A stretch of 64,000 nt of DNA, taken from assembly GCA_017407995.1 (NCBI GenBank), contig JAFQVM010000030.1, positions 1 to 64,000 of the forward strand. Reading direction: 5' to 3'. The DNA is from Clostridia bacterium (GTDB lineage: Bacteria > Bacillota > Clostridia > Oscillospirales > Acutalibacteraceae). The notes below the pieces were generated by a model that did no database searches, was not told where the DNA came from, and was given only the letters and a program-made list of their open reading frames with translations. A program made the position numbers and the translations under genes. Positions within the stretch are counted from its first letter, which is position 1. Each line of letters opens with the position of its first letter. Below are positions 1-64,000 of this stretch, in pieces.

Positions 1-1
1 C

Positions 2-256
2 ACATATCTTGAAAAGGTTGACGGCGCAACAGATGCAACACTCACTCCCGACGAAAAATGCGAGTATATCTGTATCGTGACTTACGATGCCGGCAGATAT
101 GAACTCTCCGACAAGGTTGAAATCACAGACCTTACACCTTACTGCACTTGCCAGTGTCATCAGGGCGGTATCGCAGGCTTCTTCTATAAAATTGTTCTCT
201 TCTTCCAGAAACTTTTCGGTATGAATAAGGTTTGCTGGTGTGGCATTGCTCACTAA
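2..256 (+). CDS. C-terminal end of a probable surface protein with a Cys/His-rich tail (partial)
   Basis: An open frame runs from the window edge to a TAA at 254-256 (84 residues). The first half reads like the last strands of an Ig-like or Fn3-like extracellular domain (YICIVTYDAG, then LSDKVEITDL). It is followed by a cysteine cluster (CTCQCH), a Gly-rich turn, an amphipathic aromatic helix (FFYKIVLFFQKLFG) and a closing CWCGIAH. I remember tails of this layout (CxCxCH, FFxKLFGxN, CxCGxxH) at the C-termini of large secreted proteins of gut Clostridia, but that is memory and not a search. The function of the tail is unknown to me. The N-terminal part lies outside the window. Confidence 0.75.
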   Translation, partial: TYLEKVDGATDATLTPDEKCEYICIVTYDAGRYELSDKVEITDLTPYCTCQCHQGGIAGFFYKIVLFFQKLFGMNKVCWCGIAH

Positions 257-265
257 ACAAAATAA

Positions 266-310
266 AAGGCTCCCTCGTGAGGGAGCTGTCACGAAGTGAC
301 TGAGGGAGTT
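266..310. repeat. Dispersed palindromic repeat (CTCCCTC/GAGGGAG type)
   Basis: CTCCCTC (270-276) can pair with either of two GAGGGAG copies (279-285 or 302-308). A small GTCAC-GAA-GTGAC hairpin lies between them (288-300). The nested, mutually exclusive pairing resembles short interspersed palindromes I know from genomes of gut Firmicutes. Only this one copy was noticed in the window. Confidence 0.6.
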
Positions 311-314
311 TCCC

Positions 315-347
315 AAGACGGCAGAGAAATCTGCCGTCTTTTCTTAT
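315..347 (+). terminator. Intrinsic terminator of the surface-protein gene
   Basis: Perfect 11-bp stem (AAGACGGCAGA / TCTGCCGTCTT) with a GAAA loop at 326-329, followed by a T-rich tail. It lies just after the dispersed repeat. Confidence 0.85.
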
Positions 348-460
348 TCAAAACTTTCATAATAATCAAAAAATTAACATTAATAAACCCCGAATGGATT
401 GCAACAATAATAAGGCAAACGCAAATAAAACATTTTTAAAAAGTAAGGGGTGTAAAAACG

Positions 461-658
461 ATGGCAAAGAGCTCAAACAAGAGTGTTGTACCCGAGGCAC
501 GTGAGGCACTTGACCGCTTCAAGATGGAGGCTGCTTCTGAGGTTGGCGTAAACCTCAAGCAGGGATACAACGGCGACCTCACTGCACGTGAGGCAGGTTC
601 AGTTGGCGGACAGATGGTTAAGAAGATGATTGAAGCCTACGAACAGGGTATGAAATAA
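461..658 (+). CDS. Small acid-soluble spore protein, alpha/beta type
   Basis: The 65-residue protein is at the usual family length. It carries both family blocks: EALDRFKMEAASEVGV, which includes the spore-protease (GPR) recognition region around MEAASE, and the C-terminal GSVGGQMVKKMIEAYE helix. Alpha/beta-type SASPs coat spore DNA, put it in an A-like form and protect it against UV and heat; GPR degrades them at germination. AGGGGTG lies about 9 bases before the ATG. The gene is monocistronic and closed by a strong terminator. Expression in the forespore is expected from the family; I could not identify a convincing sigma-G promoter. Confidence 0.96.
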   Translation: MAKSSNKSVVPEAREALDRFKMEAASEVGVNLKQGYNGDLTAREAGSVGGQMVKKMIEAYEQGMK

Positions 659-678
659 ATTTTTACCCGATAATATTC

Positions 679-717
679 GAGGACGCCGTATTAAATACGG
701 CGTCCTCCTGCGTTTTT
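679..717 (+). terminator. Terminator of the spore-protein gene
   Basis: Perfect 12-bp stem (GAGGACGCCGTA 679-690 / TACGGCGTCCTC 696-707), TTAAA loop, then CTGCGTTTTT. Confidence 0.88.
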
Positions 718-726
718 GATTATTTC

Positions 727-753
727 TTCTGTAAAGTGTTATTCTTTACAGAA
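727..753. repeat. Perfect inverted repeat TTCTGTAAAG-N7-CTTTACAGAA
   Basis: Ten-base arms separated by 7 bases lie downstream of both the SASP terminator and the convergent GH43 gene. There is no U-tract on either side, so it is a weak terminator candidate. It shares the core GTAAAG...CTTTAC with 870-889 and 13091-13116. Confidence 0.4.
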
Positions 754-869
754 AATTTTCGGTGGGGCAAAGCGCAAAAATTGCTTTAAATCTCAAAATC
801 CTTATATATCAACGGATTTAATATGATTTTTATGGTTTTATCAAAAATAATCTTTTGATTTTATGATAA

Positions 870-889
870 GTAAAGCTTTTTTACTTTAC
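870..889 (-). other. Weak hairpin spanning the GH43 stop codon
   Basis: GTAAAG-N8-CTTTAC. On the minus strand the TAA stop of the GH43 gene falls inside the left arm, and the right arm is followed by an AT-rich stretch. It could be a weak terminator or chance. Confidence 0.3.
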
Positions 890-1732
890 ACAAAGAGTAT
901 CCCTTTTTTCCTCAACGAGACGTATACAGGGGCGTTCAAGAGGGTTTTCATTCGGTGTATGGAAGATAAAATTCAACTCACCGTCATATGAATTGAACAA
1001 CATTCCATGACCGCCGTCCTTCTTAAACAGCAGCTCATCCTCATGCAGCCAATTACCTGTTATCTCTCCGTTATCAGAGTATGAGATTGCCTCGCAATAA
1101 CCCTCATCCGTAAAACTTGACCAAATCATTAAAAGTCTTCCGGACTGCGTGCGATACATAAAAGGCCCATCGGTTACATAATGGTCATGTCCCTTGCGAG
1201 ACCATGAAGGCTGTGATGCGCTAAACAGTACAAAAGCTTCACCTTCTGCACGGCTCAAATCATCCGAAAGTTTTAAAGCACACATCTGACCGTCATGCAC
1301 CTGAGTCCATTCATGGCAAAAAACCATATACGGACTGCCGTTTTTGTCAACATAGAGTGTGCCGTCAAGACATTCCCAATCTTCAGGCGTTACAGGGCCA
1401 TCACTATGCTCGATAAACGGTCCGAGCGGAGAATCTGCAATCAAAATCTGTGTACCACGGCACCTGTCATCGCTCTTAAAGCTTGCCAGAAGGTAATATT
1501 TATCCTTATATTTGTGCACTTCGGGTGCCCAGAAGTTTCTGTCTGCCCAAAAATTTTCAGATTTTCTGAAAATCTCATGCGGCTCACTCCAATTTTCAAG
1601 GTCAGAGCTTACATAGACATCAAAACCGCTTCCTCCTACCCACGCTTCAGCTCCACGGGTACCGTAGAGATAATATTTTCCATTATCTGTCAAAACAAAA
1701 GGGTCTCTTATATTGATATCGCTAAAGGTCAT
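881..1732 (-). CDS. Glycoside hydrolase family 43-like protein
   Basis: A 283-residue protein that fits a single five-bladed beta-propeller domain with no signal peptide, so probably cytoplasmic. GH43 landmarks are visible: the catalytic base in IRDPF (D10), WAPEV (68-72), the LDGTLY aspartate (D123) and the late GGHGM histidine (H242). Family members are arabinofuranosidases, beta-xylosidases or arabinanases; the substrate cannot be told from sequence alone. Odd point: where many GH43 enzymes have an EGP general-acid motif, this one has VTDGPF (D188), while a CHEW glutamate (E141) is available. Its ATG overlaps the prmA stop by 4 bases (ATGA), so translation is probably coupled to prmA. Confidence 0.85.
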   Translation of the reverse strand: MTFSDINIRDPFVLTDNGKYYLYGTRGAEAWVGGSGFDVYVSSDLENWSEPHEIFRKSENFWADRNFWAPEVHKYKDKYYLLASFKSDDRCRGTQILIADSPLGPFIEHSDGPVTPEDWECLDGTLYVDKNGSPYMVFCHEWTQVHDGQMCALKLSDDLSRAEGEAFVLFSASQPSWSRKGHDHYVTDGPFMYRTQSGRLLMIWSSFTDEGYCEAISYSDNGEITGNWLHEDELLFKKDGGHGMLFNSYDGELNFIFHTPNENPLERPCIRLVEEKRDTLCVK

Positions 1733-2664
1733 GCTAAGCCCTCCTTACGTTTGCACTCAAAGCACAGCCATCCGCCTTCTTCATGACGTGCAATTATCTC
1801 AAAACCGTTCTCATTAAAGGCATTCACAACCTCCTGCTCACGGATATCGATTATTCCTGAGGTTATAAACACAGCATCATCTTTCATAAACTTCGGCACA
1901 TCACGACAGAACATAATGATTATATCAGCAACGATATTTGCTACCACAACATCAAACTTTCCGTCAACCTTATCTGTCAGATTGCCATGCAGGAAAGTAA
2001 CCTTATCTTCACCAAATCCGTTTGTTACCCCGTTATCAACAGCAGTTTTTACTGCCATTCTGTCTATATCAACACCCGTTGCGTGTTCAGCACCGAGCAA
2101 AAGCGATGCTATTGACAAAATTCCGCTGCCACAACCGACATCAAGAACTTGCTCACCGCCTGTAACATGCCTTTCCAAAGCCTCAAGACACAGACGTGTT
2201 GTTTCATGGCTGCCTGTGCCGAATGCAAGTCCCGGCTCAAGGTGCAACACTGCACGGCCGTTTGCTTCATATTCCTCCTCCCACGTAGGACGGATAAGCA
2301 GCTTCTCACCGACAGGAATAGGCTTGAAATACTTTTTCCAGTTATTTTCCCAATCCGCATTCTTACAAACACTTGTATTTATCTCATTCTTAATTCCAAC
2401 AGCAGCATAGCGCTCACTCAAAAATGCAACTGCCTCCTGCGGATGCTCCTGCGGAGAAATGTAGATGTGAACTATACCCTTTGTTCTGTCTTTCTTAAGC
2501 AAGTCCTCATCTATCAGGTCGATATGGGCAATCTCCATAGCCTCCTGTTCAAGGGTGCGGTAATCCTCAATATATATTCCGTACGGCACCACCATGTGCG
2601 CAATATCGCCGGCGGCATCAATGTCATTCGCATCAACAATTATTTGTATCTCTGTCCAGTCCAT
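1729..2664 (-). CDS. prmA: Ribosomal protein L11 methyltransferase PrmA
   Basis: A 311-residue protein at the family's usual length. It has an N-terminal substrate-recognition domain (about residues 1-100) and a class I SAM-dependent methyltransferase domain with motif I VLDVGCGSGILSIA and the ANIVADIII motif IV. PrmA trimethylates lysines and the N-terminus of ribosomal protein L11 in the cytoplasm. AGGAG precedes the ATG by 6 bases. It sits downstream of DUF2804 and overlaps GH43 by 4 bases. Nothing suggests loss of activity. Confidence 0.95.
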   Translation of the reverse strand: MDWTEIQIIVDANDIDAAGDIAHMVVPYGIYIEDYRTLEQEAMEIAHIDLIDEDLLKKDRTKGIVHIYISPQEHPQEAVAFLSERYAAVGIKNEINTSVCKNADWENNWKKYFKPIPVGEKLLIRPTWEEEYEANGRAVLHLEPGLAFGTGSHETTRLCLEALERHVTGGEQVLDVGCGSGILSIASLLLGAEHATGVDIDRMAVKTAVDNGVTNGFGEDKVTFLHGNLTDKVDGKFDVVVANIVADIIIMFCRDVPKFMKDDAVFITSGIIDIREQEVVNAFNENGFEIIARHEEGGWLCFECKRKEGLA

Positions 2665-2707
2665 GTTTTTCTCCTAACAATGTAAAATCTCTTTTGAACA
2701 CAAATAC

Positions 2708-2740
2708 GGGCGCACACGCAGGTGCGCCCTATCTTTTTTA
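2708..2740. terminator. GC-rich hairpin between DUF2804 and prmA
   Basis: GGGCGCAC-ACGCAG-GTGCGCCC (2708-2729). The T-run (ATCTTTTTT) lies on the plus-strand side, while both flanking genes are on the minus strand, where the tail is only GTATTTGTG. It may be a leaky terminator or RNA-processing hairpin that lowers prmA/GH43 expression. Confidence 0.45.
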
Positions 2741-3760
2741 ATACTTATTATGAACATCCTCCGCAAAACAAAGCAAATCCTTAATTTCAAGAACTGTGCC
2801 GTCGTCGAGAATAGCTTTACCGCTCATGCGGCCAAACACCTGATGCTGGTCTGTGATTATAAACTTTACATCGATTTTTGCGGCACGGTCGATAATCGGA
2901 ACAAAATCCATTTCAAATCTGCCGTCGCTGGAGGTGAACGTCCAGGGCTTTGTATAGCTGTCAGCAGGAATGTTGAACTTGATATCATCAAGCTTATGTG
3001 CCTTGCCGTCATAGAAAAGAATATTCTCTGTGGCAGCAGTTGTATCGCCGAAACCATATCCGATATTGAAACCGAACGGCTTTCCGTTTACTACGCCGTT
3101 ACCTGAGCCCCAATACCATCTGTTGTCATACGTCCAGACTCCACGACCCCAGTCAAGTGTTCCGAAGTCCGTTTCAGGATTGAACTTGTGCTCCACACCG
3201 TCAAAAGTGACAGTACCGCTGGCTCTCATGCAGTTTATCTTCTGGTTATAATAAAACGCCGTCTTCTTCTCCTTCCACGGAGTGGCAATAACCATTGTAT
3301 CCATCTCCGGCTGCTCAAGTGTTATATCCGCCTTGAGAGTCTTGCCGTCGCAGAAATTTTTAAACTCACAGGTTATACGGCGCTGACCGGGTGTCACAAG
3401 ATACTCCATATCGAGACGCTTGTCATGATACTTTACGTCACCCACAGATGAATCGGACGGAAAGTTCATCTTACCCATCGGAAATGCGTTGAGTATAGTC
3501 TCTGTATGCTCCCAGGGCTTAGTAAAATCAAACAGGGTCGCTGACTGCAGACCTATGTAGCCGTCATCTGAAAGAGTAAAAGCAACGCCAAAATCTTCAG
3601 CAAGGATAAGATAGTAATCCCATTCCTTTATACGGAACTTCGGAGCCTTAATCGCCTTGCGGTCATATTGTTGAATAAGTGAGCGTGACCAGCCCGGCTC
3701 ACGAAGCGAACCATCCTCTTTTAAGAGCGGCTGAACTTTTGTTACTTCGTGGTTTCGCAT
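2738..3760 (-). CDS. DUF2804 family protein
   Basis: A 340-residue protein that I recognise as DUF2804 from its opening (NHEVTKVQPLLKEDGSL), the repeated aromatic beta-strand pattern (WDYYLILAEDFGVAFTLSD; WGRGVWTYDNRWYWGSGNG) and the late HQVFGRMSG. The family is predicted all-beta and its function is unknown. No signal peptide or membrane segment is visible. AGGAGG precedes the ATG by 7 bases, and the yhaM stop is 17 bases upstream, so the two are probably cotranscribed. I infer no function. Confidence 0.85.
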   Translation of the reverse strand: MRNHEVTKVQPLLKEDGSLREPGWSRSLIQQYDRKAIKAPKFRIKEWDYYLILAEDFGVAFTLSDDGYIGLQSATLFDFTKPWEHTETILNAFPMGKMNFPSDSSVGDVKYHDKRLDMEYLVTPGQRRITCEFKNFCDGKTLKADITLEQPEMDTMVIATPWKEKKTAFYYNQKINCMRASGTVTFDGVEHKFNPETDFGTLDWGRGVWTYDNRWYWGSGNGVVNGKPFGFNIGYGFGDTTAATENILFYDGKAHKLDDIKFNIPADSYTKPWTFTSSDGRFEMDFVPIIDRAAKIDVKFIITDQHQVFGRMSGKAILDDGTVLEIKDLLCFAEDVHNKY

Positions 3761-3777
3761 ATATATTCCTCCTGTAA

Positions 3778-4749
3778 TTATAATAATTCCGCTTTAAATT
3801 CTTCCTTATTCCTATTGTGGTTATAGAGCTTACGGTTATCAAGCGCCCACTGACGCTGTGTGAATTCACCGGGTTCTACACCACGGCATGCCTGCTCTAT
3901 TTCATAAATTTTTGCATCCAACGTATCAAGCTCGGACAAAATTTCTGCCTCCAAGAACATCGGTCGCACCGCTGCACCAAACTCCGGTTCGCCGTGGTGA
4001 GAGATTATCATATGCTCCACAAGCATAAGTGTATTCGCTGATATACCAAGTTCCCTGCCGCATTTCTCAACAGCCATAGCACCTCTCACAAGGTGGCCTA
4101 CAAGGTTGCCATCAGTAGTATAACCCGAAGCAATACCCGTCTGAGCGACGTCAAACTCCTGAGTTTTTGCTATGTCGTGCAGAATAACACCTGTAAACAG
4201 CAGGTCGCTGTCAATAAACGGATAAATCTTAGTAACACTCTGTGCCATGCGCAGAATTGAGAGCGTATGATAAAGCAGGCCTCCTCTTATGGCATGGTGA
4301 AGTCTGAAAGCAGCAGGCCAGTATATAAGCTTATCTTTATACTCACTAAGAAGTGTTTTAACAAGAAGCTTTAACTCCTCATCCTTAAACCCGTCAGCAA
4401 CTGCCATGAGCTCATCAAACATAGTTTCGCCGGAAAAGCCCGCTGACTGCACAAAATCCTCTATTCGTACATTGTCATCAGCTGTAACTTTACGGATACG
4501 CTCAATCCTCAACTGCTGAGTATCATTAAACGGAGTCATCGTGCCCCTAACCTTCACAAGGTCATTTGACACAAACTCGCCGTGGAGCTCCTCTTTATAG
4601 TCCCAGAGCTTTGCACCCACTTCACCGTCGGAATCCGTCAAAGTTATGTCAAGAAACGGTACCCCACGTGATGTCAATTTCTTTTCTATTGTTTTAATAA
4701 GGCAAAAACCTTCAACTGCGCCTGTCTTGTTTAAAGGAGTAAAATTCAT
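3778..4749 (-). CDS. yhaM: 3'-5' exoribonuclease YhaM family (OB fold + HD domain)
   Basis: A 323-residue protein. An N-terminal OB-fold nucleic-acid-binding domain (roughly residues 10-90, with FLDITLTDSDGEVGAKLWD) precedes an HD phosphohydrolase domain (GGLLYHTLSI with H161, ILHDIAK with H191-D192, then a late HMIISHHG). This matches YhaM/CBF1 Mn2+-dependent 3'-5' exonucleases that trim RNA and single-stranded DNA in Firmicutes. GGAGG precedes the ATG. It is the first gene of a minus-strand run with DUF2804, prmA and GH43, behind a clear promoter at 4779-4807. Confidence 0.9.
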   Translation of the reverse strand: MNFTPLNKTGAVEGFCLIKTIEKKLTSRGVPFLDITLTDSDGEVGAKLWDYKEELHGEFVSNDLVKVRGTMTPFNDTQQLRIERIRKVTADDNVRIEDFVQSAGFSGETMFDELMAVADGFKDEELKLLVKTLLSEYKDKLIYWPAAFRLHHAIRGGLLYHTLSILRMAQSVTKIYPFIDSDLLFTGVILHDIAKTQEFDVAQTGIASGYTTDGNLVGHLVRGAMAVEKCGRELGISANTLMLVEHMIISHHGEPEFGAAVRPMFLEAEILSELDTLDAKIYEIEQACRGVEPGEFTQRQWALDNRKLYNHNRNKEEFKAELL

Positions 4750-4778
4750 ATGCAGCCTCCGTTATTTTTTATGCTTTA

Positions 4779-4807
4779 ATTATACCACGCCAACTAAAAA
4801 TTTACAA
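4779..4807 (-). promoter_or_regulatory. SigA-type promoter of yhaM
   Basis: On the minus strand TTGTAA (4802-4807), a 17-base spacer, then TATAAT (4779-4784), about 30 bases before the yhaM start. Confidence 0.7.
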
Positions 4808-4866
4808 ATATATATTCACTTTCTCTTGACTTTTGCGCAGTTACATGCAAAAATATATACAGCAAT

Positions 4867-4978
4867 ACTCGGGGCGGGGTGAAACTCCCCACCGGCGGTA
4901 AAGCCCGCGAGCCGTTTTTACGGTTGATTCGGTGAAATTCCGAAGCCGACGGTACAGTCCGGATGGAAGAGGATGCGA
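4867..4978 (+). ncRNA. FMN riboswitch (RFN element)
   Basis: The conserved blocks of the RFN aptamer are present in order: CGGGGCGGGGTGAAACTCCCC, ACCGGCGGTAAAGCCCGCGAGCC, the GATTCGGTGAAATTCCGAAGCCGAC arm and ACAGTCCGGATGGAAGAGGA. It binds flavin mononucleotide and here precedes a terminator and ribU, so FMN should switch the transporter off by early termination. Confidence 0.96.
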
Positions 4979-4990
4979 AAACGCATAATT

Positions 4991-5027
4991 GCCCCGCTTT
5001 ATTTTTAAGGCGGGGCTTTTTGTTTTT
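4991..5027 (+). terminator. Riboswitch-controlled terminator upstream of ribU
   Basis: GCCCCGC (4991-4997) pairs with GCGGGGC (5010-5016), extended by three inner pairs, and is followed by TTTTTGTTTTTT. It is the expression platform of the FMN riboswitch. Confidence 0.9.
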
Positions 5028-5067
5028 TCATCTTCCCGATTGCAAAAATATCGAAAGGAAGAAAAAT

Positions 5068-5634
5068 ATGAAAAACAACACAAAGCAAAGCCTTCAAAAA
5101 ACCGTTATCATGGCTATGCTCGTAGCCATCGCCGTAGTATCACTCTACATAATCAGAACACCGCTGCTGCCTGCAGCACAGTTTCTTGAGTACGATATAG
5201 CAGATGTGCCCGTACTTATAGGAACCCTGCTTTTTGGCCCTGTTGCAGGTCTGGTAATCCTCGTCATAACCTCCGCCATTCAGGCTATGACTGTAAGCGC
5301 ATCAAGCGGTATAATAGGTTTTATAATGCACGTTTGCGCTTCGGGTATGTTAGTACTCGCATCAGGTCTGATATACAAAATAATAAAAAGCAGAAAAGGT
5401 ATGATTTTGGGACTTGCTGTCGGCTCAATATTGATGATACTGGTCATGATTCCGCTAAACATTGTTTTTTCAGGCATTTTTATGGGAGTAGGTGTTAAAA
5501 CAGTAGTCAGTATGCTCATTCCTGTTTTTATTCCTTTTAACCTAATCAAGGCTGTATTAAACTCGGTTTTGACTTTTGTTCTGTTTATCCCCGTAAACGC
5601 AATATACTCCAAAATATCAAAAGATTTTAAATAA
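5068..5634 (+). CDS. ribU: Riboflavin ECF transporter S component RibU
   Basis: A 188-residue integral membrane protein with about five or six hydrophobic helices. It shows the RibU pattern: an N-terminal TVIMAMLVAIAVV helix, FLEYDIADVPVLIGTLLFGP and the FIMHVCASG segment. It would bind riboflavin at the membrane and deliver it through the shared ECF energizing module (EcfA/A'/T), which is not in this window. The ATG at 5068 is chosen because GAAAGGAAG lies just before it; a longer in-frame extension upstream runs through the riboswitch terminator and is not credible. The FMN riboswitch supports the riboflavin assignment. Confidence 0.94.
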   Translation: MKNNTKQSLQKTVIMAMLVAIAVVSLYIIRTPLLPAAQFLEYDIADVPVLIGTLLFGPVAGLVILVITSAIQAMTVSASSGIIGFIMHVCASGMLVLASGLIYKIIKSRKGMILGLAVGSILMILVMIPLNIVFSGIFMGVGVKTVVSMLIPVFIPFNLIKAVLNSVLTFVLFIPVNAIYSKISKDFK

Positions 5635-5657
5635 AACCTAAACTTTCGCCTTTTCTC

Positions 5658-5686
5658 TTGACATATACGCTTTTCAGCGTTAAAAT
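5658..5686 (+). promoter_or_regulatory. SigA-type promoter of the SAM riboswitch-metK transcript
   Basis: TTGACA (5658-5663), 17-base spacer, TAAAAT (5681-5686). The S-box leader starts about 25 bases later. Confidence 0.8.
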
Positions 5687-5712
5687 AACCTACGGAATTG
5701 AATATTTCCTTA

Positions 5713-5808
5713 TTAAGAGTGGCTGAGGGAACAGGCCCTGTGAAGCCCGGCAACCTGTAAAATACAAGGTGCTAAATCCTGCGGTGCAGACCGAAAGATA
5801 AGGCTGTT
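5713..5808 (+). ncRNA. SAM-I riboswitch (S box)
   Basis: Conserved S-box segments are readable: TTAAGAGTGGCTGAGGGA, AGGCCCTGTGAAGCCCGGCAA, CAAGGTGCTAAATCCTGCGG and GACCGAAAGATAAGG. S-adenosylmethionine binding should favour the adjacent terminator, giving feedback control of metK by its own product. Confidence 0.96.
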
Positions 5809-5809
5809 T

Positions 5810-5842
5810 AAGCGCTTAGCGGTTTCGCCGAGCGCTTTTTTG
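5810..5842 (+). terminator. S-box expression-platform terminator
   Basis: AAGCGCT (5810-5816) pairs with AGCGCTT (5831-5837) with an inner CGG/CCG helix and small bulge, then TTTTTTG. It lies between the SAM aptamer and metK. Confidence 0.85.
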
Positions 5843-5891
5843 TTGTCTTGTTAACGTAGGGTGGCAAGAAAAAATCAAGGAGGAACTTCTA

Positions 5892-7037
5892 ATGGCAAAC
5901 TTTTTTTTCACATCTGAATCAGTAACCGGCGGACATCCGGATAAAATCTGTGACCAGATATCTGACGCTGTACTCGATGCTATTCTTGAGCAGGATAAAA
6001 CAGGCAGAGTAGCTTGCGAATGCTGCTGCACTACCGGTATGGTAATGATAATGGGCGAAATCAGCACAAACTGCTATGTCGATATCCCCAGCATTGCACG
6101 CAAAGTTATCTGCGATATCGGCTATGACAGTCCCGAAAAAGGTTTTGACGGCAACACATGTGCTGTTATGACTACCATTGATGAGCAGTCTGCTGACATC
6201 GCTTTGGGCGTTGACCGTCAGGGCGCAGGCGACCAGGGAATGATGTTCGGCTTTGCTTGCGACGAAACACCTGAACTCATGCCGCTTCCGATTTCCATGG
6301 CCCATAAGCTTGCTGCAAAACTCACACAGGTCAGAAAAGACGGCACTCTCTCCTACCTTAGACCCGACGGAAAATCTCAGGTTACTGTTGAGTATGATGA
6401 AAACAACAAACCCGTTAGAATCGAAGCTGTTGTTATATCCTCACAGCACTCCGCTGACATCGATATCGAAACATTACGCCGTGATATAGAAGAAAAGGTC
6501 ATTCGTGCAACAATCCCCGCTGACATGATAGATGAAAACACAAAGATTTTCATTAACCCCACAGGCAGATTTGTAACAGGCGGACCTCAGGGTGACAGCG
6601 GTCTTACAGGAAGAAAGATAATTGTTGATACATACGGCGGATACTCACGTCACGGCGGCGGCGCTTTCTCCGGCAAAGACCCGACAAAGGTTGACCGTTC
6701 AGCCGCTTACGCTGCAAGATATATGGCTAAAAACATAGTCGCTGCAGGTCTTGCAAAAAAATGCGAGGTTGAGATAGCATATGCTATAGGCGTTGAAGAA
6801 CCTGTTTCTGTTTTCGTAGACAGCTTCGGTACAGGAATCATCCCCGATTCAAAGATAGCAGAGGCCGCAAACAAGGTCTTTGACCTTCGCCCCGCATCAA
6901 TTATAGAAACTCTTGACCTGCGCCGTCCTATTTACCGTCAAATAGCAGCTCTCGGTCATGTCGGCAGAACAGATGTTGACCTCACGTGGGAACACACAGA
7001 TAAGGTTGATGAGCTTAAAGCTGCAGCAGGAATCTAA
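5892..7037 (+). CDS. metK: S-adenosylmethionine synthetase MetK
   Basis: A 381-residue protein that makes SAM from methionine and ATP. The family signatures are present: [20 protein letters not shown] at the N-terminus, the [13 protein letters not shown] hexapeptide region and [16 protein letters not shown] for phosphate and Mg2+/K+ binding. AGGAGGAA precedes the ATG. Length is slightly under the usual 390-400 without a missing motif. It stands alone under an S-box riboswitch and ends at a strong terminator. Confidence 0.98.
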
Positions 7038-7047
7038 ATGACATCAT

Positions 7048-7081
7048 AAAAACGCACCCGCTTTAACGGGTGCGTTTTATT
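7048..7081 (+). terminator. metK terminator
   Basis: AAACGCACCCG / CGGGTGCGTTT stem around a CTTTAA loop, followed by TATTTTAT. Confidence 0.88.
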
Positions 7082-7083
7082 TT

Positions 7084-7122
7084 ATAAAAAAACAGGAGAC
7101 ACTTTTTGAAGTGTCTCCTGTT
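7084..7122 (-). terminator. Terminator of the GPH transporter gene
   Basis: Perfect 13-bp stem (AACAGGAGACACT / AGTGTCTCCTGTT, 7091-7103 and 7110-7122). On the minus strand it is followed by a run of seven T. Confidence 0.88.
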
Positions 7123-7132
7123 AAATTTTAAA

Positions 7133-8716
7133 TTAATCGAGTGTTTGTTTCTTATTGCCGATTTCCATCTGCATTTTTGCAAGTCTGTCAAGAGCTTCCA
7201 TATCACCGGCAGTAGCCTCTTTAGACATTGCAGATCTTCTCTCAAGCAATTCTTCATACATCTTATCTTTCTTCTTGCCTCCAAGGTCATAGAAGAGCAT
7301 CGGGATAATTCCAAGTGAGGTTGTTACAAAGGGAATAATTGTACACATTGCAAACAGACCGAACTGAGTGTCATCAGACTGTGCAGAGCCTCTTACATAT
7401 GCTGTAATATCATAACCGATAAGCTGTTTAACCCAAAGCGAAATATAACTGCTGACGATTTTTGAAAGCTTCTCGGCAAGTCCCTGTGCAACACTGGTCA
7501 TACCTTCTGTACGGTAACCGTTCTTCCATTCGCAGTAGTCCATAGCTTCGTTGTACATTTCTGTCGGGATAACTGAACGAACGCCCCAGAATACCATAAC
7601 TATGACTTCCCAAATAGCAAAAGCTATTCCCATTGGTACAATCCTCTTATACATACCGTTCTTCTTTCCGCCGATAGCGCCAAAGAAGAATACCGGGACC
7701 AAAAGAATATCGAACAAATAAGAGCCCATTATGTAAAGGAAACGGCTGGAGAAATGTCTCCTGAACCACGGAACCGCAAGATAGCTGAACGGATTTACGA
7801 TAGCACCAGGTATACCGGTAATCATTCCAAGAGATGCAAAGTGGAGAACATCTATAAAATAATCCGATTTGTTGCCGCCAAGTGAAAGTCCGCTGAGCAT
7901 CTTAGAAAGGGTCATAAGTAAGATAGGCTTATTGCTTATAACAGATTTAATACTTGCCTTGATACTCGGACGCTCAACCGACTGCATAACACGCTCTTTA
8001 CAGATAAGGAAATACCAAAGAGCACCTGCACCGGAAACAACTGCTGTAAATATACCCATTACAACAAATGTATTGGTCAAGGAAATATTAATAACATTAC
8101 GCTCAATAAGGTCGAGCAAAACATTCATTATCTGAGAAGGCAGCTTTTCACCGACTAATCCGGAAACCAAACTCGCCGTAGTAATTAGTCGTGTTCGGTC
8201 ATTCGGGTGTGGCGTCATCGTGGCTTGAAGACCTTTTCTTGCGATATCTCTGAAAGTTCCTGCTCCTTCACGGACAATCGTCAGCAAAAAATAAGTTATA
8301 AATTTTGCCATATCATTTCCGCCGGTACCCATAAAGAACAACGGCAACATCCAATAAATACAGGTACCTATTGTTCCGGGTACGCCGAGTGCGACAAGAT
8401 AAGGCTTGAACTTACCCCAACGGGTTCTGGTTTTATCAACTATCGCTCCAATAAAAATATCGTTAACTGTATCCCAAATACTGTTAATAAGCTTTACTAT
8501 ACGCTGCAAAGGCAGGCTTATCTGCAAGATACTGGTTACAAAACGATCTGAATATCCGTCGATATTGAAGCTCTGCGACATATCGTACACAACATAGGCA
8601 ACCGTTTCTTTGGTGCCTACATAACGTCTGTCCTGTGTGACAAATTTTTGTTGTCTAGACGACCCGTCATCAGTTAGCGATGGTGCAACAGCAACATTTT
8701 TTTCTTCCTGTGCCAA
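7133..8716 (-). CDS. GPH-family (MFS_2) sugar:cation symporter
   Basis: A 527-residue, strongly hydrophobic protein with about 12 membrane helices. GPH landmarks are the N-terminal SIWDTVNDIFIGAIVDKTRTRWGKFKPY segment (the D-x-x-x-D-x-T-R loop after helix 2) and RRIVPMGIAFAIWEV. Family members (melibiose, xyloside and glucuronide carriers) move glycosides with Na+ or H+; the substrate is unknown here. Start: GGGAGG at 8724-8729 sits 7 bases before a TTG at 8716, giving MAQEEKNVAV. The in-frame ATG at 8731 overlaps that Shine-Dalgarno and is unlikely. There are long cytoplasmic N- and C-terminal tails. No glycosidase gene is adjacent. Confidence 0.85.
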   Translation of the reverse strand: MAQEEKNVAVAPSLTDDGSSRQQKFVTQDRRYVGTKETVAYVVYDMSQSFNIDGYSDRFVTSILQISLPLQRIVKLINSIWDTVNDIFIGAIVDKTRTRWGKFKPYLVALGVPGTIGTCIYWMLPLFFMGTGGNDMAKFITYFLLTIVREGAGTFRDIARKGLQATMTPHPNDRTRLITTASLVSGLVGEKLPSQIMNVLLDLIERNVINISLTNTFVVMGIFTAVVSGAGALWYFLICKERVMQSVERPSIKASIKSVISNKPILLMTLSKMLSGLSLGGNKSDYFIDVLHFASLGMITGIPGAIVNPFSYLAVPWFRRHFSSRFLYIMGSYLFDILLVPVFFFGAIGGKKNGMYKRIVPMGIAFAIWEVIVMVFWGVRSVIPTEMYNEAMDYCEWKNGYRTEGMTSVAQGLAEKLSKIVSSYISLWVKQLIGYDITAYVRGSAQSDDTQFGLFAMCTIIPFVTTSLGIIPMLFYDLGGKKKDKMYEELLERRSAMSKEATAGDMEALDRLAKMQMEIGNKKQTLD

Positions 8717-8826
8717 AACATAACCTCCCATAGAATATTTACCTTTGAATTATATCATACCATTTTGTCAATTGCAACAATTTCTATATAAAAACTTTTA
8801 TATCAATTTATTTTTTTAAGCAAAAT

Positions 8827-8841
8827 GCAACACGCTGTTGC
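8827..8841. promoter_or_regulatory. Short palindrome GCAACA-CGC-TGTTGC, possible operator
   Basis: Six-base arms lie in the divergent promoter region between the GPH transporter and hemW. A further GCAACA half-site is at 8774-8779, near a TTGCAA-17-TATAAT promoter reading towards the transporter. A regulator site is only a guess. Confidence 0.3.
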
Positions 8842-8910
8842 CGCCTGTTTTTTTATGTGGTATCATTATCTAAATTATCACAACCATTAATGCTTTGAAA
8901 GGGCGTTTTT

Positions 8911-10023
8911 ATGGACACATACCATGCAGGTCTTTATCTACACATACCCATATGCCGCAGTAAATGCCCATACTGCGATTTCTACTCACTGCGTGCTTCA
9001 CAAGGTGTCGAGGAAAAATATTTATCAGCACTTATAAACAAGATAAAGTCCCTATCCCGAATATACTATAATTCATTTAATTCTGTTTATATAGGTGGCG
9101 GCACACCATCAGTTTTAGGAACTCAAGCGCTTAGCGAAATTATCAAAAGCGTTAAGGATTCATTTCCTATAGAAAACGACAGTGAAATAACCGTTGAATG
9201 CAATCCCTTTGATGCTCAGAAAGATGATTTTGATTTTGAACTTTTAGCCATGGCAGGTGTGAACAGAATATCGATGGGAATGCAGTCTGCAAATGACAGT
9301 GAGAGACGGACTCTCGGCAGACTAAGCAACACTTCCATGGTAGGAAAGGCAGTAAAGAGGGCTCAGGCGGCAGGAATACAAAATATTTCTCTCGACCTTA
9401 TGCTCGCCATACCCGACCAAACTGCCGACACCCTTAAGAAGAGTATTGATTTCTGCGTCGAAACAGAAGCAAAGCACATCAGTGCATATCTTTTAAAAAT
9501 CGAAGAAAACACAAAGTTTTATCAAATGCGAAACTCTCTCAATTTGCCAAATGAAGATGCCGCTTGCAACCTTTATTTCACAGCCTGTGATGAACTTGAA
9601 AAAGCGGGATATATGCAGTATGAAATTTCAAACTTTGCAAAAGCGGGTTTTGAAAGCCGCCACAATCTAAAATATTGGAACTGCGACGAATATTTAGGCA
9701 TAGGCCCGTCTGCCCATTCTTTTTGGAACAAAAAAAGATTTTATTATGAGCGTGATATTGAGAAATTCATCAGCGGCAACGACCCCATTGATGACGGTGA
9801 CGGTGGAAGTTTTGAGGAATATGCGATGTTGCGACTCAGATTAACGGACGGATTAATTTTTGATGATGTTTTAAAAAGATTCGGACACGGTATACCTGAA
9901 TTCATGCTTGATAAAGCTCGATTGTTTGAAAAAAACGGACTCACGAAGGTAACGCCGGACCGCATAGCTCTGACAAGAGAAGGTTTTTTGGTTTCAAACG
10001 CCATAATAGCTGAACTTTTATAA
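8911..10023 (+). CDS. hemW: Radical SAM protein HemW (coproporphyrinogen oxidase-like)
   Basis: A 370-residue protein. The CxxxCxxC cluster motif CRSKCPYC (C15, C19, C22) carries the [4Fe-4S] cluster. It is followed by YIGGGTPS, the GMQS segment and the HemW hallmark HNLKYW. HemW is a heme chaperone rather than a true HemN oxidase; many Clostridia carry it next to lepA or the heat-shock genes, but here it stands alone. AAAGGG precedes the ATG by about 8 bases. It ends in a very long hairpin. Confidence 0.93.
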   Translation: MDTYHAGLYLHIPICRSKCPYCDFYSLRASQGVEEKYLSALINKIKSLSRIYYNSFNSVYIGGGTPSVLGTQALSEIIKSVKDSFPIENDSEITVECNPFDAQKDDFDFELLAMAGVNRISMGMQSANDSERRTLGRLSNTSMVGKAVKRAQAAGIQNISLDLMLAIPDQTADTLKKSIDFCVETEAKHISAYLLKIEENTKFYQMRNSLNLPNEDAACNLYFTACDELEKAGYMQYEISNFAKAGFESRHNLKYWNCDEYLGIGPSAHSFWNKKRFYYERDIEKFISGNDPIDDGDGGSFEEYAMLRLRLTDGLIFDDVLKRFGHGIPEFMLDKARLFEKNGLTKVTPDRIALTREGFLVSNAIIAELL

Positions 10024-10070
10024 AGAGAACAGCCGATGCATTGCTTTTTTGCATCGGCTGTTCTCTTTAT
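10022..10070. terminator. Bidirectional terminator between hemW and the small exported protein gene
   Basis: A 19-bp perfect stem (10022-10040 / 10050-10068) with a T-rich loop. T-rich stretches follow on both strands, so it can serve both convergent genes. Confidence 0.85.
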
Positions 10071-10084
10071 ACATAGGAGGGGAT

Positions 10085-10357
10085 TTAATCTGCAATACCG
10101 TGTAAAACATCTATACCAAAAAGATAAGCGTCGAAGTATGTCACCCTATGCGTATCGTTTTCGGGCATAAAACTGCCCTCTATATCGAAGTAATATCCCA
10201 ACCCGACATAACGGCCTGAGCCGCCGTCGTCAGCAGTTTGAGTAGGCACACAAAAAATCGGCTTTTCAAAATCGTTGACTCTTGAAAAATCAACAGCGGC
10301 AACTATACCCCAAAGTAAAATTAAAACAACTAAAACAGATATTATTATTTTCTTCAT
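10085..10357 (-). CDS. Small membrane-anchored or exported protein, unknown function
   Basis: A 90-residue protein. MKKIIISVLVVLILLWGIVAAV (1-22) is a signal anchor or uncleaved signal. The rest is a small extracytoplasmic domain with KPIFCVPTQTADDGGSGRYVGLGYYFDIEG, which resembles conserved hypothetical proteins of Clostridia that I remember only by this Gly/Tyr-rich pattern. It begins 10 bases after the serpin stop, with GGTGAT before the ATG, so it should be the last gene of the sigma-factor operon. One cysteine lies in the exported part. No function is assigned. Confidence 0.8.
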   Translation of the reverse strand: MKKIIISVLVVLILLWGIVAAVDFSRVNDFEKPIFCVPTQTADDGGSGRYVGLGYYFDIEGSFMPENDTHRVTYFDAYLFGIDVLHGIAD

Positions 10358-10367
10358 ACTATCACCG

Positions 10368-11645
10368 TTAAAAATCTATCTGTGCGCCTATAAACAACGG
10401 AAGTCCGCTCTGAGTATCTATTATTGCATAAACAAACGGTCTTGTAAGTCTAACTTCAGGTGGCGGGTCCATCGGAGCTGACATTGCATCCACTGCAACA
10501 GCGGTAACAGCACCTGCCCTTGTACCCTTCTCAGCAACCTCAATAAATGTTTTGTGTATAACCTTTGATATATATATCGGCATTTCACCCTGCGCTGTAC
10601 CCAAGCGTGAAAAGTCAGCTTTATGTGCGTTAAAGGCGTCTTTCATTCCCATGTCAACAAGGGTGTCGTTGAGTTCATTTGAATACTCCGTCTTGAACTT
10701 CGGCATCTGAGTTATTACTTTGCAGTCCTCCGCAGAGTTGACGGCTGTTAAGAACTCTTTACCGTCAAGATTTTTGACAAAATCTTTAATATCAACACCC
10801 TCATCGGGCAAAATAGCTGCAAATCTGAATCTGTCACCCTCATAGGACTTCAAAAAGCCTTTGGCGTTACTCATTTTTATATAGCCGTATTCCGACGAAT
10901 ACATATAGGAGACGTTTTTATTTTTGCCGTTGTATGTTGTGAATTTTCCATCTCGCACACAGTTATCAGTATACGGAGTCCACCACTTTGCTTCAAAGCT
11001 GAGGGCGTTTATGATATACATAATATTATCGTTTGAAATTTTGTCTATTATTTTTTCAATCATGCCGCCCGTGTTCTTTTTTACCCATGAGTTTATGTCC
11101 TTGACGGTATTACTCTTTGAAAAATCTGCACTGTATATTCCCGCATCAAAGAAATCGGCACTCTTTTGTAAAAAACTCTTTTCCACAGTAATCCTGCCAT
11201 CACCAAGCCAAAGTGAATTTGCAGACTTCAGCTCGCTGTCCTCGCCTGCAACAGCATCAAGATAGGCTCCGAGATAGGCATTAAGTTCATCACACGCAAG
11301 CCCTCCAAGCGCTTTCTCCATCTGTGATAACGTTTTTTCATCAGCACCGTTTTGTGTAATTGCAAGCGCCGTAAGCACCGAAAGCGGCGATACAAGCGTG
11401 TTTTTATCAGTTTTGAGTTCATTTTTGAATAACTCCACCGAAAAGTTCGCCGCTGCTTCTGCAAATATAGCATCGGGTGCCTTCGTGACAACATCTTCTT
11501 TTTCTATATTTTTCAGCAAATTCTGTGTCTTTCCGCTACTCTTTGGAGTGTCCTTAGTTGTAGAATTACCATCACAAGCCGAAAGACCAAACAACATACA
11601 CGGTGCAAGAAGCATGCAAATTATCGCTGATATTATCTTCTTCAT
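10368..11645 (-). CDS. Serpin-family serine proteinase inhibitor, predicted lipoprotein
   Basis: A 425-residue protein. It opens with a lipoprotein signal ending in LSAC (C24), a Ser/Thr/Lys-rich linker (about 25-55), then a full serpin fold (about 60-425) with NSLWLGDG, NALSFEAKWWTPY and the closing RPFVYAIIDTQSGLPLFIGAQ. The hinge EKGTRAGAVTAVA (372-384) has the small residues expected of an inhibitory serpin. Counting from E372 as P17 puts P1-P1' at M388-S389. It should sit outside the membrane and trap elastase- or chymotrypsin-like proteases. Start: AGGAGG is 7 bases before the ATG at 11645; an upstream in-frame GTG overlaps the Shine-Dalgarno. Confidence 0.94.
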   Translation of the reverse strand: MKKIISAIICMLLAPCMLFGLSACDGNSTTKDTPKSSGKTQNLLKNIEKEDVVTKAPDAIFAEAAANFSVELFKNELKTDKNTLVSPLSVLTALAITQNGADEKTLSQMEKALGGLACDELNAYLGAYLDAVAGEDSELKSANSLWLGDGRITVEKSFLQKSADFFDAGIYSADFSKSNTVKDINSWVKKNTGGMIEKIIDKISNDNIMYIINALSFEAKWWTPYTDNCVRDGKFTTYNGKNKNVSYMYSSEYGYIKMSNAKGFLKSYEGDRFRFAAILPDEGVDIKDFVKNLDGKEFLTAVNSAEDCKVITQMPKFKTEYSNELNDTLVDMGMKDAFNAHKADFSRLGTAQGEMPIYISKVIHKTFIEVAEKGTRAGAVTAVAVDAMSAPMDPPPEVRLTRPFVYAIIDTQSGLPLFIGAQIDF

Positions 11646-11659
11646 AAAACAACCTCCTG

Positions 11660-12403
11660 TCACTCTTTTATTATCTCAATGGGTTTTGTTTTATCGTAAT
11701 TTTTCTCATAAAGAGGAAGCATCATATGGTAAGCTTTGCCGTCGGAAACATCCTTTTCATTTCTCTCCACTATGATTTGAAGTGCATTATCTGTTTGAGT
11801 CACCGTTTTAAAACCATAACCATTCGTGTGTATTGCAATATAAAATATTCCGTCAAACGGGTCAACATAAAAATCATAAAAAGAGTCTCTATCCCTAAGA
11901 TTATTCTCTTCAAAATAGTTCTCAAGTTCCGACCATCTGTCTATAATTTGAGCAAAAACATATGGTTCATCTGTTTTCGCATTCGATTCAAACATTCGAA
12001 TACACAAATAATCAGTAGTTTTTATCGGTGCACCGTCTAACGTTTCCGCATAGGTTTCAATATTCTGAACAACTGCACCGTCTGACTGACTATTTGGAAG
12101 CTGTGCTTGATTTTCTGCAGCCTCCTCCCGAAAGTCATTCGCAGTTACATCTGTTTGTGCAACATCCTGTATTTCATCTTTATCCATGTTATTTCTATGG
12201 ATTCCATCAGGAGTTGCTGCATCGCTGTCTGTTTTTTGTAGACTCGGTAAATCAAAGAAACCAACTGAGAGTATCGCTGTCAAAATAACTACTGCCACAC
12301 ATGGCACAATAACAGCTATCCGCCGTTTTTGGAGCTTTATATGTCTTTTCTTTGCTTCTGCTCTTATATAAACTTCACTTTTAAACTCTTCACTGTTCTT
12401 CAT
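11660..12403 (-). CDS. Single-pass membrane protein, probable anti-sigma factor
   Basis: A 247-residue protein with a charged N-terminal cytoplasmic segment (about 1-28), one transmembrane helix (IAVIVPCVAVVILTAILSVGF, about 30-50) and a C-terminal extracytoplasmic domain of about 190 residues. The domain begins with a disordered Asp/Asn/Gln-rich stretch. No zinc-binding anti-sigma motif is visible. The assignment rests on position: the start at 12403 overlaps the ECF sigma gene by 14 bases, and GGAGGG precedes it. A longer frame start upstream would lie inside the sigma gene without a ribosome site. The serpin follows after 14 bases. A sensor role is inference. Confidence 0.65.
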   Translation of the reverse strand: MKNSEEFKSEVYIRAEAKKRHIKLQKRRIAVIVPCVAVVILTAILSVGFFDLPSLQKTDSDAATPDGIHRNNMDKDEIQDVAQTDVTANDFREEAAENQAQLPNSQSDGAVVQNIETYAETLDGAPIKTTDYLCIRMFESNAKTDEPYVFAQIIDRWSELENYFEENNLRDRDSFYDFYVDPFDGIFYIAIHTNGYGFKTVTQTDNALQIIVERNEKDVSDGKAYHMMLPLYEKNYDKTKPIEIIKE

Positions 12404-12938
12404 AGCAAAAGCCCTCCTTCTCCAGCTCTGCTTTAAGCGCTTGCTTTGCTCTGTAAGTGAGATTGGCAAGCTGCTTTTTGCTTTTGTGCATTATTTTCGC
12501 AATTTCATCGTTGCTGCACTCCTCAAAGAAAGTAAGATACAGCACATTTCTGTAATCAGCAGGTATTTTTTCCATAGCATTCAACAGCATCTCCGAGTTC
12601 TCCTGCTGAATAACTCCGCTCAACAAATCACTTTCATACGGCTCATATATTTCAGTTTCGCTCGGCAACTCCCGCTTACGGCGCAGAAAATCAACGGTTT
12701 TATGACGTGCGATTGAATATATGTATGTTTTAAGCGAACTTTTAAACTTAAATCTGCCCGGATGCACCAAAATTTCGACAAACGTATCCATAGCTATGTC
12801 CTGTGCTGTCTCTGCGTTTCCGACATAACCCATTATAAAAAATATCAACTTTTCCCGATAAGCATCCATTATTTCATCAAAAGCGCTTTGGTCGCCCTGA
12901 AGAAAACGGCGGTAGCTACTTTCACCGTTATCCAACAT
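12390..12938 (-). CDS. ECF-type RNA polymerase sigma factor
   Basis: A 182-residue protein with sigma region 2 (AFDEIMDAYREKLIFFIMGYVGNAETAQDIAMDTFVEIL, then LKTYIYSIARHKTVDFLRRK) and region 4 (IPADYRNVLYLTFFEECSNDEIAKIMHKSKKQLANLTYRAKQALK). That is the two-domain layout of extracytoplasmic-function sigma factors. Start: GAAAGGA lies 10 bases before the ATG at 12938, whereas the first in-frame ATG (12962) precedes that site. It heads a tight operon with an anti-sigma-like protein, a serpin and a small exported protein, all plausible members of its own regulon. Confidence 0.93.
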   Translation of the reverse strand: MLDNGESSYRRFLQGDQSAFDEIMDAYREKLIFFIMGYVGNAETAQDIAMDTFVEILVHPGRFKFKSSLKTYIYSIARHKTVDFLRRKRELPSETEIYEPYESDLLSGVIQQENSEMLLNAMEKIPADYRNVLYLTFFEECSNDEIAKIMHKSKKQLANLTYRAKQALKAELEKEGFCYEEQ

Positions 12939-13060
12939 ATAGGACCAGTCCTTTCGAGGCAAAATTCAGCCTTTCAACCATATAGTCGCAGAAAAGTATT
13001 GTTTTTCTCACCAAAATTTTAGTTTTTTTATAAATTTATACATTTTAAACCAATCACAAA

Positions 13061-13090
13061 CGGCGCAGAGTCATCTGCGCCGCATATTTT
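13061..13090. terminator. Hairpin downstream of GH84
   Basis: CGGCGCAGA-GTCA-TCTGCGCCG. The better U-tract (ATATTTTTA) is on the plus-strand side; on the minus strand only TTTGTG follows. It is still the only strong stem between GH84 and the upstream edge of the sigma operon. Confidence 0.5.
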
Positions 13091-13116
13091 TATGTAAAGC
13101 TATATAACTTTACATA
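13091..13116 (-). other. Hairpin spanning the GH84 stop codon (TATGTAAAG-N8-CTTTACATA)
   Basis: Nine-base perfect arms. As at the GH43 gene, the TAA stop lies within the first arm on the minus strand, and an A/T-rich tail follows. Confidence 0.4.
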
Positions 13117-14786
13117 TTTAGTAATCTTAGTGTTGTTTCTGCCGTGTCACGCAGAGAGAAATCCGCAAATGTTTCGGGCATGGAAAGATATTCGGCCAAA
13201 GAATCTCTTAACATCAACGCTTTTTCAGCACTTTGCGTTTCAATAAGCTCTGCACACAGAATCAAAATGTCTATTGCAACTTTAAACTTTCTTGTCCAGC
13301 GTTTTACCTCTTTGTAAAGCTTTTCATCTTTACGCTGCATCATATTAAGACACTGCTGTGCGCATATAATATATGCACGCAATTCGGCAGCAGCACCCGC
13401 AAAATCACCTGCTCTCGACAGTGTTTCCACTCGTTCAAGCACTGCGTTGAGCCTCGGCGAGTTCTCAACCTTAAGGCAGGAGGTCAGCATATAGTCAGCA
13501 AACCAGATAAATTTATCGGCATCCTCACCTGTAACTGTTCTTATTGCATATTCCCAAGAAGCCTCCTCATCATACTTCTCCGGATTCCAAAGGTAGTCTG
13601 CAATGGTGAGCAACGGAATTTTTGAACTTTCACAGTACTCCATGCAGTTTGAAATTAATCCTGCGCTGTAACGGTAAAGTCCACGGTCTCTGCCTGTTAT
13701 AAAGCCCAAATGCATCTCATTATACATTTCGGCATCGTTTACAGGGAAATTATCCCAATAAAGCGGTCTGTGCATGGTCGATTCGCTGAAGAACATCGCT
13801 TCACGCTCTGTAAGCTCCTGCGAGCAGATATTTTTGCCTGTCCAAAACAGCCGTACAGAGGCGGGAATGTTCTGGCCGAGCTTTGAGATATAATATTCAT
13901 CGCCTTTTCCGTGATACTCCAACGGACAAAGGGTCAATGTGACCGTCGGGTCAAGCTTTTTGAGGTCTGAATAAAGCCTGTTAGTAAGATAAATATGTGC
14001 ATTGACAGCCTCACCGTCAAAAGCTTCTTTATCTTCCTCGTAGTAAAGCTCAGACGGTATATCATCAAGCAAAAGACCAAAGCCCCTTGCACCTGCATCA
14101 TAGAGAGTAAGCAGTTTATTCAAAAGCTTCTCATAGTTCTCATCACTCGAATACTTAATGCCAAGACCGGGAGCTATACAATAGAAAAAGCTAACACAGT
14201 TCCTGTCCGCCAAATCTATAAGCCTTTTAAGTGCTGCCAGCTCATCGGCCGGATAAAGCTCATCCCACTTTTCTCTGTGGTATGGGTCATCCTTTGGTGC
14301 GTAATAATATGTATTCATACCGTGAAAAGCCATAAGGCGCAGCATATCCGCCCGTTCCTGCGTGTTCCAGGGATTGCCGTAAAAGCCCTCAATATATCCA
14401 CGTGTGGCAAACAGCGGATAGTCGCACATCTCGCCTATCGCTATTTCACCTGCAGAAAGCTGTTTTATTATATTGCTGCAGGCATGATAAAGTCCCCTTT
14501 TTCCGCCTGCGGAAATCTTTATCCACAGCGAACCGCCGGCAAAGGATGAAGAAATAAAATACTTTTCATCAGTAACCCTGCGGCTCTCCTCAACATATGT
14601 ATGACTGCGGTTATTTTTTATCCTTGTTTCTATTTTTATTTTTGCATCAGAAGCACAGCTATGCCCTGCACTACGCAGACGGGAAATAAACATTTCCTCC
14701 ATGGCTCCACGTACACATATGGCATCATTCGGACCAACCGCATAGCTGCCCGTCGCCTTTGACTGCTGAACAATCGGAAAAATCAC
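13110..14786 (-). CDS. GH84 beta-N-acetylglucosaminidase (O-GlcNAcase/hyaluronidase family)
   Basis: A 558-residue protein. An N-terminal alpha/beta domain (about 1-120) precedes the GH84 barrel, recognised by RGYIEGFYGNPW (129-140), YYYAPKDDPYH and the catalytic aspartate pair LLLDDIP (D241, D242) used in substrate-assisted hydrolysis. An all-alpha C-terminal region follows. Unlike the secreted clostridial GH84 enzymes it has no signal peptide and no carbohydrate-binding modules, so it probably acts on imported GlcNAc-containing glycans. It starts with GTG, overlapping the SIS gene stop by 4 bases (GTGA), and belongs to a three-gene amino-sugar operon. Confidence 0.93.
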   Translation of the reverse strand: MIFPIVQQSKATGSYAVGPNDAICVRGAMEEMFISRLRSAGHSCASDAKIKIETRIKNNRSHTYVEESRRVTDEKYFISSSFAGGSLWIKISAGGKRGLYHACSNIIKQLSAGEIAIGEMCDYPLFATRGYIEGFYGNPWNTQERADMLRLMAFHGMNTYYYAPKDDPYHREKWDELYPADELAALKRLIDLADRNCVSFFYCIAPGLGIKYSSDENYEKLLNKLLTLYDAGARGFGLLLDDIPSELYYEEDKEAFDGEAVNAHIYLTNRLYSDLKKLDPTVTLTLCPLEYHGKGDEYYISKLGQNIPASVRLFWTGKNICSQELTEREAMFFSESTMHRPLYWDNFPVNDAEMYNEMHLGFITGRDRGLYRYSAGLISNCMEYCESSKIPLLTIADYLWNPEKYDEEASWEYAIRTVTGEDADKFIWFADYMLTSCLKVENSPRLNAVLERVETLSRAGDFAGAAAELRAYIICAQQCLNMMQRKDEKLYKEVKRWTRKFKVAIDILILCAELIETQSAEKALMLRDSLAEYLSMPETFADFSLRDTAETTLRLLNM

Positions 14787-15520
14787 AGTGCTTTTATCTC
14801 CCCTCTGTATTTTTCTATAAATGCGGCGTTTATTTCATCTCCACCGTCGACATTACTGCTGCAGAACAATTCAGGCTCAAAGCCGTCTGCCAGCATATTT
14901 TCTACTGCGCCCGCCTCAATTGCGTTGAGTATCGCAGCACCAACAGCCGTTGACGTGGGAGATGTCTTTATTCTGCCGCCATCAAACTCTACTGCCGCAT
15001 CACCGATGCAGCCACAGTTGTCAATTACTATATCGCCCATTTCATAAAGGCGCTTACCGCTCGGATGTCTTGATGCTCCAGACATGGTATGACGCATATT
15101 GGTTATGACAATAACCGTAAGACCGTTAGAACGTGCAATCTCAGCAAGGTCAATGGAAACACCGTTTCTGCCCGAATTTGAGAAAACAAACAGAACATCG
15201 CCGCTTTTGAGAGAATAGGAATCAAAAAGGCGCTGACCGTAACCCAATTCACGCTCAAGCTCCGTGCTTTTTGATGCCGATTCGTGAAGCATCAACGGCG
15301 GGTCAAGAATGGGATTTATATTTACAAGTCCACCCGCTCTGTAAAAGATTTCCTCTGCAAGTATATGCGAATGTCCCGTTCCGAAAGCGTGTATTCTGTT
15401 ACCGCTTTCAAGCGCTTTTGCCACAGCTTCGGCTGCCGAATCCATAGCCTCGCTCTGTGTTGAGACAACCTCAGCCATAATCTCAGTCAATTTATCAAAA
15501 TACAAGTTTACTGCGCTCAT
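14783..15520 (-). CDS. SIS-domain sugar-phosphate-binding protein (UPF0309 type)
   Basis: A 245-residue protein with one sugar isomerase domain: IHAFGTGHSHILAEEIFYRAGG, then VFSNSGRNGVSIDLAE and a SPTSTAVGAAILNAIE region. SIS domains bind or isomerise phosphosugars. UPF0309 members are uncharacterised to my knowledge. Placed between a GlcNAc-type kinase and a GH84, it likely handles a GlcNAc-6-phosphate-like intermediate. It is not a typical MurQ etherase. Start: GGGAG lies just before the ATG at 15520, one base after the kinase stop; an upstream extension would run inside the kinase gene. Confidence 0.85.
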   Translation of the reverse strand: MSAVNLYFDKLTEIMAEVVSTQSEAMDSAAEAVAKALESGNRIHAFGTGHSHILAEEIFYRAGGLVNINPILDPPLMLHESASKSTELERELGYGQRLFDSYSLKSGDVLFVFSNSGRNGVSIDLAEIARSNGLTVIVITNMRHTMSGASRHPSGKRLYEMGDIVIDNCGCIGDAAVEFDGGRIKTSPTSTAVGAAILNAIEAGAVENMLADGFEPELFCSSNVDGGDEINAAFIEKYRGEIKAL

Positions 15521-15521
15521 T

Positions 15522-16481
15522 TTATCTCCCTGCCATATTTGAGATGTTGTTTTTAAAGGACTCCGTAATCTCATTACCCGAAGCCAATACCGCTCCGAAC
15601 ACTGCACCAACCTCAGGAGAAAACGGTAAAACAGAAATATTTTTATAGTCCTGTTCCCACAAAATGTCAATCAAATCGTTCCTGAAAACATGGGAATTCA
15701 ATACTACGCCGCCCCAAAGACCAATTTTTATATCCTTCGACTGGTCTTTAAGCAAGGCTAAAACCGTTCTTGAAAGCGATTGAGCCTGCGCACTTACTAT
15801 ATTTCTTGCAACGCAGTCATGCTCTGCAACATCACACACACAACGGGCAAAATCCGCTATTTTTTTGCGCTCCATCGGCGGGTCATAAAACAAGCCGATA
15901 AGGTCATATATATCACTTGCGTTAAAAAAGGAAGTAAGTTCATCCGTCAGAACAGTCTTTTCTCCGCTTCCCTCAAAGCCTCTTATTCCTGCTCGTATTC
16001 CGTCAACAGCTATGGCATATGCACTGCCCTCATCACCAAGTATATATCCCCAGCCGCCTGCAGTTTTAATCTCACCCTGTGAAGTTTTAAGCACAGCCAT
16101 TGAACCTGTTCCGCTGATTACAGCCGCACATTCGCCAGAATCATACATAGTCATCAGCGCCGCTGAAAGGTCGCTGTCCATAACAATATTTTCAGCATTA
16201 AATATATCGAAGGCAAAGTCACTTAGCATCTCGTCATCAGCTCTGCCGCTCAATGCAGATGAGCCGATAAACACACTCTCATATTCGCAAATACCCGTAA
16301 GCTCCTCTATTTTTTTGAGAACATCACGCATATTGGCTCTCGCTTGTTCCATTCCCTCGGAGTAAAAATTGATACTGTCACCCGTAACCTTTGCCAAAAC
16401 AGTACCGCTTGCATCAGTACAAAGAGCAACAGTCCTTGTACCGCCGCCGTCTATACCTAAAAAGTATCCGCTTTTTTGCAC
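15522..16481 (-). CDS. BadF/BadG-type sugar kinase, probable N-acetylglucosamine kinase
   Basis: A 319-residue protein of the actin-like ATPase superfamily. It has the phosphate-1 loop FLGIDGGGTRTVA (D11), the phosphate-2 SGTGSMAVL and the adenosine LWGGVVLNSH motif. BadF-type members phosphorylate GlcNAc or related amino sugars, and the GH84/SIS neighbours support that. Start: GGAG is 8 bases before the GTG at 16481; another GTG at 16490 overlaps the Shine-Dalgarno. It is the first gene of the amino-sugar operon. Confidence 0.85.
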   Translation of the reverse strand: MQKSGYFLGIDGGGTRTVALCTDASGTVLAKVTGDSINFYSEGMEQARANMRDVLKKIEELTGICEYESVFIGSSALSGRADDEMLSDFAFDIFNAENIVMDSDLSAALMTMYDSGECAAVISGTGSMAVLKTSQGEIKTAGGWGYILGDEGSAYAIAVDGIRAGIRGFEGSGEKTVLTDELTSFFNASDIYDLIGLFYDPPMERKKIADFARCVCDVAEHDCVARNIVSAQAQSLSRTVLALLKDQSKDIKIGLWGGVVLNSHVFRNDLIDILWEQDYKNISVLPFSPEVGAVFGAVLASGNEITESFKNNISNMAGR

Positions 16482-16517
16482 ATATATCACTCCGTTCGTT
16501 TTAACCTATCAAATATA

Positions 16518-16545
16518 ACTATACCTAATTTTTTTAAAAAAACAA
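16518..16545 (-). promoter_or_regulatory. Probable promoter of the amino-sugar operon
   Basis: On the minus strand TTGTTT (16540-16545), 16-base spacer, TATAGT (16518-16523), about 35 bases before the kinase start. Confidence 0.5.
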
Positions 16546-16700
16546 GAGTTTTTGAATGGCGAATTCACGTTTTGTACAAATTTTCTTTACTTTGATTTAA
16601 CGGATTTTTACTATTCAGTACATAATCCGGTGGTATAACTATATTGCAGAGGGGGATAAGCATTTAGATTTCATTACTTTATGAAAGGAACATTATCGAA

Positions 16701-17150
16701 ATGAAAGATAAGTCTTGTGTTCTTGTTTGCGTAACTCCGCAAAGCGAATGTGAAAGACTAATCAAATCCGGTGCCCTGTTAGCAAAAGAAAAAGATGTTG
16801 CACTTGAAGTTCTCAGCGTTTTCCACGAGAAAGACGGCTTTGGGCCTAACCCTTCAGTCCTCGAGGAGCTCTACGCCTGCGCAAGAGAAGAAGATGCACA
16901 AATGAGCGTATATTTCAACGACAGCCCTGCGATAGTGGCTGCCGTACACGCAAAGAAAAAAGGAGCTTCAGACATTGTAGTTGGCTTTCCGAAAGAGCAA
17001 AGCACTCAATTTATTTCAGCATTACGTACCCTTTTGCCGGATATCCCGATAAGCATGGTAGACGTCGATGATAACGGTAAAATATACCGTATGATTCCGC
17101 AGGCTAAAGAGCCGCACTATGAAATAGTCGGTGCAGGCAAGAAAAATTAA
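16701..17150 (+). CDS. Universal-stress-protein-like protein (KdpD USP-type)
   Basis: A 149-residue soluble protein with a Rossmann-like start (CVLVCVTPQSECERLIKSGALLAKE) and an AKKKGASDIVVGFPK segment, resembling the USP domain found in KdpD sensor kinases. A compact ATP-binding GxxGxxxxS motif is not evident, so nucleotide binding is uncertain. GAAAGGAAC precedes the ATG. It appears monocistronic, with its own terminator. A signalling or stress role is only family-level inference. Confidence 0.7.
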   Translation: MKDKSCVLVCVTPQSECERLIKSGALLAKEKDVALEVLSVFHEKDGFGPNPSVLEELYACAREEDAQMSVYFNDSPAIVAAVHAKKKGASDIVVGFPKEQSTQFISALRTLLPDIPISMVDVDDNGKIYRMIPQAKEPHYEIVGAGKKN

Positions 17151-17197
17151 TTCTACAACCAGTGACTTTTCCAGTTTTTTCATTGTTATTCTCCAAA

Positions 17198-17238
17198 AAA
17201 CAGACAGCGGACGGCAAAGCCGTCCGCTGTCTGTTTTA
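17198..17238. terminator. Bidirectional terminator between the USP-like and esterase genes
   Basis: An 18-bp perfect stem (17198-17215 / 17219-17236) with AAA loop and A/T runs on both sides. The esterase stop codon touches its edge. Confidence 0.9.
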
Positions 17239-18324
17239 TCTATTCATAAAATCCATCAGTCCATGCCAGTCGTCTCTTGAAAAATAGTGACAGCCCTCAC
17301 GGTAGCAAAGTCCGACATTGCCATCATTGAGATACTTACCCTCTTTCAAAAAGTCGTCCTCCTCATATACAAAGCCCTTCTTACCGTAAAGCTCATATAC
17401 CTCCGATGAGGCAGCACAGCAAAGAAACTCCAACTCAGGTCCTGCCCAGATATCCTGTGAGGCAGAGGCAATATGCACCTTTCTCGGAGCGATAAGTGAG
17501 AACAAAAAGTGTTGGTCAAACGGTGTTTCATTATCTTTATTTTTGAAGTTCTTGTAATTTTCGCAGAACCAAAAAGGAAATCTCTCAACAATATGCTCTA
17601 TTGTTTCGTTGCCTGCTGTTTTTCCCCTGTTAAGCGAATCGCCGCTACAGCCTGCACAATTTGAATGGGCAACAGCAAACCTATCGTCCATAGCCGCTGT
17701 CAAAAGCGCCGTTTTGCCGAGTCTGGAGTGACCCGCAACTGCAATATTATCCTCATCTACCTCATCACGGGTCTGCAGAAAATCCATAACACGCATAGCC
17801 GCCCAAGCCCACATGGCTATTTTGCCCGGAGAATAGAGGCTGCGCTCAGAATCCTTATAAATAACACCTGCCAGACCGTTTGTGAAATCCTCATCATCAC
17901 TCGTTACATCTTTATAGCAGAATGATGCACAGGCAAAACCGTTATCTATAATCTCCTCGGTCGGCATATATTCATCGGGGATATTGGGTCTGAAGTTTAT
18001 ATGCACAACTGTCTTAAACTTATCACCTTTCTTCGGATAAATATATGTAACGGGAAATGAAAATTTCTCTCCGCCTATAACCGAAACTATATCAAGGTCT
18101 ATTCGAACAGCTTTACCCGCACAGCAACGGCGGTTATCTGTTTCTTTTATATCAAAAGTTACTTTTTTGGGTTTTTCAGGCATATATCCGTACTCACATT
18201 TGAGCATCGTCTCTTCAACAAGAGGACGTACTTTCTCCCACTCTGCAACCGCTTTAACCCTTTCACCGCTTATATCCAGAGGTGACGGAACCTTAAGCTT
18301 CTCCAACTTTTCTTTAATCGTCAT
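17236..18324 (-). CDS. Alpha/beta hydrolase, CE15 glucuronoyl esterase-like
   Basis: A 362-residue protein. The nucleophile elbow is AVAGHSRLGKTAL (S200), the variant typical of bacterial CE15. It is followed by NCAGCSGDS, the TPFDQHFLFSLIAPRKVHIASA strand region and the late GCHYFSRDDW histidine (H346). CE15 enzymes cut ester bonds between lignin alcohols and glucuronoxylan glucuronate. No signal peptide is visible, so it would act on imported fragments or on another ester such as acetyl-xylan. Start: AGGAG is 8 bases before the ATG at 18324; a longer frame upstream runs through the ispE terminator. Confidence 0.72.
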   Translation of the reverse strand: MTIKEKLEKLKVPSPLDISGERVKAVAEWEKVRPLVEETMLKCEYGYMPEKPKKVTFDIKETDNRRCCAGKAVRIDLDIVSVIGGEKFSFPVTYIYPKKGDKFKTVVHINFRPNIPDEYMPTEEIIDNGFACASFCYKDVTSDDEDFTNGLAGVIYKDSERSLYSPGKIAMWAWAAMRVMDFLQTRDEVDEDNIAVAGHSRLGKTALLTAAMDDRFAVAHSNCAGCSGDSLNRGKTAGNETIEHIVERFPFWFCENYKNFKNKDNETPFDQHFLFSLIAPRKVHIASASQDIWAGPELEFLCCAASSEVYELYGKKGFVYEEDDFLKEGKYLNDGNVGLCYREGCHYFSRDDWHGLMDFMNR

Positions 18325-18337
18325 AGTTTTTACTCCT

Positions 18338-18366
18338 AAAAAACGGCAGAGAACAAACCTCTGCCG
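18338..18366 (-). terminator. ispE terminator
   Basis: CGGCAGAG (18344-18351) / CTCTGCCG (18359-18366). Six T follow on the minus strand, directly ahead of the esterase Shine-Dalgarno. Confidence 0.85.
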
Positions 18367-18373
18367 CAATATT

Positions 18374-19249
18374 TTATATAAATTCAATACCCGTCTTTGC
18401 CGGAGTACATAGGTGTACGCTCTTGACAAGACCCTGTTTTTCAAGTTTTTCGCAGCAGGCCACCGCTTTTTCCTTATCTTTAAACAAGCCGAAAATCGTA
18501 GGGCCGCTACCGCTCATCTGTGAAAGCGAGCAGTCAAAATCATTCATTATATGCTTTATTGTAACACGCTCAGGCACCTCGATGGTCTGCTCAAAAACGT
18601 TACCTGCAAAGCGGCACATACCATCAAAGTCAGCACTCGCAGCGGCTGAAAGCATCTTGATACTGTCTGGTCTGTAAATATACCCCGCCGAGTCAAAATC
18701 AGCATAGGCTCTCGCAGTGGAAACTCCTGTTGCGGGCTTTGCAAGCACCACAAAACAATCCTTTAACGCAGGCAGTTCAGACAGCACGCCGCCCGTATGC
18801 TGTGAAAGCATAGTGCCGCCCATTATGCAAAACGGCACATCGCTGCCGATTTTAAGTCCTATAGAGCAAAGCTCAAACTGTGAAAATCCCGTCTTAAACA
18901 GACGGTCAAGCGCAACAATAACACCAGCACCGTCTGCACTGCCGCCCGCAAGTCCCGCTTCAAACGGAATATTTTTTTCAATGTGGATATCCACGCCCTT
19001 GTCAGTTATACCTGCGGTCTCAAAAAAAGCCTTTGCTGCACGATAGGCTATGTTCTTTTCATCGGTCGGCAAAGCTGACTCAGAACAACTAAGCCTTATC
19101 TCACCGCAGGAATTCTCTTCCACGGTGATAATATCCGACAGTGACACTGACTGCATTATCATAAAAAGCGAATGGTAACCGTTTGGCAGACGACCTAAAA
19201 TATCAAGAAACAGATTGATTTTTGCGTTTGCTTTGAGTTGAAGTTTCAA
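18374..19249 (-). CDS. ispE: 4-diphosphocytidyl-2-C-methyl-D-erythritol kinase IspE
   Basis: A 291-residue GHMP kinase. The N-terminal KANAKINLFLDILGRLPNGYH, the ATP-binding PFEAGLAGGSADGAG glycine loop and the C-terminal LSQMSGSGPTIFGLF are all present. It phosphorylates CDP-methylerythritol in the non-mevalonate isoprenoid pathway. The start is TTG at 19249, with GAGGTGAT about 3 bases upstream. The PHP phosphatase lies 20 bases upstream on the same strand, so the two may be cotranscribed. Confidence 0.96.
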   Translation of the reverse strand: MKLQLKANAKINLFLDILGRLPNGYHSLFMIMQSVSLSDIITVEENSCGEIRLSCSESALPTDEKNIAYRAAKAFFETAGITDKGVDIHIEKNIPFEAGLAGGSADGAGVIVALDRLFKTGFSQFELCSIGLKIGSDVPFCIMGGTMLSQHTGGVLSELPALKDCFVVLAKPATGVSTARAYADFDSAGYIYRPDSIKMLSAAASADFDGMCRFAGNVFEQTIEVPERVTIKHIMNDFDCSLSQMSGSGPTIFGLFKDKEKAVACCEKLEKQGLVKSVHLCTPAKTGIEFI

Positions 19250-19269
19250 ACAATCACCTCTTTTTAATT

Positions 19270-20079
19270 CTACTCTATCGGTATCTGAACAGGAGTGCGG
19301 TTCTGGAACAACGTTACGCTGTCAAACCCACAGCGTTTTGCAATCTCCATACCCTCTCTGATTCCCGCTCCCAAATCCTTTGCATAGTGAGCATCCGAGC
19401 CGACGGTGACCATCTCACCGCCAAGCTGTTTAAAGCGACGTACAACATCCTCCTCGGGCATAGTCCTGCCTATCTTCTGACGAAGTCCCGAAGTATTTAT
19501 CTCAAGTGCTTTCTGATTCTTCACAAGTGCTATGAGTGCCTCGTCAATCTGCTCTTTATATTTGCTCATATCAACGGGGATGCCGTATTCACCACAGATA
19601 TAACGCAGAGGATATGTCACATGAGCAAGAGTATCAAACTTGCCCCACTGTGCAAGCTTTATCAGCTCGTCAAAATACTGAGTGAGTAACGAATCAACAT
19701 CATGCTCTGCATAGTCAAGAAAACAGAAATCCTTGACACCGTTGAGATTGTGAACCGAGCCTATGACTATGTCATACGGCAGTGCTGCAATTATTTCCTC
19801 AGCGGTCTTTACATCATACATCGGCTGGCCCAATTCAACGCCCAAACACACAAGCAGCTTTCCCGTAAAAGCCGAACGGGCTTTAGATGCCTCAAAAAAC
19901 GACTGCCTTGCCACTCTGTCATAACTGTCCTGCTTATAAAAATCGACCTCTACATGGTCAGTAAATGCTATCGCACGCAGACCCGCCATATCAGCCTGCT
20001 CGCAAAGATACATCGCCGAGTGATGACCGTCCGGAGAGTTGTCCGTATGGGTATGCATATCGATTATTTTATAAGCCAT
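19270..20079 (-). CDS. PHP-domain histidinol-phosphatase-like phosphoesterase
   Basis: A 269-residue PHP protein with metal-binding motifs MHTHTDNSPDG near the N-terminus, AFTDHVEVD, a GVELGQP glutamate, IGSVH, and the late VTVGSDAHYAKDLG. It resembles HisJ-type histidinol-phosphate phosphatases, the last-but-two step of histidine synthesis. PHP proteins of this size also include other phosphoesterases, and no his genes are nearby. AAGGGG precedes the ATG. Confidence 0.82.
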   Translation of the reverse strand: MAYKIIDMHTHTDNSPDGHHSAMYLCEQADMAGLRAIAFTDHVEVDFYKQDSYDRVARQSFFEASKARSAFTGKLLVCLGVELGQPMYDVKTAEEIIAALPYDIVIGSVHNLNGVKDFCFLDYAEHDVDSLLTQYFDELIKLAQWGKFDTLAHVTYPLRYICGEYGIPVDMSKYKEQIDEALIALVKNQKALEINTSGLRQKIGRTMPEEDVVRRFKQLGGEMVTVGSDAHYAKDLGAGIREGMEIAKRCGFDSVTLFQNRTPVQIPIE

Positions 20080-20189
20080 AATTTGATTTTCCCCTTTTTT
20101 AGTGTTTTGCTGTCTCTATAATACCACATTTTTACTCCGTATAACAGACTAATTTAAAATATTTTTTAACTTGTATTTCCTGTGTACTA

Positions 20190-20218
20190 TTGTTATAAAA
20201 GACATTTTGTGGTAAGAT
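20190..20218 (+). promoter_or_regulatory. Promoter of the ACT-UPF0210 operon
   Basis: TTGTTA (20190-20195), 17-base spacer, TAAGAT (20213-20218). Confidence 0.6.
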
Positions 20219-20251
20219 ATATCGTAAAATAAAAACAGGATGTGATTAAAC

Positions 20252-20521
20252 ATGAGAGCTGTTATTACTGTTATCGGTCGGGACGTCGTGGGTATCCTTG
20301 CCGAAGTTTCCGGAAAGTGCTCAGAGCTCAACGTAAATATAGCCGAAGTTACCCAGTCAGTTTTGCAGGATATGTTCTGCATGATTATGCTCGTTGATAT
20401 GGATAAGTGCTCTATCCCGCTTGCTGATTTCTCCGATATCATGAAAAAACTCGGCGAAAAGCACGGGCTGTCAATCCATGTCATGCACGGAGATGTTTTT
20501 GACTCCATGTACCACGTTTAA
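20252..20521 (+). CDS. ACT-domain protein (UPF0237)
   Basis: An 89-residue single ACT domain ([37 protein letters not shown]), typical of UPF0237 proteins. ACT domains bind small ligands, often amino acids. It precedes the UPF0210 gene by about 17 bases; this pairing is widespread in anaerobes and archaea, so the two presumably act together. GGATGTG precedes the ATG. The ligand is unknown. Confidence 0.92.
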
Positions 20522-20538
20522 GAAAGGACCTTTTGAGC

Positions 20539-21894
20539 ATGATTAATTCACGTGACATCCTTGAAACCATCAGGATGATTCAGGATGAAAATCTTGACAT
20601 AAGAACGATAACTATGGGTATCTCCCTGCTCGACTGCTGCTGTGACGATATCGACCGTTCATGTCAAAAAATATATGACAAGATAACCACCAAAGCCGCT
20701 CGCCTTGTTGCCGTAGGTAATGAGATTGAGAAGGAATACGGTGTGCCGATAATCAACAAGCGTATCGCCGTCACCCCAATTGCAATGCTTCTTGCTTCTT
20801 CAGGCGGTGACCCGGTAAAATATGCATTAACCCTCGAAAGAGCTGCAAGAGAAGTAGGCGTCAACTTCATCGGCGGCTACTCAGCCCTTGTTCAAAAAGG
20901 CTTTGCCCCCGGTGACGAACAGCTCATAAGAAGCATCCCGGAAGCTCTTGCTAAGACTCAGCACGTCTGTTCAAGCGTAAACATAGGCTCAACAAAAACC
21001 GGCATAAACATGGATGCCGTCGCAATGATGGGCGACATAGTAAAAGAAGCAGCAGAACTTACTAAGGATGACAACTGTATCGGTGCTGCTAAGCTTGTTG
21101 TTTTCTGCAATGCACCTGAAGACAACCCGTTTATGGCGGGTGCTTTCCACGGTCCTGGCGAACCTGAATGTGTTATTAATGTCGGTGTTTCAGGACCGGG
21201 TGTTGTACGCAGTGCACTCAAAAAGATTCCCGACGGCAACCTCACGGATGTTGCCGATGTCATAAAAAAGACCGCTTTCAAAATTACACGTCTGGGTCAG
21301 CTTATAGCCTCCGAAGCATCTCGCAGACTGGATGTCCCGTTCGGTATTGTTGACCTTTCACTCGCTCCGACTCCCGCTGTCGGTGACTCGGTAGCGCACA
21401 TCTTAGAGGAAATAGGTCTTGAAACCTGCGGTGCTCACGGTACAACTGCCGCACTCGCACTCTTGAACGACGCTGTCAAAAAAGGCGGCACAATGGCCTC
21501 CTCTCACGTCGGAGGACTCTCAGGCGCATTTATTCCCGTTTCAGAAGACGCAGGCATGATTGATGCTGCACGTGAGGGAATACTTAAAATAGAAAAGCTT
21601 GAAGCTATGACCGCAGTTTGCTCCGTTGGTCTTGACATGATAGTTGTACCCGGCAGTACAACATCCGAAGTAATAAGTGCAATTATTGCCGACGAGGCAG
21701 CCATAGGCATGGTGAACTCAAAAACCACAGCCGTGCGTCTTATTCCCGCTATCGGAAAAGACGTCGGTGATGAGCTTAATTTCGGCGGTCTGTTAGGCGC
21801 CGGTCCCGTCATGTCTATCAACACCGCATCCCCCGCAAAGATGATTGCCAGGGGCGGCAGAATCCCCGCTCCGCTGCAGAGCCTTAAAAACTGA
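20539..21894 (+). CDS. UPF0210/DUF711 family protein
   Basis: A 451-residue protein with DUF711 landmarks: [22 protein letters not shown] at the start, [25 protein letters not shown], and [21 protein letters not shown]. The fold is related to pyruvate formate-lyase-like barrels, but no glycyl-radical motif is expected and the activity is uncharacterised. Start: AGAAAGGA is about 10 bases before the ATG at 20539; an in-frame TTG at 20533 is too close. It pairs with the preceding ACT protein. Confidence 0.9.
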
Positions 21895-21917
21895 CGACAG
21901 AAGGGATATCTTTGTCT

Positions 21918-22760
21918 ATGAAAGTTCTTGTTACGGGCGCAAAAGGACAGCTCGGCTACGACGTCATAAAACGGCTCAATGAACTCGGTGACACTCCCGT
22001 TGGTGCAGACATCGAGGACTTTGATATAACAGACGAGCAAAAAACTCTTCAATTCATCACAGCACTTAAACCGCAGGCTGTCATACACTGCGCAGCCTAC
22101 ACCGCTGTCGATAAAGCGGAGGACGAGCCTCAGAAGTGCCGTTTGATAAATGTTGAAGGCACAAGAAATATAGCAAAAGCCTGCTGTGCCATCGATGCAA
22201 AGCTCATATATATAAGCTCAGACTACGTTTTCGGCGGCGAGGGAGAGTGTCTGCTTGAAACAGACCACAAAAAAAAGCCGCAAAGCATCTACGGTTTAAC
22301 CAAACTTGAGGGCGAAGAAGCCGCTATGCTGTGCCCGAAAAGTTTTGTAGTCAGAACCTCATGGGTGTTCGGAGAAAACGGCGGCAACTTTGTAAAAACT
22401 ATGCTCAGACTGTCAGAAAGCCGTGATGAGTTGACCGTAGTTAACGACCAGACAGGCTCTCCGACATATACGCCCGACCTGGCCCGTCTCCTTTGCGACA
22501 TGGTAAAAACCGATAAATTCGGAATATATCATGCTTCCAATGAAGGTTTCTGCACGTGGGCACAGTTTGCCGCCAAGATTATGGAAATGGCAGGCAAGTC
22601 CACAAAGATAGTCCCCTGTTGCACGAACGAATATCCCGCAAAGGCAAAAAGACCCGAAAATTCACGTCTTTCAAAAGCAAGTCTTGATAAGGCAGGTTTT
22701 GAACGTCTGCCTCATTGGCAGAATGCTCTTGAAAGATTCTTAAAAAATCTTGATTTATAG
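21918..22760 (+). CDS. rfbD: dTDP-4-dehydrorhamnose reductase RmlD
   Basis: A 280-residue extended short-chain dehydrogenase. The NAD(P) motif VTGAKGQLGYDV starts the protein, HCAAYTAVDKAEDEP follows, and the catalytic YGLTKLEGE (Y-x-x-x-K) and SWVFGENGGNFVKTML region match RmlD. It makes dTDP-L-rhamnose for cell-surface polysaccharide. No rmlA/B/C are near. The ATG at 21918 is preceded by AAGGGATATC; a TTG 6 bases earlier is less well placed. Confidence 0.9.
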   Translation: MKVLVTGAKGQLGYDVIKRLNELGDTPVGADIEDFDITDEQKTLQFITALKPQAVIHCAAYTAVDKAEDEPQKCRLINVEGTRNIAKACCAIDAKLIYISSDYVFGGEGECLLETDHKKKPQSIYGLTKLEGEEAAMLCPKSFVVRTSWVFGENGGNFVKTMLRLSESRDELTVVNDQTGSPTYTPDLARLLCDMVKTDKFGIYHASNEGFCTWAQFAAKIMEMAGKSTKIVPCCTNEYPAKAKRPENSRLSKASLDKAGFERLPHWQNALERFLKNLDL

Positions 22761-22778
22761 CTCTTTTAATAGTATAAT
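22750..22778 (+). promoter_or_regulatory. Promoter of the Gls24-fakA-recG operon
   Basis: TTGATT (22750-22755, inside the end of rfbD), 17-base spacer, TATAAT (22773-22778). A leader hairpin (TTCGC...GCGAA, about 22783-22809) lies just upstream of the ribosome site. Confidence 0.75.
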
Positions 22779-22829
22779 ATATTCGCTGTCGATTTTTTCG
22801 GCAAGCGAAGTGTGAAAGGAGGAGTTTCC

Positions 22830-23186
22830 GTGATAAGACTTGAAAACCATCTCGGTGTCATTGAAATCTCCCAACCGTTTTTTGCCACTTTAATAGGTAA
22901 TGCCGCATCCTCATGCTTTGGAGTAGCAGGCATGGCTAACAGTAACGCCCGTCAGGGTATCCGTTCTTTCCTTAACAAAGGCATCAATTTTGTTGACCAG
23001 GGTATCAGCGTTAAGAAAGACGGTGACGGTCTCATCGTTGACCTTCACATCATCGTGACCTATGGGCTTAATATCTCTGCAATTTGTCAGAGCATCGTCA
23101 ACAAAGTCAGATACACCGTTGAAGAAGCAACGGGACTTGGTGTGCACAAGGTCAATGTCTATGTTGACGGTATGAAAGGCGAATAA
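22830..23186 (+). CDS. Asp23/Gls24 family envelope stress protein
   Basis: A 118-residue Asp23/Gls24-type protein (YloU group) with GVIEISQPFFATLIGNAASSCFGVAGMAN and the C-terminal VTYGLNISAICQSIVNKVRYTVEEATGLGVHKVNVYVDG. Members associate with the envelope and are linked to cell-wall stress. Start: AAAGGAGGAG precedes the GTG at 22830; an earlier GTG overlaps the Shine-Dalgarno. It is followed by fakA and recG, the usual Firmicute order. Confidence 0.92.
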   Translation: MIRLENHLGVIEISQPFFATLIGNAASSCFGVAGMANSNARQGIRSFLNKGINFVDQGISVKKDGDGLIVDLHIIVTYGLNISAICQSIVNKVRYTVEEATGLGVHKVNVYVDGMKGE

Positions 23187-23209
23187 CGCCGCTTTGGGAG
23201 GAAGTAGAA

Positions 23210-24856
23210 TTGGAAATAACAGGAGCATTATTGCGTAATGCGGTCATAAGCGCCGCCGAAACAATAGCATCACTGCGTAAAGAAATAGACGCACTCAACG
23301 TTTTCCCCGTGCCTGATGGCGATACAGGTACAAATATGTCAATGACTATAACAAATGCCTCACGTGAGGTTTCATTTAAAGGCGATGACGAGAGCGTATC
23401 TGCTGTTGCAGATTGCATTGCTTCCGGTCTTTTGAGAGGTGCAAGAGGAAACTCCGGCGTTATACTCTCTCTTATTTTCCGTGGCTTTGCAAAAGGGCTT
23501 AAAGGTCTTGAAACTGCTGACGGTGAAGCTGTCGCTAAGGCCCTCGAAAAAGGTAGTTCATCTGCATACAAAGCTGTCATGAAGCCGACAGAGGGTACTA
23601 TCCTTACAGTTATCCGTACTGCCTCAGAATATGCTCGTCGCTGTGTAAACGAGGGAGAAACAGATGCTGTCAAGGTTTTTGATGAAGGTTTGAGAGGCGC
23701 TGAAATCGCTCTTGCCGACACACCCAATATTCTGCCCGTACTTAAAAAGGTTGGAGTTGTTGATGCAGGCGGACAGGGTCTTGTCAGCATTTTCACAGCC
23801 ATGTCAGCTGTTTTTAACGGCAAGGAAGTTAAAGTCAATACTCCCGGTGAAGCACCTGTAAATGCTGTAGAAAGTGCCGCCGGAAACGTCGAAGCTGACA
23901 TACATTTCGCCTACTGCACAGAGTTCATCGCAGACAGGGAAAACGACAAGGACCCCCGTGAGCTGCGTGCATATCTTGAGTCTATCGGCGATTGCGTTGT
24001 CGTTGTAGACGATGAGAAGATAATCAAAGTTCACGTCCACACAAACGAGCCCGGTAACGCTATCCAGAAGGGCATCGAATACGGTCAGCTTGTAAACATA
24101 AAGATTGAAAACATGCGTCAGCAGCATCAGAATGCCCAGTGGGGCAACGCTCCCGAAGAGCAGCAGACTCCGCAGAAGCCTGCAGAGCCCACTAAACCCT
24201 ACGGTTATGTTGCAGTAGCTTCAGGCGACGGTATTCAGGAATTGTTTACTCAGCTCGGCGTCGACCAGATTGTCAGCGGAGGTCAGACCATGAACCCCAG
24301 CACCGACGATTTGCTCAAGGCTGTACTTGCGACACCGGCAGAGCACGTTTTCATTCTTCCCAATAATAAAAATATTATTATGGCTGCTGAGCAGGTTGAC
24401 CCGCTCACAGACCGTGATGTGCGTGTGCTTCACACCAAGACAATACCTCAGGGTATTGCCGCTATGCTCAATGTCGACGATGACCTCTCTGTCGATGAGA
24501 ATCATATGAGCATGATGAAAGCCGCAGAAAAGGTTTCAACAGGACTTATAACTTTTGCTGCACGTGACAGCTCTATAGAGGGTCAGGCCGTCAGAGAAGG
24601 ACAGATTCTCGGCATGGAAAACGGCAAGATAACCACTGTTGAATTCAGTGCTCAACAGGCGGCTTACAGAGTAACCAGACATCTGTTTAAGCGTGGTGTA
24701 TCCTCGCTTATCACCATAATATACGGCAACGGCACCACCGAAGAGGAAGCTGAAGAGCTTGCAGCAAGGCTTTCCGACAAGTACGGCTTCGATGCTGAAA
24801 TTTCGGTTGTCAACGGCGGTCAGCCCGTATACTACTACATCATTTCGGTTGAATAA
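23210..24856 (+). CDS. fakA: Fatty acid kinase subunit FakA-like (DAK2 domain, YloV)
   Basis: A 548-residue protein with an N-terminal DAK2 ATP-binding domain (NVFPVPDGDTGTNMSMT; GLLRGARGNSGVILS), a middle linker domain (VVDDEKIIKVHVHTNEPG) and a C-terminal DegV-like domain (VFILPNNKNIIMAAEQ). FakA with FakB phosphorylates exogenous fatty acids for phospholipid synthesis. It starts at a TTG with GGGAGGAAG 5 bases ahead. A Gln/Pro-rich insert (QQHQNAQWGNAPEEQQTPQK) separates the domains. No fakB lies in the window. Confidence 0.92.
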   Translation: MEITGALLRNAVISAAETIASLRKEIDALNVFPVPDGDTGTNMSMTITNASREVSFKGDDESVSAVADCIASGLLRGARGNSGVILSLIFRGFAKGLKGLETADGEAVAKALEKGSSSAYKAVMKPTEGTILTVIRTASEYARRCVNEGETDAVKVFDEGLRGAEIALADTPNILPVLKKVGVVDAGGQGLVSIFTAMSAVFNGKEVKVNTPGEAPVNAVESAAGNVEADIHFAYCTEFIADRENDKDPRELRAYLESIGDCVVVVDDEKIIKVHVHTNEPGNAIQKGIEYGQLVNIKIENMRQQHQNAQWGNAPEEQQTPQKPAEPTKPYGYVAVASGDGIQELFTQLGVDQIVSGGQTMNPSTDDLLKAVLATPAEHVFILPNNKNIIMAAEQVDPLTDRDVRVLHTKTIPQGIAAMLNVDDDLSVDENHMSMMKAAEKVSTGLITFAARDSSIEGQAVREGQILGMENGKITTVEFSAQQAAYRVTRHLFKRGVSSLITIIYGNGTTEEEAEELAARLSDKYGFDAEISVVNGGQPVYYYIISVE

Positions 24857-24857
24857 A

Positions 24858-26894
24858 ATGAGACTCGATACTGATATAAAATATTTAAAAGGCGTTGGCG
24901 AGAAGCGCTCCGCAATGCTATTGCGGCTTGGCGTTTCTGATGTCGACGCCCTTTTGCGTCTTTATCCGAGAGTTTATGAGGATTGGAGTAAGATTTCATC
25001 CATTGAAGATGCTCCCATAGGAGAAGTCTGCTGTATAAAAGCTACTGTCGGCACACCTGTTAAGACAAGTATGATAAGAAGAGGGCTTACTCTCTACAAG
25101 ACGACCGTCACGGACGGAAAAAGTGTGATGAACATCACTATTTTCAACAGCAAATATGCTGCTGAAAAACTTCGTATGGGTGAGGAATATCTGTTTTTCG
25201 GCAGAGTTACGGGTAACCTCTACAAAAAGGAAATGAACTCACCTGAAATCGAGTTTGCCGAAAACTCTGACAGAATACGACCCATCTATCCCCAAACACA
25301 AGGGCTCAATTCCAGAGCCATAGAAAAGCTTATACGCACAGCGTTGAAAAGCTGCGAAAACGAAATCATAGACCCTATTCCTCTGTCGCTCAGGGAGAGC
25401 TTTTGTCTGATGGATTTGAAGTCCGCCATAGAAAACATACACTTCCCCAAAAATCCCGACTATTTGGTTGAAGCACGCCGCAGGCTGATATTTGAAGAAC
25501 TGCTTATTTTACAGCTCGGTCTGCTCCAGATGCGTGGAAGAGGCGAAAGGAAAACAGGAGTAGTGCTTGAAAAAGATTACAGCGAGGAATACTTCTCACT
25601 TCTTCCCTTTAAGCCGACAAACGCTCAGCGCAGAGCTGTTTGTGAAGCTATGAACGATATGATGAGTGCAGGTCAGATGAACAGGCTTCTTCAGGGTGAT
25701 GTAGGTTCGGGTAAAACTGCCGTTGCCGCAGCCTTGGTATATTCTGCGGCTAAAAACGGATTCCAGTCAGCTCTTATGTCACCCACCGAAGTTCTTGCCG
25801 CTCAGCACTACCGCACATTTATAAGCTTATTTGAAAACTGCGGAATAAGAACAGAACTTTTGACTGGGTCTGACACAGCAGCACAGAAAAGAACAAAGAA
25901 ACAGGCTCTTAAAAACGGAGAAATCGACCTTCTTGTAGGAACTCACGCAATAATACAATCAGACGTTGAGTTTGCCTCTCTGGGTCTTGTAATAACCGAT
26001 GAACAACACCGTTTCGGCGTTGAACAGCGAAGCGCATTAGGGCTCAAAGGTGAAAATCCGCACGTATACGTCATGTCGGCAACACCTATCCCACGTACCC
26101 TTGCGTTGATAATATACGGTGAACTTGATATCTCAATACTCGACGAACTGCCGCCGGGCAGGCAAAAAATCGAAACCTATGCCGTAACATCCGAACTGCG
26201 TGAACGTGCATACACATATGTAAAAAAACATCTCGATGCAGGCAGACAGGGATATATTATATGTCCGCTGGTTGAAGAGAGTGAAAGTGAACTCGCAGCC
26301 GCAACCGAGTATGCAGAAAAGCTTGCAAACGGATTCTTTAAAAGATACACAGTAGGTCTCATGCACGGACGCATGAAGAGCAATGATAAAAAGCGTGTTA
26401 TGCAGGACTTCTCAGACGGAAAAACACAGCTTCTCGTCTCCACAACCGTAATAGAGGTTGGTGTTGACGTACCAAATGCGGTAATAATGGTTATTGAAAA
26501 CTCTGAGCGCTTTGGGCTTTCTCAGCTTCATCAGCTAAGAGGACGCATCGGACGTGGACAATATAAATCCACCTGTATTCTGATAACCGATGCGCAAAAC
26601 GAAACCGCACAAAAACGCATGAAGATAATGGAAACTACCACTGACGGTTTTAAAATTGCCGATGAGGACTTAAAGCTCAGAGGTCCGGGTGAATTCTTCG
26701 GCTCACGTCAGCATGGTTTGCCGCACCTTAGAATTGCCGATATGCTTAAAGACAAAGAAACTCTGGCTGAAACTCAGCGTGCCGCAAGGCAGATATCTCA
26801 GCGGGACCCAAAACTGTCCTTACCCGAAAATGCAGGTCTTCGCAAAGAAGTAGAAAAGTTATTTGAAAGAGTCGGCGAAGAAGGTATGAACTGA
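24858..26894 (+). CDS. recG: ATP-dependent DNA helicase RecG
   Basis: A 678-residue protein. An N-terminal wedge/OB domain (KYLKGVGEKRSAMLLRLGV; RRGLTLYKTTVTDG) is followed by the helicase core: Walker A LLQGDVGSGKTAVAAA, the ITDEQHRFGVEQR motif II, SATPIPRTLA, and motif VI HQLRGRIGRGQYKSTC. RecG remodels stalled forks and branched recombination intermediates. The ATG lies 1 base after the fakA stop, so translation is probably coupled; longer upstream frames would overlap fakA. Confidence 0.97.
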   Translation: MRLDTDIKYLKGVGEKRSAMLLRLGVSDVDALLRLYPRVYEDWSKISSIEDAPIGEVCCIKATVGTPVKTSMIRRGLTLYKTTVTDGKSVMNITIFNSKYAAEKLRMGEEYLFFGRVTGNLYKKEMNSPEIEFAENSDRIRPIYPQTQGLNSRAIEKLIRTALKSCENEIIDPIPLSLRESFCLMDLKSAIENIHFPKNPDYLVEARRRLIFEELLILQLGLLQMRGRGERKTGVVLEKDYSEEYFSLLPFKPTNAQRRAVCEAMNDMMSAGQMNRLLQGDVGSGKTAVAAALVYSAAKNGFQSALMSPTEVLAAQHYRTFISLFENCGIRTELLTGSDTAAQKRTKKQALKNGEIDLLVGTHAIIQSDVEFASLGLVITDEQHRFGVEQRSALGLKGENPHVYVMSATPIPRTLALIIYGELDISILDELPPGRQKIETYAVTSELRERAYTYVKKHLDAGRQGYIICPLVEESESELAAATEYAEKLANGFFKRYTVGLMHGRMKSNDKKRVMQDFSDGKTQLLVSTTVIEVGVDVPNAVIMVIENSERFGLSQLHQLRGRIGRGQYKSTCILITDAQNETAQKRMKIMETTTDGFKIADEDLKLRGPGEFFGSRQHGLPHLRIADMLKDKETLAETQRAARQISQRDPKLSLPENAGLRKEVEKLFERVGEEGMN

Positions 26895-27020
26895 TACCTA
26901 TATAACAAAGTCCAGGAGAAAGGTTGAGGTTTTCAACCTTTCTCTTTCTTTAATAGTCCATTGACTTTAAAACGGCTAAACTATATAATTAATTTATGTA
27001 AAGCAAAAAAAGAATGGTAG

Positions 27021-28466
27021 GTGTTTGTTATTAAACTTATAGAGAAATTAAAAACAACCCCCGCAGGTTGGGAAACTCAACCTTTTGAAAGAAAAAGCTA
27101 TTATCTATACTTCACCGGTCAGAATGCAATTTATTTCTTGACAGCAAACTATTTGACCACATATCTGATGTTTTTGGGCATTAACCCTGCAAAATCCGCA
27201 GCAGTTATGCTCGCCGTTAAGATTTGGGATGCAATAAATGATGCTCTTTTCGGTGTTATTTTTGACTCCGTCAAATTCAAAAGCGGTAAAAAATATCTGC
27301 CATGGCTTAAAATTTCTACTGCGCTTACTCCTATCGCAACACTGTTACTCTTCGCTATCCCCTCAGGCTCAGGCGAAACAACCAAACTTCTCTGGTTTGC
27401 TGTTGCTTACATAATCTGGGATTCTGTTTACACCCTTTGCGATGTTCCGATTTACGGTGCAGTAACCGCAATGACAAGAAACCTCGGAGAAAGAAGTTCC
27501 ATGCTTTCATATAAGAGCATCTGGGGCGGCATCGGATTTGGCTTTATTACAGTTGCAGGTACAGTTCTTGTCAGTGAACACGTTGGAATGAACTATACAG
27601 TTGTCGGTGCGGCTACCGCTGTTTTTGCACTTGTCACAATGTTACCCGTATTGTTCAAACTTCAAGAGCGCCATGTACCTCAAGAGGAAGAAGCCTTTAC
27701 AATCCGCAGAATGTTTAGCTATCTTTTCAAAAACAAATATCTGCTAATCTATTACCTCGGTTTCTTCTTCTACTCAGCCGCAAACATAAGCGGTGCACTC
27801 AATCTTTTCGTTTCTTTCTATCTTTTTAACGACAGCCTTTTCACAACGGTAGTCGGTGCCTGCGGAACAGTTCCCTCATTTGTGTTCTCATTACTTGTTC
27901 CGCAAATGCTCAAAAAGATTGATAAAATGAAACTTTATCGTTTTTCCGCTCTACTCATGGTAATTCTCAGCCTTATAATGTGGCTTGTCGGTTATAACAA
28001 TTTGATTCTTCACATCGTTCTCTATGTTCTTCGTTCTATTCCGCTCGCTATTATCGGTGTTATCATGTTCATATTCACTCCCGACTGCGCTGAATACGGA
28101 AAATACAAGACAGGCATTGAGGCAAAAGGTATCACCTTTGCTATTCAAACCTTCATGGTTAAACTCACCGCCGCTGTTTCAGGTGCTATGGGAATGTTCC
28201 TGCTCGGTCTGAAATCCACCGGTTGGAAAACCGTTGAGGTCGAAAACTTTGAGCAATTAAAAGCTCTTGGCATTCAGCAGAGTCAACACGCACTCGACGT
28301 GCTTTGGTTCAGCTATGTAATGGTGCCTGCAATAGGATGTTTCCTTGCCTATATCTGCTGGCTCTTCTACAAGCTCAAAGATAAGGATGTCCAGATAATG
28401 ACTGACTGCAACACAGGCAAAATAAGCCGTGAAGAGGCCGAAAGCAAGTTGAGCAGAAAGTATTAA
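27021..28466 (+). CDS. GPH-family (MFS_2) sugar:cation symporter
   Basis: A 481-residue protein with about 12 hydrophobic helices. GPH features are KIWDAINDALFGVIFDSVKFKSGKKYLPWL after helix 2 and PDCAEYGKYKTGIEAKGITFAIQTF in the second half, the latter typical of the family. It likely imports a glycoside or oligosaccharide with Na+ or H+. The start is GTG at 27021; the ribosome site (GGTAGG) is poor and unusually close, so the exact start is uncertain. No adjacent glycosidase or regulator. A clear terminator follows. Confidence 0.85.
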   Translation: MFVIKLIEKLKTTPAGWETQPFERKSYYLYFTGQNAIYFLTANYLTTYLMFLGINPAKSAAVMLAVKIWDAINDALFGVIFDSVKFKSGKKYLPWLKISTALTPIATLLLFAIPSGSGETTKLLWFAVAYIIWDSVYTLCDVPIYGAVTAMTRNLGERSSMLSYKSIWGGIGFGFITVAGTVLVSEHVGMNYTVVGAATAVFALVTMLPVLFKLQERHVPQEEEAFTIRRMFSYLFKNKYLLIYYLGFFFYSAANISGALNLFVSFYLFNDSLFTTVVGACGTVPSFVFSLLVPQMLKKIDKMKLYRFSALLMVILSLIMWLVGYNNLILHIVLYVLRSIPLAIIGVIMFIFTPDCAEYGKYKTGIEAKGITFAIQTFMVKLTAAVSGAMGMFLLGLKSTGWKTVEVENFEQLKALGIQQSQHALDVLWFSYVMVPAIGCFLAYICWLFYKLKDKDVQIMTDCNTGKISREEAESKLSRKY

Positions 28467-28497
28467 AATCAAACCCTATCGATTAATTTTACAAAGA

Positions 28498-28532
28498 AAA
28501 AAGACAAGACGAAATTCGTCTTGTCTTTTTTG
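28498..28532 (+). terminator. Terminator of the second GPH transporter
   Basis: AAAAAGACAAGACG / CGTCTTGTCTTTTT stem around AAATT, ending in a T-run. It also carries A-runs on the left, so it can work in both directions. Confidence 0.85.
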
Positions 28533-28614
28533 TATTCAGTTATAACCCAAAGCATAGAGAGCACAGCTCTTTTTAATAAATTGGAATTTGTTGAACTGTT
28601 TTACAAGTTAAAGT

Positions 28615-29154
28615 TCAGGGCATCAAATCAACAGTGTAGATTTCTTCTACAGGGAAAGTTATTTTAATTAATCCTACAGAAGTAAACTTGCCAGCCCCAT
28701 AATCAAACTCGCGTAATAATAAATCACTTGCTTTATAGAAAACTTCTTCGTCATCTTCATGAGTCATCGCTAATGTACAATGCGGCACCCATCTGTTCGG
28801 AAGATACCATTCCCACCCCGTTGTGTCAAAATCTTGCATATATTTATGTAATTCTCTCTGAAGTCGATACATATCTTCAGTCATAATAGGAGACGCAAAA
28901 ATTGCTTTTGTATCATTAAACATTCCAAGAGAGCCAATATATGCAGGCATTTGCTTATGAGTTTGTGCGAATAGCTTTAATTGTTTTATACATTTTTCTT
29001 CATCCACACCATTAAAACACGCTAAAGTAATATGAGGTCTGGTTTTCCATTCCAAAAACTTTGTGCTAAGTTTTTCATCTGCGACTCTTTTGGCTAAATT
29101 ATAAAGCTTTTCTTCCAATTCTTTATCAAAAAACAGTTCAATTGCGTATTGCAT
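28615..29154 (-). CDS. 2H phosphoesterase / 2'-5' RNA ligase-like protein
   Basis: A 179-residue protein with the two hallmark H-x-T-L motifs, PHITLACF (H41) and PHCTLAM (H125), that define the 2H superfamily. Members open or join 2'-5' or cyclic phosphodiester bonds in RNA or nucleotides. The in vivo substrate is unknown. Codon choice is visibly more A/T-rich (many TTA, AAT, ATA) than in neighbours, hinting at later acquisition. AGGAGG precedes the ATG, and a TTGTTT-17-TATAAT promoter reads towards it around 29200. Confidence 0.85.
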   Translation of the reverse strand: MQYAIELFFDKELEEKLYNLAKRVADEKLSTKFLEWKTRPHITLACFNGVDEEKCIKQLKLFAQTHKQMPAYIGSLGMFNDTKAIFASPIMTEDMYRLQRELHKYMQDFDTTGWEWYLPNRWVPHCTLAMTHEDDEEVFYKASDLLLREFDYGAGKFTSVGLIKITFPVEEIYTVDLMP

Positions 29155-29240
29155 ATTATTTCCTCCTGCAAATTCAAGTTTATCGATGTAATTATAAAAA
29201 TATTATAATTGAATTCATACCATAAAACAACATTATCTAT

Positions 29241-29279
29241 GAAATAAAAAAACACCGCCGTGCGATGCACAGCGGTGTT
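29241..29279 (-). terminator. rplU-prp-rpmA operon terminator
   Basis: A 13-position stem with one mismatch (29251-29263 / 29267-29279). Seven T follow on the minus strand. Confidence 0.88.
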
Positions 29280-29288
29280 AATTTTTAA

Positions 29289-29573
29289 TTACTGCTCTAC
29301 AGCGTATACGCTGACCTTTTTGCGGTCCTTGCCCATTCTCTCAAACTTGACCTTACCGTCAACGAGAGCGAAGAGTGTGTCATCAGAACCCTTACCGACG
29401 TTGTTGCCGGGATGAATGTGAGTTCCACGCTGTCTTACAAGGATGTTACCTGCAAGAACAAACTGACCGTCTGCTCTTTTGACGCCGAGTCTTTTAGACT
29501 CTGAGTCACGTCCGTTACGGGTAGAACCCATACCTTTTTTATGCGCAAAAAGCTGAATGTTTATCTTAAGCAT
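29289..29573 (-). CDS. rpmA: Ribosomal protein L27 with Prp-cleavable N-terminus
   Basis: A 94-residue protein. The core ([31 protein letters not shown]) is clear L27. The N-terminus [14 protein letters not shown] is the Firmicute extension that the Prp protease removes after the LF pair, exposing the tail that reaches the peptidyl-transferase centre. It follows prp by 3 bases in the conserved rplU-prp-rpmA order. Confidence 0.98.
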
Positions 29574-29576
29574 TTG

Positions 29577-29885
29577 TTACACCTCCGTAATGACTTTGAT
29601 TTTTTTCGGGTATTCCTTTTCAAGCTCTCTTATGTGCAGCTCCAAACCGTCAAGCACTGCTTCAGCCGCCTTGTCCTCGGAATCGAAAGTGAATTTCAAA
29701 TATCCGTTGCTGACATCGGCATCAGCTTTAACTTTCAAGACCTCGGTAACGGTGTTTGCAGCCATATATGCCGCAGATGAAACTGCCGCACAGACTGTAT
29801 CCGAACCGTAAGCTCTTGAACTTGCATGACCGCTTATCTCAAAACCCTTTGAGCTGCCGCTTTTGAAAAAGACTGCCCTGATCAT
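29577..29885 (-). CDS. prp: Ribosomal-processing cysteine protease Prp
   Basis: A 102-residue protein with the catalytic pair H20 and C32 in GHASSRAYGSDTVCAAVS. Prp trims the N-terminal extension of L27 and, in some species, phage proteins. It lies between rplU (0-base gap) and rpmA (3-base gap), the standard arrangement. Its presence matches the extended L27. Confidence 0.96.
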   Translation of the reverse strand: MIRAVFFKSGSSKGFEISGHASSRAYGSDTVCAAVSSAAYMAANTVTEVLKVKADADVSNGYLKFTFDSEDKAAEAVLDGLELHIRELEKEYPKKIKVITEV

Positions 29886-30197
29886 TTAAGCGTTGATAGC
29901 GGAAATCTCAACCTTGGTGTAGGGCTGTCTGTGACCAAGCTTGCGTTTCTCATTCTTCTTGGGCTTGTAGGTGAAAACTGTAACCTTCTTAGCCTTACCG
30001 TTCTTGAGAACCTTAGCGGTAACATTAGCGCCTGCAACAGTAGGAGTTCCTACAACAATACCGTCATCCTTACCGACAGCTATAACCTTGTCAAAGGTGA
30101 CTTCCTGCTCGGGCTCTGCGTCCAGCTTTTCGATGAATACGACATCGCCGGCCTGAACTTTATACTGCTTTCCGCCGGTTTCGATAATTGCGTACAT
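29886..30197 (-). CDS. rplU: Ribosomal protein L21
   Basis: A 103-residue L21: [24 protein letters not shown] at the start and [24 protein letters not shown] at the end. It binds 23S rRNA in the large subunit. It is first in its operon, behind a perfect promoter and a structured leader. GGAAGG precedes the ATG. Confidence 0.98.
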
Positions 30198-30288
30198 CAG
30201 TGATTTACCTTCCTTTTTTAAGACTCGCTATGCATGGGGCGGGATTTCTCCTCTTTTAGTGCTGTGCACTGCCCGAGATATGCGGCAA
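30198..30288 (-). ncRNA. Probable ribosomal protein L21 leader
   Basis: A transcribed leader of about 90 bases upstream of rplU with a small AGTGC-ACA-GCACT hairpin (about 30257-30270) and a 3' part (CATGCATAGCGAGTCTT) that resembles the Firmicute L21 leader as I remember it. It probably lets the ribosomal protein repress its own mRNA. Not verified by covariance. Confidence 0.5.
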
Positions 30289-30293
30289 GCCGA

Positions 30294-30323
30294 ATTATAC
30301 CATAAAAAGACTGTGTTTGTCAA
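30294..30323 (-). promoter_or_regulatory. Consensus SigA promoter of rplU-prp-rpmA
   Basis: On the minus strand TTGACA (30318-30323), 18-base spacer, TATAAT (30294-30299). Both hexamers are perfect. Confidence 0.88.
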
Positions 30324-30366
30324 ACGTTTCCGACAAAAAATTTAAAAATCTTTAATACATATAAAT

Positions 30367-31221
30367 TTATAAGATTTTATTCTGTGCTTTTGCCGCTGTA
30401 AGTGTGTTTTGCATCAATGTTGCAATAGTCATCGGGCCTACTCCACCGGGCACGGGTGTTATGCTGCCCGCTTTTTCGCTGACCTGCTCAAAGTCAACAT
30501 CACCGCAAAGCTTTCCGTTTTCATCTCGGTCCATTCCGACATCAATTACAACTGCACCCTCTTTAACCATATCAGCTGTTACGAACTTAGCTCTGCCAAT
30601 AGCCACAACAAGTATATCAGCCTGACGGGTTATTTCAGCAAGATTCTGAGTTTTTGAGTGGCATACAGTAACAGTAGCATTCTCCTTTAAAAGAAGCATC
30701 GCCATGGGCTTACCTACTATATTACTGCGTCCGATAACAACGCAATTCTTACCAGATATATCTATATTCTCATGATGAAGCATTGTCATAACGCCTGCAG
30801 GAGTGCAGGGAAGTAAAGTAAAATCGCCTATCATTATGTGACCGACATTCTGCGGATGGAATGCATCAACATCCTTTTCAGGTGAAATGCGGCAAAGCAC
30901 CGCTGTTTCATCGATGTGCTTAGGCACGGGCAACTGACAAAGTATACCGTTGACAGTTGGGTCTGCATTGAGTTTATCTATAAGCTCGATAAGCTCATCC
31001 TGAGTTGTAGTTGCAGGCAACGCAAACTCAAGCGATTTTATTCCCACACGCTCGCATGAGCGTTTTTTGTTATTGACATACACCCTTGATGCAGGGTCAT
31101 CACCCACAATTATAACCGCAAGACAAGGCTCAACGCCTTTGGCTTTAAGCTGCTCGACCTCAAGCGCAACAGCATCAAGTGTATCGGAAGATATCTTTTT
31201 TCCGTCGATTATCTTTACCAT
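30367..31221 (-). CDS. folD: Methylenetetrahydrofolate dehydrogenase/cyclohydrolase FolD
   Basis: A 284-residue protein. It shows VYVNNKKRSCERVGI (catalytic lysine region), GILCQLPVPKHID and the C-terminal PVPGGVGPMTIATLMQNT signature. It interconverts methylene-, methenyl- and formyl-tetrahydrofolate. The ATG directly follows the lgt stop (0 bases), with GGAGGAG inside the lgt end, so it is the last gene of the lon-to-folD run. Confidence 0.97.
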   Translation of the reverse strand: MVKIIDGKKISSDTLDAVALEVEQLKAKGVEPCLAVIIVGDDPASRVYVNNKKRSCERVGIKSLEFALPATTTQDELIELIDKLNADPTVNGILCQLPVPKHIDETAVLCRISPEKDVDAFHPQNVGHIMIGDFTLLPCTPAGVMTMLHHENIDISGKNCVVIGRSNIVGKPMAMLLLKENATVTVCHSKTQNLAEITRQADILVVAIGRAKFVTADMVKEGAVVIDVGMDRDENGKLCGDVDFEQVSEKAGSITPVPGGVGPMTIATLMQNTLTAAKAQNKIL

Positions 31222-32301
31222 TTATTTCTCCTCCGTATTCTCGGTTGGTTTTTCCTGCTCAGGCTCTGCTGCTTCAGCCTGCGGACCGTCAAATCCCTCA
31301 ATAAAAGCTACTGAACGTGACGGGTCATCTGCTACAGCAGCTGCCATTGCAGCAGCTTCCTGCTGTTTTCTCTCCTTGCGTGTCAAAACAGCATCAGCAG
31401 GGAAATAGTCAACACCCTCAATGGGTTTGGGATTCCTTGTATACTTTATGGTAAATATAATAAACAGCACAAGACAGATAACAGCAATCACAGCAGACAA
31501 AAGCTGTGACACTCGGATATTTGTATCAGCGATATAGAGGCTGTCTGTTCTGAAGCCTTCGATTATCATACGGCCAAAACCGTACCATGCGCCATAGCCG
31601 AGGAAAAGCTGTCCGCTGAACTTGCGGAACTTCTTATATATTACAAACAGAATAAGAAATCCGAGCATACACCACAAAAACTCATAAAGGAATGTCGGAT
31701 GAACAGGCTTCATCGGGTCCATCTCAATTCCTCTTGCCGCAAGTTCTGCCTGATTCATAGCAATATCTGCGGCTACCTTCTTACTCCACATTCCCCAAGG
31801 AGCATCGGTGTTTGTGCCGAAAGCTTCCTGATTCATGTAGTTGCCCCAACGGCCTATGCCTTGACCGATAAGCAAGCTGATACCGCCCATATCGAGAAGG
31901 TTCAATACATTTATCTTTCTCACCTTACATACGATAAGTGCCGCTAACAGACCACCGATGATACCGCCGTAAATAGCAAGTCCGCCGTTCCATATAGCCA
32001 CTATCTCGCTCAGGTGGTCTTTGTAATAGCTCCATTGAAAGATAACATAATAGAGTCTTGCTCCGAGGATACCCGCTACCGTTCCGTAGATGAGAACATC
32101 GAGCATCTTATCAAGGCTTATGCGCCATTTATATGCCATTCTGCCGCCAAAAAGTGCTGCAAGCAGAAAACCGAACGCAATTATAACGCCGTAGAACTTG
32201 ATGTTGACATCCATACCGAAAATCGAAAAATCGGCAAGCGTTGACGGGACATTGAAGCCCCTTTCGATACCCGTAAAATATACGGTGGTGTAATCAGACA
32301 T
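31222..32301 (-). CDS. lgt: Prolipoprotein diacylglyceryl transferase Lgt
   Basis: A 359-residue membrane protein with about seven helices and the Lgt signature GRWGNYMNQEAFG. It transfers diacylglycerol to the lipobox cysteine of prolipoproteins, which would include the serpin and the 58288 lipoprotein here. The C-terminal 60 residues are an added charged, Ala/Glu-rich tail beyond the usual length. Start: GGAGGAAG precedes the ATG at 32301, one base after the GH4 stop; a longer frame upstream overlaps GH4. Confidence 0.96.
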   Translation of the reverse strand: MSDYTTVYFTGIERGFNVPSTLADFSIFGMDVNIKFYGVIIAFGFLLAALFGGRMAYKWRISLDKMLDVLIYGTVAGILGARLYYVIFQWSYYKDHLSEIVAIWNGGLAIYGGIIGGLLAALIVCKVRKINVLNLLDMGGISLLIGQGIGRWGNYMNQEAFGTNTDAPWGMWSKKVAADIAMNQAELAARGIEMDPMKPVHPTFLYEFLWCMLGFLILFVIYKKFRKFSGQLFLGYGAWYGFGRMIIEGFRTDSLYIADTNIRVSQLLSAVIAVICLVLFIIFTIKYTRNPKPIEGVDYFPADAVLTRKERKQQEAAAMAAAVADDPSRSVAFIEGFDGPQAEAAEPEQEKPTENTEEK

Positions 32302-32302
32302 T

Positions 32303-33697
32303 TTATACTTCCTCCATCCAAGGTATATATTTCTTAGTATTCTCAATCATTTCCTCATATAACGCTCTGGCATCAGCCATGCTGATACACATCATCGGGT
32401 CGTTGAGGAAAGCATTAAAGCCGAGTTCTTTATCTTTATTAAATACGGCTTTGAGAATAGTTTCCTGATTATATATTATCCTCTCAACGAGAATTTTTAC
32501 ATCCCACTTCATCTCGCCTGCATTCACGGGTACAAGGCTGTTGTGCGAGAATACCGCATTTGTTTCAACAACCGCACCCAACGGGAGATTAGATATCTGA
32601 CCGACATTCGGAATATTTACATTTGTTATAAGAGTATCAAGCCCGACAAGCGCTTTTATCTGCTTGACGCCATCCTCGCCTGTTTTACTCAGGGTATACG
32701 GCTCTGTCTGAGCAATAAGCTTACGGCTCTTCTCTATTCTCTCACGCTGACCTTCCTTACGGCTGTCCACAGTTGTAAGCTCATATCCCCACAACTTGAC
32801 GACATCGGGGTTTTTGAGGTACCAAGCGGGTACAAACTCGACAAGGTGTCTGTCACCTGCTGCAGCGATAACACCGTAGCGTTTGAACAAGTCATACTTA
32901 ACCGCATTGGTAGTCGGTCTCTTGCCGTTTGCCCAGTTTTTATCAGCGGTATCAAGCTCTAATTCTCCGCTGCGTATTTTATCGATAAATTCATCATATA
33001 TCGGGAACAAATCCTCTCCGTTATATGTAGCTTTGTCAAGCCATGTAAAATGATTTATACCCTGAACATTTACTTTTATATCCTCTCGTTCAGGCAGCTC
33101 CCCGCCTCTTAACGCACGGTACGCCATTGCAAGAACTTTCTGTGTGCCGAATACTTCATGGCAGCAACCAAAAGCTTTAATCTGCGGAAACACCTCGTAT
33201 AGCGTACGCACGCAAAGCGTCATGGGATTTGTATAGTTTATCACCCATGCTTCGGGACTAAATTCCTTGATAGCCTCTGCAATCTCTATAAACATGGGGA
33301 TTGTGCGGTAAGCTCTGATAAGTCCGCCTGGGCCTGTCGTGTCGCCCACAGGCTGATATATACCGTATTTTTCCGGGGCATGAACATCGCTGTCCATCTC
33401 ATCGAACGTGCCGGGAAGAATAGATATAACAACAAAGTCTGCGCCTGTCAAAGCCTCTTTCAAAGAGCCGACAGCCGTATACTTCCATGCACTCTTAGCG
33501 CCCTCGGCATAAGCATAGCGGTTACCGATAACCTCATTATCCTTTGCCGCCTGCATATCGATATCATAAAGTCTGACGTTGCCGCACAGAGCCTCTTCGC
33601 CTGCAAGGTCGCTCATGAGACCCCATGCCCAGCCACGTGAACCGCCGCCGATATATGCAATATTTATATCTGTTATCCTATTGCCGTCACGTTTCAT
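32303..33697 (-). CDS. GH4 family glycosidase, LplD-like (probable alpha-galacturonidase)
   Basis: A 464-residue NAD+- and Mn2+-dependent glycosidase. It has the nucleotide loop YIGGGSRGWAW, NYTNPMTLC, the metal-binding cysteine in CCHEVFGTQ and GINHFTWLD, followed by AAGDRHLVEF. The CHEV and INHFTW variants match the LplD/alpha-galacturonidase branch of GH4 rather than the maltosidase branch. It is cytoplasmic and would act on imported pectin fragments. GGAGGG precedes the ATG. It sits between lysA (41-base gap) and lgt (1-base gap), an unexpected place for a catabolic enzyme. Confidence 0.85.
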   Translation of the reverse strand: MKRDGNRITDINIAYIGGGSRGWAWGLMSDLAGEEALCGNVRLYDIDMQAAKDNEVIGNRYAYAEGAKSAWKYTAVGSLKEALTGADFVVISILPGTFDEMDSDVHAPEKYGIYQPVGDTTGPGGLIRAYRTIPMFIEIAEAIKEFSPEAWVINYTNPMTLCVRTLYEVFPQIKAFGCCHEVFGTQKVLAMAYRALRGGELPEREDIKVNVQGINHFTWLDKATYNGEDLFPIYDEFIDKIRSGELELDTADKNWANGKRPTTNAVKYDLFKRYGVIAAAGDRHLVEFVPAWYLKNPDVVKLWGYELTTVDSRKEGQRERIEKSRKLIAQTEPYTLSKTGEDGVKQIKALVGLDTLITNVNIPNVGQISNLPLGAVVETNAVFSHNSLVPVNAGEMKWDVKILVERIIYNQETILKAVFNKDKELGFNAFLNDPMMCISMADARALYEEMIENTKKYIPWMEEV

Positions 33698-33738
33698 TTT
33701 GAGCCCTCCGATTAACGTTTATAACTATCAATCTGACA

Positions 33739-35037
33739 TCAAAGGTCATTCTTCACCATATCGCTAAAGCTCTCACCTCGTATTGCAAGCTCAGGTTTTG
33801 AATCTTTTACCATTACAACAGGCGGTCTCGGAACCCTATTATAATTTGATGCCATCGAGTAGTTATATGCGCCTGTAGAAAGCACAGCAAGAATATCTCC
33901 AGGTTCGACTTTCTGCAACGGTGCCCACTCCTGAACAAGGTCGCCACTCTCACAGCATTTGCCCGCAACGGTGACTGTCTCGCTACGCTCCTCATTAGCT
34001 TTGTTAGCACAGAGGATTTCATACTTTGATTGATAAAGAATGTATCTCGGATTATCTGTCATGCCACCGTCAACAGACACATAGGTACGCACATCGGGTA
34101 TTTTTTTGACTGCTCCTACTGTATACAGCGTAACAGCAGCTGCACCAACTATCGAACGGCCTGGTTCGATAAGAACAAACGGCATGTCAAGGTTAAGTGC
34201 TTTACACGTTTCCTTTACTACACATGCAACCTTTTTCATATATTCAGTAAACGGACGGGGTGCGTCAGTTTTGAGATATTTTATGCCAAAACCGCCGCCA
34301 AGGTTGAGTTCTTTAAACTCAATGCCCTTGTCCTGCTTGATATCTGCCATAAATTCGAGCATAACCTTAGCCGCAAGCTCAAAGGGGTCTATATCAAAAA
34401 TTTGTGAGCCGATATGACAATGAAGTCCAACAAGCTCTATGTTTGTAAAGCTTATAGCCTTTACAACAGCATCCATAGCTTCACCAGTTTCAAGGGCAAA
34501 ACCAAACTTGGAATCTATCTGTCCCGTACGGATAAAATCGTGTGTATGCGCATCAATACCGGGTTTAATTCTCAAAAGAATTTTAACTTTCTTGCCCAGG
34601 TCATGAGCTATCTTGTCAAGGCGCTCGAGTTCAAAAATATTATCAACAACTACTCTTCCTACACCGTGTTCAACAGCATAGACTAATTCAGCAACTGTCT
34701 TGTTGTTACCGTGGAAGTATATCTTCTCGGTTGGGAAGCCTGCATCAATGGCAGTATAAAGCTCACCGCCAGACACAACATCAAGCCCCATGCCCTCTTC
34801 TTTACAGATTCGGCACATCTTCTTACAGCAAAAAGCTTTGCTGGCATACAGCACCATACCGTTGCCGCCGTAATTCTCATCAATCGAGCTTACAAAGTCA
34901 CGGCAATTCTGTCTTATCTGGTCTTCACTGTATACTATCACCGGCGTACCGTATTCTTTTGCAAGGTCAACGGTGTCGCACCCGCTGACAGTAAGATGCC
35001 CTTTTTCATTTACACCTAAACAATCCGAAACATACAT
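33739..35037 (-). CDS. lysA: Diaminopimelate decarboxylase LysA
   Basis: A 432-residue PLP enzyme of the alanine-racemase fold. It has the Schiff-base lysine in YASKAFCCK, the HCHIGSQIFD and LNLGGGFGIKY phosphate-binding loops, and the C-terminal CCESGDLVQEW active-site cysteine. It makes lysine from meso-diaminopimelate. AAGGGGTG is 7 bases before the ATG at 35037; a GTG at 35046 overlaps it. It lies 24 bases after engB. Confidence 0.96.
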   Translation of the reverse strand: MYVSDCLGVNEKGHLTVSGCDTVDLAKEYGTPVIVYSEDQIRQNCRDFVSSIDENYGGNGMVLYASKAFCCKKMCRICKEEGMGLDVVSGGELYTAIDAGFPTEKIYFHGNNKTVAELVYAVEHGVGRVVVDNIFELERLDKIAHDLGKKVKILLRIKPGIDAHTHDFIRTGQIDSKFGFALETGEAMDAVVKAISFTNIELVGLHCHIGSQIFDIDPFELAAKVMLEFMADIKQDKGIEFKELNLGGGFGIKYLKTDAPRPFTEYMKKVACVVKETCKALNLDMPFVLIEPGRSIVGAAAVTLYTVGAVKKIPDVRTYVSVDGGMTDNPRYILYQSKYEILCANKANEERSETVTVAGKCCESGDLVQEWAPLQKVEPGDILAVLSTGAYNYSMASNYNRVPRPPVVMVKDSKPELAIRGESFSDMVKNDL

Positions 35038-35061
35038 CGAAATCACCCCTTACTTCCTCTT

Positions 35062-35646
35062 CTACTGATTTACCGCTCTCTCAATAGCTTTTCTCAAAGC
35101 CTCTACTCCCTCACCGTTGAGAGATGAAAACGGTATTTTCTCCATCTCGCCATAGTCGGCAAGCTCAGTTTCAAGTTCTTTTAAGCGCTTTGTGCGCTGA
35201 GTTTTATTAAGCTTATCAATTTTTGTCATGGCTATAACGGTTTTATATCCGCCTGCTTTCAGGTACTCAAGCATATCATAGTCATCAGCGCTCGGCTTAT
35301 GACGAACATCAATAAGCTGTACCACCAATGAGATTTTTCTGTCTGAATTGAAAAAGCCCTCCATAAGCTCTGCCCAACGCTTTTTCTCAGCGTGGCTCGC
35401 CTTAGCATAACCGTATCCGGGCAAATCAACAAAATTAACACAATCACCCTTAAAAAAGTTGACAGTAACTGTCTTTCCCGGTACAGAACTGACTCTCGCA
35501 AGGTTTTTGCGGTTGAAAAGCTTATTTATCAGCGACGATTTGCCGACATTTGAACGACCCGAAAACACAACTTCAGGAACAGACGACGCAACAAGCTGTC
35601 CCGATGTTCCGTAAGAACGGTCAAATTCTATCAAATCAAATCTCAT
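35062..35646 (-). CDS. engB: Ribosome biogenesis GTPase EngB (YsxC)
   Basis: A 194-residue small GTPase with G1 GRSNVGKSSL, G3 DLPGYG, G4 TKID and G5 SSLNGEGVE. It assists late assembly of the 50S subunit. It follows lon by 11 bases, the common lon-engB order in Firmicutes. Confidence 0.97.
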   Translation of the reverse strand: MRFDLIEFDRSYGTSGQLVASSVPEVVFSGRSNVGKSSLINKLFNRKNLARVSSVPGKTVTVNFFKGDCVNFVDLPGYGYAKASHAEKKRWAELMEGFFNSDRKISLVVQLIDVRHKPSADDYDMLEYLKAGGYKTVIAMTKIDKLNKTQRTKRLKELETELADYGEMEKIPFSSLNGEGVEALRKAIERAVNQ

Positions 35647-35657
35647 TGTACACCTCG

Positions 35658-38069
35658 TTACTGGGTAACGCTATTCCAACGCTCACCCATGTTATCCACA
35701 ACAGGCATATCAACCTGTTTTTCTTTATTATCAGGCTCTCTCTCAAGAGCTATTTTAAGTACCTCATCAACACTGCTAACAGGTACAAAAGCAACAGATG
35801 CTTTGACGGCCTCATCAACTTCGTCAAGGTCGGGCTCGTTTGCCTGCGGAATCACAACCGTTTTCACACCTCTTATATAAGCTGCCATCGACTTTTCTTT
35901 TAATCCGCCTATGGGAAGCACTCTGCCACGCAGAGTGACTTCACCTGTCATGGCAACGTCGCTGCGCACGGGGATACCTGTAAGCGCAGATACCAAAGCC
36001 GTTGTCATCGTAACACCCGCTGACGGACCGTCCTTGGGCACAGCACCCTCTGGACAATGGATATGTATATCTTTTTCCTTATAGAAATTCTTGTCTATAT
36101 TCAGGACTTCTGCACGTGAGCGTATATAGCTGATAGCGGCCTTCGCACTCTCCTTCATCACGTCGCCGAGAGAGCCTGTAAGCTCAATTTTTCCTGTTCC
36201 GTCAAGAACTGCCGCCTCAACCTCTAACAATTCGCCTCCTACAGACGTCCATGCAAGACCATTGACGACACCCACCTCGCTACGCTCACGAAGCGACTCA
36301 TCCTTATACCTCTTAGCACCAAGAAGGTCATATAGTGAACTGTCCTTAACCGTAACACGCTTTGTACCTTGCGTTACCTTCTTTGCTGCCTTACGGCACA
36401 CAGATGCTATCTGCTGTTCAAGTCTGCGGACTCCCGCCTCACGTGTATAGCCGTCAATAATTGCACGCACTGCATCGTCGGTAAATCTGAGTGTGCGTCC
36501 GGAAAGACCGTGCTGCTTCATCTGCTTTGGAATAAGATGTCCCTTTGCTATATGGAACTTCTCCTCTGCTGTATAGCTGCCAAGCTCTATGACCTCCATA
36601 CGGTCAAACAGCGGTGCAGGTATATTCTGAGCAACGTTGGCAGTTGTAATAAACAACACCTTGCTCAAATCAAACGGTATTTCTACATAGTGGTCTCTGA
36701 AACCGAAATTCTGCTCAGGGTCAAGCACTTCGAGCAACGCTGACGACGGGTCGCCCTTATAATCATTGCCGAGTTTGTCCACCTCATCGAGCAAAATCAG
36801 CGGATTGCTCGTACCTGCCTGCTGAATTGCCGCTATAATGCGTCCGGGCATAGAGCCAATATATGTCTTTCTGTGTCCCCTTATCTCTGCCTCATCACGC
36901 ACGCCACCAAGAGATACTCGCACGTATTTTCTGCCCATGGCACGTGCTATAGACTTTGCAACCGAAGTTTTACCAACACCGGGAGGTCCTACAAGACAAA
37001 TTATCTGTCCACGGACATCTGGTGCAAGAGTGCGGACCGCCAAAAACTCTAAAATGCGCTCTTTAACTTTTTTAAGCCCATAGTGGTCATCATTTAAAAT
37101 CTTTTCGGCACGTGCAATATCAAGATTATCCTGAGTGTACTTATTCCAAGGAAGCGAAAGGCAGGTTTCAAGATAGTTTCTGCTCACAGCACTATCCGGC
37201 GACTGCGGAGCAGAACGCTCAAGCCTGTCACACTCACGCAAAAGCTTTTCTTTCGATGCATCATCAACAGGAAGGCTTGCTATCTTGTCTCTGAACTGCT
37301 GAACCTCTTCCTCGGGAGATGTGCCGTTGTTAAGCTCAGAAGATATCACTTTGAGCTGCTCACGAAGATAATATTCACGCTGATTATCGTCAATCTGTTT
37401 TTGTACCTTCTCCTGAATGTCCTCTTCAATCGCTAACAAAGTAGACTCATGGGAAAGCAAAACACAGAGCTTTTCAAGTCTCTTGACAGGATTAAGCTCG
37501 TTTAATATATACTGTCTGTCCGCATACTCAAGCGGTATGTTACCGGCAATAAAGTCTGCCATATCGCCGGGATTCTCGGCATCCAAAACAGAAAGCACCA
37601 AATCGGGCGGCAAGTGAGATGCGTTACGGGCATAGCCCTCAAAAATATCCTTTGCACTGCGTACAAGCGCCTGTGCATACTCATCATTCTTAGCTGTTCT
37701 TCGAGCAGCGCAAGGCTTTATGCTGCTGAGAATAAACGGGTCGTCGGACACTATCTCATTAAGCGTCGCACGGCTCAAGCCCTCAACCGCAACACGTACC
37801 GTTCCGCTCTCACCCGGAAGTTTCAACACCTGTTTGACACTCGCAATAACACCAATTTTGAAAAGCTCTGATATATTAGGGTCTTCATCTCTTATATTTC
37901 GTTGAGTTACTAAAAATATCTTTCTGTTGCCGGCCATAACCGCTTTAAGTGCAGCGATAGACTTCTCACGTCCGACATCAAAATGCATGTTCATGCCCGG
38001 AAATACCACAAGACCTCGCAGGGCGACAGTCGGCATAAGCAGGGCTGTTATTTCTTTCTTTTCTTCCAT
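35658..38069 (-). CDS. lon: ATP-dependent protease Lon
   Basis: An 803-residue LonA: N-terminal substrate domain ([23 protein letters not shown]...), AAA+ module with Walker [14 protein letters not shown] and sensor [22 protein letters not shown], and a C-terminal serine protease domain with the nucleophile in [10 protein letters not shown]. It degrades misfolded and regulatory proteins. It is the first gene of a minus-strand run to folD, with its own promoter at 38141-38169. Confidence 0.98.
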
Positions 38070-38140
38070 ATCTATCTTCCTTTAATATACGATTAATTTA
38101 AAAATGTAATAAAATTCTCCCCCATTTTATTAACTGAAAT

Positions 38141-38169
38141 ATTATACTTCATTAACGGAGATTCGTCAA
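38141..38169 (-). promoter_or_regulatory. SigA promoter of lon
   Basis: On the minus strand TTGACG (38164-38169), 17-base spacer, TATAAT (38141-38146). No CIRCE or CtsR-like repeat was seen next to it. Confidence 0.8.
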
Positions 38170-38201
38170 CCGTAAAACTCTTGGAAAGCTTTATTTATAG
38201 A

Positions 38202-38243
38202 GATAAAAATGGTCGAGTGGCGGCAGACCGCCATCACTCGACC
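38202..38243 (-). terminator. Terminator of the hrcA-dnaJ operon
   Basis: GGTCGAGT / ACTCGACC outer helix and GGCGG / CCGCC inner helix with a 3-base bulge. ATTTTTATC follows on the minus strand. Confidence 0.85.
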
Positions 38244-38275
38244 AGATAGATTTTTATTGTTTATGAAAGCTGCAA

Positions 38276-39421
38276 TTACTTCTTTTTCTTGCCAAAGAAC
38301 CCTTTCTTCTCCTCAGGGTTTACCTCATCGTAACCCATAGCTTCCTTGAAGTTCTTAAGCGCTTCACGTTGCTCTGAATTGAGGTCCTTCGGAACGTTGA
38401 CCACTATGCGGACATACTGGTCGCCCTTGCCACGGGAATTGAGATACTGTATACCCCTGCCCTTAAGGGTCATAATCTCACCGGGCTGTGTGCCTGCAGG
38501 GATGTCAAACTTAACTTTGCCGTCAAGGGTCGGTACTATAACGCTGTCACCCAAGGCAACCTGAACAAAGTTTACATTGCAGTCATACCAGATGTTATAA
38601 CCGTCACGCTCAAAGAACGGGTGCGGTCTTACAAATACAGAGACGTGAAGGTCTCCTGCGGGACCGCCGTTGGCGCCTTGGTTACCCTCGCCTCTGACGG
38701 AAATAACCTGTCTGTCATCTATACCTGCGGGTATGTTTACTTCAAGCTCTCTGCGCTTTGAGACTCTTCCGCCGCCACGGCACTTCTGACAAGGCTTTTC
38801 CACAATTTTGCCCTTGCCTCCGCACTTCGGACAAGCTTTAGAAGTTGAGATAACACCAAACGGCGTCCTTTGCTGAACATTTACCTGACCCCTACCGCCA
38901 CACTCTGGACAAGTTTGCGGACTTGAGCCCTTCTCTGCGCCGCTGCCGCCGCACTCTGAACAAGTTTCTATACGGTGAATCTCCACCTTGCGCTTACAGC
39001 CCTTCGCCGCTTCCTCAAAGGAAACTGTCACACGGGACTGAACATCCTCACCTCTGCGTGGTGCATTTGGATTGGAACGTCCGCCGCCAAATCCGCCACC
39101 AAAGAAACTGCCGAAGATATCGCCCAAGTCAAAATCCATACCACCGGCACCTGTACCCCAGCCACCGGCTCCACCGCCTGCACCGAAGTTGGGGTCAACG
39201 CCTGCATGGCCAAACTGGTCATATCTGCCACGCTTATCCTTATCGGAAAGCACCTCGTACGCTTCGTTGACCTCTTTGAATTTCGCCTCAGCGGTCTTAT
39301 CACCGGGATTTAAGTCCGGATGATATTGCTTAGCCTTTTTGCGGTATGCTTTTTTTATCTCATCCTCAGAGGCAGTCTTGCTGACCTCGAGCACTTCGTA
39401 AAAATCTCTTTTATCTGCCAA
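38276..39421 (-). CDS. dnaJ: Chaperone protein DnaJ
   Basis: A 381-residue type I Hsp40: J domain ([24 protein letters not shown] with the downstream [12 protein letters not shown] motif), a Gly-rich linker, four CxxCxGxG zinc modules ([32 protein letters not shown]) and the C-terminal substrate domains. It stimulates DnaK ATPase. The start is TTG, with AAAGGAG 9 bases upstream. It is last in the CIRCE-controlled operon. Confidence 0.97.
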
Positions 39422-39459
39422 GGGAAATTACTCCTTTAACTTAAAGTAAAACTGCCTTA

Positions 39460-39480
39460 CGGCGGGATAAAATCCCGCCG
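39460..39480 (-). other. GC-rich hairpin between dnaK and dnaJ
   Basis: CGGCGGGAT-AAA-ATCCCGCCG, with only a short, broken T tail on the minus strand. It may be an attenuating or mRNA-processing hairpin that sets the dnaK:dnaJ ratio. Confidence 0.5.
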
Positions 39481-39516
39481 AAGTTGTTGTTATTTATATT
39501 TTCCGCAGCCCGAAAA

Positions 39517-41349
39517 TTAGTCGTTGTCCTCGGGAACGTCTGTATAATCCGCCTGAGTATATCCGGGATCTGCACCGGGAGCACCGTCTGCACCCTGAGC
39601 CTGTGCCTGTTCAGCAGCAGCCTTGTAAAGCTTCTCGGAAATCTCATAGAACTTTGCTGTAAGCTCCTCCTGACGGGACTTGATGAGGTTTGTATCCTCA
39701 CCCTTGAGTGCCTCTTTAAGAGCTTCAACCTTCTCGTTTATTGTGTTCTTATCCTCTTCAGAGAACTTATCGCCCTCTTCGCTGACAAGCTTTTCACACT
39801 GATAGACCATCTGGTCTGCGTTGTTTCTCAGGTCAACCTCTTCACGGCGTGCCTTATCCTCTTCTGCAAATCTTTCTGCATCCTGGACAGCCTTTTCTAT
39901 ATCTTCCTTAGACATATTTGTTGAAGATGTGATGGAGATTGACTGCTCTTTGCCTGTTCCGAGGTCCTTTGCAGAAACATGAACTATACCGTTTGCATCG
40001 ATATCAAATGTAACTTCAATCTGCGGTACGCCTCTGCGTGCGGGCATAATGCCGTCAAGGTGGAATACACCAAGAGTCTTGTTATCCTTTGCAAAATCTC
40101 TTTCACCCTGGAGAACGTGAACCTCAACTGAGGGCTGATTGTCAACCGCTGTTGAGAATATCTGGCTCTTCTTAACGGGGATTGTTGTGTTTCTGTCGAT
40201 AATCTTTGTATTGATGCCGCCCATTGTCTCAATACCGAGTGAAAGCGGAGTAACGTCGAGAAGAAGAAGTCCCTTAACCTCACCGCCGAGAACGCCGCCC
40301 TGGATTGAAGCGCCGATTGCAACACACTCATCGGGGTTGATACCCTTGAAAGGCTCAACACCTGTGAACTTCTTAACAGCCTCCTGAACAGCGGGGATAC
40401 GTGAAGAACCGCCGACCATGAGAACCTTATTAATATCAGATGCCTTGAGGCCTGAGTCAGACATTGCCTGACGAACCGGTCCCATTGTAGCTTCAACAAG
40501 GTCTGCTGTAAGCTCGTTGAACTTAGCTCTTGTGAGAGTCATCTCAAGATGCTTGGGGTTACCACTCGGGTCAGCTGCGATGAAGGGAAGGCTGATGTTT
40601 GATGTTGTAACACCTGAAAGTTCAATCTTAGCCTTTTCAGCAGCCTCTTTAAGGCGCTGCATAGCCATCTTATCGCCACGAAGGTCCATGCCCTCGTTCT
40701 TTCTGAACTCGTCTGCAATCCAGTCGATTACTCTCTGGTCAAAATCGTCACCGCCAAGACGGTTGTTACCTGCTGTTGCGAGAACTTCCTGAACACCGTC
40801 GCCCATCTCGATTATAGAAACATCGAATGTACCGCCGCCAAGGTCATAAACCATAATCTTCTGGTCGTTTTCTTTATCTATACCGTATGCAAGAGCTGCA
40901 GCTGTGGGCTCGTTGATGATTCTCTTAACCTCAAGACCTGCTATCTTACCTGCATCTTTTGTTGCCTGACGCTGAGAGTCTGTGAAGTAAGCGGGAACTG
41001 TGATAACAGCCTCTGTTACCTTCTCACCGAGATATGCCTCAGCATCAGTCTTAAGTTTCTGGAGAATCATTGCTGAAATCTCCTGAGGAGTATACTTTTT
41101 GTCATCGATAGTAACTTTGTAGTCAGAACCCATCTGACGCTTGATAGAAGCTACTGTTCTGTCAGGATTTGTGATAGCCTGGCGCTTTGCAACCTGACCG
41201 ACCATTCTCTCTCCTGTTTTGCCGAAAGCAACTACGGAAGGTGTTGTTCTTGCGCCCTCAGCGTTAGCTATAACAACGGGTTCGCCACCCTCGATAACTG
41301 CTACGCAGGAGTTTGTTGTTCCTAAATCGATACCTATAACTTTTGACAT
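39517..41349 (-). CDS. dnaK: Chaperone protein DnaK (Hsp70)
   Basis: A 610-residue Hsp70 with the actin-like ATPase domain ([46 protein letters not shown]) and the beta-sandwich substrate domain ([13 protein letters not shown]), ending in a flexible Gly/Ala/Asp tail. GGAGG is 9 bases before the ATG. Gram-positive type: it lacks the roughly 24-residue insert of proteobacterial DnaK near the N-terminus. Confidence 0.98.
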
Positions 41350-41429
41350 GATAAATTACCTCCAAAGTAATTAATTGTTTAATTTAGTTTATTTAAAATG
41401 CTGTTAAGACGACTGCCATCGCCTTAGCA

Positions 41430-41975
41430 TCAGTTGGCAACCTTTACAACCGCAGGACGGATAACCTTGTCACCAAGCTTATAGCCCTTGCTGAAAACTT
41501 GGACAATAACATTCTCACCCAGAGACTCATCGTCAACGTGCATTACTGCGCTGTGGAAATTCGGGTCGAAGGTTTCACCCTCTGCTCCGAAAGCCTCAAC
41601 TCCGATTGAGGAGAGAATATCCATAAACTGACGGAATGTCATATCGATACCCTTGCGGTAATCTTCAAGCTCTGTCGCGTTGTTCAGTGCCGCACGCTCA
41701 AAGTTATCAATAACAGGCAGAAGTTTTTCAATAACATCTGTTTTTGATGAAACTCTGATATCGTCCTTCTCTTTAAATGAACGCTTGCGGAAATTATCAT
41801 ATTCAGCGGCAAGACGCAGGAACTTATCCTCACTATCCTTTAAAGCCTGCTCTGCTTTTTGAACATTCTCCTCAAGCTCCGCTATCTTAGCGTTTTTCTT
41901 TAACTGTGGCTTCTTTTTTGTGTTCTCTGCTTCCTGTTCCTCAACAGGAGCTGTGTTTTTGGTCTCTTCGCTCAT
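41430..41975 (-). CDS. grpE: Nucleotide exchange factor GrpE
   Basis: A 181-residue protein. A charged disordered N-terminus, a long coiled coil (about 30-90: ELEENVQKAEQALKDSEDKFLRLAAEYDNFRKRS) and the C-terminal beta domain (VEAFGAEGETFDPNFHSAVM) are all present. It releases ADP from DnaK. It lies 17 bases after hrcA. Confidence 0.97.
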   Translation of the reverse strand: MSEETKNTAPVEEQEAENTKKKPQLKKNAKIAELEENVQKAEQALKDSEDKFLRLAAEYDNFRKRSFKEKDDIRVSSKTDVIEKLLPVIDNFERAALNNATELEDYRKGIDMTFRQFMDILSSIGVEAFGAEGETFDPNFHSAVMHVDDESLGENVIVQVFSKGYKLGDKVIRPAVVKVAN

Positions 41976-41992
41976 TTTTCAAATTCCTTTCG

Positions 41993-43018
41993 TCAATCCT
42001 CAAGAGCTTTTTGCATTGTTTCGCTGATAAGCCCCGATATATATTTAAGGCTCGGTATAAGCCTGGGATAATCTATTCTGGTAGGTCCGATAATTCCTAT
42101 TGAACCGCCACCATCCTCGCCGATTGAATATTTTGCAAGGATAAGACTTGAATTCTCAAGCTGCGGGAAGATGTTCTCTTTGCCGATTCGGATTTCAAAA
42201 TCGCTCCTGCTTTGACCTATAAGCTGTTCAAGCGGGTCCTCTCGGCTCAAAAATTCGAGCAATTCATACGCTCTGCCCTCATACTCCCTATGGTGTAACA
42301 GATTCGACTGACCCTCAAGCATGACCTGAGACTGAATTGCACTCTGCGATAAATCAGCAACAGTCGAGAGCAGAGGAAACATGGAAAGCGTTTCCATTCC
42401 AAGTGTTGCCGCAAGCGATTGAAGATATGCAGGTGTGATGTTTCTCACGGGCACCCCGATAAGCGCTGCATCCGCTATATTATAAAACGTTTCGCACATC
42501 GAAGTGGTTATCCCCATATCCATTCGGCAAAGCTTACTTCGCAGGATTCCGTTCGATGTCAGAAGGACTATCATAACAGTCCGTGATGATATCGGCACGA
42601 GCTCAACTCGCTTTATTCTCGCACTTTCACCCGCAGGTGTTGTCATAACGGCAGCACACTTTGTCAGATAAGCTAACACCTCGCCTGCATGTTCAAGCAG
42701 TCTCTCAGGGTCACCCGCTGAGGTTTCAACCCCCGCATCTATAAGCCGACGGGTCTCCTCATTGAGCTCTCCGTTCTTCATAAGGTTATCGACATAATAT
42801 CGATATCCCAAATGAGTGGGCACACGGCCTGCAGACGTATGAGGCTGGTCAAGATATCCTAACATTACTAAATCGGACATCTCATTGCGTATAGTCGCAG
42901 ACGAAACGGACATATCAAGAGAGTCGAGCAGAACCTTGGAGCCTACAGGCTCACCCGTTTTTATATACTGCTCAACTACGGCGGCAAGAATCTTTTGTTT
43001 TCTTTCACTAAGTTCCAT
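41993..43018 (-). CDS. hrcA: Heat-inducible transcription repressor HrcA
   Basis: A 341-residue protein. The N-terminal winged-helix (ERKQKILAAVVEQYIKTGEPVGSKVL, DMSVSSATIRNEMSDL) is followed by the GAF-like and insertion domains and the C-terminal IGIIGPTRIDYPRLI motif. It binds CIRCE and represses its own operon until heat shock. The ATG at 43018 is chosen because the protein there starts MELSERKQ like other HrcA; a longer frame would begin inside the CIRCE element. Confidence 0.96.
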   Translation of the reverse strand: MELSERKQKILAAVVEQYIKTGEPVGSKVLLDSLDMSVSSATIRNEMSDLVMLGYLDQPHTSAGRVPTHLGYRYYVDNLMKNGELNEETRRLIDAGVETSAGDPERLLEHAGEVLAYLTKCAAVMTTPAGESARIKRVELVPISSRTVMIVLLTSNGILRSKLCRMDMGITTSMCETFYNIADAALIGVPVRNITPAYLQSLAATLGMETLSMFPLLSTVADLSQSAIQSQVMLEGQSNLLHHREYEGRAYELLEFLSREDPLEQLIGQSRSDFEIRIGKENIFPQLENSSLILAKYSIGEDGGGSIGIIGPTRIDYPRLIPSLKYISGLISETMQKALED

Positions 43019-43062
43019 ATAACTCGTGCCTTTCCGTATTGTTTCAACCGTTTCTCGTTTGT

Positions 43063-43089
43063 TTAGCACTCTTATCATTCGAGTGCTAA
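43063..43089. promoter_or_regulatory. CIRCE operator (HrcA binding site)
   Basis: TTAGCACTC (43063-43071), nine bases, GAGTGCTAA (43081-43089): a perfect match to the CIRCE inverted repeat, just downstream of the promoter hexamers of hrcA. Confidence 0.98.
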
Positions 43090-43100
43090 CTACGTTTTAT

Positions 43101-43129
43101 ACTATACATCTACAGGGAGATTTTGTCAA
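43101..43129 (-). promoter_or_regulatory. SigA promoter of hrcA-grpE-dnaK-dnaJ
   Basis: On the minus strand TTGACA (43124-43129), 17-base spacer, TATAGT (43101-43106). CIRCE overlaps the expected start region, so HrcA would block initiation. Confidence 0.88.
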
Positions 43130-43297
43130 CATTTCAATTGTAAACACTTTGTGAATTTCATATTTTTTGTTCCCGAAATACACAAAAAGTTGCCTGACCG
43201 CCTAAATCTTTTTGCCCTACCGCTGAAATTCATTTGATGATGTTGACAGCCCGATTATCAAATGTATAATTATATCGAAAAGCAAAGGAGGATTATT

Positions 43298-43945
43298 ATG
43301 AAATTCAAATATATTGTTTTCGATATGGACGGCACACTGCTTAACACGCTCGACGACCTTAGGGATAGCGTAAACTTTGCACTCACTCAAAAAGGATACC
43401 CCAACCGCTCACTCGATGAGATTCGCAGCTTTGTAGGTAACGGAGTGGCTCTGCTTGTTCACAGAGCTGTACCGAGTGGCACTCCCGAAGCAGATGAAAA
43501 AGAGTGCCTTGCAATATTCAAAAAGCACTATGAAAAGAACATGAACAACAAAACTGCTCCATACCCAGGAGTAAACGAGATGCTCAAAAAGCTTCAGGAC
43601 AATGGTTTTAAAATGGCTGTTGTTTCAAACAAGTTTGAACCTGCCCTCAAAGAGCTTTGCAAACTCTGTTTCAACGGTCTTTTAGATATTGTTGTAGGTC
43701 AGGTTGATTCCAGAGAACAAAAGCCCGCTCCCGACGGAGTATGGTATGCCATGGAACAACTCGGTGCTGACCCCGAAAGCACCGTTTACGTCGGCGACTC
43801 AGAGGTTGATGTACTCACTGCAAAAAATTCCAAACTCCCCTGCATAGGTGTTACATGGGGATTCAGAGACAGAGCAGTTCTTGAAGAAGGCGGAGCTGAG
43901 TATATAATCGACAACGTAGAAGACATTTTTAATATAGTAAAATAA
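43298..43945 (+). CDS. HAD-superfamily phosphatase, phosphoglycolate phosphatase-like
   Basis: A 215-residue HAD hydrolase. Motif I is FDMDGTLLNTLDDL (two catalytic aspartates), motif II VVSNK, motif III the KPAPDG lysine and motif IV VYVGDSEVDVLTAKN. The helical cap (C1 type) matches the Gph/PGP branch, but the phosphorylated substrate cannot be fixed from sequence. AAAGGAGGA precedes the ATG at 43298, and the upstream 12 in-frame codons lack a ribosome site. Confidence 0.88.
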   Translation: MKFKYIVFDMDGTLLNTLDDLRDSVNFALTQKGYPNRSLDEIRSFVGNGVALLVHRAVPSGTPEADEKECLAIFKKHYEKNMNNKTAPYPGVNEMLKKLQDNGFKMAVVSNKFEPALKELCKLCFNGLLDIVVGQVDSREQKPAPDGVWYAMEQLGADPESTVYVGDSEVDVLTAKNSKLPCIGVTWGFRDRAVLEEGGAEYIIDNVEDIFNIVK

Positions 43946-43947
43946 AT

Positions 43948-43986
43948 AAACGGTCTGAACCCAAAAAGTTCAGACCGTTTTTGTTT
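43948..43986. terminator. Bidirectional terminator between the HAD phosphatase gene and lepA
   Basis: AAACGGTCTGAAC (43948-43960) / GTTCAGACCGTTT (43968-43980) with T-rich tails on both strands. Confidence 0.88.
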
Positions 43987-43994
43987 GTATACCC

Positions 43995-45806
43995 TTAGTT
44001 GTCATCGAGCTTGAGCACAGCCATAAACGCCTCTTGCGGTACTTCGACTGTACCAAACTGGCGCATACGCTTCTTACCCTCTTTCTGCTTTTCAAGCAGT
44101 TTCTTCTTTCTCGTTATATCGCCGCCGTAGCACTTGGCAAGAACATCCTTACGCATAGCCTTGACGGTTTCACGAGCTATAACCTTACCGCCGATTGCTA
44201 TCTGAATCGGGATTTCAAAGAGCTGGCGGGGAATATTATCCTTGAGCCTTTCAGCAATCTTACGTGCTCTGCCGTAAGCTTTATCGGTGTGGATTATAAA
44301 TGAGAGTGCATCTATAACATCGCCGTTGAGCAAAACATCGAGTTTTACAAGATTTGAACGGCGGTACTCTGAAATCTCATAGTCAAAGGAGGCATATCCC
44401 CTTGTACGAGATTTGAGCGAATCAAAGAAATCGTAGATAATCTCATTGAGCGGAAGCTCGTAGAAAATATCAACTCTGTCCGAAGAGATGTAGGTCATAT
44501 CCTTAAACACACCGCGTCTGTCCTGGCACAAGTCCATTATCGCACCGACATAATCAGACGGAGCATAGATATGTGCATTGGTAAACGGCTCCTCGCAGTA
44601 GTCAATATTCGCAGGGTCGGGATAGTGGGTCGGGTTGTCTATCTCTATAACCGAACCATCATTGAGATGTATCTTATATATAACACTCGGAATTGTGGTT
44701 ACAAGGTCGAGGTCATACTCACGCTCTAAGCGCTCCTGAATGATTTCAAGGTGAAGAAGTCCAAGAAATCCGCAACGGAAACCAAAGCCCAATGCACCCG
44801 ATGTTTCAGGCTCATATGAAAGAGAAGCATCATTAAGCTGAAGTTTTTCAAGTGCATCACGCAGAGCCTCGTAGTCAGCACCGTCTGCAGGATAAACTCC
44901 GCAGAAAACCATCGGATTTACCTTACGATATCCTGCCAAAGGCTCTTTTGCGGGATTTTCAGCAGTTGTGACTGTATCACCCACACGAGCATCGCTGACG
45001 GTCTTTATCGAAGCGGTAATATATCCAACCTCACCGGACTTCAACTCTTTAACAGGCTCCATACTCGTAGCTCGCATATAGCCGACTTCGACAACGGTAA
45101 ACTGTGCTCCCGTTGCCATCATACGCATGGTGTCACCCGCCTTGATTTTACCCTCTTTGACACGGACGTAGACTATAACACCCTTATAGCTGTCATAAAT
45201 CGAGTCAAATATGAGAGCTCGCAGCGGAACATCATCATTTGCCTGCGGTGCAGGTACATCCTGAACTATGCGTTCAAGCACGTCTCTGATATTCTCGCCT
45301 GTCTTTGCAGAGACTCTCGGTGCTACCGAGCAGTCAAGACCTATTACTTCCTCCACCTCAGCTGCGACTCTGTCAGGGTCAGCGGCAGGAAGGTCGATTT
45401 TGTTGATAACAGGCACTATTTCAAGGTCGTGGTCGAGTGCAAGGTAGGTGTTGGCAAGCGTCTGTGCCTCTATGCCCTGCGACGCATCTATGACAAGTAT
45501 TGCGCCTTCGCAGGCAGCAAGCGAACGTGAAACCTCATAGTTGAAGTCAACGTGACCGGGAGTGTCAATGAGGTTGAGCTCATATATCTTGCCGTCCTGC
45601 GCTGTATAGTCCATTTTAACTGCATGAGCCTTTATCGTTATGCCTCGCTCACGCTCAAGGTCCATATTGTCAAGTATCTGAGCTGTCATATCACGCTTTG
45701 CCACAGAGTCCGTAAGCTCCAACAGCCTGTCTGCCAGAGTGGATTTACCGTGGTCAATATGAGCTATGATGCTGAAATTTCTTATGTTATCCTTTGTGTT
45801 TGACAA
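43995..45806 (-). CDS. lepA: Elongation factor 4 (LepA)
   Basis: A 603-residue translational GTPase: G1 [16 protein letters not shown]2 [13 protein letters not shown]3 DTPGHVDF, G4 NKIDLP, domains II-V related to EF-G and the LepA-specific C-terminal domain ([24 protein letters not shown]). It acts on the ribosome during initiation or back-translocation. The start is TTG at 45806, with GGAAGGG 8 bases upstream. Confidence 0.97.
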
Positions 45807-45835
45807 CGTTACAACCCTTCCTTAATTAGAGTGAG

Positions 45836-45955
45836 TTAATCAAAATTTTCTGCAAATTCAAGAGTATCAACTGCAGGTCTGCCTATCCACATATCGCAGA
45901 ATTTCTGACCGGATATCTCTTCACAGCGTTTTATCTGTTCGGAGTAAGAGTACAT
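45836..45955 (-). CDS. Possible 39-codon small gene between a GPH transporter and lepA
   Basis: An ATG at 45955 opens a frame that overlaps the last 25 bases of the transporter gene in another frame and stops at 45836, leaving 29 bases to lepA. The peptide (MYSYSEQIKRCEEISG..., ending LEFAENFD) has normal, charged, globular-looking composition. GAGAAGGG lies 3-4 bases before the ATG, which is rather close. I do not recognise the sequence. It could be a coupled small protein, a remnant of a larger gene, or chance. Confidence 0.4.
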   Translation of the reverse strand: MYSYSEQIKRCEEISGQKFCDMWIGRPAVDTLEFAENFD

Positions 45956-47367
45956 TTGCCCTTCTCTTTCTTTTCCTGTATGGCATCTTTTATCATCTTA
46001 TGGTCTTCAGCCGTCATCTTGTAAGTAAAGATACAGATATACATAATGGCAACAAGAACAAGCGGAATGAATATAAATGTAACTTTAACGCCCAGTATAG
46101 CCTTTGCCGTCTGATACAATGCATTTTTATCCTCTTTACCGGTTTTGAAACCGAATGCGCCGAGAATAAAACCTGTAACTGCGCTCATCAGTCCGCTGAT
46201 TGTCTTTTTAATCATTGAACTGAATGTCGCTATAACGCCCTCACGGCGGCGACCTGTTATCATCTCATCAACGTCGGTAACGTCGGGCTGAATGTTTGTC
46301 GCTGTGAATCCGGGTCCGGAGAAACCAAAGTTATAGAGAATAGTCGCAAGAGCTGTTACCCAGAAAGGCGTTCTGCTGTTGACCAACAAGTTAAGCGCTA
46401 TACCTACAGCCATAAGCGGTGTGAGCAGTCTGCCGCAGAATTGTTTGCCGAGTTTCATAGTCATAAGATAGTTAAACGGGAAGCCCGATGCTTCTGCCGC
46501 ACCCGCAATACTCTGCAATATATTGAACTTTTCAAAACGCTGTGCGACATATTTTAAATAGTATTGGTCGGAGTTATTATAAAATCCCTTTGCCATTGAG
46601 TACATTGCGCTCATAACAAAGTAACGCTTGAATGCTCTGTTCTTGAAAACATCTCTGTATTCAAGAAATGTGCTTCGAACATTAAGGGGTGGTGCAGGCA
46701 TATCGAGCGAACTTGGTTCTTTTGTACCTTTGAAAGTCACAAGAAGAGGCAGCGAGAACCACAGACACAGTACCAATCCTAAGAACACAAACTTGGGTCT
46801 GGAATCAGCAACCATCTTCATATCTGTAAATCCGAGTGAGATAGACACAAGCAAGAACGACGAAACCATACCGACAGAGTTCATGATGTATGATACCGAA
46901 TTGTACTGTGTGCGTAACGAGTACTCAGGTGCTATCTCAGGCAGCATAGCTGTATGAGGAACCGCAACAAGGGTATATGCTGTATTATAAAGCATATACG
47001 CAAACATATAGTAAAGCATTGTCGCCGTAGTATTGCCCGTTGCGGATATTCCAAACGAGTTCCACAAGCAAAAATATGAAACAGCTATAGGTATAACACC
47101 CCACAACAGATAACGCCTGTGACGTCCGTGTTTGGAACGTGTACGGTCGGTTATAATACCCATTAACGGGTCGGTAAATGCATCCCAGAAGTGAGCCACC
47201 GCTATAACCAGACCCGCCTGGTCAGGCGAAAGCTTTTCGACTTCCGTAAGGAACGAAAGAAAATATAATGAAATGATGTATCCGCCACCACCAAAAAGTA
47301 TGTTTGCGGAGTTATAACCCAACATCGGACCTAACTTTTTCCAAAAACCGGAAAGTTTTTCTGACAA
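45931..47367 (-). CDS. GPH-family (MFS_2) sugar:cation symporter
   Basis: A 478-residue membrane protein with about 12 helices. GPH motifs are AHFWDAFTDPLMGIITDRTRSKHGRHRRYLLWG after helix 2 and VDEMITGRRREGVIATFSSMIKKTISGL in the C-terminal half. It probably imports a glycoside or oligosaccharide with Na+ or H+. Two adjacent TTG codons (47370, 47367) follow GAGGGAG; the second has better spacing. It is the third orphan GPH transporter in the window. The last codons overlap a small open frame at 45836-45955. Confidence 0.87.
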   Translation of the reverse strand: MSEKLSGFWKKLGPMLGYNSANILFGGGGYIISLYFLSFLTEVEKLSPDQAGLVIAVAHFWDAFTDPLMGIITDRTRSKHGRHRRYLLWGVIPIAVSYFCLWNSFGISATGNTTATMLYYMFAYMLYNTAYTLVAVPHTAMLPEIAPEYSLRTQYNSVSYIMNSVGMVSSFLLVSISLGFTDMKMVADSRPKFVFLGLVLCLWFSLPLLVTFKGTKEPSSLDMPAPPLNVRSTFLEYRDVFKNRAFKRYFVMSAMYSMAKGFYNNSDQYYLKYVAQRFEKFNILQSIAGAAEASGFPFNYLMTMKLGKQFCGRLLTPLMAVGIALNLLVNSRTPFWVTALATILYNFGFSGPGFTATNIQPDVTDVDEMITGRRREGVIATFSSMIKKTISGLMSAVTGFILGAFGFKTGKEDKNALYQTAKAILGVKVTFIFIPLVLVAIMYICIFTYKMTAEDHKMIKDAIQEKKEKGKCTLTPNR

Positions 47368-47370
47368 CAA

Positions 47371-47699
47371 TTCTCCCTCTCTTCTTTAATATAAAATAAT
47401 TCTATTAATTTTACTATAAATTACACTTTGGTGTCAACCGCAGAAGAAAAAATGACTTTTTGTAAAAAAATTTTAAAATGTATACTAAAAAATTTTTGTG
47501 ATTTTTATTTCGATATTTTGTTACTGTTTTATATTTTATCCGCTGCTTTTTCATCTTTTTTGAACTTTTGCACAGACAAAAACCACTGCTCAAAAATCAG
47601 TCGATTTTTTGGCTCAAAAAAGGACTTTTAACCGCCTTGACTTTTACCATTTTTTAGATTATTATAAGCTACAATGAATAATGAGGGGAGTAGGCGCTT
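47371..47699. other. AT-rich intergenic region between divergent genes; contains the glyQS promoter
   Basis: 329 bases, strongly A/T-rich, separating the GPH transporter from glyQS. A TTGACT-17-TATTAT promoter (47637-47665) reads into glyQS. I looked for a T-box leader, common upstream of aminoacyl-tRNA synthetase genes, and found no GGTGGNACCGCG-like sequence or terminator stem. Open frames here look like chance. Confidence 0.6.
47637..47665 (+). promoter_or_regulatory. Promoter of glyQS
   Basis: TTGACT (47637-47642), 17-base spacer, TATTAT (47660-47665), about 30 bases before the start codon. Confidence 0.7.
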
Positions 47700-49082
47700 A
47701 TGCTAAATAACACCGAAAAAACCATGGAAAAAATCGTTTCCCTGTGCAAAGGCAGAGGCTTTATTTTTGCGGGAAGCGAAATATACGGCGGTCTTGCAAA
47801 CACTTGGGATTACGGCCCTCTCGGCTCCAGAATCAAGAACAACGTCAAGGAGACTTGGAGAAAAAGATTTATCCAGGAACGCAAGAACAGCTATGAAGTA
47901 GACGCTGATATTCTTATGCATCCGAGAGTTTGGGAGGCAAGCGGTCACGTTGCCAGCTTTTCCGACCCGCTGCTCGACTGCAAAGAGTGTAAAATGCGCC
48001 ACAGGGCTGACAGCCTCATAGAAGCTTTTGACCCCGATTCTCATCCTGACTCAATGACTAAGGAAGAGATGTTCGAGTTCATAAAAGCTAATTCAATCCC
48101 CTGTCCTCACTGCGGAAAGCATAATTTTACGGATATCAGAGAGTTCAATCTCATGTTCCAGACTTTCCGTGGAGTTACAAACAACTCAAAGAGCGTTATC
48201 TATCTGCGTCCCGAAAACGCACAAGGTGAATATGTAAATTATCTCAATGTCCAGCGCACGATGAGAGCTAAGCTCCCGTTCAGTATCGGCCAGATAGGTA
48301 AAGCGTTCAGAAATGAGATTACACCCGGCAACTTCACTTTCAGAACCATCGAGTTTGAGCAGATGGAGTTCCAGACTTTCTGTAAAGAGGGTACAGACAA
48401 CGAGCTGTACGATTACTTCAAAGAGTACGGCAGAAAATATTTTGAGGACCTCGGCATAGCTCCTGAGCATCTGCGCTTCCACGACCACGAGAAGCTTGCC
48501 CACTATGCAAAGGCTGCCTGCGACATTGAGTTCCTCTTCCCGTTCGGCTGGGGAGAAATCAACGGTACCCACAACAGAACCGATTTCGACCTGACAAGAC
48601 ATCAGGAGTACAGCGGTCAGAAGATGGATTACCTTGACCCCGAAACCAACGAGAAGTTTATACCTTATATAATCGAATCAACCTACGGTCTTGACAGAAC
48701 TGTTCTTGCACTTCTCTGCGAAGCATATGACGAGGAAATCATCGACGAAGAAAAGAACGATATGCGTGTTGTTCTCCACCTCAATCCCGTTATTGCTCCT
48801 TACAAAGCTGCTATACTGCCGCTTTCAAAGAAGCTGTCTGACGATGCGATGAATGTCTATGAGATGCTCAGCAAGAAGTTCATGGTTGACTTTGACGAGA
48901 CCGGTTCTATCGGCAAGCGTTACCGCCGTCAGGACGAAATCGGAACACCGATGTGCATAACTTTCGACTTTGATTCACTCGAAGATAACTGCGTTACTGT
49001 TCGTGACCGTGATACCATGCAGCAGGAACGCATAGCAATATCAGACCTTGAAGATTATATCGCTAAGCGTTTAGAATTCTAA
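47700..49082 (+). CDS. glyQS: Glycyl-tRNA synthetase, dimeric type
   Basis: A 460-residue class II synthetase of the alpha2 type. It shows GFIFAGSEIYGGLANTWDYGPLG at the start, motif 2 (IGQIGKAFRNEITPGNFTFRTIEFEQMEFQ), the GWGEINGTHNRTDFDL insert and motif 3 (STYGLDRTVLALL), followed by an anticodon-binding domain. It charges tRNA-Gly. GGGGAGTAG precedes the ATG. The decarboxylase genes begin only 25 bases downstream, so read-through cotranscription is likely. Confidence 0.97.
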   Translation: MLNNTEKTMEKIVSLCKGRGFIFAGSEIYGGLANTWDYGPLGSRIKNNVKETWRKRFIQERKNSYEVDADILMHPRVWEASGHVASFSDPLLDCKECKMRHRADSLIEAFDPDSHPDSMTKEEMFEFIKANSIPCPHCGKHNFTDIREFNLMFQTFRGVTNNSKSVIYLRPENAQGEYVNYLNVQRTMRAKLPFSIGQIGKAFRNEITPGNFTFRTIEFEQMEFQTFCKEGTDNELYDYFKEYGRKYFEDLGIAPEHLRFHDHEKLAHYAKAACDIEFLFPFGWGEINGTHNRTDFDLTRHQEYSGQKMDYLDPETNEKFIPYIIESTYGLDRTVLALLCEAYDEEIIDEEKNDMRVVLHLNPVIAPYKAAILPLSKKLSDDAMNVYEMLSKKFMVDFDETGSIGKRYRRQDEIGTPMCITFDFDSLEDNCVTVRDRDTMQQERIAISDLEDYIAKRLEF

Positions 49083-49107
49083 TTTTGTGAAAGGGAGACT
49101 GAGACTA

Positions 49108-50487
49108 ATGAAGGTCAATTTTACCGAAACCGTTCTCAGAGATGCTAACCAGTCGCTCATTGCGACCAGAATGCCCTTTGAGGACTTTGCGCCTATCCTT
49201 GAAAAGCTGGATAAGGCAGGCTACTACTCTCTTGAGTGCTGGGGCGGAGCTACTTTCGACTCCTGCCTGCGCTACCTCAACGAGGACCCGTGGGAGAGAC
49301 TGCGCAAAATTCGTGCAGCTTGCCCGAACACCAAGCTGCAGATGCTTCTGAGAGGTCAGAATCTTCTCGGCTACAAGCACTATCCCGATGATGTTGTGCG
49401 TATGTTCGTACGCAAGAGCGTTGAAAACGGCATTGACATAATCCGTATATTTGACGCACTCAACGACCTTAGAAACATCGAGGTCGCTGTTGACGAAACA
49501 ATCAAGTGCGGTGCTCACGCATCAGGTACTATCTGCTATACAATCAGCCCCATCCACAACCTTGATAGCTACGTCAAGCTTGCTAAGGACCTTGAAGCTA
49601 TGGGAGTTCAGTCTATCTGCATCAAGGACATGGCAGGTATCATGGACCCGCAGGAGGCTTATGACCTTGTAAAGGCTATCAAAGAGAATGTAAGCCTTCC
49701 CGTTGTTGTTCACACTCACTCAACAACAGGTCTTGGCCCGATAACTCTTCAGAAAGCTGTTGAGGCAGGCGCAGACGTCATTGACACTGCTATCTCCTCT
49801 TTCTCAGGCGGTACATCTCAGCCACCCACAGAAACTCTTGCTTACATCCTTGCAAAAGAGGGCTACGAAGTTTCTCTTGACACAGATGTACTCAAGGAAA
49901 TCAACGATTTCTTCAAACCCATCCGTGCAAAGGCTCTTGAGAGCGGTCTTCTCAACCCCGTTGTTATGGCTACCGAAACAGATGCTCTTAACTACCAGAT
50001 TCCCGGCGGAATGCTTTCAAACCTTGTCGCTCAGCTTACAGCTCAGAACAAGTTGGACAAGCTTGACGAAGTTCTTGCTGAAACTCCCAGAGTCCGTGAG
50101 GACCTCGGTTATCCTCCGCTCGTAACTCCTATGAGCCAGATGGTCGGTGTTCAGGCAACTGCTAACGTACTCGCAGGCGAAAGATACAAGAACGTATCAA
50201 AAGAAGTCCGCAACTACATCAAAGGCGAATACGGCAGAGCACCCGGCAAAATCAATGAGGAACTTGCAAAGAAAATCCTCGGCGACGAAGAGCCCGTAAC
50301 CTGCCGCTATGCAGACCTTCTTGAGCCCGGTATCCCCGCAGCTAAGGAATACCTCGGTGACAGAGCAACCTGCGATGAAGATGTTCTCTCTTATATCGCC
50401 TTCCCTGCACAGACCGAAGCTTTCTTCGACAAGCGAGACGAGAAGAAAAAGAACACTTTCTCATACACAATTAAAAAGATTGACTAA
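49108..50487 (+). CDS. oadA: Oxaloacetate decarboxylase alpha subunit (carboxyltransferase)
   Basis: A 459-residue protein with the HMGL-like TIM barrel (NFTETVLRDANQSLIATRM, LRGQNLLGYKHY, CIKDMAGIMDP with the carbamylated lysine, VVHTHSTTGLG) and the conserved C-terminal PYC/OadA domain (GGMLSNLVAQL, LGYPPLVTPMSQMVG). It moves CO2 from oxaloacetate to the biotin carrier. Unlike enterobacterial OadA it has no fused biotin domain; the carrier is the separate gene at 50940. GGGAG precedes the ATG at 49108 by 10 bases. Confidence 0.93.
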   Translation: MKVNFTETVLRDANQSLIATRMPFEDFAPILEKLDKAGYYSLECWGGATFDSCLRYLNEDPWERLRKIRAACPNTKLQMLLRGQNLLGYKHYPDDVVRMFVRKSVENGIDIIRIFDALNDLRNIEVAVDETIKCGAHASGTICYTISPIHNLDSYVKLAKDLEAMGVQSICIKDMAGIMDPQEAYDLVKAIKENVSLPVVVHTHSTTGLGPITLQKAVEAGADVIDTAISSFSGGTSQPPTETLAYILAKEGYEVSLDTDVLKEINDFFKPIRAKALESGLLNPVVMATETDALNYQIPGGMLSNLVAQLTAQNKLDKLDEVLAETPRVREDLGYPPLVTPMSQMVGVQATANVLAGERYKNVSKEVRNYIKGEYGRAPGKINEELAKKILGDEEPVTCRYADLLEPGIPAAKEYLGDRATCDEDVLSYIAFPAQTEAFFDKRDEKKKNTFSYTIKKID

Positions 50488-50516
50488 CAGCAATCAGAAA
50501 GGAAGAGTTCTAAGCT

Positions 50517-50897
50517 ATGTTTGAAAATTTTGATATAAATGCCTCTCTTGGCGAAAAGCTTGCATTTGCTCTACCTGTAGCCTTTTTCGGAATTCTTATG
50601 GTTTTCCTGCTGCTCATTTTGTTGGCAGTTTGTATCATGATAATTTCACGTGTGGTAAGAGCCGGCGAAAGTATCTCTGCCAAGAAAAGCAAAAAAGGCC
50701 CTGACACCGAAATGACAGCTCCTGCTGCCGCAACCGCTCCGAGCGGTTCTCCTCTGCCTGCAACACAGTCAGAGGGCTCCCTTGACCTTGTAGATGTTGA
50801 CGAGCCGACTGCGGCCGTTATAATGGCAATAGTCAGCAACCAGAGCGGAATCCCGCTTAACAGATTGCTGTTCAAGTCCATAAAGAAAGTAGACTGA
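50517..50897 (+). CDS. oadG: Na+-pumping decarboxylase gamma subunit (OadG family)
   Basis: A 126-residue protein. One transmembrane helix (LPVAFFGILMVFLLLILLAVCIMII, about 19-43), a Lys-rich cytoplasmic stretch, an Ala/Pro/Ser linker and a short C-terminal segment (PTAAVIMAIVSNQSGIP) match OadG-type subunits, which tie the alpha subunit to the membrane pump. It lies between the alpha subunit and the biotin carrier. Confidence 0.85.
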   Translation: MFENFDINASLGEKLAFALPVAFFGILMVFLLLILLAVCIMIISRVVRAGESISAKKSKKGPDTEMTAPAAATAPSGSPLPATQSEGSLDLVDVDEPTAAVIMAIVSNQSGIPLNRLLFKSIKKVD

Positions 50898-50939
50898 TAT
50901 CGAGCGGGCTAACGCCCCTTTTAGAAAGGAACGGTTATT

Positions 50940-51326
50940 ATGAAATATATTGTCACACTTAACGGCAAAAATTACGAAGTTGAAGTTGAAGAGACTGAGG
51001 CTGTCATAGTCGGCGTGACCGATGCAGCTCCTGTTGCAGCTCCTGTTGCTGCACCCACTCCCGCAGCAACTCCGGCTCCTGTCGCAGCAGCTCCGGCTGC
51101 CGCTGCTGCTGACGGCACTAAGGTTCTTTCCCCCATGCCCGGAAACATACTCAGTGTCAGCGCTACTGTCGGCGCTACAGTTAAAGCAGGCGATGTTCTG
51201 CTTGTGCTTGAGGCTATGAAAATGGAAAACGATATAGTTGCTCCCTGCGATGGAACTGTAAAACAGATTCTTGTTCAGAAGGGCTCAACTGTTGCAACTG
51301 ACGACCTGCTCGCAGTTGTCGGTTAA
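50940..51326 (+). CDS. Biotin carboxyl carrier protein of the Na+-pumping decarboxylase
   Basis: A 128-residue protein. The N-terminal KYIVTLNGKNYEVEVEE strand region leads into an Ala/Pro-rich flexible linker (about 29-58) and a biotinyl domain with the acceptor lysine in EAMKMEND (K94) and the flanking SPMPGNI and VQKGSTV. It shuttles carboxyl groups from the alpha to the beta subunit. GAAAGGAAC precedes the ATG. The linker is low-complexity at the DNA level (GCTCCTGTTGCA-like repeats). Confidence 0.95.
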   Translation: MKYIVTLNGKNYEVEVEETEAVIVGVTDAAPVAAPVAAPTPAATPAPVAAAPAAAAADGTKVLSPMPGNILSVSATVGATVKAGDVLLVLEAMKMENDIVAPCDGTVKQILVQKGSTVATDDLLAVVG

Positions 51327-51339
51327 AGGGGGAGCATAA

Positions 51340-52524
51340 ATGGACATACTTGAAATTCTTAAAGGGTTCTGGGAGAGTTCGGGTCTCGCCATTCTCACCT
51401 GGAGAGAGGGCTTGATGATTCTCGTATCATTCGTCCTCCTTTACCTCGCAATCGCCAAAAAGTTTGAACCCCTGCTCCTTGTCCCCATCGCTTTCGGTAT
51501 ACTCCTTGCAAACCTTCCCGGTGCAGGTCTTATGGATGACCCTACAGGTATTATTGACCCGTTGAGTACAACGATTAAAGAAGGTTCGCACTGGTACGAT
51601 ATAGGATTTTTAAGGCTTATTTATATCGGTGTTAAGAGCAGTATCTTCCCGTGTCTTATCTTCTTAGGTGTCGGAGCTATGACCGATTTTGGTCCTCTGC
51701 TCGCCAATCCAATGAGCCTTATTCTCGGTGCTGCTGCTCAGCTCGGCATCTATGTTGCCTTTGTTATCGCTATCCTGCTCGGCTTCACACCTCAGGAAGC
51801 TGCCGCCATCGGCATCATCGGCGGTGCTGACGGTCCGACAGCAATCTTCCTCGCATCAAAGATTGCTGCTCACCTGCTCGCTCCTATCGCCGTTGCAGCT
51901 TACTCATATATGGCTCTTATTCCGATTATCCAGCCACCCATTATGAGATTGCTTACCACAAAGAAAGAGCGTTCCGTTGAAATGAAACAGCTTCGCAAGG
52001 TCAGCAAAACAGAGAAGATTATCTTCCCCGTAGTTGTGCTTGTTATCTGCGCATTTATGCTTCCGTCAGTAGCTCCGCTGCTCGGCATGCTTATGCTCGG
52101 CAACCTCTTCCGTGAGTGCGGCGTTGTTGAAAGACTCAGTGACACAGCACAGAATGCTCTTACAAACATCGTCACTATCTTACTCGGTATTACAGTTGGT
52201 GCTACAGCAAACGGACAGACTTTCCTGTCAGGTCAAACTCTTAAAATTATAATTCTCGGTCTTACCGCATTCATGTTCTCAACAGCAGGCGGTATCCTTC
52301 TCGGAAAGCTGATGTACGTCCTTACCAAGGGCAAGATAAACCCGCTCATCGGTTCTGCAGGCGTTTCCGCAGTTCCCATGGCAGCGAGAGTTGCACAAGC
52401 CGAAGGCCGCAAAGCCAACCCCACAAACTTCCTTCTCATGCACGCCATGGGTCCGAACGTTGCAGGTGTTATCGGCTCTGCTGTTGCGGCAGGTTTCCTG
52501 CTTCTCATCTTTGGTAATAGCTAA
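51340..52524 (+). CDS. oadB: Na+-translocating decarboxylase beta subunit
   Basis: A 394-residue protein with about 9-11 helices. The functional signatures are [17 protein letters not shown] (the essential membrane aspartate is D164), [12 protein letters not shown] and the C-terminal [19 protein letters not shown]. It decarboxylates carboxybiotin and pumps Na+ outwards. The same family serves malonate, methylmalonyl-CoA and glutaconyl-CoA decarboxylases; the OadA-type alpha subunit favours oxaloacetate. It ends in a strong terminator. Confidence 0.95.
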
Positions 52525-52531
52525 AGTTTAT

Positions 52532-52566
52532 ACCGCCGGTATCCTAAAGGATATCGGCGGTTTTTA
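52532..52566 (+). terminator. Terminator of the decarboxylase operon
   Basis: A 13-bp stem with one G-T pair (52532-52544 / 52549-52561), TAAA loop and a TTTTTATTTT tail. Confidence 0.9.
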
Positions 52567-52641
52567 TTTTCTTTTTTCATTGACTAACATCTCCCATTTT
52601 TATATAATAAAATAAAGAAATTAGGCGAAAGGAGGAGTTCG

Positions 52642-53913
52642 ATGTCAGCACCGTTGGCGCAGAGATTGCGTCCGCAAACAATTGACGATATTGTCGGTCA
52701 GCGCCATCTGCTCGGCGAAGGAAAGCCATTGAGAAACATCATTCTCTCAGGCGAACTTCCAAACATGGTGTTTTACGGTCCGTCAGGTGTAGGCAAAACT
52801 ACGCTTGCAAGTATAATCGCAAAAACTACCGACCGTCACCTTGTAAAGCTCAACGGCACCACCGCTTCAACCTCTGACATCAAAGATGTAGTGGCAAAGC
52901 TCAATACATTTATTGCCCCTAACGGAATCCTCCTATACCTTGATGAGATTCAATACTTCAACAAAAAGCAACAACAGACATTGCTTGAATACATTGAAAA
53001 CGGCGACATTACACTTATCGCCTCAACAACCGAAAACCCTTATTTTTATATTTATAATGCAATCCTGAGCCGTTCAACTGTTTTTGAATTCAAGCACGTT
53101 ACAGCCGAAGATGTTATTCCTGCAATCAAGAGAGCTTTCGCTTTTATGGAGAGTGAAAGACAGGAAAAATATGACATAGAAGACGGTGTTTATGAATATA
53201 TTTCAACTGCCTGTGGCGGAGATGTACGCAAGGCAATAAACGCAGTAGAGCTCTGCGTTCTCTCCTCGCCAGCCAAGGACGGCATTTGCAAAATATCGCT
53301 CGAAAAAGCTCAAGAACTCACTCAGCACAGCGCAATGCGCTATGACCGTGAGGGTGATGAGCATTATGATATTATATCAGCTTATCAAAAGTCGATGAGA
53401 GGATCTGACCCCGATGCTGCTTTGCACTATCTGGCAAGGCTGCTTGAAGCAGGCGACCTTGTCAGCGCTTGCCGCAGACTAATGGTGTGTGCTTGCGAAG
53501 ATGTAGGATTAGCCTATCCGCAGATAATACCGATAGTAAAAGCTGCCATAGATGCTGCAAATATGCTCGGACTGCCCGAGGCACGCATACCGCTTGCAGA
53601 TGCTGTCGTGTTGGTTGCAACATCTCCTAAATCAACCTCTGCATATGATGGCATAAACGCTGCTATGGCGGACGTTCAAAGAGGGCGCTCAGGCCCTGTT
53701 CCCCGTCAGCTTCAAAACGTCCATTTTGACGGAGAAGATAACCCCAATAAAGGACAGTTCTACCTATATCCGCATTCATATAAAAACCACTGGGTGCAGC
53801 AGCAATATCTACCCGACGCACTCAAAGACACCGTTTATTACGAGTACGGCGACAACCGTAATGAACGCATAGCAAAAGAATACTGGGATAAAGTGAAAGG
53901 AAACAACAAATAG
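52642..53913 (+). CDS. rarA: Replication-associated recombination protein RarA (MgsA)
   Basis: A 423-residue AAA+ ATPase: PLAQRLRPQTIDDIVGQRHLLG, Walker A YGPSGVGKTTLA, Walker B LYLDEIQYF, sensor STTENPY, and the C-terminal tetramerisation domain (YAYPHSYKN-like: FYLYPHSYKNHWVQQQYLP). It acts at stalled forks with SSB. AAAGGAGGAG is 4 bases before the ATG. The next gene starts 27 bases downstream. Confidence 0.96.
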   Translation: MSAPLAQRLRPQTIDDIVGQRHLLGEGKPLRNIILSGELPNMVFYGPSGVGKTTLASIIAKTTDRHLVKLNGTTASTSDIKDVVAKLNTFIAPNGILLYLDEIQYFNKKQQQTLLEYIENGDITLIASTTENPYFYIYNAILSRSTVFEFKHVTAEDVIPAIKRAFAFMESERQEKYDIEDGVYEYISTACGGDVRKAINAVELCVLSSPAKDGICKISLEKAQELTQHSAMRYDREGDEHYDIISAYQKSMRGSDPDAALHYLARLLEAGDLVSACRRLMVCACEDVGLAYPQIIPIVKAAIDAANMLGLPEARIPLADAVVLVATSPKSTSAYDGINAAMADVQRGRSGPVPRQLQNVHFDGEDNPNKGQFYLYPHSYKNHWVQQQYLPDALKDTVYYEYGDNRNERIAKEYWDKVKGNNK

Positions 53914-53940
53914 CTATCGAGAGAGAAAGGATGGGCACTA

Positions 53941-54624
53941 ATGTTTATTCCGATTTTATCGGCAGTTACGGCTTTTTTTGCAATACTTACAATAGTTTTT
54001 CGCCGAAGAGGCAAATCCTTTGACGGCATGCTCTGCAAGTTCATTTCGAGCTTCGGATTTATGTCCATTGCATTCATCGGCTTTTGCTACCACATGCAAC
54101 ACCCGTTCTACTTCTGCCTTGTAGCATTCGGTCTGCTGTTTGGTCTGGGCGGCGACGTGCTTTTAGGAATAAAAGAAATCGCACCCAAGTACAAGAACAA
54201 GCTCATAGCTCTGGGTACGATGTCGTTTATGATAGGACACATCTTTTTTATCGCCGCATTCTACAGAGAGTATCCAAAATTTTCAATTTTTCCGATTTTG
54301 ACAGCCGTTGTTTTAACCGCTATAGGCGCCATTACGATAAAGGTTTTCAAACTCAAGGTTGACACCAAAATGTGTATAATGTTGATTATCTATCTGCTTA
54401 TTATCACATTCGGTGCATCGGTTTCGGGTTACATATATTTCATGACAAAGTCGAGAACCTTCCTTATTGCGTTCATCGCCTCAGTACTGTTTGTAATAAG
54501 CGATGTGATTCTCAGCTTCGTGTATTTTACACCGATAAAGAGCAAAAACAGACTTGTAACCTTGGAGTTGACAACATATTACGCAGGTCAGCTTATGATG
54601 GCTGCTACAGTTTACTTGATATAA
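53941..54624 (+). CDS. YhhN family membrane protein (lysoplasmalogenase-like)
   Basis: A 227-residue protein with about seven or eight membrane helices. The two conserved acidic motifs of YhhN/TMEM86 proteins are visible: LGGDVLLGI and VISDVILSF. Eukaryotic members hydrolyse lysoplasmalogens, and some Clostridia contain plasmalogens, so a lipid role is plausible but inferred. GAGAGAAAGGATGGG precedes the ATG; probably cotranscribed with rarA. Confidence 0.85.
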   Translation: MFIPILSAVTAFFAILTIVFRRRGKSFDGMLCKFISSFGFMSIAFIGFCYHMQHPFYFCLVAFGLLFGLGGDVLLGIKEIAPKYKNKLIALGTMSFMIGHIFFIAAFYREYPKFSIFPILTAVVLTAIGAITIKVFKLKVDTKMCIMLIIYLLIITFGASVSGYIYFMTKSRTFLIAFIASVLFVISDVILSFVYFTPIKSKNRLVTLELTTYYAGQLMMAATVYLI

Positions 54625-54635
54625 AAACACATGAA

Positions 54636-54664
54636 AAGCACCGCTGAATCAGCGGTGCTTAATT
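54636..54664. terminator. Bidirectional terminator between YhhN and PBP genes
   Basis: AAGCACCGCT (54636-54645) / AGCGGTGCTT (54651-54660) with T-rich sequence on both sides. Confidence 0.82.
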
Positions 54665-56020
54665 TTATTTTGCGGCTGCCTGCATCACTTTATTAGCTAT
54701 CGGTGCTGCAGCGCTTATTCCCTCGCCGCCGTTTTCAACAACCACAACAACGGCCAACGGTAAATCTTCACGCTGTGAGAAGCCCACAAACCATGAATGA
54801 GGGTCTCCGTCAGCAACCTCGGCAGTGCCCGTCTTGCCGGCGAATTCAAGCTCCGGGAATCTCCACTCTCCGTACTGATTGAGTACATTATCACGCATCA
54901 TCTTAGCTATTGTATTCGCCGTATCACTGCTCATATATTCAAGTTTTTGAACAGCTATTGATGAAAGTGCATTATCCTCTTTAATAATCTTAGGTGTTGC
55001 GGCGCTGCCGCCGTTTGCTATAGCACCCATAACTGTCATCATCTGGCAGGGATTTGCAAGTGTAGTATACTGTCCGATTCCTGCCCAGCCTCTGTCAACG
55101 CTGACAGCTTCGCTCAAATCTAAAAAGCTCTTTGTAACCTTTACTCCGTCAACGGTTATTCTCTGATTGAATCCGAGCTGCTCAGCCGTTTGAGTGAGTT
55201 TTTCATTTCCAAGCTCCTCTGCAATACAGGCAAACGCACTGTTGCAAGACTTGCTAAGCGCCTGACCAAAATTAATATTTCCATGAACGCCGTTACAACG
55301 AACTTCACCCGTTGAAGTCTGATACGAACCGTTGCATTTAAATGTTCTTAAATTTATATCGGCTATATTTTCTATTGCACTTATCGCTGTTACAACCTTA
55401 AAAGTTGAACCCGGTGTGAAAACTCCCGACAAAAACCGGTTTAAATATATTCCGTCATATTTGCCGCTTGTATCGGAGTCAATATCATCGGGCTTGTTTT
55501 CAGGGTCATAAGTAGGTGTCGAAACCATACAAAGAATCTCACCCGTCTTATAATTATAAACTCCGACAGCACCCTTGCGGTTACCAAGCGCATTGAGTGC
55601 AGTTGTACACAAATCTGAATCTATCGTAAGGGTAATATCATTACCTGCTCCGTTTTTCTTCAAATCATAGACACCGTTAAAAAAGCTGTAGCCTGTAAGC
55701 TCTGAGCGAAAAGTGGTATGCGCACCGGTTGCTATAAAGCCCTCAAGGTCGCCTACGGCGTGAAGCGTTGCACGTCTTACCGTTTTACTGTCGCTGTACT
55801 CTCGCTCACCGTCAACCGTTTGAGCGAGAACTTTGCCGTTTCTGTCGAATATCTTTCCTGCTGAAACTATCTGTCCCGAAGAGTATATATGAAGGTTGGC
55901 TCTTTTAAAAGCCCAATCCTGCGCATTGATAACAAATGTCGACACCAACACTATTACACCCGCTAAAAATGCAGCGGTAAATATCAGCATCAGCTTAGAA
56001 CGTCTCGCTATTCCTTTCAT
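54665..56020 (-). CDS. Class B penicillin-binding protein (PBP2/PbpA-like transpeptidase)
   Basis: A 451-residue protein. An N-terminal membrane anchor (about 9-31), a short PBP dimerisation region and a transpeptidase domain with S205-x-x-K (PGSTFK), S258-C-N and K396-T-G. It cross-links peptidoglycan outside the membrane. It is small for the class and resembles actinobacterial PbpA, usually paired with a SEDS glycosyltransferase as here. GAAAGGA precedes the ATG; it lies 21 bases after the SEDS gene. Confidence 0.93.
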   Translation of the reverse strand: MKGIARRSKLMLIFTAAFLAGVIVLVSTFVINAQDWAFKRANLHIYSSGQIVSAGKIFDRNGKVLAQTVDGEREYSDSKTVRRATLHAVGDLEGFIATGAHTTFRSELTGYSFFNGVYDLKKNGAGNDITLTIDSDLCTTALNALGNRKGAVGVYNYKTGEILCMVSTPTYDPENKPDDIDSDTSGKYDGIYLNRFLSGVFTPGSTFKVVTAISAIENIADINLRTFKCNGSYQTSTGEVRCNGVHGNINFGQALSKSCNSAFACIAEELGNEKLTQTAEQLGFNQRITVDGVKVTKSFLDLSEAVSVDRGWAGIGQYTTLANPCQMMTVMGAIANGGSAATPKIIKEDNALSSIAVQKLEYMSSDTANTIAKMMRDNVLNQYGEWRFPELEFAGKTGTAEVADGDPHSWFVGFSQREDLPLAVVVVVENGGEGISAAAPIANKVMQAAAK

Positions 56021-56041
56021 TAAATCAGTCCTTTCCGAACC

Positions 56042-57313
56042 TTATTGCTGCGTCGCCCCTAACTCTCCACGCTTAATCCATGTTCTGTTGTCTGCAGCCT
56101 TAATGAACGCAAGCAAGGCCCAACAGCATATGGCACTCGACCCGCCTCGGCTGATAAACGGCAGAGTAACACCTGTAAGAGGCAGTAAATCTGTCACACC
56201 GAAGACATTAAGCGCCGCCTGGAACAGCATAAGCATGCCTGCTGCTATACCTGAAATTGCATAAAATGCCGAGCGTGCACCCGCAGCACAGCGAATGCTG
56301 TGGAAAGCTATAAACAATATGCACAGCACCACAAGAATACCGATAATTATACCCCACTCTTCGCAAATCATTCCGAAAACCAGGTCCTCCGTGGCGGCAG
56401 AAACATCTTTCAAGTTTCCTTTTCCTATTCCGACACCAAGCAAGCCGCCGCTTACACTGTAAATAAGCACACGTGTCTGCTGATATCCCTTGCCGTAAAT
56501 ATCGTCCCACACATGGCGATAGGTTGAAAAACGCTCCATAACAAAGTCCGAACGTATAAGAACCACAAGGCCAGCAGCCATCGCTGCCGCTGCGCAAACA
56601 AGCACAAGTGTTCTAAAGTCTCCCGAACGCATAAACGCAAGTACCAAAAATGTAAAGAAAAATATCAAAGCTGTACCAAGGTCACGCATAAGGAAAAGCA
56701 GTGCCACGCAGACCACGCAGAAAATTATATATTTGGTAAGGCTTCGGGTCGTCTGCAGTTTATCAAGAGTCGATGCACCGACAAAAACAAACGCTACTTT
56801 TACAAACTCTGACGGCTGAATGGACATTCCGCCTATTTGCAACCAGTTGAATGCGCCCTGTATATTTCGTGCTAAAATCAGCGTCAATACGAGCAGACCT
56901 ATCGCAGCCGCTGCCATTGGTGTACGCATGAGCATTGCTCTGTCAACATTGCCTATCAACCACAGCATCACAGCAAAACATACTATACCGAGCATTACAG
57001 CGATAAACTGTGTTTTGAGTTGTTCCTTATTGGCACCCGCAACAACCACAAGACCTATTCCCGTCAGGAAAAACGCAACAAGCTCAAGTGCGGGGTCTGA
57101 GTGTTTACGTGCAATTGACATGGCTATAAAATATACCCATTCAACCAAAATAAATATTCCGAAGAACAGAGCACTCTGAGCATCAAGACCCTTGCCATCC
57201 AACACAAACAATGCGTTCTCTGCCGGTTGGTCAAACAGCACCTGCACCATTGAGATTACCTGAAAAACAGTTATCAGCGTGAGTGCCGCAAGCCACCATT
57301 TCTTTCGCCTCAT
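56042..57313 (-). CDS. SEDS peptidoglycan polymerase (FtsW/RodA/SpoVE family)
   Basis: A 423-residue protein with about ten membrane helices. Family segments are GGMSIQPSEFVKVAFVFVGA, the FLMRDLGTALIFFFTFLVLAFM region with the catalytic-loop aspartate and TDLLPLTGVTLPFISRGGSS near the end. It polymerises lipid II with a partner class B PBP, here the next gene. The ATG overlaps the FHA gene stop by 4 bases (ATGA), so the two are translationally coupled. Confidence 0.95.
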   Translation of the reverse strand: MRRKKWWLAALTLITVFQVISMVQVLFDQPAENALFVLDGKGLDAQSALFFGIFILVEWVYFIAMSIARKHSDPALELVAFFLTGIGLVVVAGANKEQLKTQFIAVMLGIVCFAVMLWLIGNVDRAMLMRTPMAAAAIGLLVLTLILARNIQGAFNWLQIGGMSIQPSEFVKVAFVFVGASTLDKLQTTRSLTKYIIFCVVCVALLFLMRDLGTALIFFFTFLVLAFMRSGDFRTLVLVCAAAAMAAGLVVLIRSDFVMERFSTYRHVWDDIYGKGYQQTRVLIYSVSGGLLGVGIGKGNLKDVSAATEDLVFGMICEEWGIIIGILVVLCILFIAFHSIRCAAGARSAFYAISGIAAGMLMLFQAALNVFGVTDLLPLTGVTLPFISRGGSSAICCWALLAFIKAADNRTWIKRGELGATQQ

Positions 57314-58068
57314 GCGCTCACCTCCCCGGATGTCCTGAACACATACGTCGTTCCGCAGATGTCTATTGTATCTCCGTCTTTTATCTTTGTCATGCGGCGC
57401 ACAGGCTTACCGTTGAGCATTGTCCCGAACTGTGAGTCCATATCCGTAACACTCCACTGTCCCTCATCAAATACGAGCATTGCATGCCTGCGTGATACAT
57501 TAGGACGGTTGAGCTGTATCTGAACGTCGTCACCACGTCCTATCATACAAGTGAGAAGTCCGTCTATTCGGTAAGCATCTCCCGTACTTTCGTCTATGAT
57601 ATAGGTTACAGGTCCGTCAGGAACATACTCCTCTGTACCCTGTTCATACTGTTCTACCGTCTGTTGAGGCTCAATTGGGGTGTTCTCAACAAACACAAAA
57701 ACTGCATTGCCGAAAACAAGCGTATCCCCGTTCTCCAGTGCACGGGGTTTATCAATCTTTTCAGAATTTATATAAGTTCCCGTCTTTGAACCGGTATCCG
57801 TGACCCTCCAGCCACTTTTATGCTTAGACAGCACAGCATGAAAGCGTGAAACCGTATTATATCCGAGAATTATGTCGCATACCTTACTGCGCCCGACAGA
57901 TACCTCATATCCCGAAAGAGGAATCCTATCGCCGTTCGCCTCATTTACAAGGTATCCCGTAACACCTATTTTAGCGTTTCCCTTTAGCAATGACGGCACA
58001 CAGAATACAACTATAACCGCTGCAAGAACAGGCAAAAGCCAACGTCCTGCATCAACAATAAAATCCAC
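57310..58068 (-). CDS. Membrane protein with two FHA domains
   Basis: A 252-residue protein. One N-terminal membrane helix (about 10-28) is followed by two forkhead-associated domains: the first with GRSKVCDIILGYNTVSRFHAVLS, the second with IGRGDDVQIQLNRPNVSRRHAML. FHA domains bind phosphothreonine. Both keep the key R, S and R-H residues. The start is GTG at 58068 with GGAGGTGAT upstream. Coupled to SEDS and PBP genes, it probably recruits or regulates the cell-wall pair in response to a Ser/Thr kinase, which is not in this window. Confidence 0.92.
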   Translation of the reverse strand: MDFIVDAGRWLLPVLAAVIVVFCVPSLLKGNAKIGVTGYLVNEANGDRIPLSGYEVSVGRSKVCDIILGYNTVSRFHAVLSKHKSGWRVTDTGSKTGTYINSEKIDKPRALENGDTLVFGNAVFVFVENTPIEPQQTVEQYEQGTEEYVPDGPVTYIIDESTGDAYRIDGLLTCMIGRGDDVQIQLNRPNVSRRHAMLVFDEGQWSVTDMDSQFGTMLNGKPVRRMTKIKDGDTIDICGTTYVFRTSGEVSA

Positions 58069-58287
58069 CGCACATCACCTCCGATAAAATCTTTTATGCT
58101 CTAATTTTACTTTATTTGCCTATGAAAATCAATAAAACGTACCTCTTGTTAACAAAATGATAAAAATAATGTTTAAAAATTGTAAATTTATTATAACAAC
58201 CCTGTCTGCTCTTGATTTTATTTTAAGTTTAATGTATTCTTATATTAGACATATGTGTCTGTATTTTATTAAGGAATGGTTTTAAAA

Positions 58288-59112
58288 ATGAAAAAAACAG
58301 TTGTTTCTCTTTTGCTTATTTTGTCCATTATCTTCACTTTCGCAGCTTGTAAAGGCAACAGCGAAGATGATACCACAACCACTACCGAACCGACAACAGC
58401 TTATGTTGACACGGATATGGAAGAACTTCTCAATGCTTTAGAAAGCCAAGTCGCCGCAACAGATGGCGAGACTCTGCCTATAACCGCCATTGAACCCGAC
58501 ACTCTGCCCGAAGGCGAAAAGATTAAGGTTGACGCAGATTCTGACAGTTCTAAAGAAACCTTGTTCACAAGCTATTTTAAAGAAGTATCCAAAGACAAAA
58601 AGTTCTATATGACTGCAACCTGCAGTTCTTCTATCGACGGCGTAGGTATGGATATTCCTCTTACCCTTGCTGTCTCCGGAGATAAATATTATATATCCAT
58701 GAAAGCCAAGGTTTCAAGCACCATGACAATGAAAATGGATTTCATCGTCAAAGATAACAAGGGCTACATGGTTATACACAACATGAAAGCTTATGCCGCT
58801 ACAGAATCAGGCGACAATGAGTTTGTTGACGGTCTCGTTGGCACTGAGTTCGGCACTATGAAGTATCTCGAGACCACTCAGCTGACATCTGACGGCAAGA
58901 AATACATCTGTGAAGAGTATGACGGTGGCGACGGCACTACTATTAAATGCTACTTCCTTGAGGGAAGCAAAAAGCCTGAAAGAATAGAGTCTCTTGCAGA
59001 CGGAAACACCACCGTTATGAAAGATATTGCTTTCTCCTCAGATGTTGACGATTCACTGTTTGAAATTCCTTCAGGATATAAAAACATCGACCAGATGACG
59101 GAGCTTTACTAA
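58288..59112 (+). CDS. Secreted lipoprotein, unknown function
   Basis: A 274-residue protein with a lipoprotein signal ending FAAC (C21), a Thr/Glu-rich linker (TTTTTEPTTAY) and a C-terminal domain predicted all-beta (SSIDGVGMDIPLTLAVSGDKYYISMKAKVSS; SDGKKYICEEYDGG). The pattern resembles LppX/LprG- or LolA-like lipid-binding folds, but I do not recognise the family. AAGGAA precedes the ATG at 58288 by 11 bases; an ATG at 58276 overlaps it. The SDR gene overlaps its stop by 1 base. Confidence 0.8.
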   Translation: MKKTVVSLLLILSIIFTFAACKGNSEDDTTTTTEPTTAYVDTDMEELLNALESQVAATDGETLPITAIEPDTLPEGEKIKVDADSDSSKETLFTSYFKEVSKDKKFYMTATCSSSIDGVGMDIPLTLAVSGDKYYISMKAKVSSTMTMKMDFIVKDNKGYMVIHNMKAYAATESGDNEFVDGLVGTEFGTMKYLETTQLTSDGKKYICEEYDGGDGTTIKCYFLEGSKKPERIESLADGNTTVMKDIAFSSDVDDSLFEIPSGYKNIDQMTELY

Positions 59113-59855
59113 TGAATAACGAGTCCAAAAAAAACGTGCTTATAACAGGAGCTGCCGGCGGTATTGGCTGCGTGGCAGCTCTTGCTTTTGCAAAAAAAGG
59201 CTGTAATGTAGTTATAAACTACAAAACATCAAAAGAAAAGGCTGAAGCCCTGGCTGACGAGATAAATGCCATGGGTGTAAAAGCGCTGTGCATACGTGCT
59301 GACGTTTCTAACCGCAGCGAAGTAAACTCAATGTTTGATAGGATAGACAAAGAGTTAGGCAGTATTGACATTCTGATAAACAACGCCGGTATAGCACAGC
59401 AAAAAATGTTTTGTGACATAACAGAAGATGACTTTGACTCAATGTTCAACATCACTGTAAAAGGCGCTTTCAACTGTACTCAGGCAGCCCTAAGCGGAAT
59501 GATTCACAAAAAAAGAGGTAAGATAATAAACATCTCATCAATGTGGGGAGTTTGCGGAGCCTCCTGTGAAGTACACTACTCGGCTGCCAAAGCCGCTCTT
59601 ATAGGTATGACAAAGGCTCTTGCACGTGAGCTCGCTCCCTCTAATATTCAGGTTAACTGCATCGCCCCGGGCGTTATTGACACTCCTATGAACGTCTCCC
59701 TTGGAGAGGATACTCTCAACCTATTGCGTCAGGAATCACCCATGGGTCGATTCGGCACTCCCGAAGAAGTTGCCGCACTTATGACCTTTTTAGCCTGTGG
59801 CGAATCGGATTTCATTACAGGACAAATAATAGGAATCGACGGCAGTTTTATTTAA
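59112..59855 (+). CDS. Short-chain dehydrogenase, FabG-like 3-oxoacyl-ACP reductase
   Basis: A 247-residue classical SDR with the cofactor motif TGAAGGIGCVAALAF, NNAGIAQ, catalytic serine in NISSMWG and Y-x-x-x-K in HYSAAKAAL, and the PMGRFGTPEEVAALMTFLA C-terminal region typical of FabG. Fatty-acid synthesis is possible, but no fab genes are near and many FabG-like proteins have other substrates. The ATG overlaps the lipoprotein stop by 1 base, so they are translationally coupled. Confidence 0.85.
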   Translation: MNNESKKNVLITGAAGGIGCVAALAFAKKGCNVVINYKTSKEKAEALADEINAMGVKALCIRADVSNRSEVNSMFDRIDKELGSIDILINNAGIAQQKMFCDITEDDFDSMFNITVKGAFNCTQAALSGMIHKKRGKIINISSMWGVCGASCEVHYSAAKAALIGMTKALARELAPSNIQVNCIAPGVIDTPMNVSLGEDTLNLLRQESPMGRFGTPEEVAALMTFLACGESDFITGQIIGIDGSFI

Positions 59856-59933
59856 ACTTTGTCTATATAGGGCTATTTACAAACACATATCAAAATTTCC
59901 TCGCTTATTTTTATAATTTTTGTATAATTCTTC

Positions 59934-59962
59934 TTGATTTCTATGTGTTTTTATGTTAAAAT
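59934..59962 (+). promoter_or_regulatory. Promoter of the zinc-ribbon membrane protein gene
   Basis: TTGATT (59934-59939), 17-base spacer, TAAAAT (59957-59962). Confidence 0.65.
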
Positions 59963-60027
59963 CAATTGAAATATTATGAACAATACTGCGTTATTGTTTT
60001 TATCATTTTTTGTTTGGAGGAAGTAAT

Positions 60028-60741
60028 ATGGCTATTTGCCCAAAATGCGGAGTCAAACTTAAGTTGACAGACATTAAACCTATCTGCCCAAAATGCGGAA
60101 TTAATCTTATTTACTACGGAATGGAAGAGCGTCTGCTTGAAGATGCGGATAAGGCCGAGAGTGAGCATGCCCGTATGCAAAAGAAAATCGACCGTGTAAA
60201 GGCTTCTTTTGTCGGCTCCAAGCTTGCAATTGTCAGAATTATATTGAGCATTCTACCCATCGGAGCGCTTATGCTGCCTCTTGCAAATGTGTCTTTTTGG
60301 GGGCCTTACTTCGAGGTTAATTCTACTGTTAATGCAATAACAATATATAACCTCATTTCTTCTCTTGATTTCAATGCACTTATTAAATACATATCATCAG
60401 ACTTCTTCGGAGCAACTTTTATACTGTATGCAGTATCGATTGTAACCTTACTTCTTGCAGCAGTTCTCCTCGTTGTTAACCTAATTTGTCTGGCTTTCTC
60501 CTGCACCAAAAACGGAAGCAAGCGCAACATTGCTCTTAACTCTATAAAGATAGTGCTCGCTGTTGTTTCGATGGTAACATTTATTCTGTTCGCCAATAAA
60601 CTTCATGCATTTTTCCCAACTGTTTTCAACGGTTCAATAGGATTTGGTGCTTTCATATTCATCGCAACACTTGTTGCTCTGCTTGTAATCAACATAGTAA
60701 TTTCTAAAAAGGGTATTGATGTTAAGTATAAGCAGACTTAA
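60028..60741 (+). CDS. Zinc-ribbon membrane protein, copy 1 (ends at a stop that splits it from an in-frame coiled-coil tail)
   Basis: A 237-residue protein. Two CPxC knuckles (C4, C7, C20, C23) form an N-terminal zinc ribbon, then EERLLEDADKAESEH, a SFVGSKLAIVRI segment and about four hydrophobic helices. It is a paralog of the gene at 61214-62104, with the same cysteine spacing and shared EERL, SF-G-KL-I-RI, LPLAN and YLSSD-type blocks. The reading frame continues without another stop for 126 codons after its TAA, into a coiled coil like the paralog's tail. GGAGGAAG precedes the ATG at 60028. Function unknown. Confidence 0.85.
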   Translation: MAICPKCGVKLKLTDIKPICPKCGINLIYYGMEERLLEDADKAESEHARMQKKIDRVKASFVGSKLAIVRIILSILPIGALMLPLANVSFWGPYFEVNSTVNAITIYNLISSLDFNALIKYISSDFFGATFILYAVSIVTLLLAAVLLVVNLICLAFSCTKNGSKRNIALNSIKIVLAVVSMVTFILFANKLHAFFPTVFNGSIGFGAFIFIATLVALLVINIVISKKGIDVKYKQT

Positions 60742-61119
60742 GTAGGCGGTATCCCGTCAGAAGAGTATTTCGCATATATTGAGCAAGGCATGAGCACTCG
60801 TGAAATCAGAAAGATGATGGCTCAAAACGACGCTCAGAAGAAACTCGAGCTTGCTCTTAAGGCTAAAGAGGAAGCTGAAGCTGCTCAGGCAGAAGCTGAC
60901 AAGCTTTCAGAAGAAGCTAAGCAAGCTGAAGCTAATGGCGATGCCGATGCAGGCGAGAAGACTCAGCGTGCAGCCACAGCCATGAACGAAGCTACAAAGA
61001 AATCAATGGAAGCTGCAAAGCTTGCAAAAGAAGCTACAATGGCTATGGACTCGCTTAAGCAGTTTGACATCCCAGGCGAAGAAAAGGCCGAAGAAAAGGA
61101 ACCTGTTTCCGCCAACTAA
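60742..61119 (+). pseudogene. Coiled-coil tail in frame with the 60028 gene (detached part or separate small gene)
   Basis: After the TAA at 60739-60741 the same frame stays open to 61119. Its first 16 codons (VGGIPSEEYFAYIEQG) read like protein, and an ATG at 60790 would give a 109-residue, Ala/Glu/Lys-rich coiled coil (STREIRKMMAQNDAQKKLELALKAKEEAEAAQ). The ATG has only an AAGG 2 bases upstream, too close for a good ribosome site. The intact paralog at 61214 carries its coil fused. I read this as the severed end of copy 1, though a separately translated peptide or stop read-through is possible. Confidence 0.6.
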
Positions 61120-61126
61120 AACAGTT

Positions 61127-61157
61127 AACAGCACCGCAAATGCGGTGCTGTTTTATT
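61127..61157 (+). terminator. Terminator downstream of copy 1
   Basis: AACAGCACCGC (61127-61137) / GCGGTGCTGTT (61142-61152) with an AAAT loop and TTATTTAAA tail. Confidence 0.82.
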
Positions 61158-61165
61158 TAAAATCT

Positions 61166-61200
61166 ATGAAAAATAACGCCGCAGGAAATCCTGCGGCGTT
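61166..61200 (-). terminator. Terminator of the copy 2 gene
   Basis: AACGCCGCAGG (61175-61185) / CCTGCGGCGTT (61190-61200). TTATTTTTCAT follows on the minus strand. Confidence 0.85.
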
Positions 61201-61213
61201 AAATATTAGCCAT

Positions 61214-62104
61214 TTATTTTTTCTTTTTACCTGCCGCTTCAAGTTCTTCAGCCGCTTTCAAACGAGCTTCAGCCTGTCTGATTTCTTCAGCTCTCTCAGC
61301 CTCAAGGCGTTTCTTATCTTCTTCGACCTTACGCTTGCGTTCCTCGATGGCTCGTTCTTCTTCTTCTCGCTCTTTTTCTTCCTTAACACGTGCTATCTCT
61401 TCAAAATCAACATCAACATTCTTAAAGGATACCGCAAGGTTAAATGCGCCGGCTAACAAGAACAAAGCTGCTCCCACAAAAACTCCAAAACCTACCGAAC
61501 CTCCAAAGGCGGTTATGGTGCTGGCAGCCATCATATCGCAAAAACGGTTAAAACATATAGCACTACCTATCATTCCGCCTGCGCCAAAAAGATTGCACAC
61601 AAACATCCCACGACTTTTAAACTTCATAAAGTTTAAAAGGAAGAAAGCAAGAGTCACTATCAAAGACAGTGCGCTTACAGCTAAAAGTACAATAGCAAGA
61701 AGAAACATCAGCGCTGCATCGCCCGTTAAATCCGAGCTGAGATATGCCGGGATTCCTCCAAAATTGAAGTTCATAACATTCATTACAATGGAAATTATGT
61801 TCATAGACTCGCTTGACTCATAAAAGGGAAGCGACATGTTAATGTTTGCCAGGGGCAGTAAAAACGAGAACAACGGAATTACACTTATCGGAATTCTTGC
61901 TATTCTAAGCTTGGTTCCCGCAAAGGAATATCTCATCTTAGCTATATTTACGTGAAGCTTTCTAAAGGCCTTATCAGCTCTGATTGAGTCCTCTTCCAGT
62001 CGCTCTTCCCACTGATAGTTAACCATGTTTACACCGCAATTGGGACATTCTGCACGAACATTCCATGGCATAAGCTTGTGCTGACACTGGGGACATTTTG
62101 CCAT
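61214..62104 (-). CDS. Zinc-ribbon membrane protein with C-terminal coiled coil, copy 2
   Basis: A 296-residue protein. N-terminal zinc ribbon (C4, C7, C20, C23), EERLEEDSIRADKAF, about four transmembrane helices (first after RIARIPISVIP, with FLLPLANI), then a highly charged C-terminal helix of about 65 residues (EEKEREEEERAIEERKRKVEEDKKRL...). It is convergent with its shorter relative at 60028. A cytoplasmic ribbon and coil flanking a membrane domain suggest a scaffold or sensor, but I know no function. Confidence 0.85.
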   Translation of the reverse strand: MAKCPQCQHKLMPWNVRAECPNCGVNMVNYQWEERLEEDSIRADKAFRKLHVNIAKMRYSFAGTKLRIARIPISVIPLFSFLLPLANINMSLPFYESSESMNIISIVMNVMNFNFGGIPAYLSSDLTGDAALMFLLAIVLLAVSALSLIVTLAFFLLNFMKFKSRGMFVCNLFGAGGMIGSAICFNRFCDMMAASTITAFGGSVGFGVFVGAALFLLAGAFNLAVSFKNVDVDFEEIARVKEEKEREEEERAIEERKRKVEEDKKRLEAERAEEIRQAEARLKAAEELEAAGKKKK

Positions 62105-62200
62105 TATTTATACCTCACTTCGGTTTATTTTAAAAAATAACATATTACATACATTTTATATTTTTTTAACCGTTGTGTCAACACACGAAATGTAAATGTG

Positions 62201-62229
62201 TTGAAAGTAACAAATATTTGTGATAGAAT
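62201..62229 (+). promoter_or_regulatory. Promoter of the dus gene
   Basis: TTGAAA (62201-62206), 17-base spacer, TAGAAT (62224-62229). Confidence 0.65.
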
Positions 62230-62268
62230 TAGTGAGATTTGCTATTGCTGTTTCAGGAGGTGTTAACC

Positions 62269-63234
62269 TTGGATATGAACTTTAAAAAAATGAATACTTC
62301 TGCAGCACTCGCCCCTATGGCAGGAGTTGCAGACAAAGCTTTCAGAGAGCTTTGCATGAGCTATGGCGCCGCTTACTGTGTCGGTGAGATGGCAAGTTCA
62401 AAAGGCATAAGCATGAACGACAGAAAGTCAGAGGAACTTCTGTCACTCTCTGCAAAAGAGCGTCCCGCTGGAGTGCAGATATTCGGCGACAATCCCGAAA
62501 TTATGGCAAATGCAGCACAGATGTGCCTTAAATATAATCCTGATTTTATAGACATAAATATGGGGTGCCCTGCACCAAAGGTTGCAGGAAACGGAGGCGG
62601 CAGCGCTCTGATGAAACGTCCCGAACTCGCCGCCGAAATAGTGGAGCACTGCGTCAAAGTATCTCCTGTACCCGTAACGGTTAAAATGCGCTCGGGCTGG
62701 GACGATGACAGCATAAACGCAGTACAGCTCGCCACTCTATGTGAACAAGCCGGTGCTGCTGCAATAACAGTTCATGGCCGAACAAGGCAACAGATGTATG
62801 CGCCACCTGTAAACTTAGATATTATCACCCAGGTGAAATCAGCCGTCAAAATACCTGTTATAGGAAACGGTGATATAATTGACGGCCCCTGTGCATCTGC
62901 TATGATGGAGCAAACCGGATGCGACATGGTAATGGTAGGCCGAGGTGCACTCGGCAGGCCGTGGGTATTCAAGCAAATAAGCGAGTTTTTAAAAAATGGC
63001 ATACTCTTACCTGAGCCGTCTGTTGAAGAGCGTATGGACGTAATGCTTTGCCATATAAGCGCACTTATAGCAAACAAGGGAGATTATATCGGCATCCGTG
63101 AAGCACGAAAGCACTCCGCTTGGTACATCAAGGGGATAAAGGGCGCTGCTTCTTTCCGCCGTGAAATCGGTATGCTCGAGAGCTTTGAGCAGCTCAAAGA
63201 ATTGTCAAAAAAAGTTATAGAATCAACTAAATAA
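62269..63234 (+). CDS. tRNA-dihydrouridine synthase (Dus family, DusB-like)
   Basis: A 321-residue FMN-binding TIM barrel: ALAPMAGVADKAFRELC, FIDINMGCPAPKVAGNGGGSALM with the catalytic cysteine, VTVKMRSGWDD, ITVHGRTRQQMY and IPVIGNGDI, MVMVGRGALGRPWVF. It reduces uridines in tRNA D-loops. Start: AGGAGG is 8 bases before a TTG at 62269; an ATG 6 bases later is possible but less well spaced. Confidence 0.95.
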   Translation: MDMNFKKMNTSAALAPMAGVADKAFRELCMSYGAAYCVGEMASSKGISMNDRKSEELLSLSAKERPAGVQIFGDNPEIMANAAQMCLKYNPDFIDINMGCPAPKVAGNGGGSALMKRPELAAEIVEHCVKVSPVPVTVKMRSGWDDDSINAVQLATLCEQAGAAAITVHGRTRQQMYAPPVNLDIITQVKSAVKIPVIGNGDIIDGPCASAMMEQTGCDMVMVGRGALGRPWVFKQISEFLKNGILLPEPSVEERMDVMLCHISALIANKGDYIGIREARKHSAWYIKGIKGAASFRREIGMLESFEQLKELSKKVIESTK

Positions 63235-63265
63235 AAAAATCCGCCGTTATACGGCGGATTTTTAA
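63235..63265. terminator. Bidirectional terminator between dus and ftsZ
   Basis: AAAAATCCGCCGT (63235-63247) / ACGGCGGATTTTT (63251-63263). The ftsZ stop codon is 4 bases away. Confidence 0.88.
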
Positions 63266-63266
63266 T

Positions 63267-64000
63267 TTATCTGTTGTGGTTCGGGAAGCTGTCAAGAATG
63301 ATGCTGAACTCATCGTCCGGATTCTCAATCGGCTTTCTGGGCTGAACAAAATCAGGTTGTCTAATCTCGTCACTCTTTGCCGGAGGAGTAATTCTTGTCT
63401 GCTCGTATTCAGGCTCTGCTTTAGAAGCGTCATCCTGCGCCTCAGCCTTGGGAGCTGCCGACTGTTCTGTGTATACCGCAGACTTCGGCTTATCCTCAAA
63501 ACCTGTTGCGATAACAGTAATCATCATCTCGTCATCCATAGACTCGTCAAATGCGATACCCCAAGTGATATCTGCATCGGGATGTGCCTGCTCCGTAATA
63601 AGCTCTGCTGCACCCTCAACATCGTCAAGGTCAATGTCAGGAGCTGCTGTGAAGCTGATGATAACACCCTTAGCACCTGCAATGGATGTCTCAAGCAGCG
63701 GACTGCTGATTGAGCCCTTTGCTGCCTCTGTAGCCTTGTCCTTGCCCGATGCCTTTGAGAAGCCCATATGAGCATATCCGGCATCTTTCATGATTGTTGT
63801 TACATCAGCAAAGTCGAGGTTAACATAGCCCGGTACCTTGATAAGCTCTGAGATGCTCTTAACACCGTGGAGAAGAACCTCATCAGCCATCTCAAACGCC
63901 TCAGCAAAAGTCATTTTCTGCTCAGTGCGCATAGCCTTAAGCTGCTCGTTGGGAATAACGATAAGGCTGTCCACATTCTGGGCAAGATTCTCTATACCCT
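63267..64000 (-). CDS. ftsZ: Cell division protein FtsZ, C-terminal part (partial)
   Basis: The frame is open to the window edge; the visible 244 residues are the second half of FtsZ. SLIVIPNEQL, GVKSISELIKVPGYVNLDFADVTTIMKDAGYAHMG and the DADITWGIAFDESMDDEMMITVIATGF T7-loop region are typical. FtsZ forms the division ring. A disordered Pro/Glu/Lys linker follows, and the protein ends IILDSFPNHNR, which only loosely resembles the usual DIP-x-FLR membrane-tether peptide. The GTP-binding half lies beyond the window. Confidence 0.97.
   Translation of the reverse strand, partial: GIENLAQNVDSLIVIPNEQLKAMRTEQKMTFAEAFEMADEVLLHGVKSISELIKVPGYVNLDFADVTTIMKDAGYAHMGFSKASGKDKATEAAKGSISSPLLETSIAGAKGVIISFTAAPDIDLDDVEGAAELITEQAHPDADITWGIAFDESMDDEMMITVIATGFEDKPKSAVYTEQSAAPKAEAQDDASKAEPEYEQTRITPPAKSDEIRQPDFVQPRKPIENPDDEFSIILDSFPNHNR

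Follow-up and report, generated by a model that had tools for sequence, protein, structure and literature searches.

Four minus-strand genes in the window, a 64,000-nucleotide stretch of contig JAFQVM010000030.1 from a Clostridia bacterium akin to those of the gut, encode an ECF sigma factor, a single-pass membrane protein, a lipoprotein serpin (a protease inhibitor of the antitrypsin type) and a 90-aa protein, with hairpins flanking the unit. We consider it fairly probable that they form one autoregulated ECF unit, a surface-serpin switch that would be freed by an extracellular signal, most likely a protease. The observations that speak for such a switch are the gene order, the domains, the recurrence of the arrangement, in-frame fusions of its parts in relatives, and a promoter-like element unique in the genome.

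The operon and its products

The sigma factor (182 aa) is encoded at 12390..12938, from an ATG at 12938 to a stop at 12390, and is followed on the same strand by the putative anti-sigma (247 aa; 11660..12403, ATG at 12403), the serpin (425 aa; 10368..11645, ATG at 11645) and the small membrane-anchored protein (90 aa; 10085..10357, ATG at 10357). The coordinates bear out the original prediction of a 14-base overlap between the first two genes, a 14-base gap before the serpin gene and a 10-base gap after it. Each gene had also been credited with its own Shine-Dalgarno sequence; by reading, genes 2 and 3 have a strong AGGAGG, whereas genes 1 and 4 have only weak signals. The operon is closed by a perfect 22-nt inverted repeat (10019..10071), a probable bidirectional terminator. 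At the other end, a terminator-like hairpin at 13060..13083 separates the promoter element from the NAGidase gene upstream; the scan that gave it returned 5 such sites in the region, compared with 2.6 expected in shuffles.

In a Pfam search, the sigma product matched Sigma70_r2 (3.7e-11) and Sigma70_r4_2 (5.4e-11), and it passes NCBIfam TIGR02937 with 93.1 bits (cut-off 42.9). Having regions 2 and 4 only, in about 180 aa, it is an ECF sigma factor. A promoter had been predicted at 12940-13060, and a candidate is indeed present there: the putative autoregulatory element GTGAG-N16-TGCGACTA, at 12983..13011 on the minus strand, 44 bases before the sigma ATG. This site is the sole perfect match to TGAG-N16-TGCGA(A/C)TA in the 1.67-Mb genome. 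Allowing at most one mismatch, TGAG-N16-TGCGAMTA is found ahead of the sigma gene at 8 of the 10 loci from the genus, with the window's own counted; the exceptions are L059, with two mismatches, and L048, which lacks the element. Shuffled controls for this count are not independent, as the pattern was derived from these loci themselves. At this stringency the window holds one match against 0.09 expected, and at least one match occurred in 6 of 100 shuffles. The genome-unique position before the sigma gene suggests that the operon is autoregulated via 12983-13011. For a wider regulon, a genome scan at up to one mismatch gave no excess, with 10 matches compared to 12 for the reversed control.

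The membrane protein is predicted to have about 28 aa inside, one helix and about 195 aa outside. The helix spans residues 29-50 (12254..12319, minus strand); the best 19-residue hydropathy window is 29-47, and by reading the hydrophobic run continues to 50. A gene directly behind and overlapping that of the sigma factor, a single helix and a short basic inner part make up the layout of a membrane anti-sigma. Over its first 60 aa the protein resembles other such proteins (best phmmer E 4e-4), but against a profile limited to the cytoplasmic part it reaches just E 0.27. We regard it as a putative anti-sigma factor. No Pfam family scored over the cut-off, including the RsiV ectodomain and the RsgI N-terminal domain, both of which we take to be Pfam families, and zf-HC2, whose anti-sigmas carry a His-Cys-Cys zinc motif. 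Such a motif can be seen by eye in locus L064. Among the loci compared, no convincing relative of the window ectodomain was found.

The serpin starts with a lipoprotein signal peptide (11574..11645, minus strand; lipobox LSAC, Cys24), and its residues 64-422 cover essentially the full serpin domain PF00079 (4e-85; profile positions 2-367 of 370). The hinge and reactive-centre loop are encoded at 10440..10532 on the minus strand; counting from the hinge EKGTRAGAVT places P15 at G374 and P1-P1′ at M388-S389. This hinge fits what we take to be the inhibitory consensus from P17 to P9, so the hinge is of the inhibitory type and inhibitor function is predicted. The closest solved sequence is tengpin (2PEE, E 2.9e-98), whose start, ANLMDRI, aligns with the window segment QNLLKNI (11505..11525, minus strand). 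For the role of this N-terminal tail in tengpin we rely on the accessible portion of PMC8233489.

The 90-aa protein belongs to no family above cut-off. Its gene was found in 2 of 60 (own included; the relative in the other genome at E 1e-7), and the protein is weakly akin (E 0.0066, best untrained match of 18,756 frames) to a family carried as cargo in other ECF operons.

Recurrence of the module and its fused form

Of the 36 genomes searched in the genus, 9 besides the window's own bear a serpin, and all 9 carry the genes for sigma, membrane protein and serpin in this order, which part of the loci from other families share; this trio is a recurring module. The predicted conservation thus stood for three genes and failed for the fourth: the 90-aa gene was matched in none of the 36 same-genus genomes, and we rejected a conserved four-gene set. 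Three loci (L048, L054, L058) have extra secreted proteins, to which Pfam gave no name. Across serpin clusters more widely, a co-directional ECF sigma gene lies within 2.6 kb upstream in 38 of 127 and an antisense one in 0 of 127, a count that omits clusters with less than 2.6 kb upstream, three of which (L047, L095, L121) do carry a sigma gene. Downstream, 3 of 92 clusters have one (1 co-directional, 2 antisense). Sigma-linked serpins are a minority of the sample (19/56 in the order, 2/15 in the named genome contigs, 2/38 in the class), and linkage outside the order is weak; these shares are not unbiased, since the regions sampled were 60 of the serpin sites listed for the order, chosen mostly by best score with some added from the same family, and 40 of those listed for the class. 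Serpins themselves are not rare here, contrary to the original prediction: they occur in 184 of 394 genomes from the order and in 165 of 391 from the class.

On a quick IQ-TREE tree, the serpin-linked sigma factors fall into at least three separate clades. We also considered a sigma class devoted to serpins and rejected it: among the class-A sigma matches listed, at least 29 of 124 adjoin a serpin, a lower bound obtained by comparing coordinates by eye and adding locus L296, and a share inflated because the profile was trained on serpin-linked sigmas. Other class-A operons carry different cargo, including a shared protein family (L282, L285, L287, L289, L293) and, in L317, an adjoining subtilase.

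Seventeen genes in 15 genomes, each lying immediately after an ECF sigma gene, encode a serpin domain fused in-frame to a short basic N-terminus and a membrane helix. The adjacent sigmas fall in three classes. In each fusion a single helix is predicted within the first 200 residues; the 27-54 residues that precede it contain more K+R than D+E, and the N-terminal tail of the fused serpin leads to this helix. Profiles based solely on the cytoplasmic ends of standalone anti-sigmas detect the fused frames L112 (8.6e-7), L302 (3.2e-6), L062 (4e-4) and L142 (1.5e-3); at E < 0.01 this amounts to two of the 11 class-A frames and two of the four in class B, with one more at 0.63. The remaining frames were assigned by position, helix and charge. 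We presume that the fused serpin is the ectodomain of an anti-sigma, comparable to RsiV with lysozyme. The literature searched yielded no description of a sigma-linked anti-sigma with a serpin ectodomain.

A serpin tree was built with FastTree from the first serpin of each cluster, with domains under 250 aa dropped (140 rows). Because the trees count changes, gains or losses alike, they do not fix how many times fusion arose independently; L131 and L141, for example, are near-copies, and the seven later fusions (L296, L302-L307) are on neither the serpin nor the sigma tree.

A loose rule finds a lipobox in 29 of the 31 split-locus serpins; the fused ones are membrane-anchored, so both forms would keep the inhibitor on the cell. 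A regular expression for the canonical hinge matched 27/31 split, 4/10 fused and 68/89 unlinked serpins. Inspected by eye, the fused misses comprise two in which the match was misplaced (L112, L139), three without Glu at P17 (L131, L141, L142) and one with Cys at P14 (L062). The distribution of an NLM-type motif, sought with one regular expression and found in 6/10 fused, 16/31 split and 21/89 unlinked serpins, is suggestive only. A signal-peptidase-like AxA before this motif in fused L093, L095 and L122 was considered as site 1 and rejected, lipoprotein serpins showing similar letters.

A proposed surface-serpin switch and its rivals

In the switch that we propose, the membrane protein would hold the sigma factor at the membrane until an extracellular signal, most likely cell-surface protease activity, inactivates the anti-sigma, probably via stepwise membrane proteolysis. 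The freed sigma would read its own promoter at 12983-13011, giving more sigma, anti-sigma and serpin, and the lipid-anchored serpin would trap the protease. The window operon would be the split form of this switch, and the 15 other genomes would hold a fused form with the serpin as the ectodomain of the membrane protein. We infer sigma/anti-sigma binding, the protease signal, proteolytic release and inhibition of a given protease. The genome encodes an M50 protease, but so do 14 of 14 control genomes (PrsW is in 4 of 14), and its presence therefore lends no support to membrane proteolysis. More tentatively, serpins may serve as bacterial receptors: in fused forms, loop cleavage and the mousetrap rearrangement would set off loss of the anti-sigma and so free one sigma per protease trapped, and the operon would replace the consumed sensor-inhibitor, so that the switch would count proteases, with the split operon making sensor and inhibitor as two surface proteins together.

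It is possible, though we doubt it, that the serpin is plain cargo with no sensing role, one protective product of an ECF pair that senses general envelope stress such as wall damage or antimicrobial peptides. The varied cargo of same-class operons fits this idea, as does the excess of split over fused loci, 31 versus 10 in the first sample. The unclassified ectodomain that the window membrane protein itself carries favors the cargo idea and counts against the proposed switch. Against the switch we also count the weak match of this protein to the cytoplasmic profile, the non-serpin cargo of the sigma class, the minority share of sigma-linked serpins and the low rate of canonical hinges among fused ones. 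However, if the serpin had no bearing at all on the switch, its fusion to the membrane protein in 15 genomes, beside three sigma classes, would be surprising. The constant order within one operon, with serpin and anti-sigma both expected on the outer face, and fusions showing that the two can act as a single protein, would also suit a lipoprotein serpin that acts as RseB does for RseA, shielding the anti-sigma ectodomain until removed by protease capture; we think this co-sensor role unlikely.

A separate question is which protease is trapped. The serpin might guard surface proteins against subtilisin-like proteases secreted by the cell itself or by neighbors rather than act on host elastases, which is quite possible although we do not favor it. 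By counting, P1 is Met, the residue that alpha-1-antitrypsin has at this position; this argues against a microbial target. A same-class sigma adjoins the subtilase of L317, which argues for one. Furthermore, PinA of Clostridium thermocellum inhibits subtilisin-like proteases (PMC12484212, PMC8201313, accessible parts), and the cellulosomal serpins of this species have been proposed to guard against them. On the other hand, PMC8201313 (accessible part) describes both tengpin, the nearest solved relative, and the siropins as inhibitors of neutrophil elastase.

Relation to known systems

The Bifidobacterium breve serpin is reportedly under two-component control, judging by the title of a study cited in PMC8201313. 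In common with the proposed switch, that system has an autoregulated regulator devoted to a bacterial serpin, but a Pfam search of the window operon found no histidine kinase or response regulator. Tengpin, siropins and miropin, the group T bacterial serpins, are of the same family, tengpin being the nearest solved relative; in the parts of their literature that could be searched, sigma factor and operon go unmentioned. SigI/RsgI of Clostridium thermocellum is likewise a sigma/anti-sigma family with exchangeable ectodomains (PMC12484212, PMC3413522, as far as accessible), whereas here the sigma is of the ECF type, a serpin takes the place of the carbohydrate-binding module as ectodomain or cargo, and no RsgI match was found. 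SigV/RsiV of Bacillus and Clostridioides is an ECF system that transcribes its own operon and whose membrane anti-sigma has an ectodomain that binds and inhibits the sensed enzyme, lysozyme (PMC5014341, accessible portion). Here, the expected target is a protease, and the inhibitor has the serpin fold and is a separate lipoprotein in the window.

Anti-sigmas that bind and inhibit an enzyme are thus already known for lysozyme. If our reading is true, a suicide-inhibitor ectodomain would be a new sensing principle, in which the irreversible serpin rearrangement acts as a transmembrane signal, and it could account for the way in which serpin output is tuned to protease load in such Clostridia. 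The sigma would then read out serpin engagement, making the purpose of bacterial serpins testable by reporter. The sensor-serpin fusions in relatives make a functional tie likely and suggest that bacteria may use serpins as protease detectors.

Organization of the operon

The predicted layout of four minus-strand genes is borne out. Gene 1 (12938-12390), an ECF sigma factor by Pfam and NCBIfam, overlaps gene 2 (12403-11660) by 14 bases; gene 3 (11645-10368) follows after a 14-base gap, and gene 4 (10357-10085) after a further 10. Gene 2 encodes a single-helix membrane protein, the putative anti-sigma factor, with a basic inner part and then one predicted helix starting at residue 29. Neither this protein nor the small protein of gene 4 matched a Pfam or NCBIfam family over the cut-off. 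Since the unit is bounded upstream by a hairpin (13060-13083) and downstream by a perfect 22-nt inverted repeat (10019-10071), it is probably transcribed alone; it is flanked upstream by an NAGidase-family gene and downstream, on the opposite strand, by a radical SAM, HemN-like gene.

Gene 3 encodes a full serpin (Pfam and NCBIfam) with an N-terminal lipoprotein signal (LSAC, Cys24). Among solved serpins, tengpin (2PEE, E = 2.9e-98) is the nearest in sequence. The hinge has an inhibitory-type sequence, EKGTRAGAVT, and P1-P1′ falls at M388-S389 when residues are counted from P15. Tengpin inhibits neutrophil elastase (PMC8201313), and its native state is stabilized by its N-terminal tail (PMC8233489). 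At a comparison locus, L124:3657-5801 (-), one frame joins an N-terminal Big_14 domain, a serpin, and a C-terminal LprI lysozyme-inhibitor domain, so that a single protein carries two different types of inhibitor.

Sigma factors ahead of serpins

The original prediction held that serpins are rare in bacteria. Using PF00079, we searched three sets, each including the window's genome, and found serpins to be common here: 21 of 60 genomes (this one and 59 relatives), 184/394 of the order, and 165/391 of the class. Regions around serpins were fetched from the relatives (20), the order (60), and the class (40), together with 18 named loci from the contig collection, and linkage was scored with a profile seeded with the window sigma, a sigma being counted as linked if it ended no more than 2.6 kb before the serpin domain. 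A co-directional ECF sigma was present at 38 of 127 serpin clusters with enough sequence: 1/1 in the window's genome, 14/17 in relatives, 19/56 in the order, 2/15 among named contig loci, and 2/38 in the class. At the same upstream distance on the opposite strand there was none (0/127), and on the downstream side a sigma occurred at 1 of 92 clusters on the same strand and 2 of 92 on the other. With 11 sigma-70-family matches over the cut-off in 1.67 Mb, chance would give about 1 serpin in 100 a sigma neighbor in the window's genome; elsewhere, with 9 to 33 matches per genome across 20 genomes at a looser threshold, perhaps up to about 2 in 100. Such linkage is uncommon outside this order. In locus L041, labeled Bacteroidales, the serpin is preceded by a sigma factor and a membrane protein; the pairing may reach beyond Clostridia.

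Within the genus, 9 of 36 genomes searched carry a serpin, and in all nine a sigma factor precedes it with an anti-sigma-type protein between them (the helix was seen in eight; L059 was recognized by a profile match). At least four of these loci have an additional gene in the same interval; in L048, L054, and L058 a secreted protein without a Pfam name, similar in parts by eye, lies between anti-sigma and serpin. The parts of the operon thus recur, and of the four-gene order that had been predicted, sigma/anti-sigma/serpin is conserved; the fourth gene is not, its only relative among 59 other genomes (G053, E = 1e-7) being in a genome without a PF00079 match.

Comparison with promoters of other serpin operons, as originally proposed, gave a candidate element, TGAG-N16-TGCGA(A/C)TA, upstream of the linked sigmas in 8 of 10 genus loci at up to one mismatch (6 exact, the window's included among the 10 loci, and 2 with one mismatch); L059 has two mismatches, and the L048 upstream sequence has no match. 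The pattern was derived from these same 10 loci, which means that shuffling is no independent test of it. The perfect element occurs once in the window's genome, at 12983-13010; when up to one mismatch is allowed, its count there is on a par with the control (10 versus 12). This distribution fits a switch that would act mainly on itself.

Fusions of membrane anchor and serpin

In ten loci (L062, L063, L093, L095, L112, L122, L131, L139, L141, and L142), a single frame beginning at the sigma stop or close to it encodes a basic N terminus followed by one helix and the serpin domain. A second search with a profile (A2) for class A, the window's sigma class, had hits in 89 of the 394 genomes of the order at a threshold of E = 1e-30; 40 further stretches were fetched, which added L296 and L302 to L307. 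The total is 17 fused genes in 15 genomes, two each in G392 and G427, with starts between 10 bases ahead of the sigma stop and 55 bases past it.

Two profiles were then trained on the cytoplasmic ends alone of separately encoded anti-sigmas, one on 14 from class A and one on 6 from class B (another class of serpin-linked sigmas), and run against 18,756 frames; the test of fused N termini covered these two classes, with L093 and L095 outside it. The class-A profile matched many separate anti-sigmas and the serpin frames L112 (8.6e-7) and L302 (3.2e-6); L307 (0.63) was not significant, and the other eight class-A fused frames gave no match at E = 1. The class-B profile matched L062 (4e-4), L142 (1.5e-3), and nothing else outside its training set; L122 and L139 were not found. 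The window membrane protein itself reached only 0.27 against the short profile, and its first 60 residues matched L094 at 4e-4. By these profile matches, four fused N termini are related to anti-sigmas; the others are assigned by position, charge, and helix.

By a permissive rule, a lipobox is present in 29 of 31 sigma-linked serpins encoded separately from the anti-sigma. In the fused proteins the helix serves as the anchor; class-B helices include AAC, but within the hydrophobic run. A segment of NLM type, the counterpart of the tengpin tail, lies 10 to 17 residues past the helix core in L093, L095, L122, and L142, where serpin rearrangement could be felt at the membrane. In L112, L131, L139, and L141 the distance is 47 to 83 residues, and in L062 and L063 no such segment was found. 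The serpin at L064:2938-5917 (-) has a membrane helix and stands behind an HxxxCxxC (zinc-finger-like) membrane protein and an ECF sigma that falls outside the main sigma clades.

On a serpin tree of 140 rows, 10 of them fused, the fused label requires at least five changes (gains or losses), three of them forced by well-supported branches. On the sigma tree, linked sigmas group in clades of 27 rows (including the window; support, 98), 11 rows (100), and 7 rows (98; shared with unlinked sigmas), and two further rows stand alone. All three clades contain fused genes. The operon finding is real: the fusions make it better than stated, and the fourth gene and the frequency of serpins make it weaker.

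A possible protease-responsive switch

According to PMC5014341, lysozyme is both bound and inhibited by RsiV, which is itself cut by signal peptidase and RasP. By analogy, we infer that the signal would be a surface protease: its activity would lead to stepwise destruction of the anti-sigma, and the released sigma would increase serpin production. Both a site-2 protease of family M50 and a homologue of PrsW are encoded in the window's genome; the former says little, because M50 is present in all 14 control genomes. In the open-licence literature we found no paper whose listing ties a serpin to an anti-sigma, and such a link may be in print elsewhere; PMC3990059 contains both terms.

The 90-residue protein, originally proposed as a serpin partner, is weakly akin (E = 0.0066) to the N termini of proteins in L282, L285, L287, L289, L293, and L127, and may rather be cargo of such sigmas. 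These six loci encode an exported family of about 365 to 500 residues that starts DGG(S/T)R.(Y/F).ALTYK and is encoded one or two genes downstream of an ECF sigma/anti-sigma pair, of class A at five loci and class B at L127. Some class-A anti-sigma-type proteins have large outer parts, at L284:4743-6095 (-) (450 residues in total, no useful Pfam match) and L300:3740-5545 (-) (587 residues in total). Behind a pair of the same broad class, L317:1965-4103 (+) encodes a subtilase (PF00082), which suggests that this sigma class may have a broader role in surface proteolysis.
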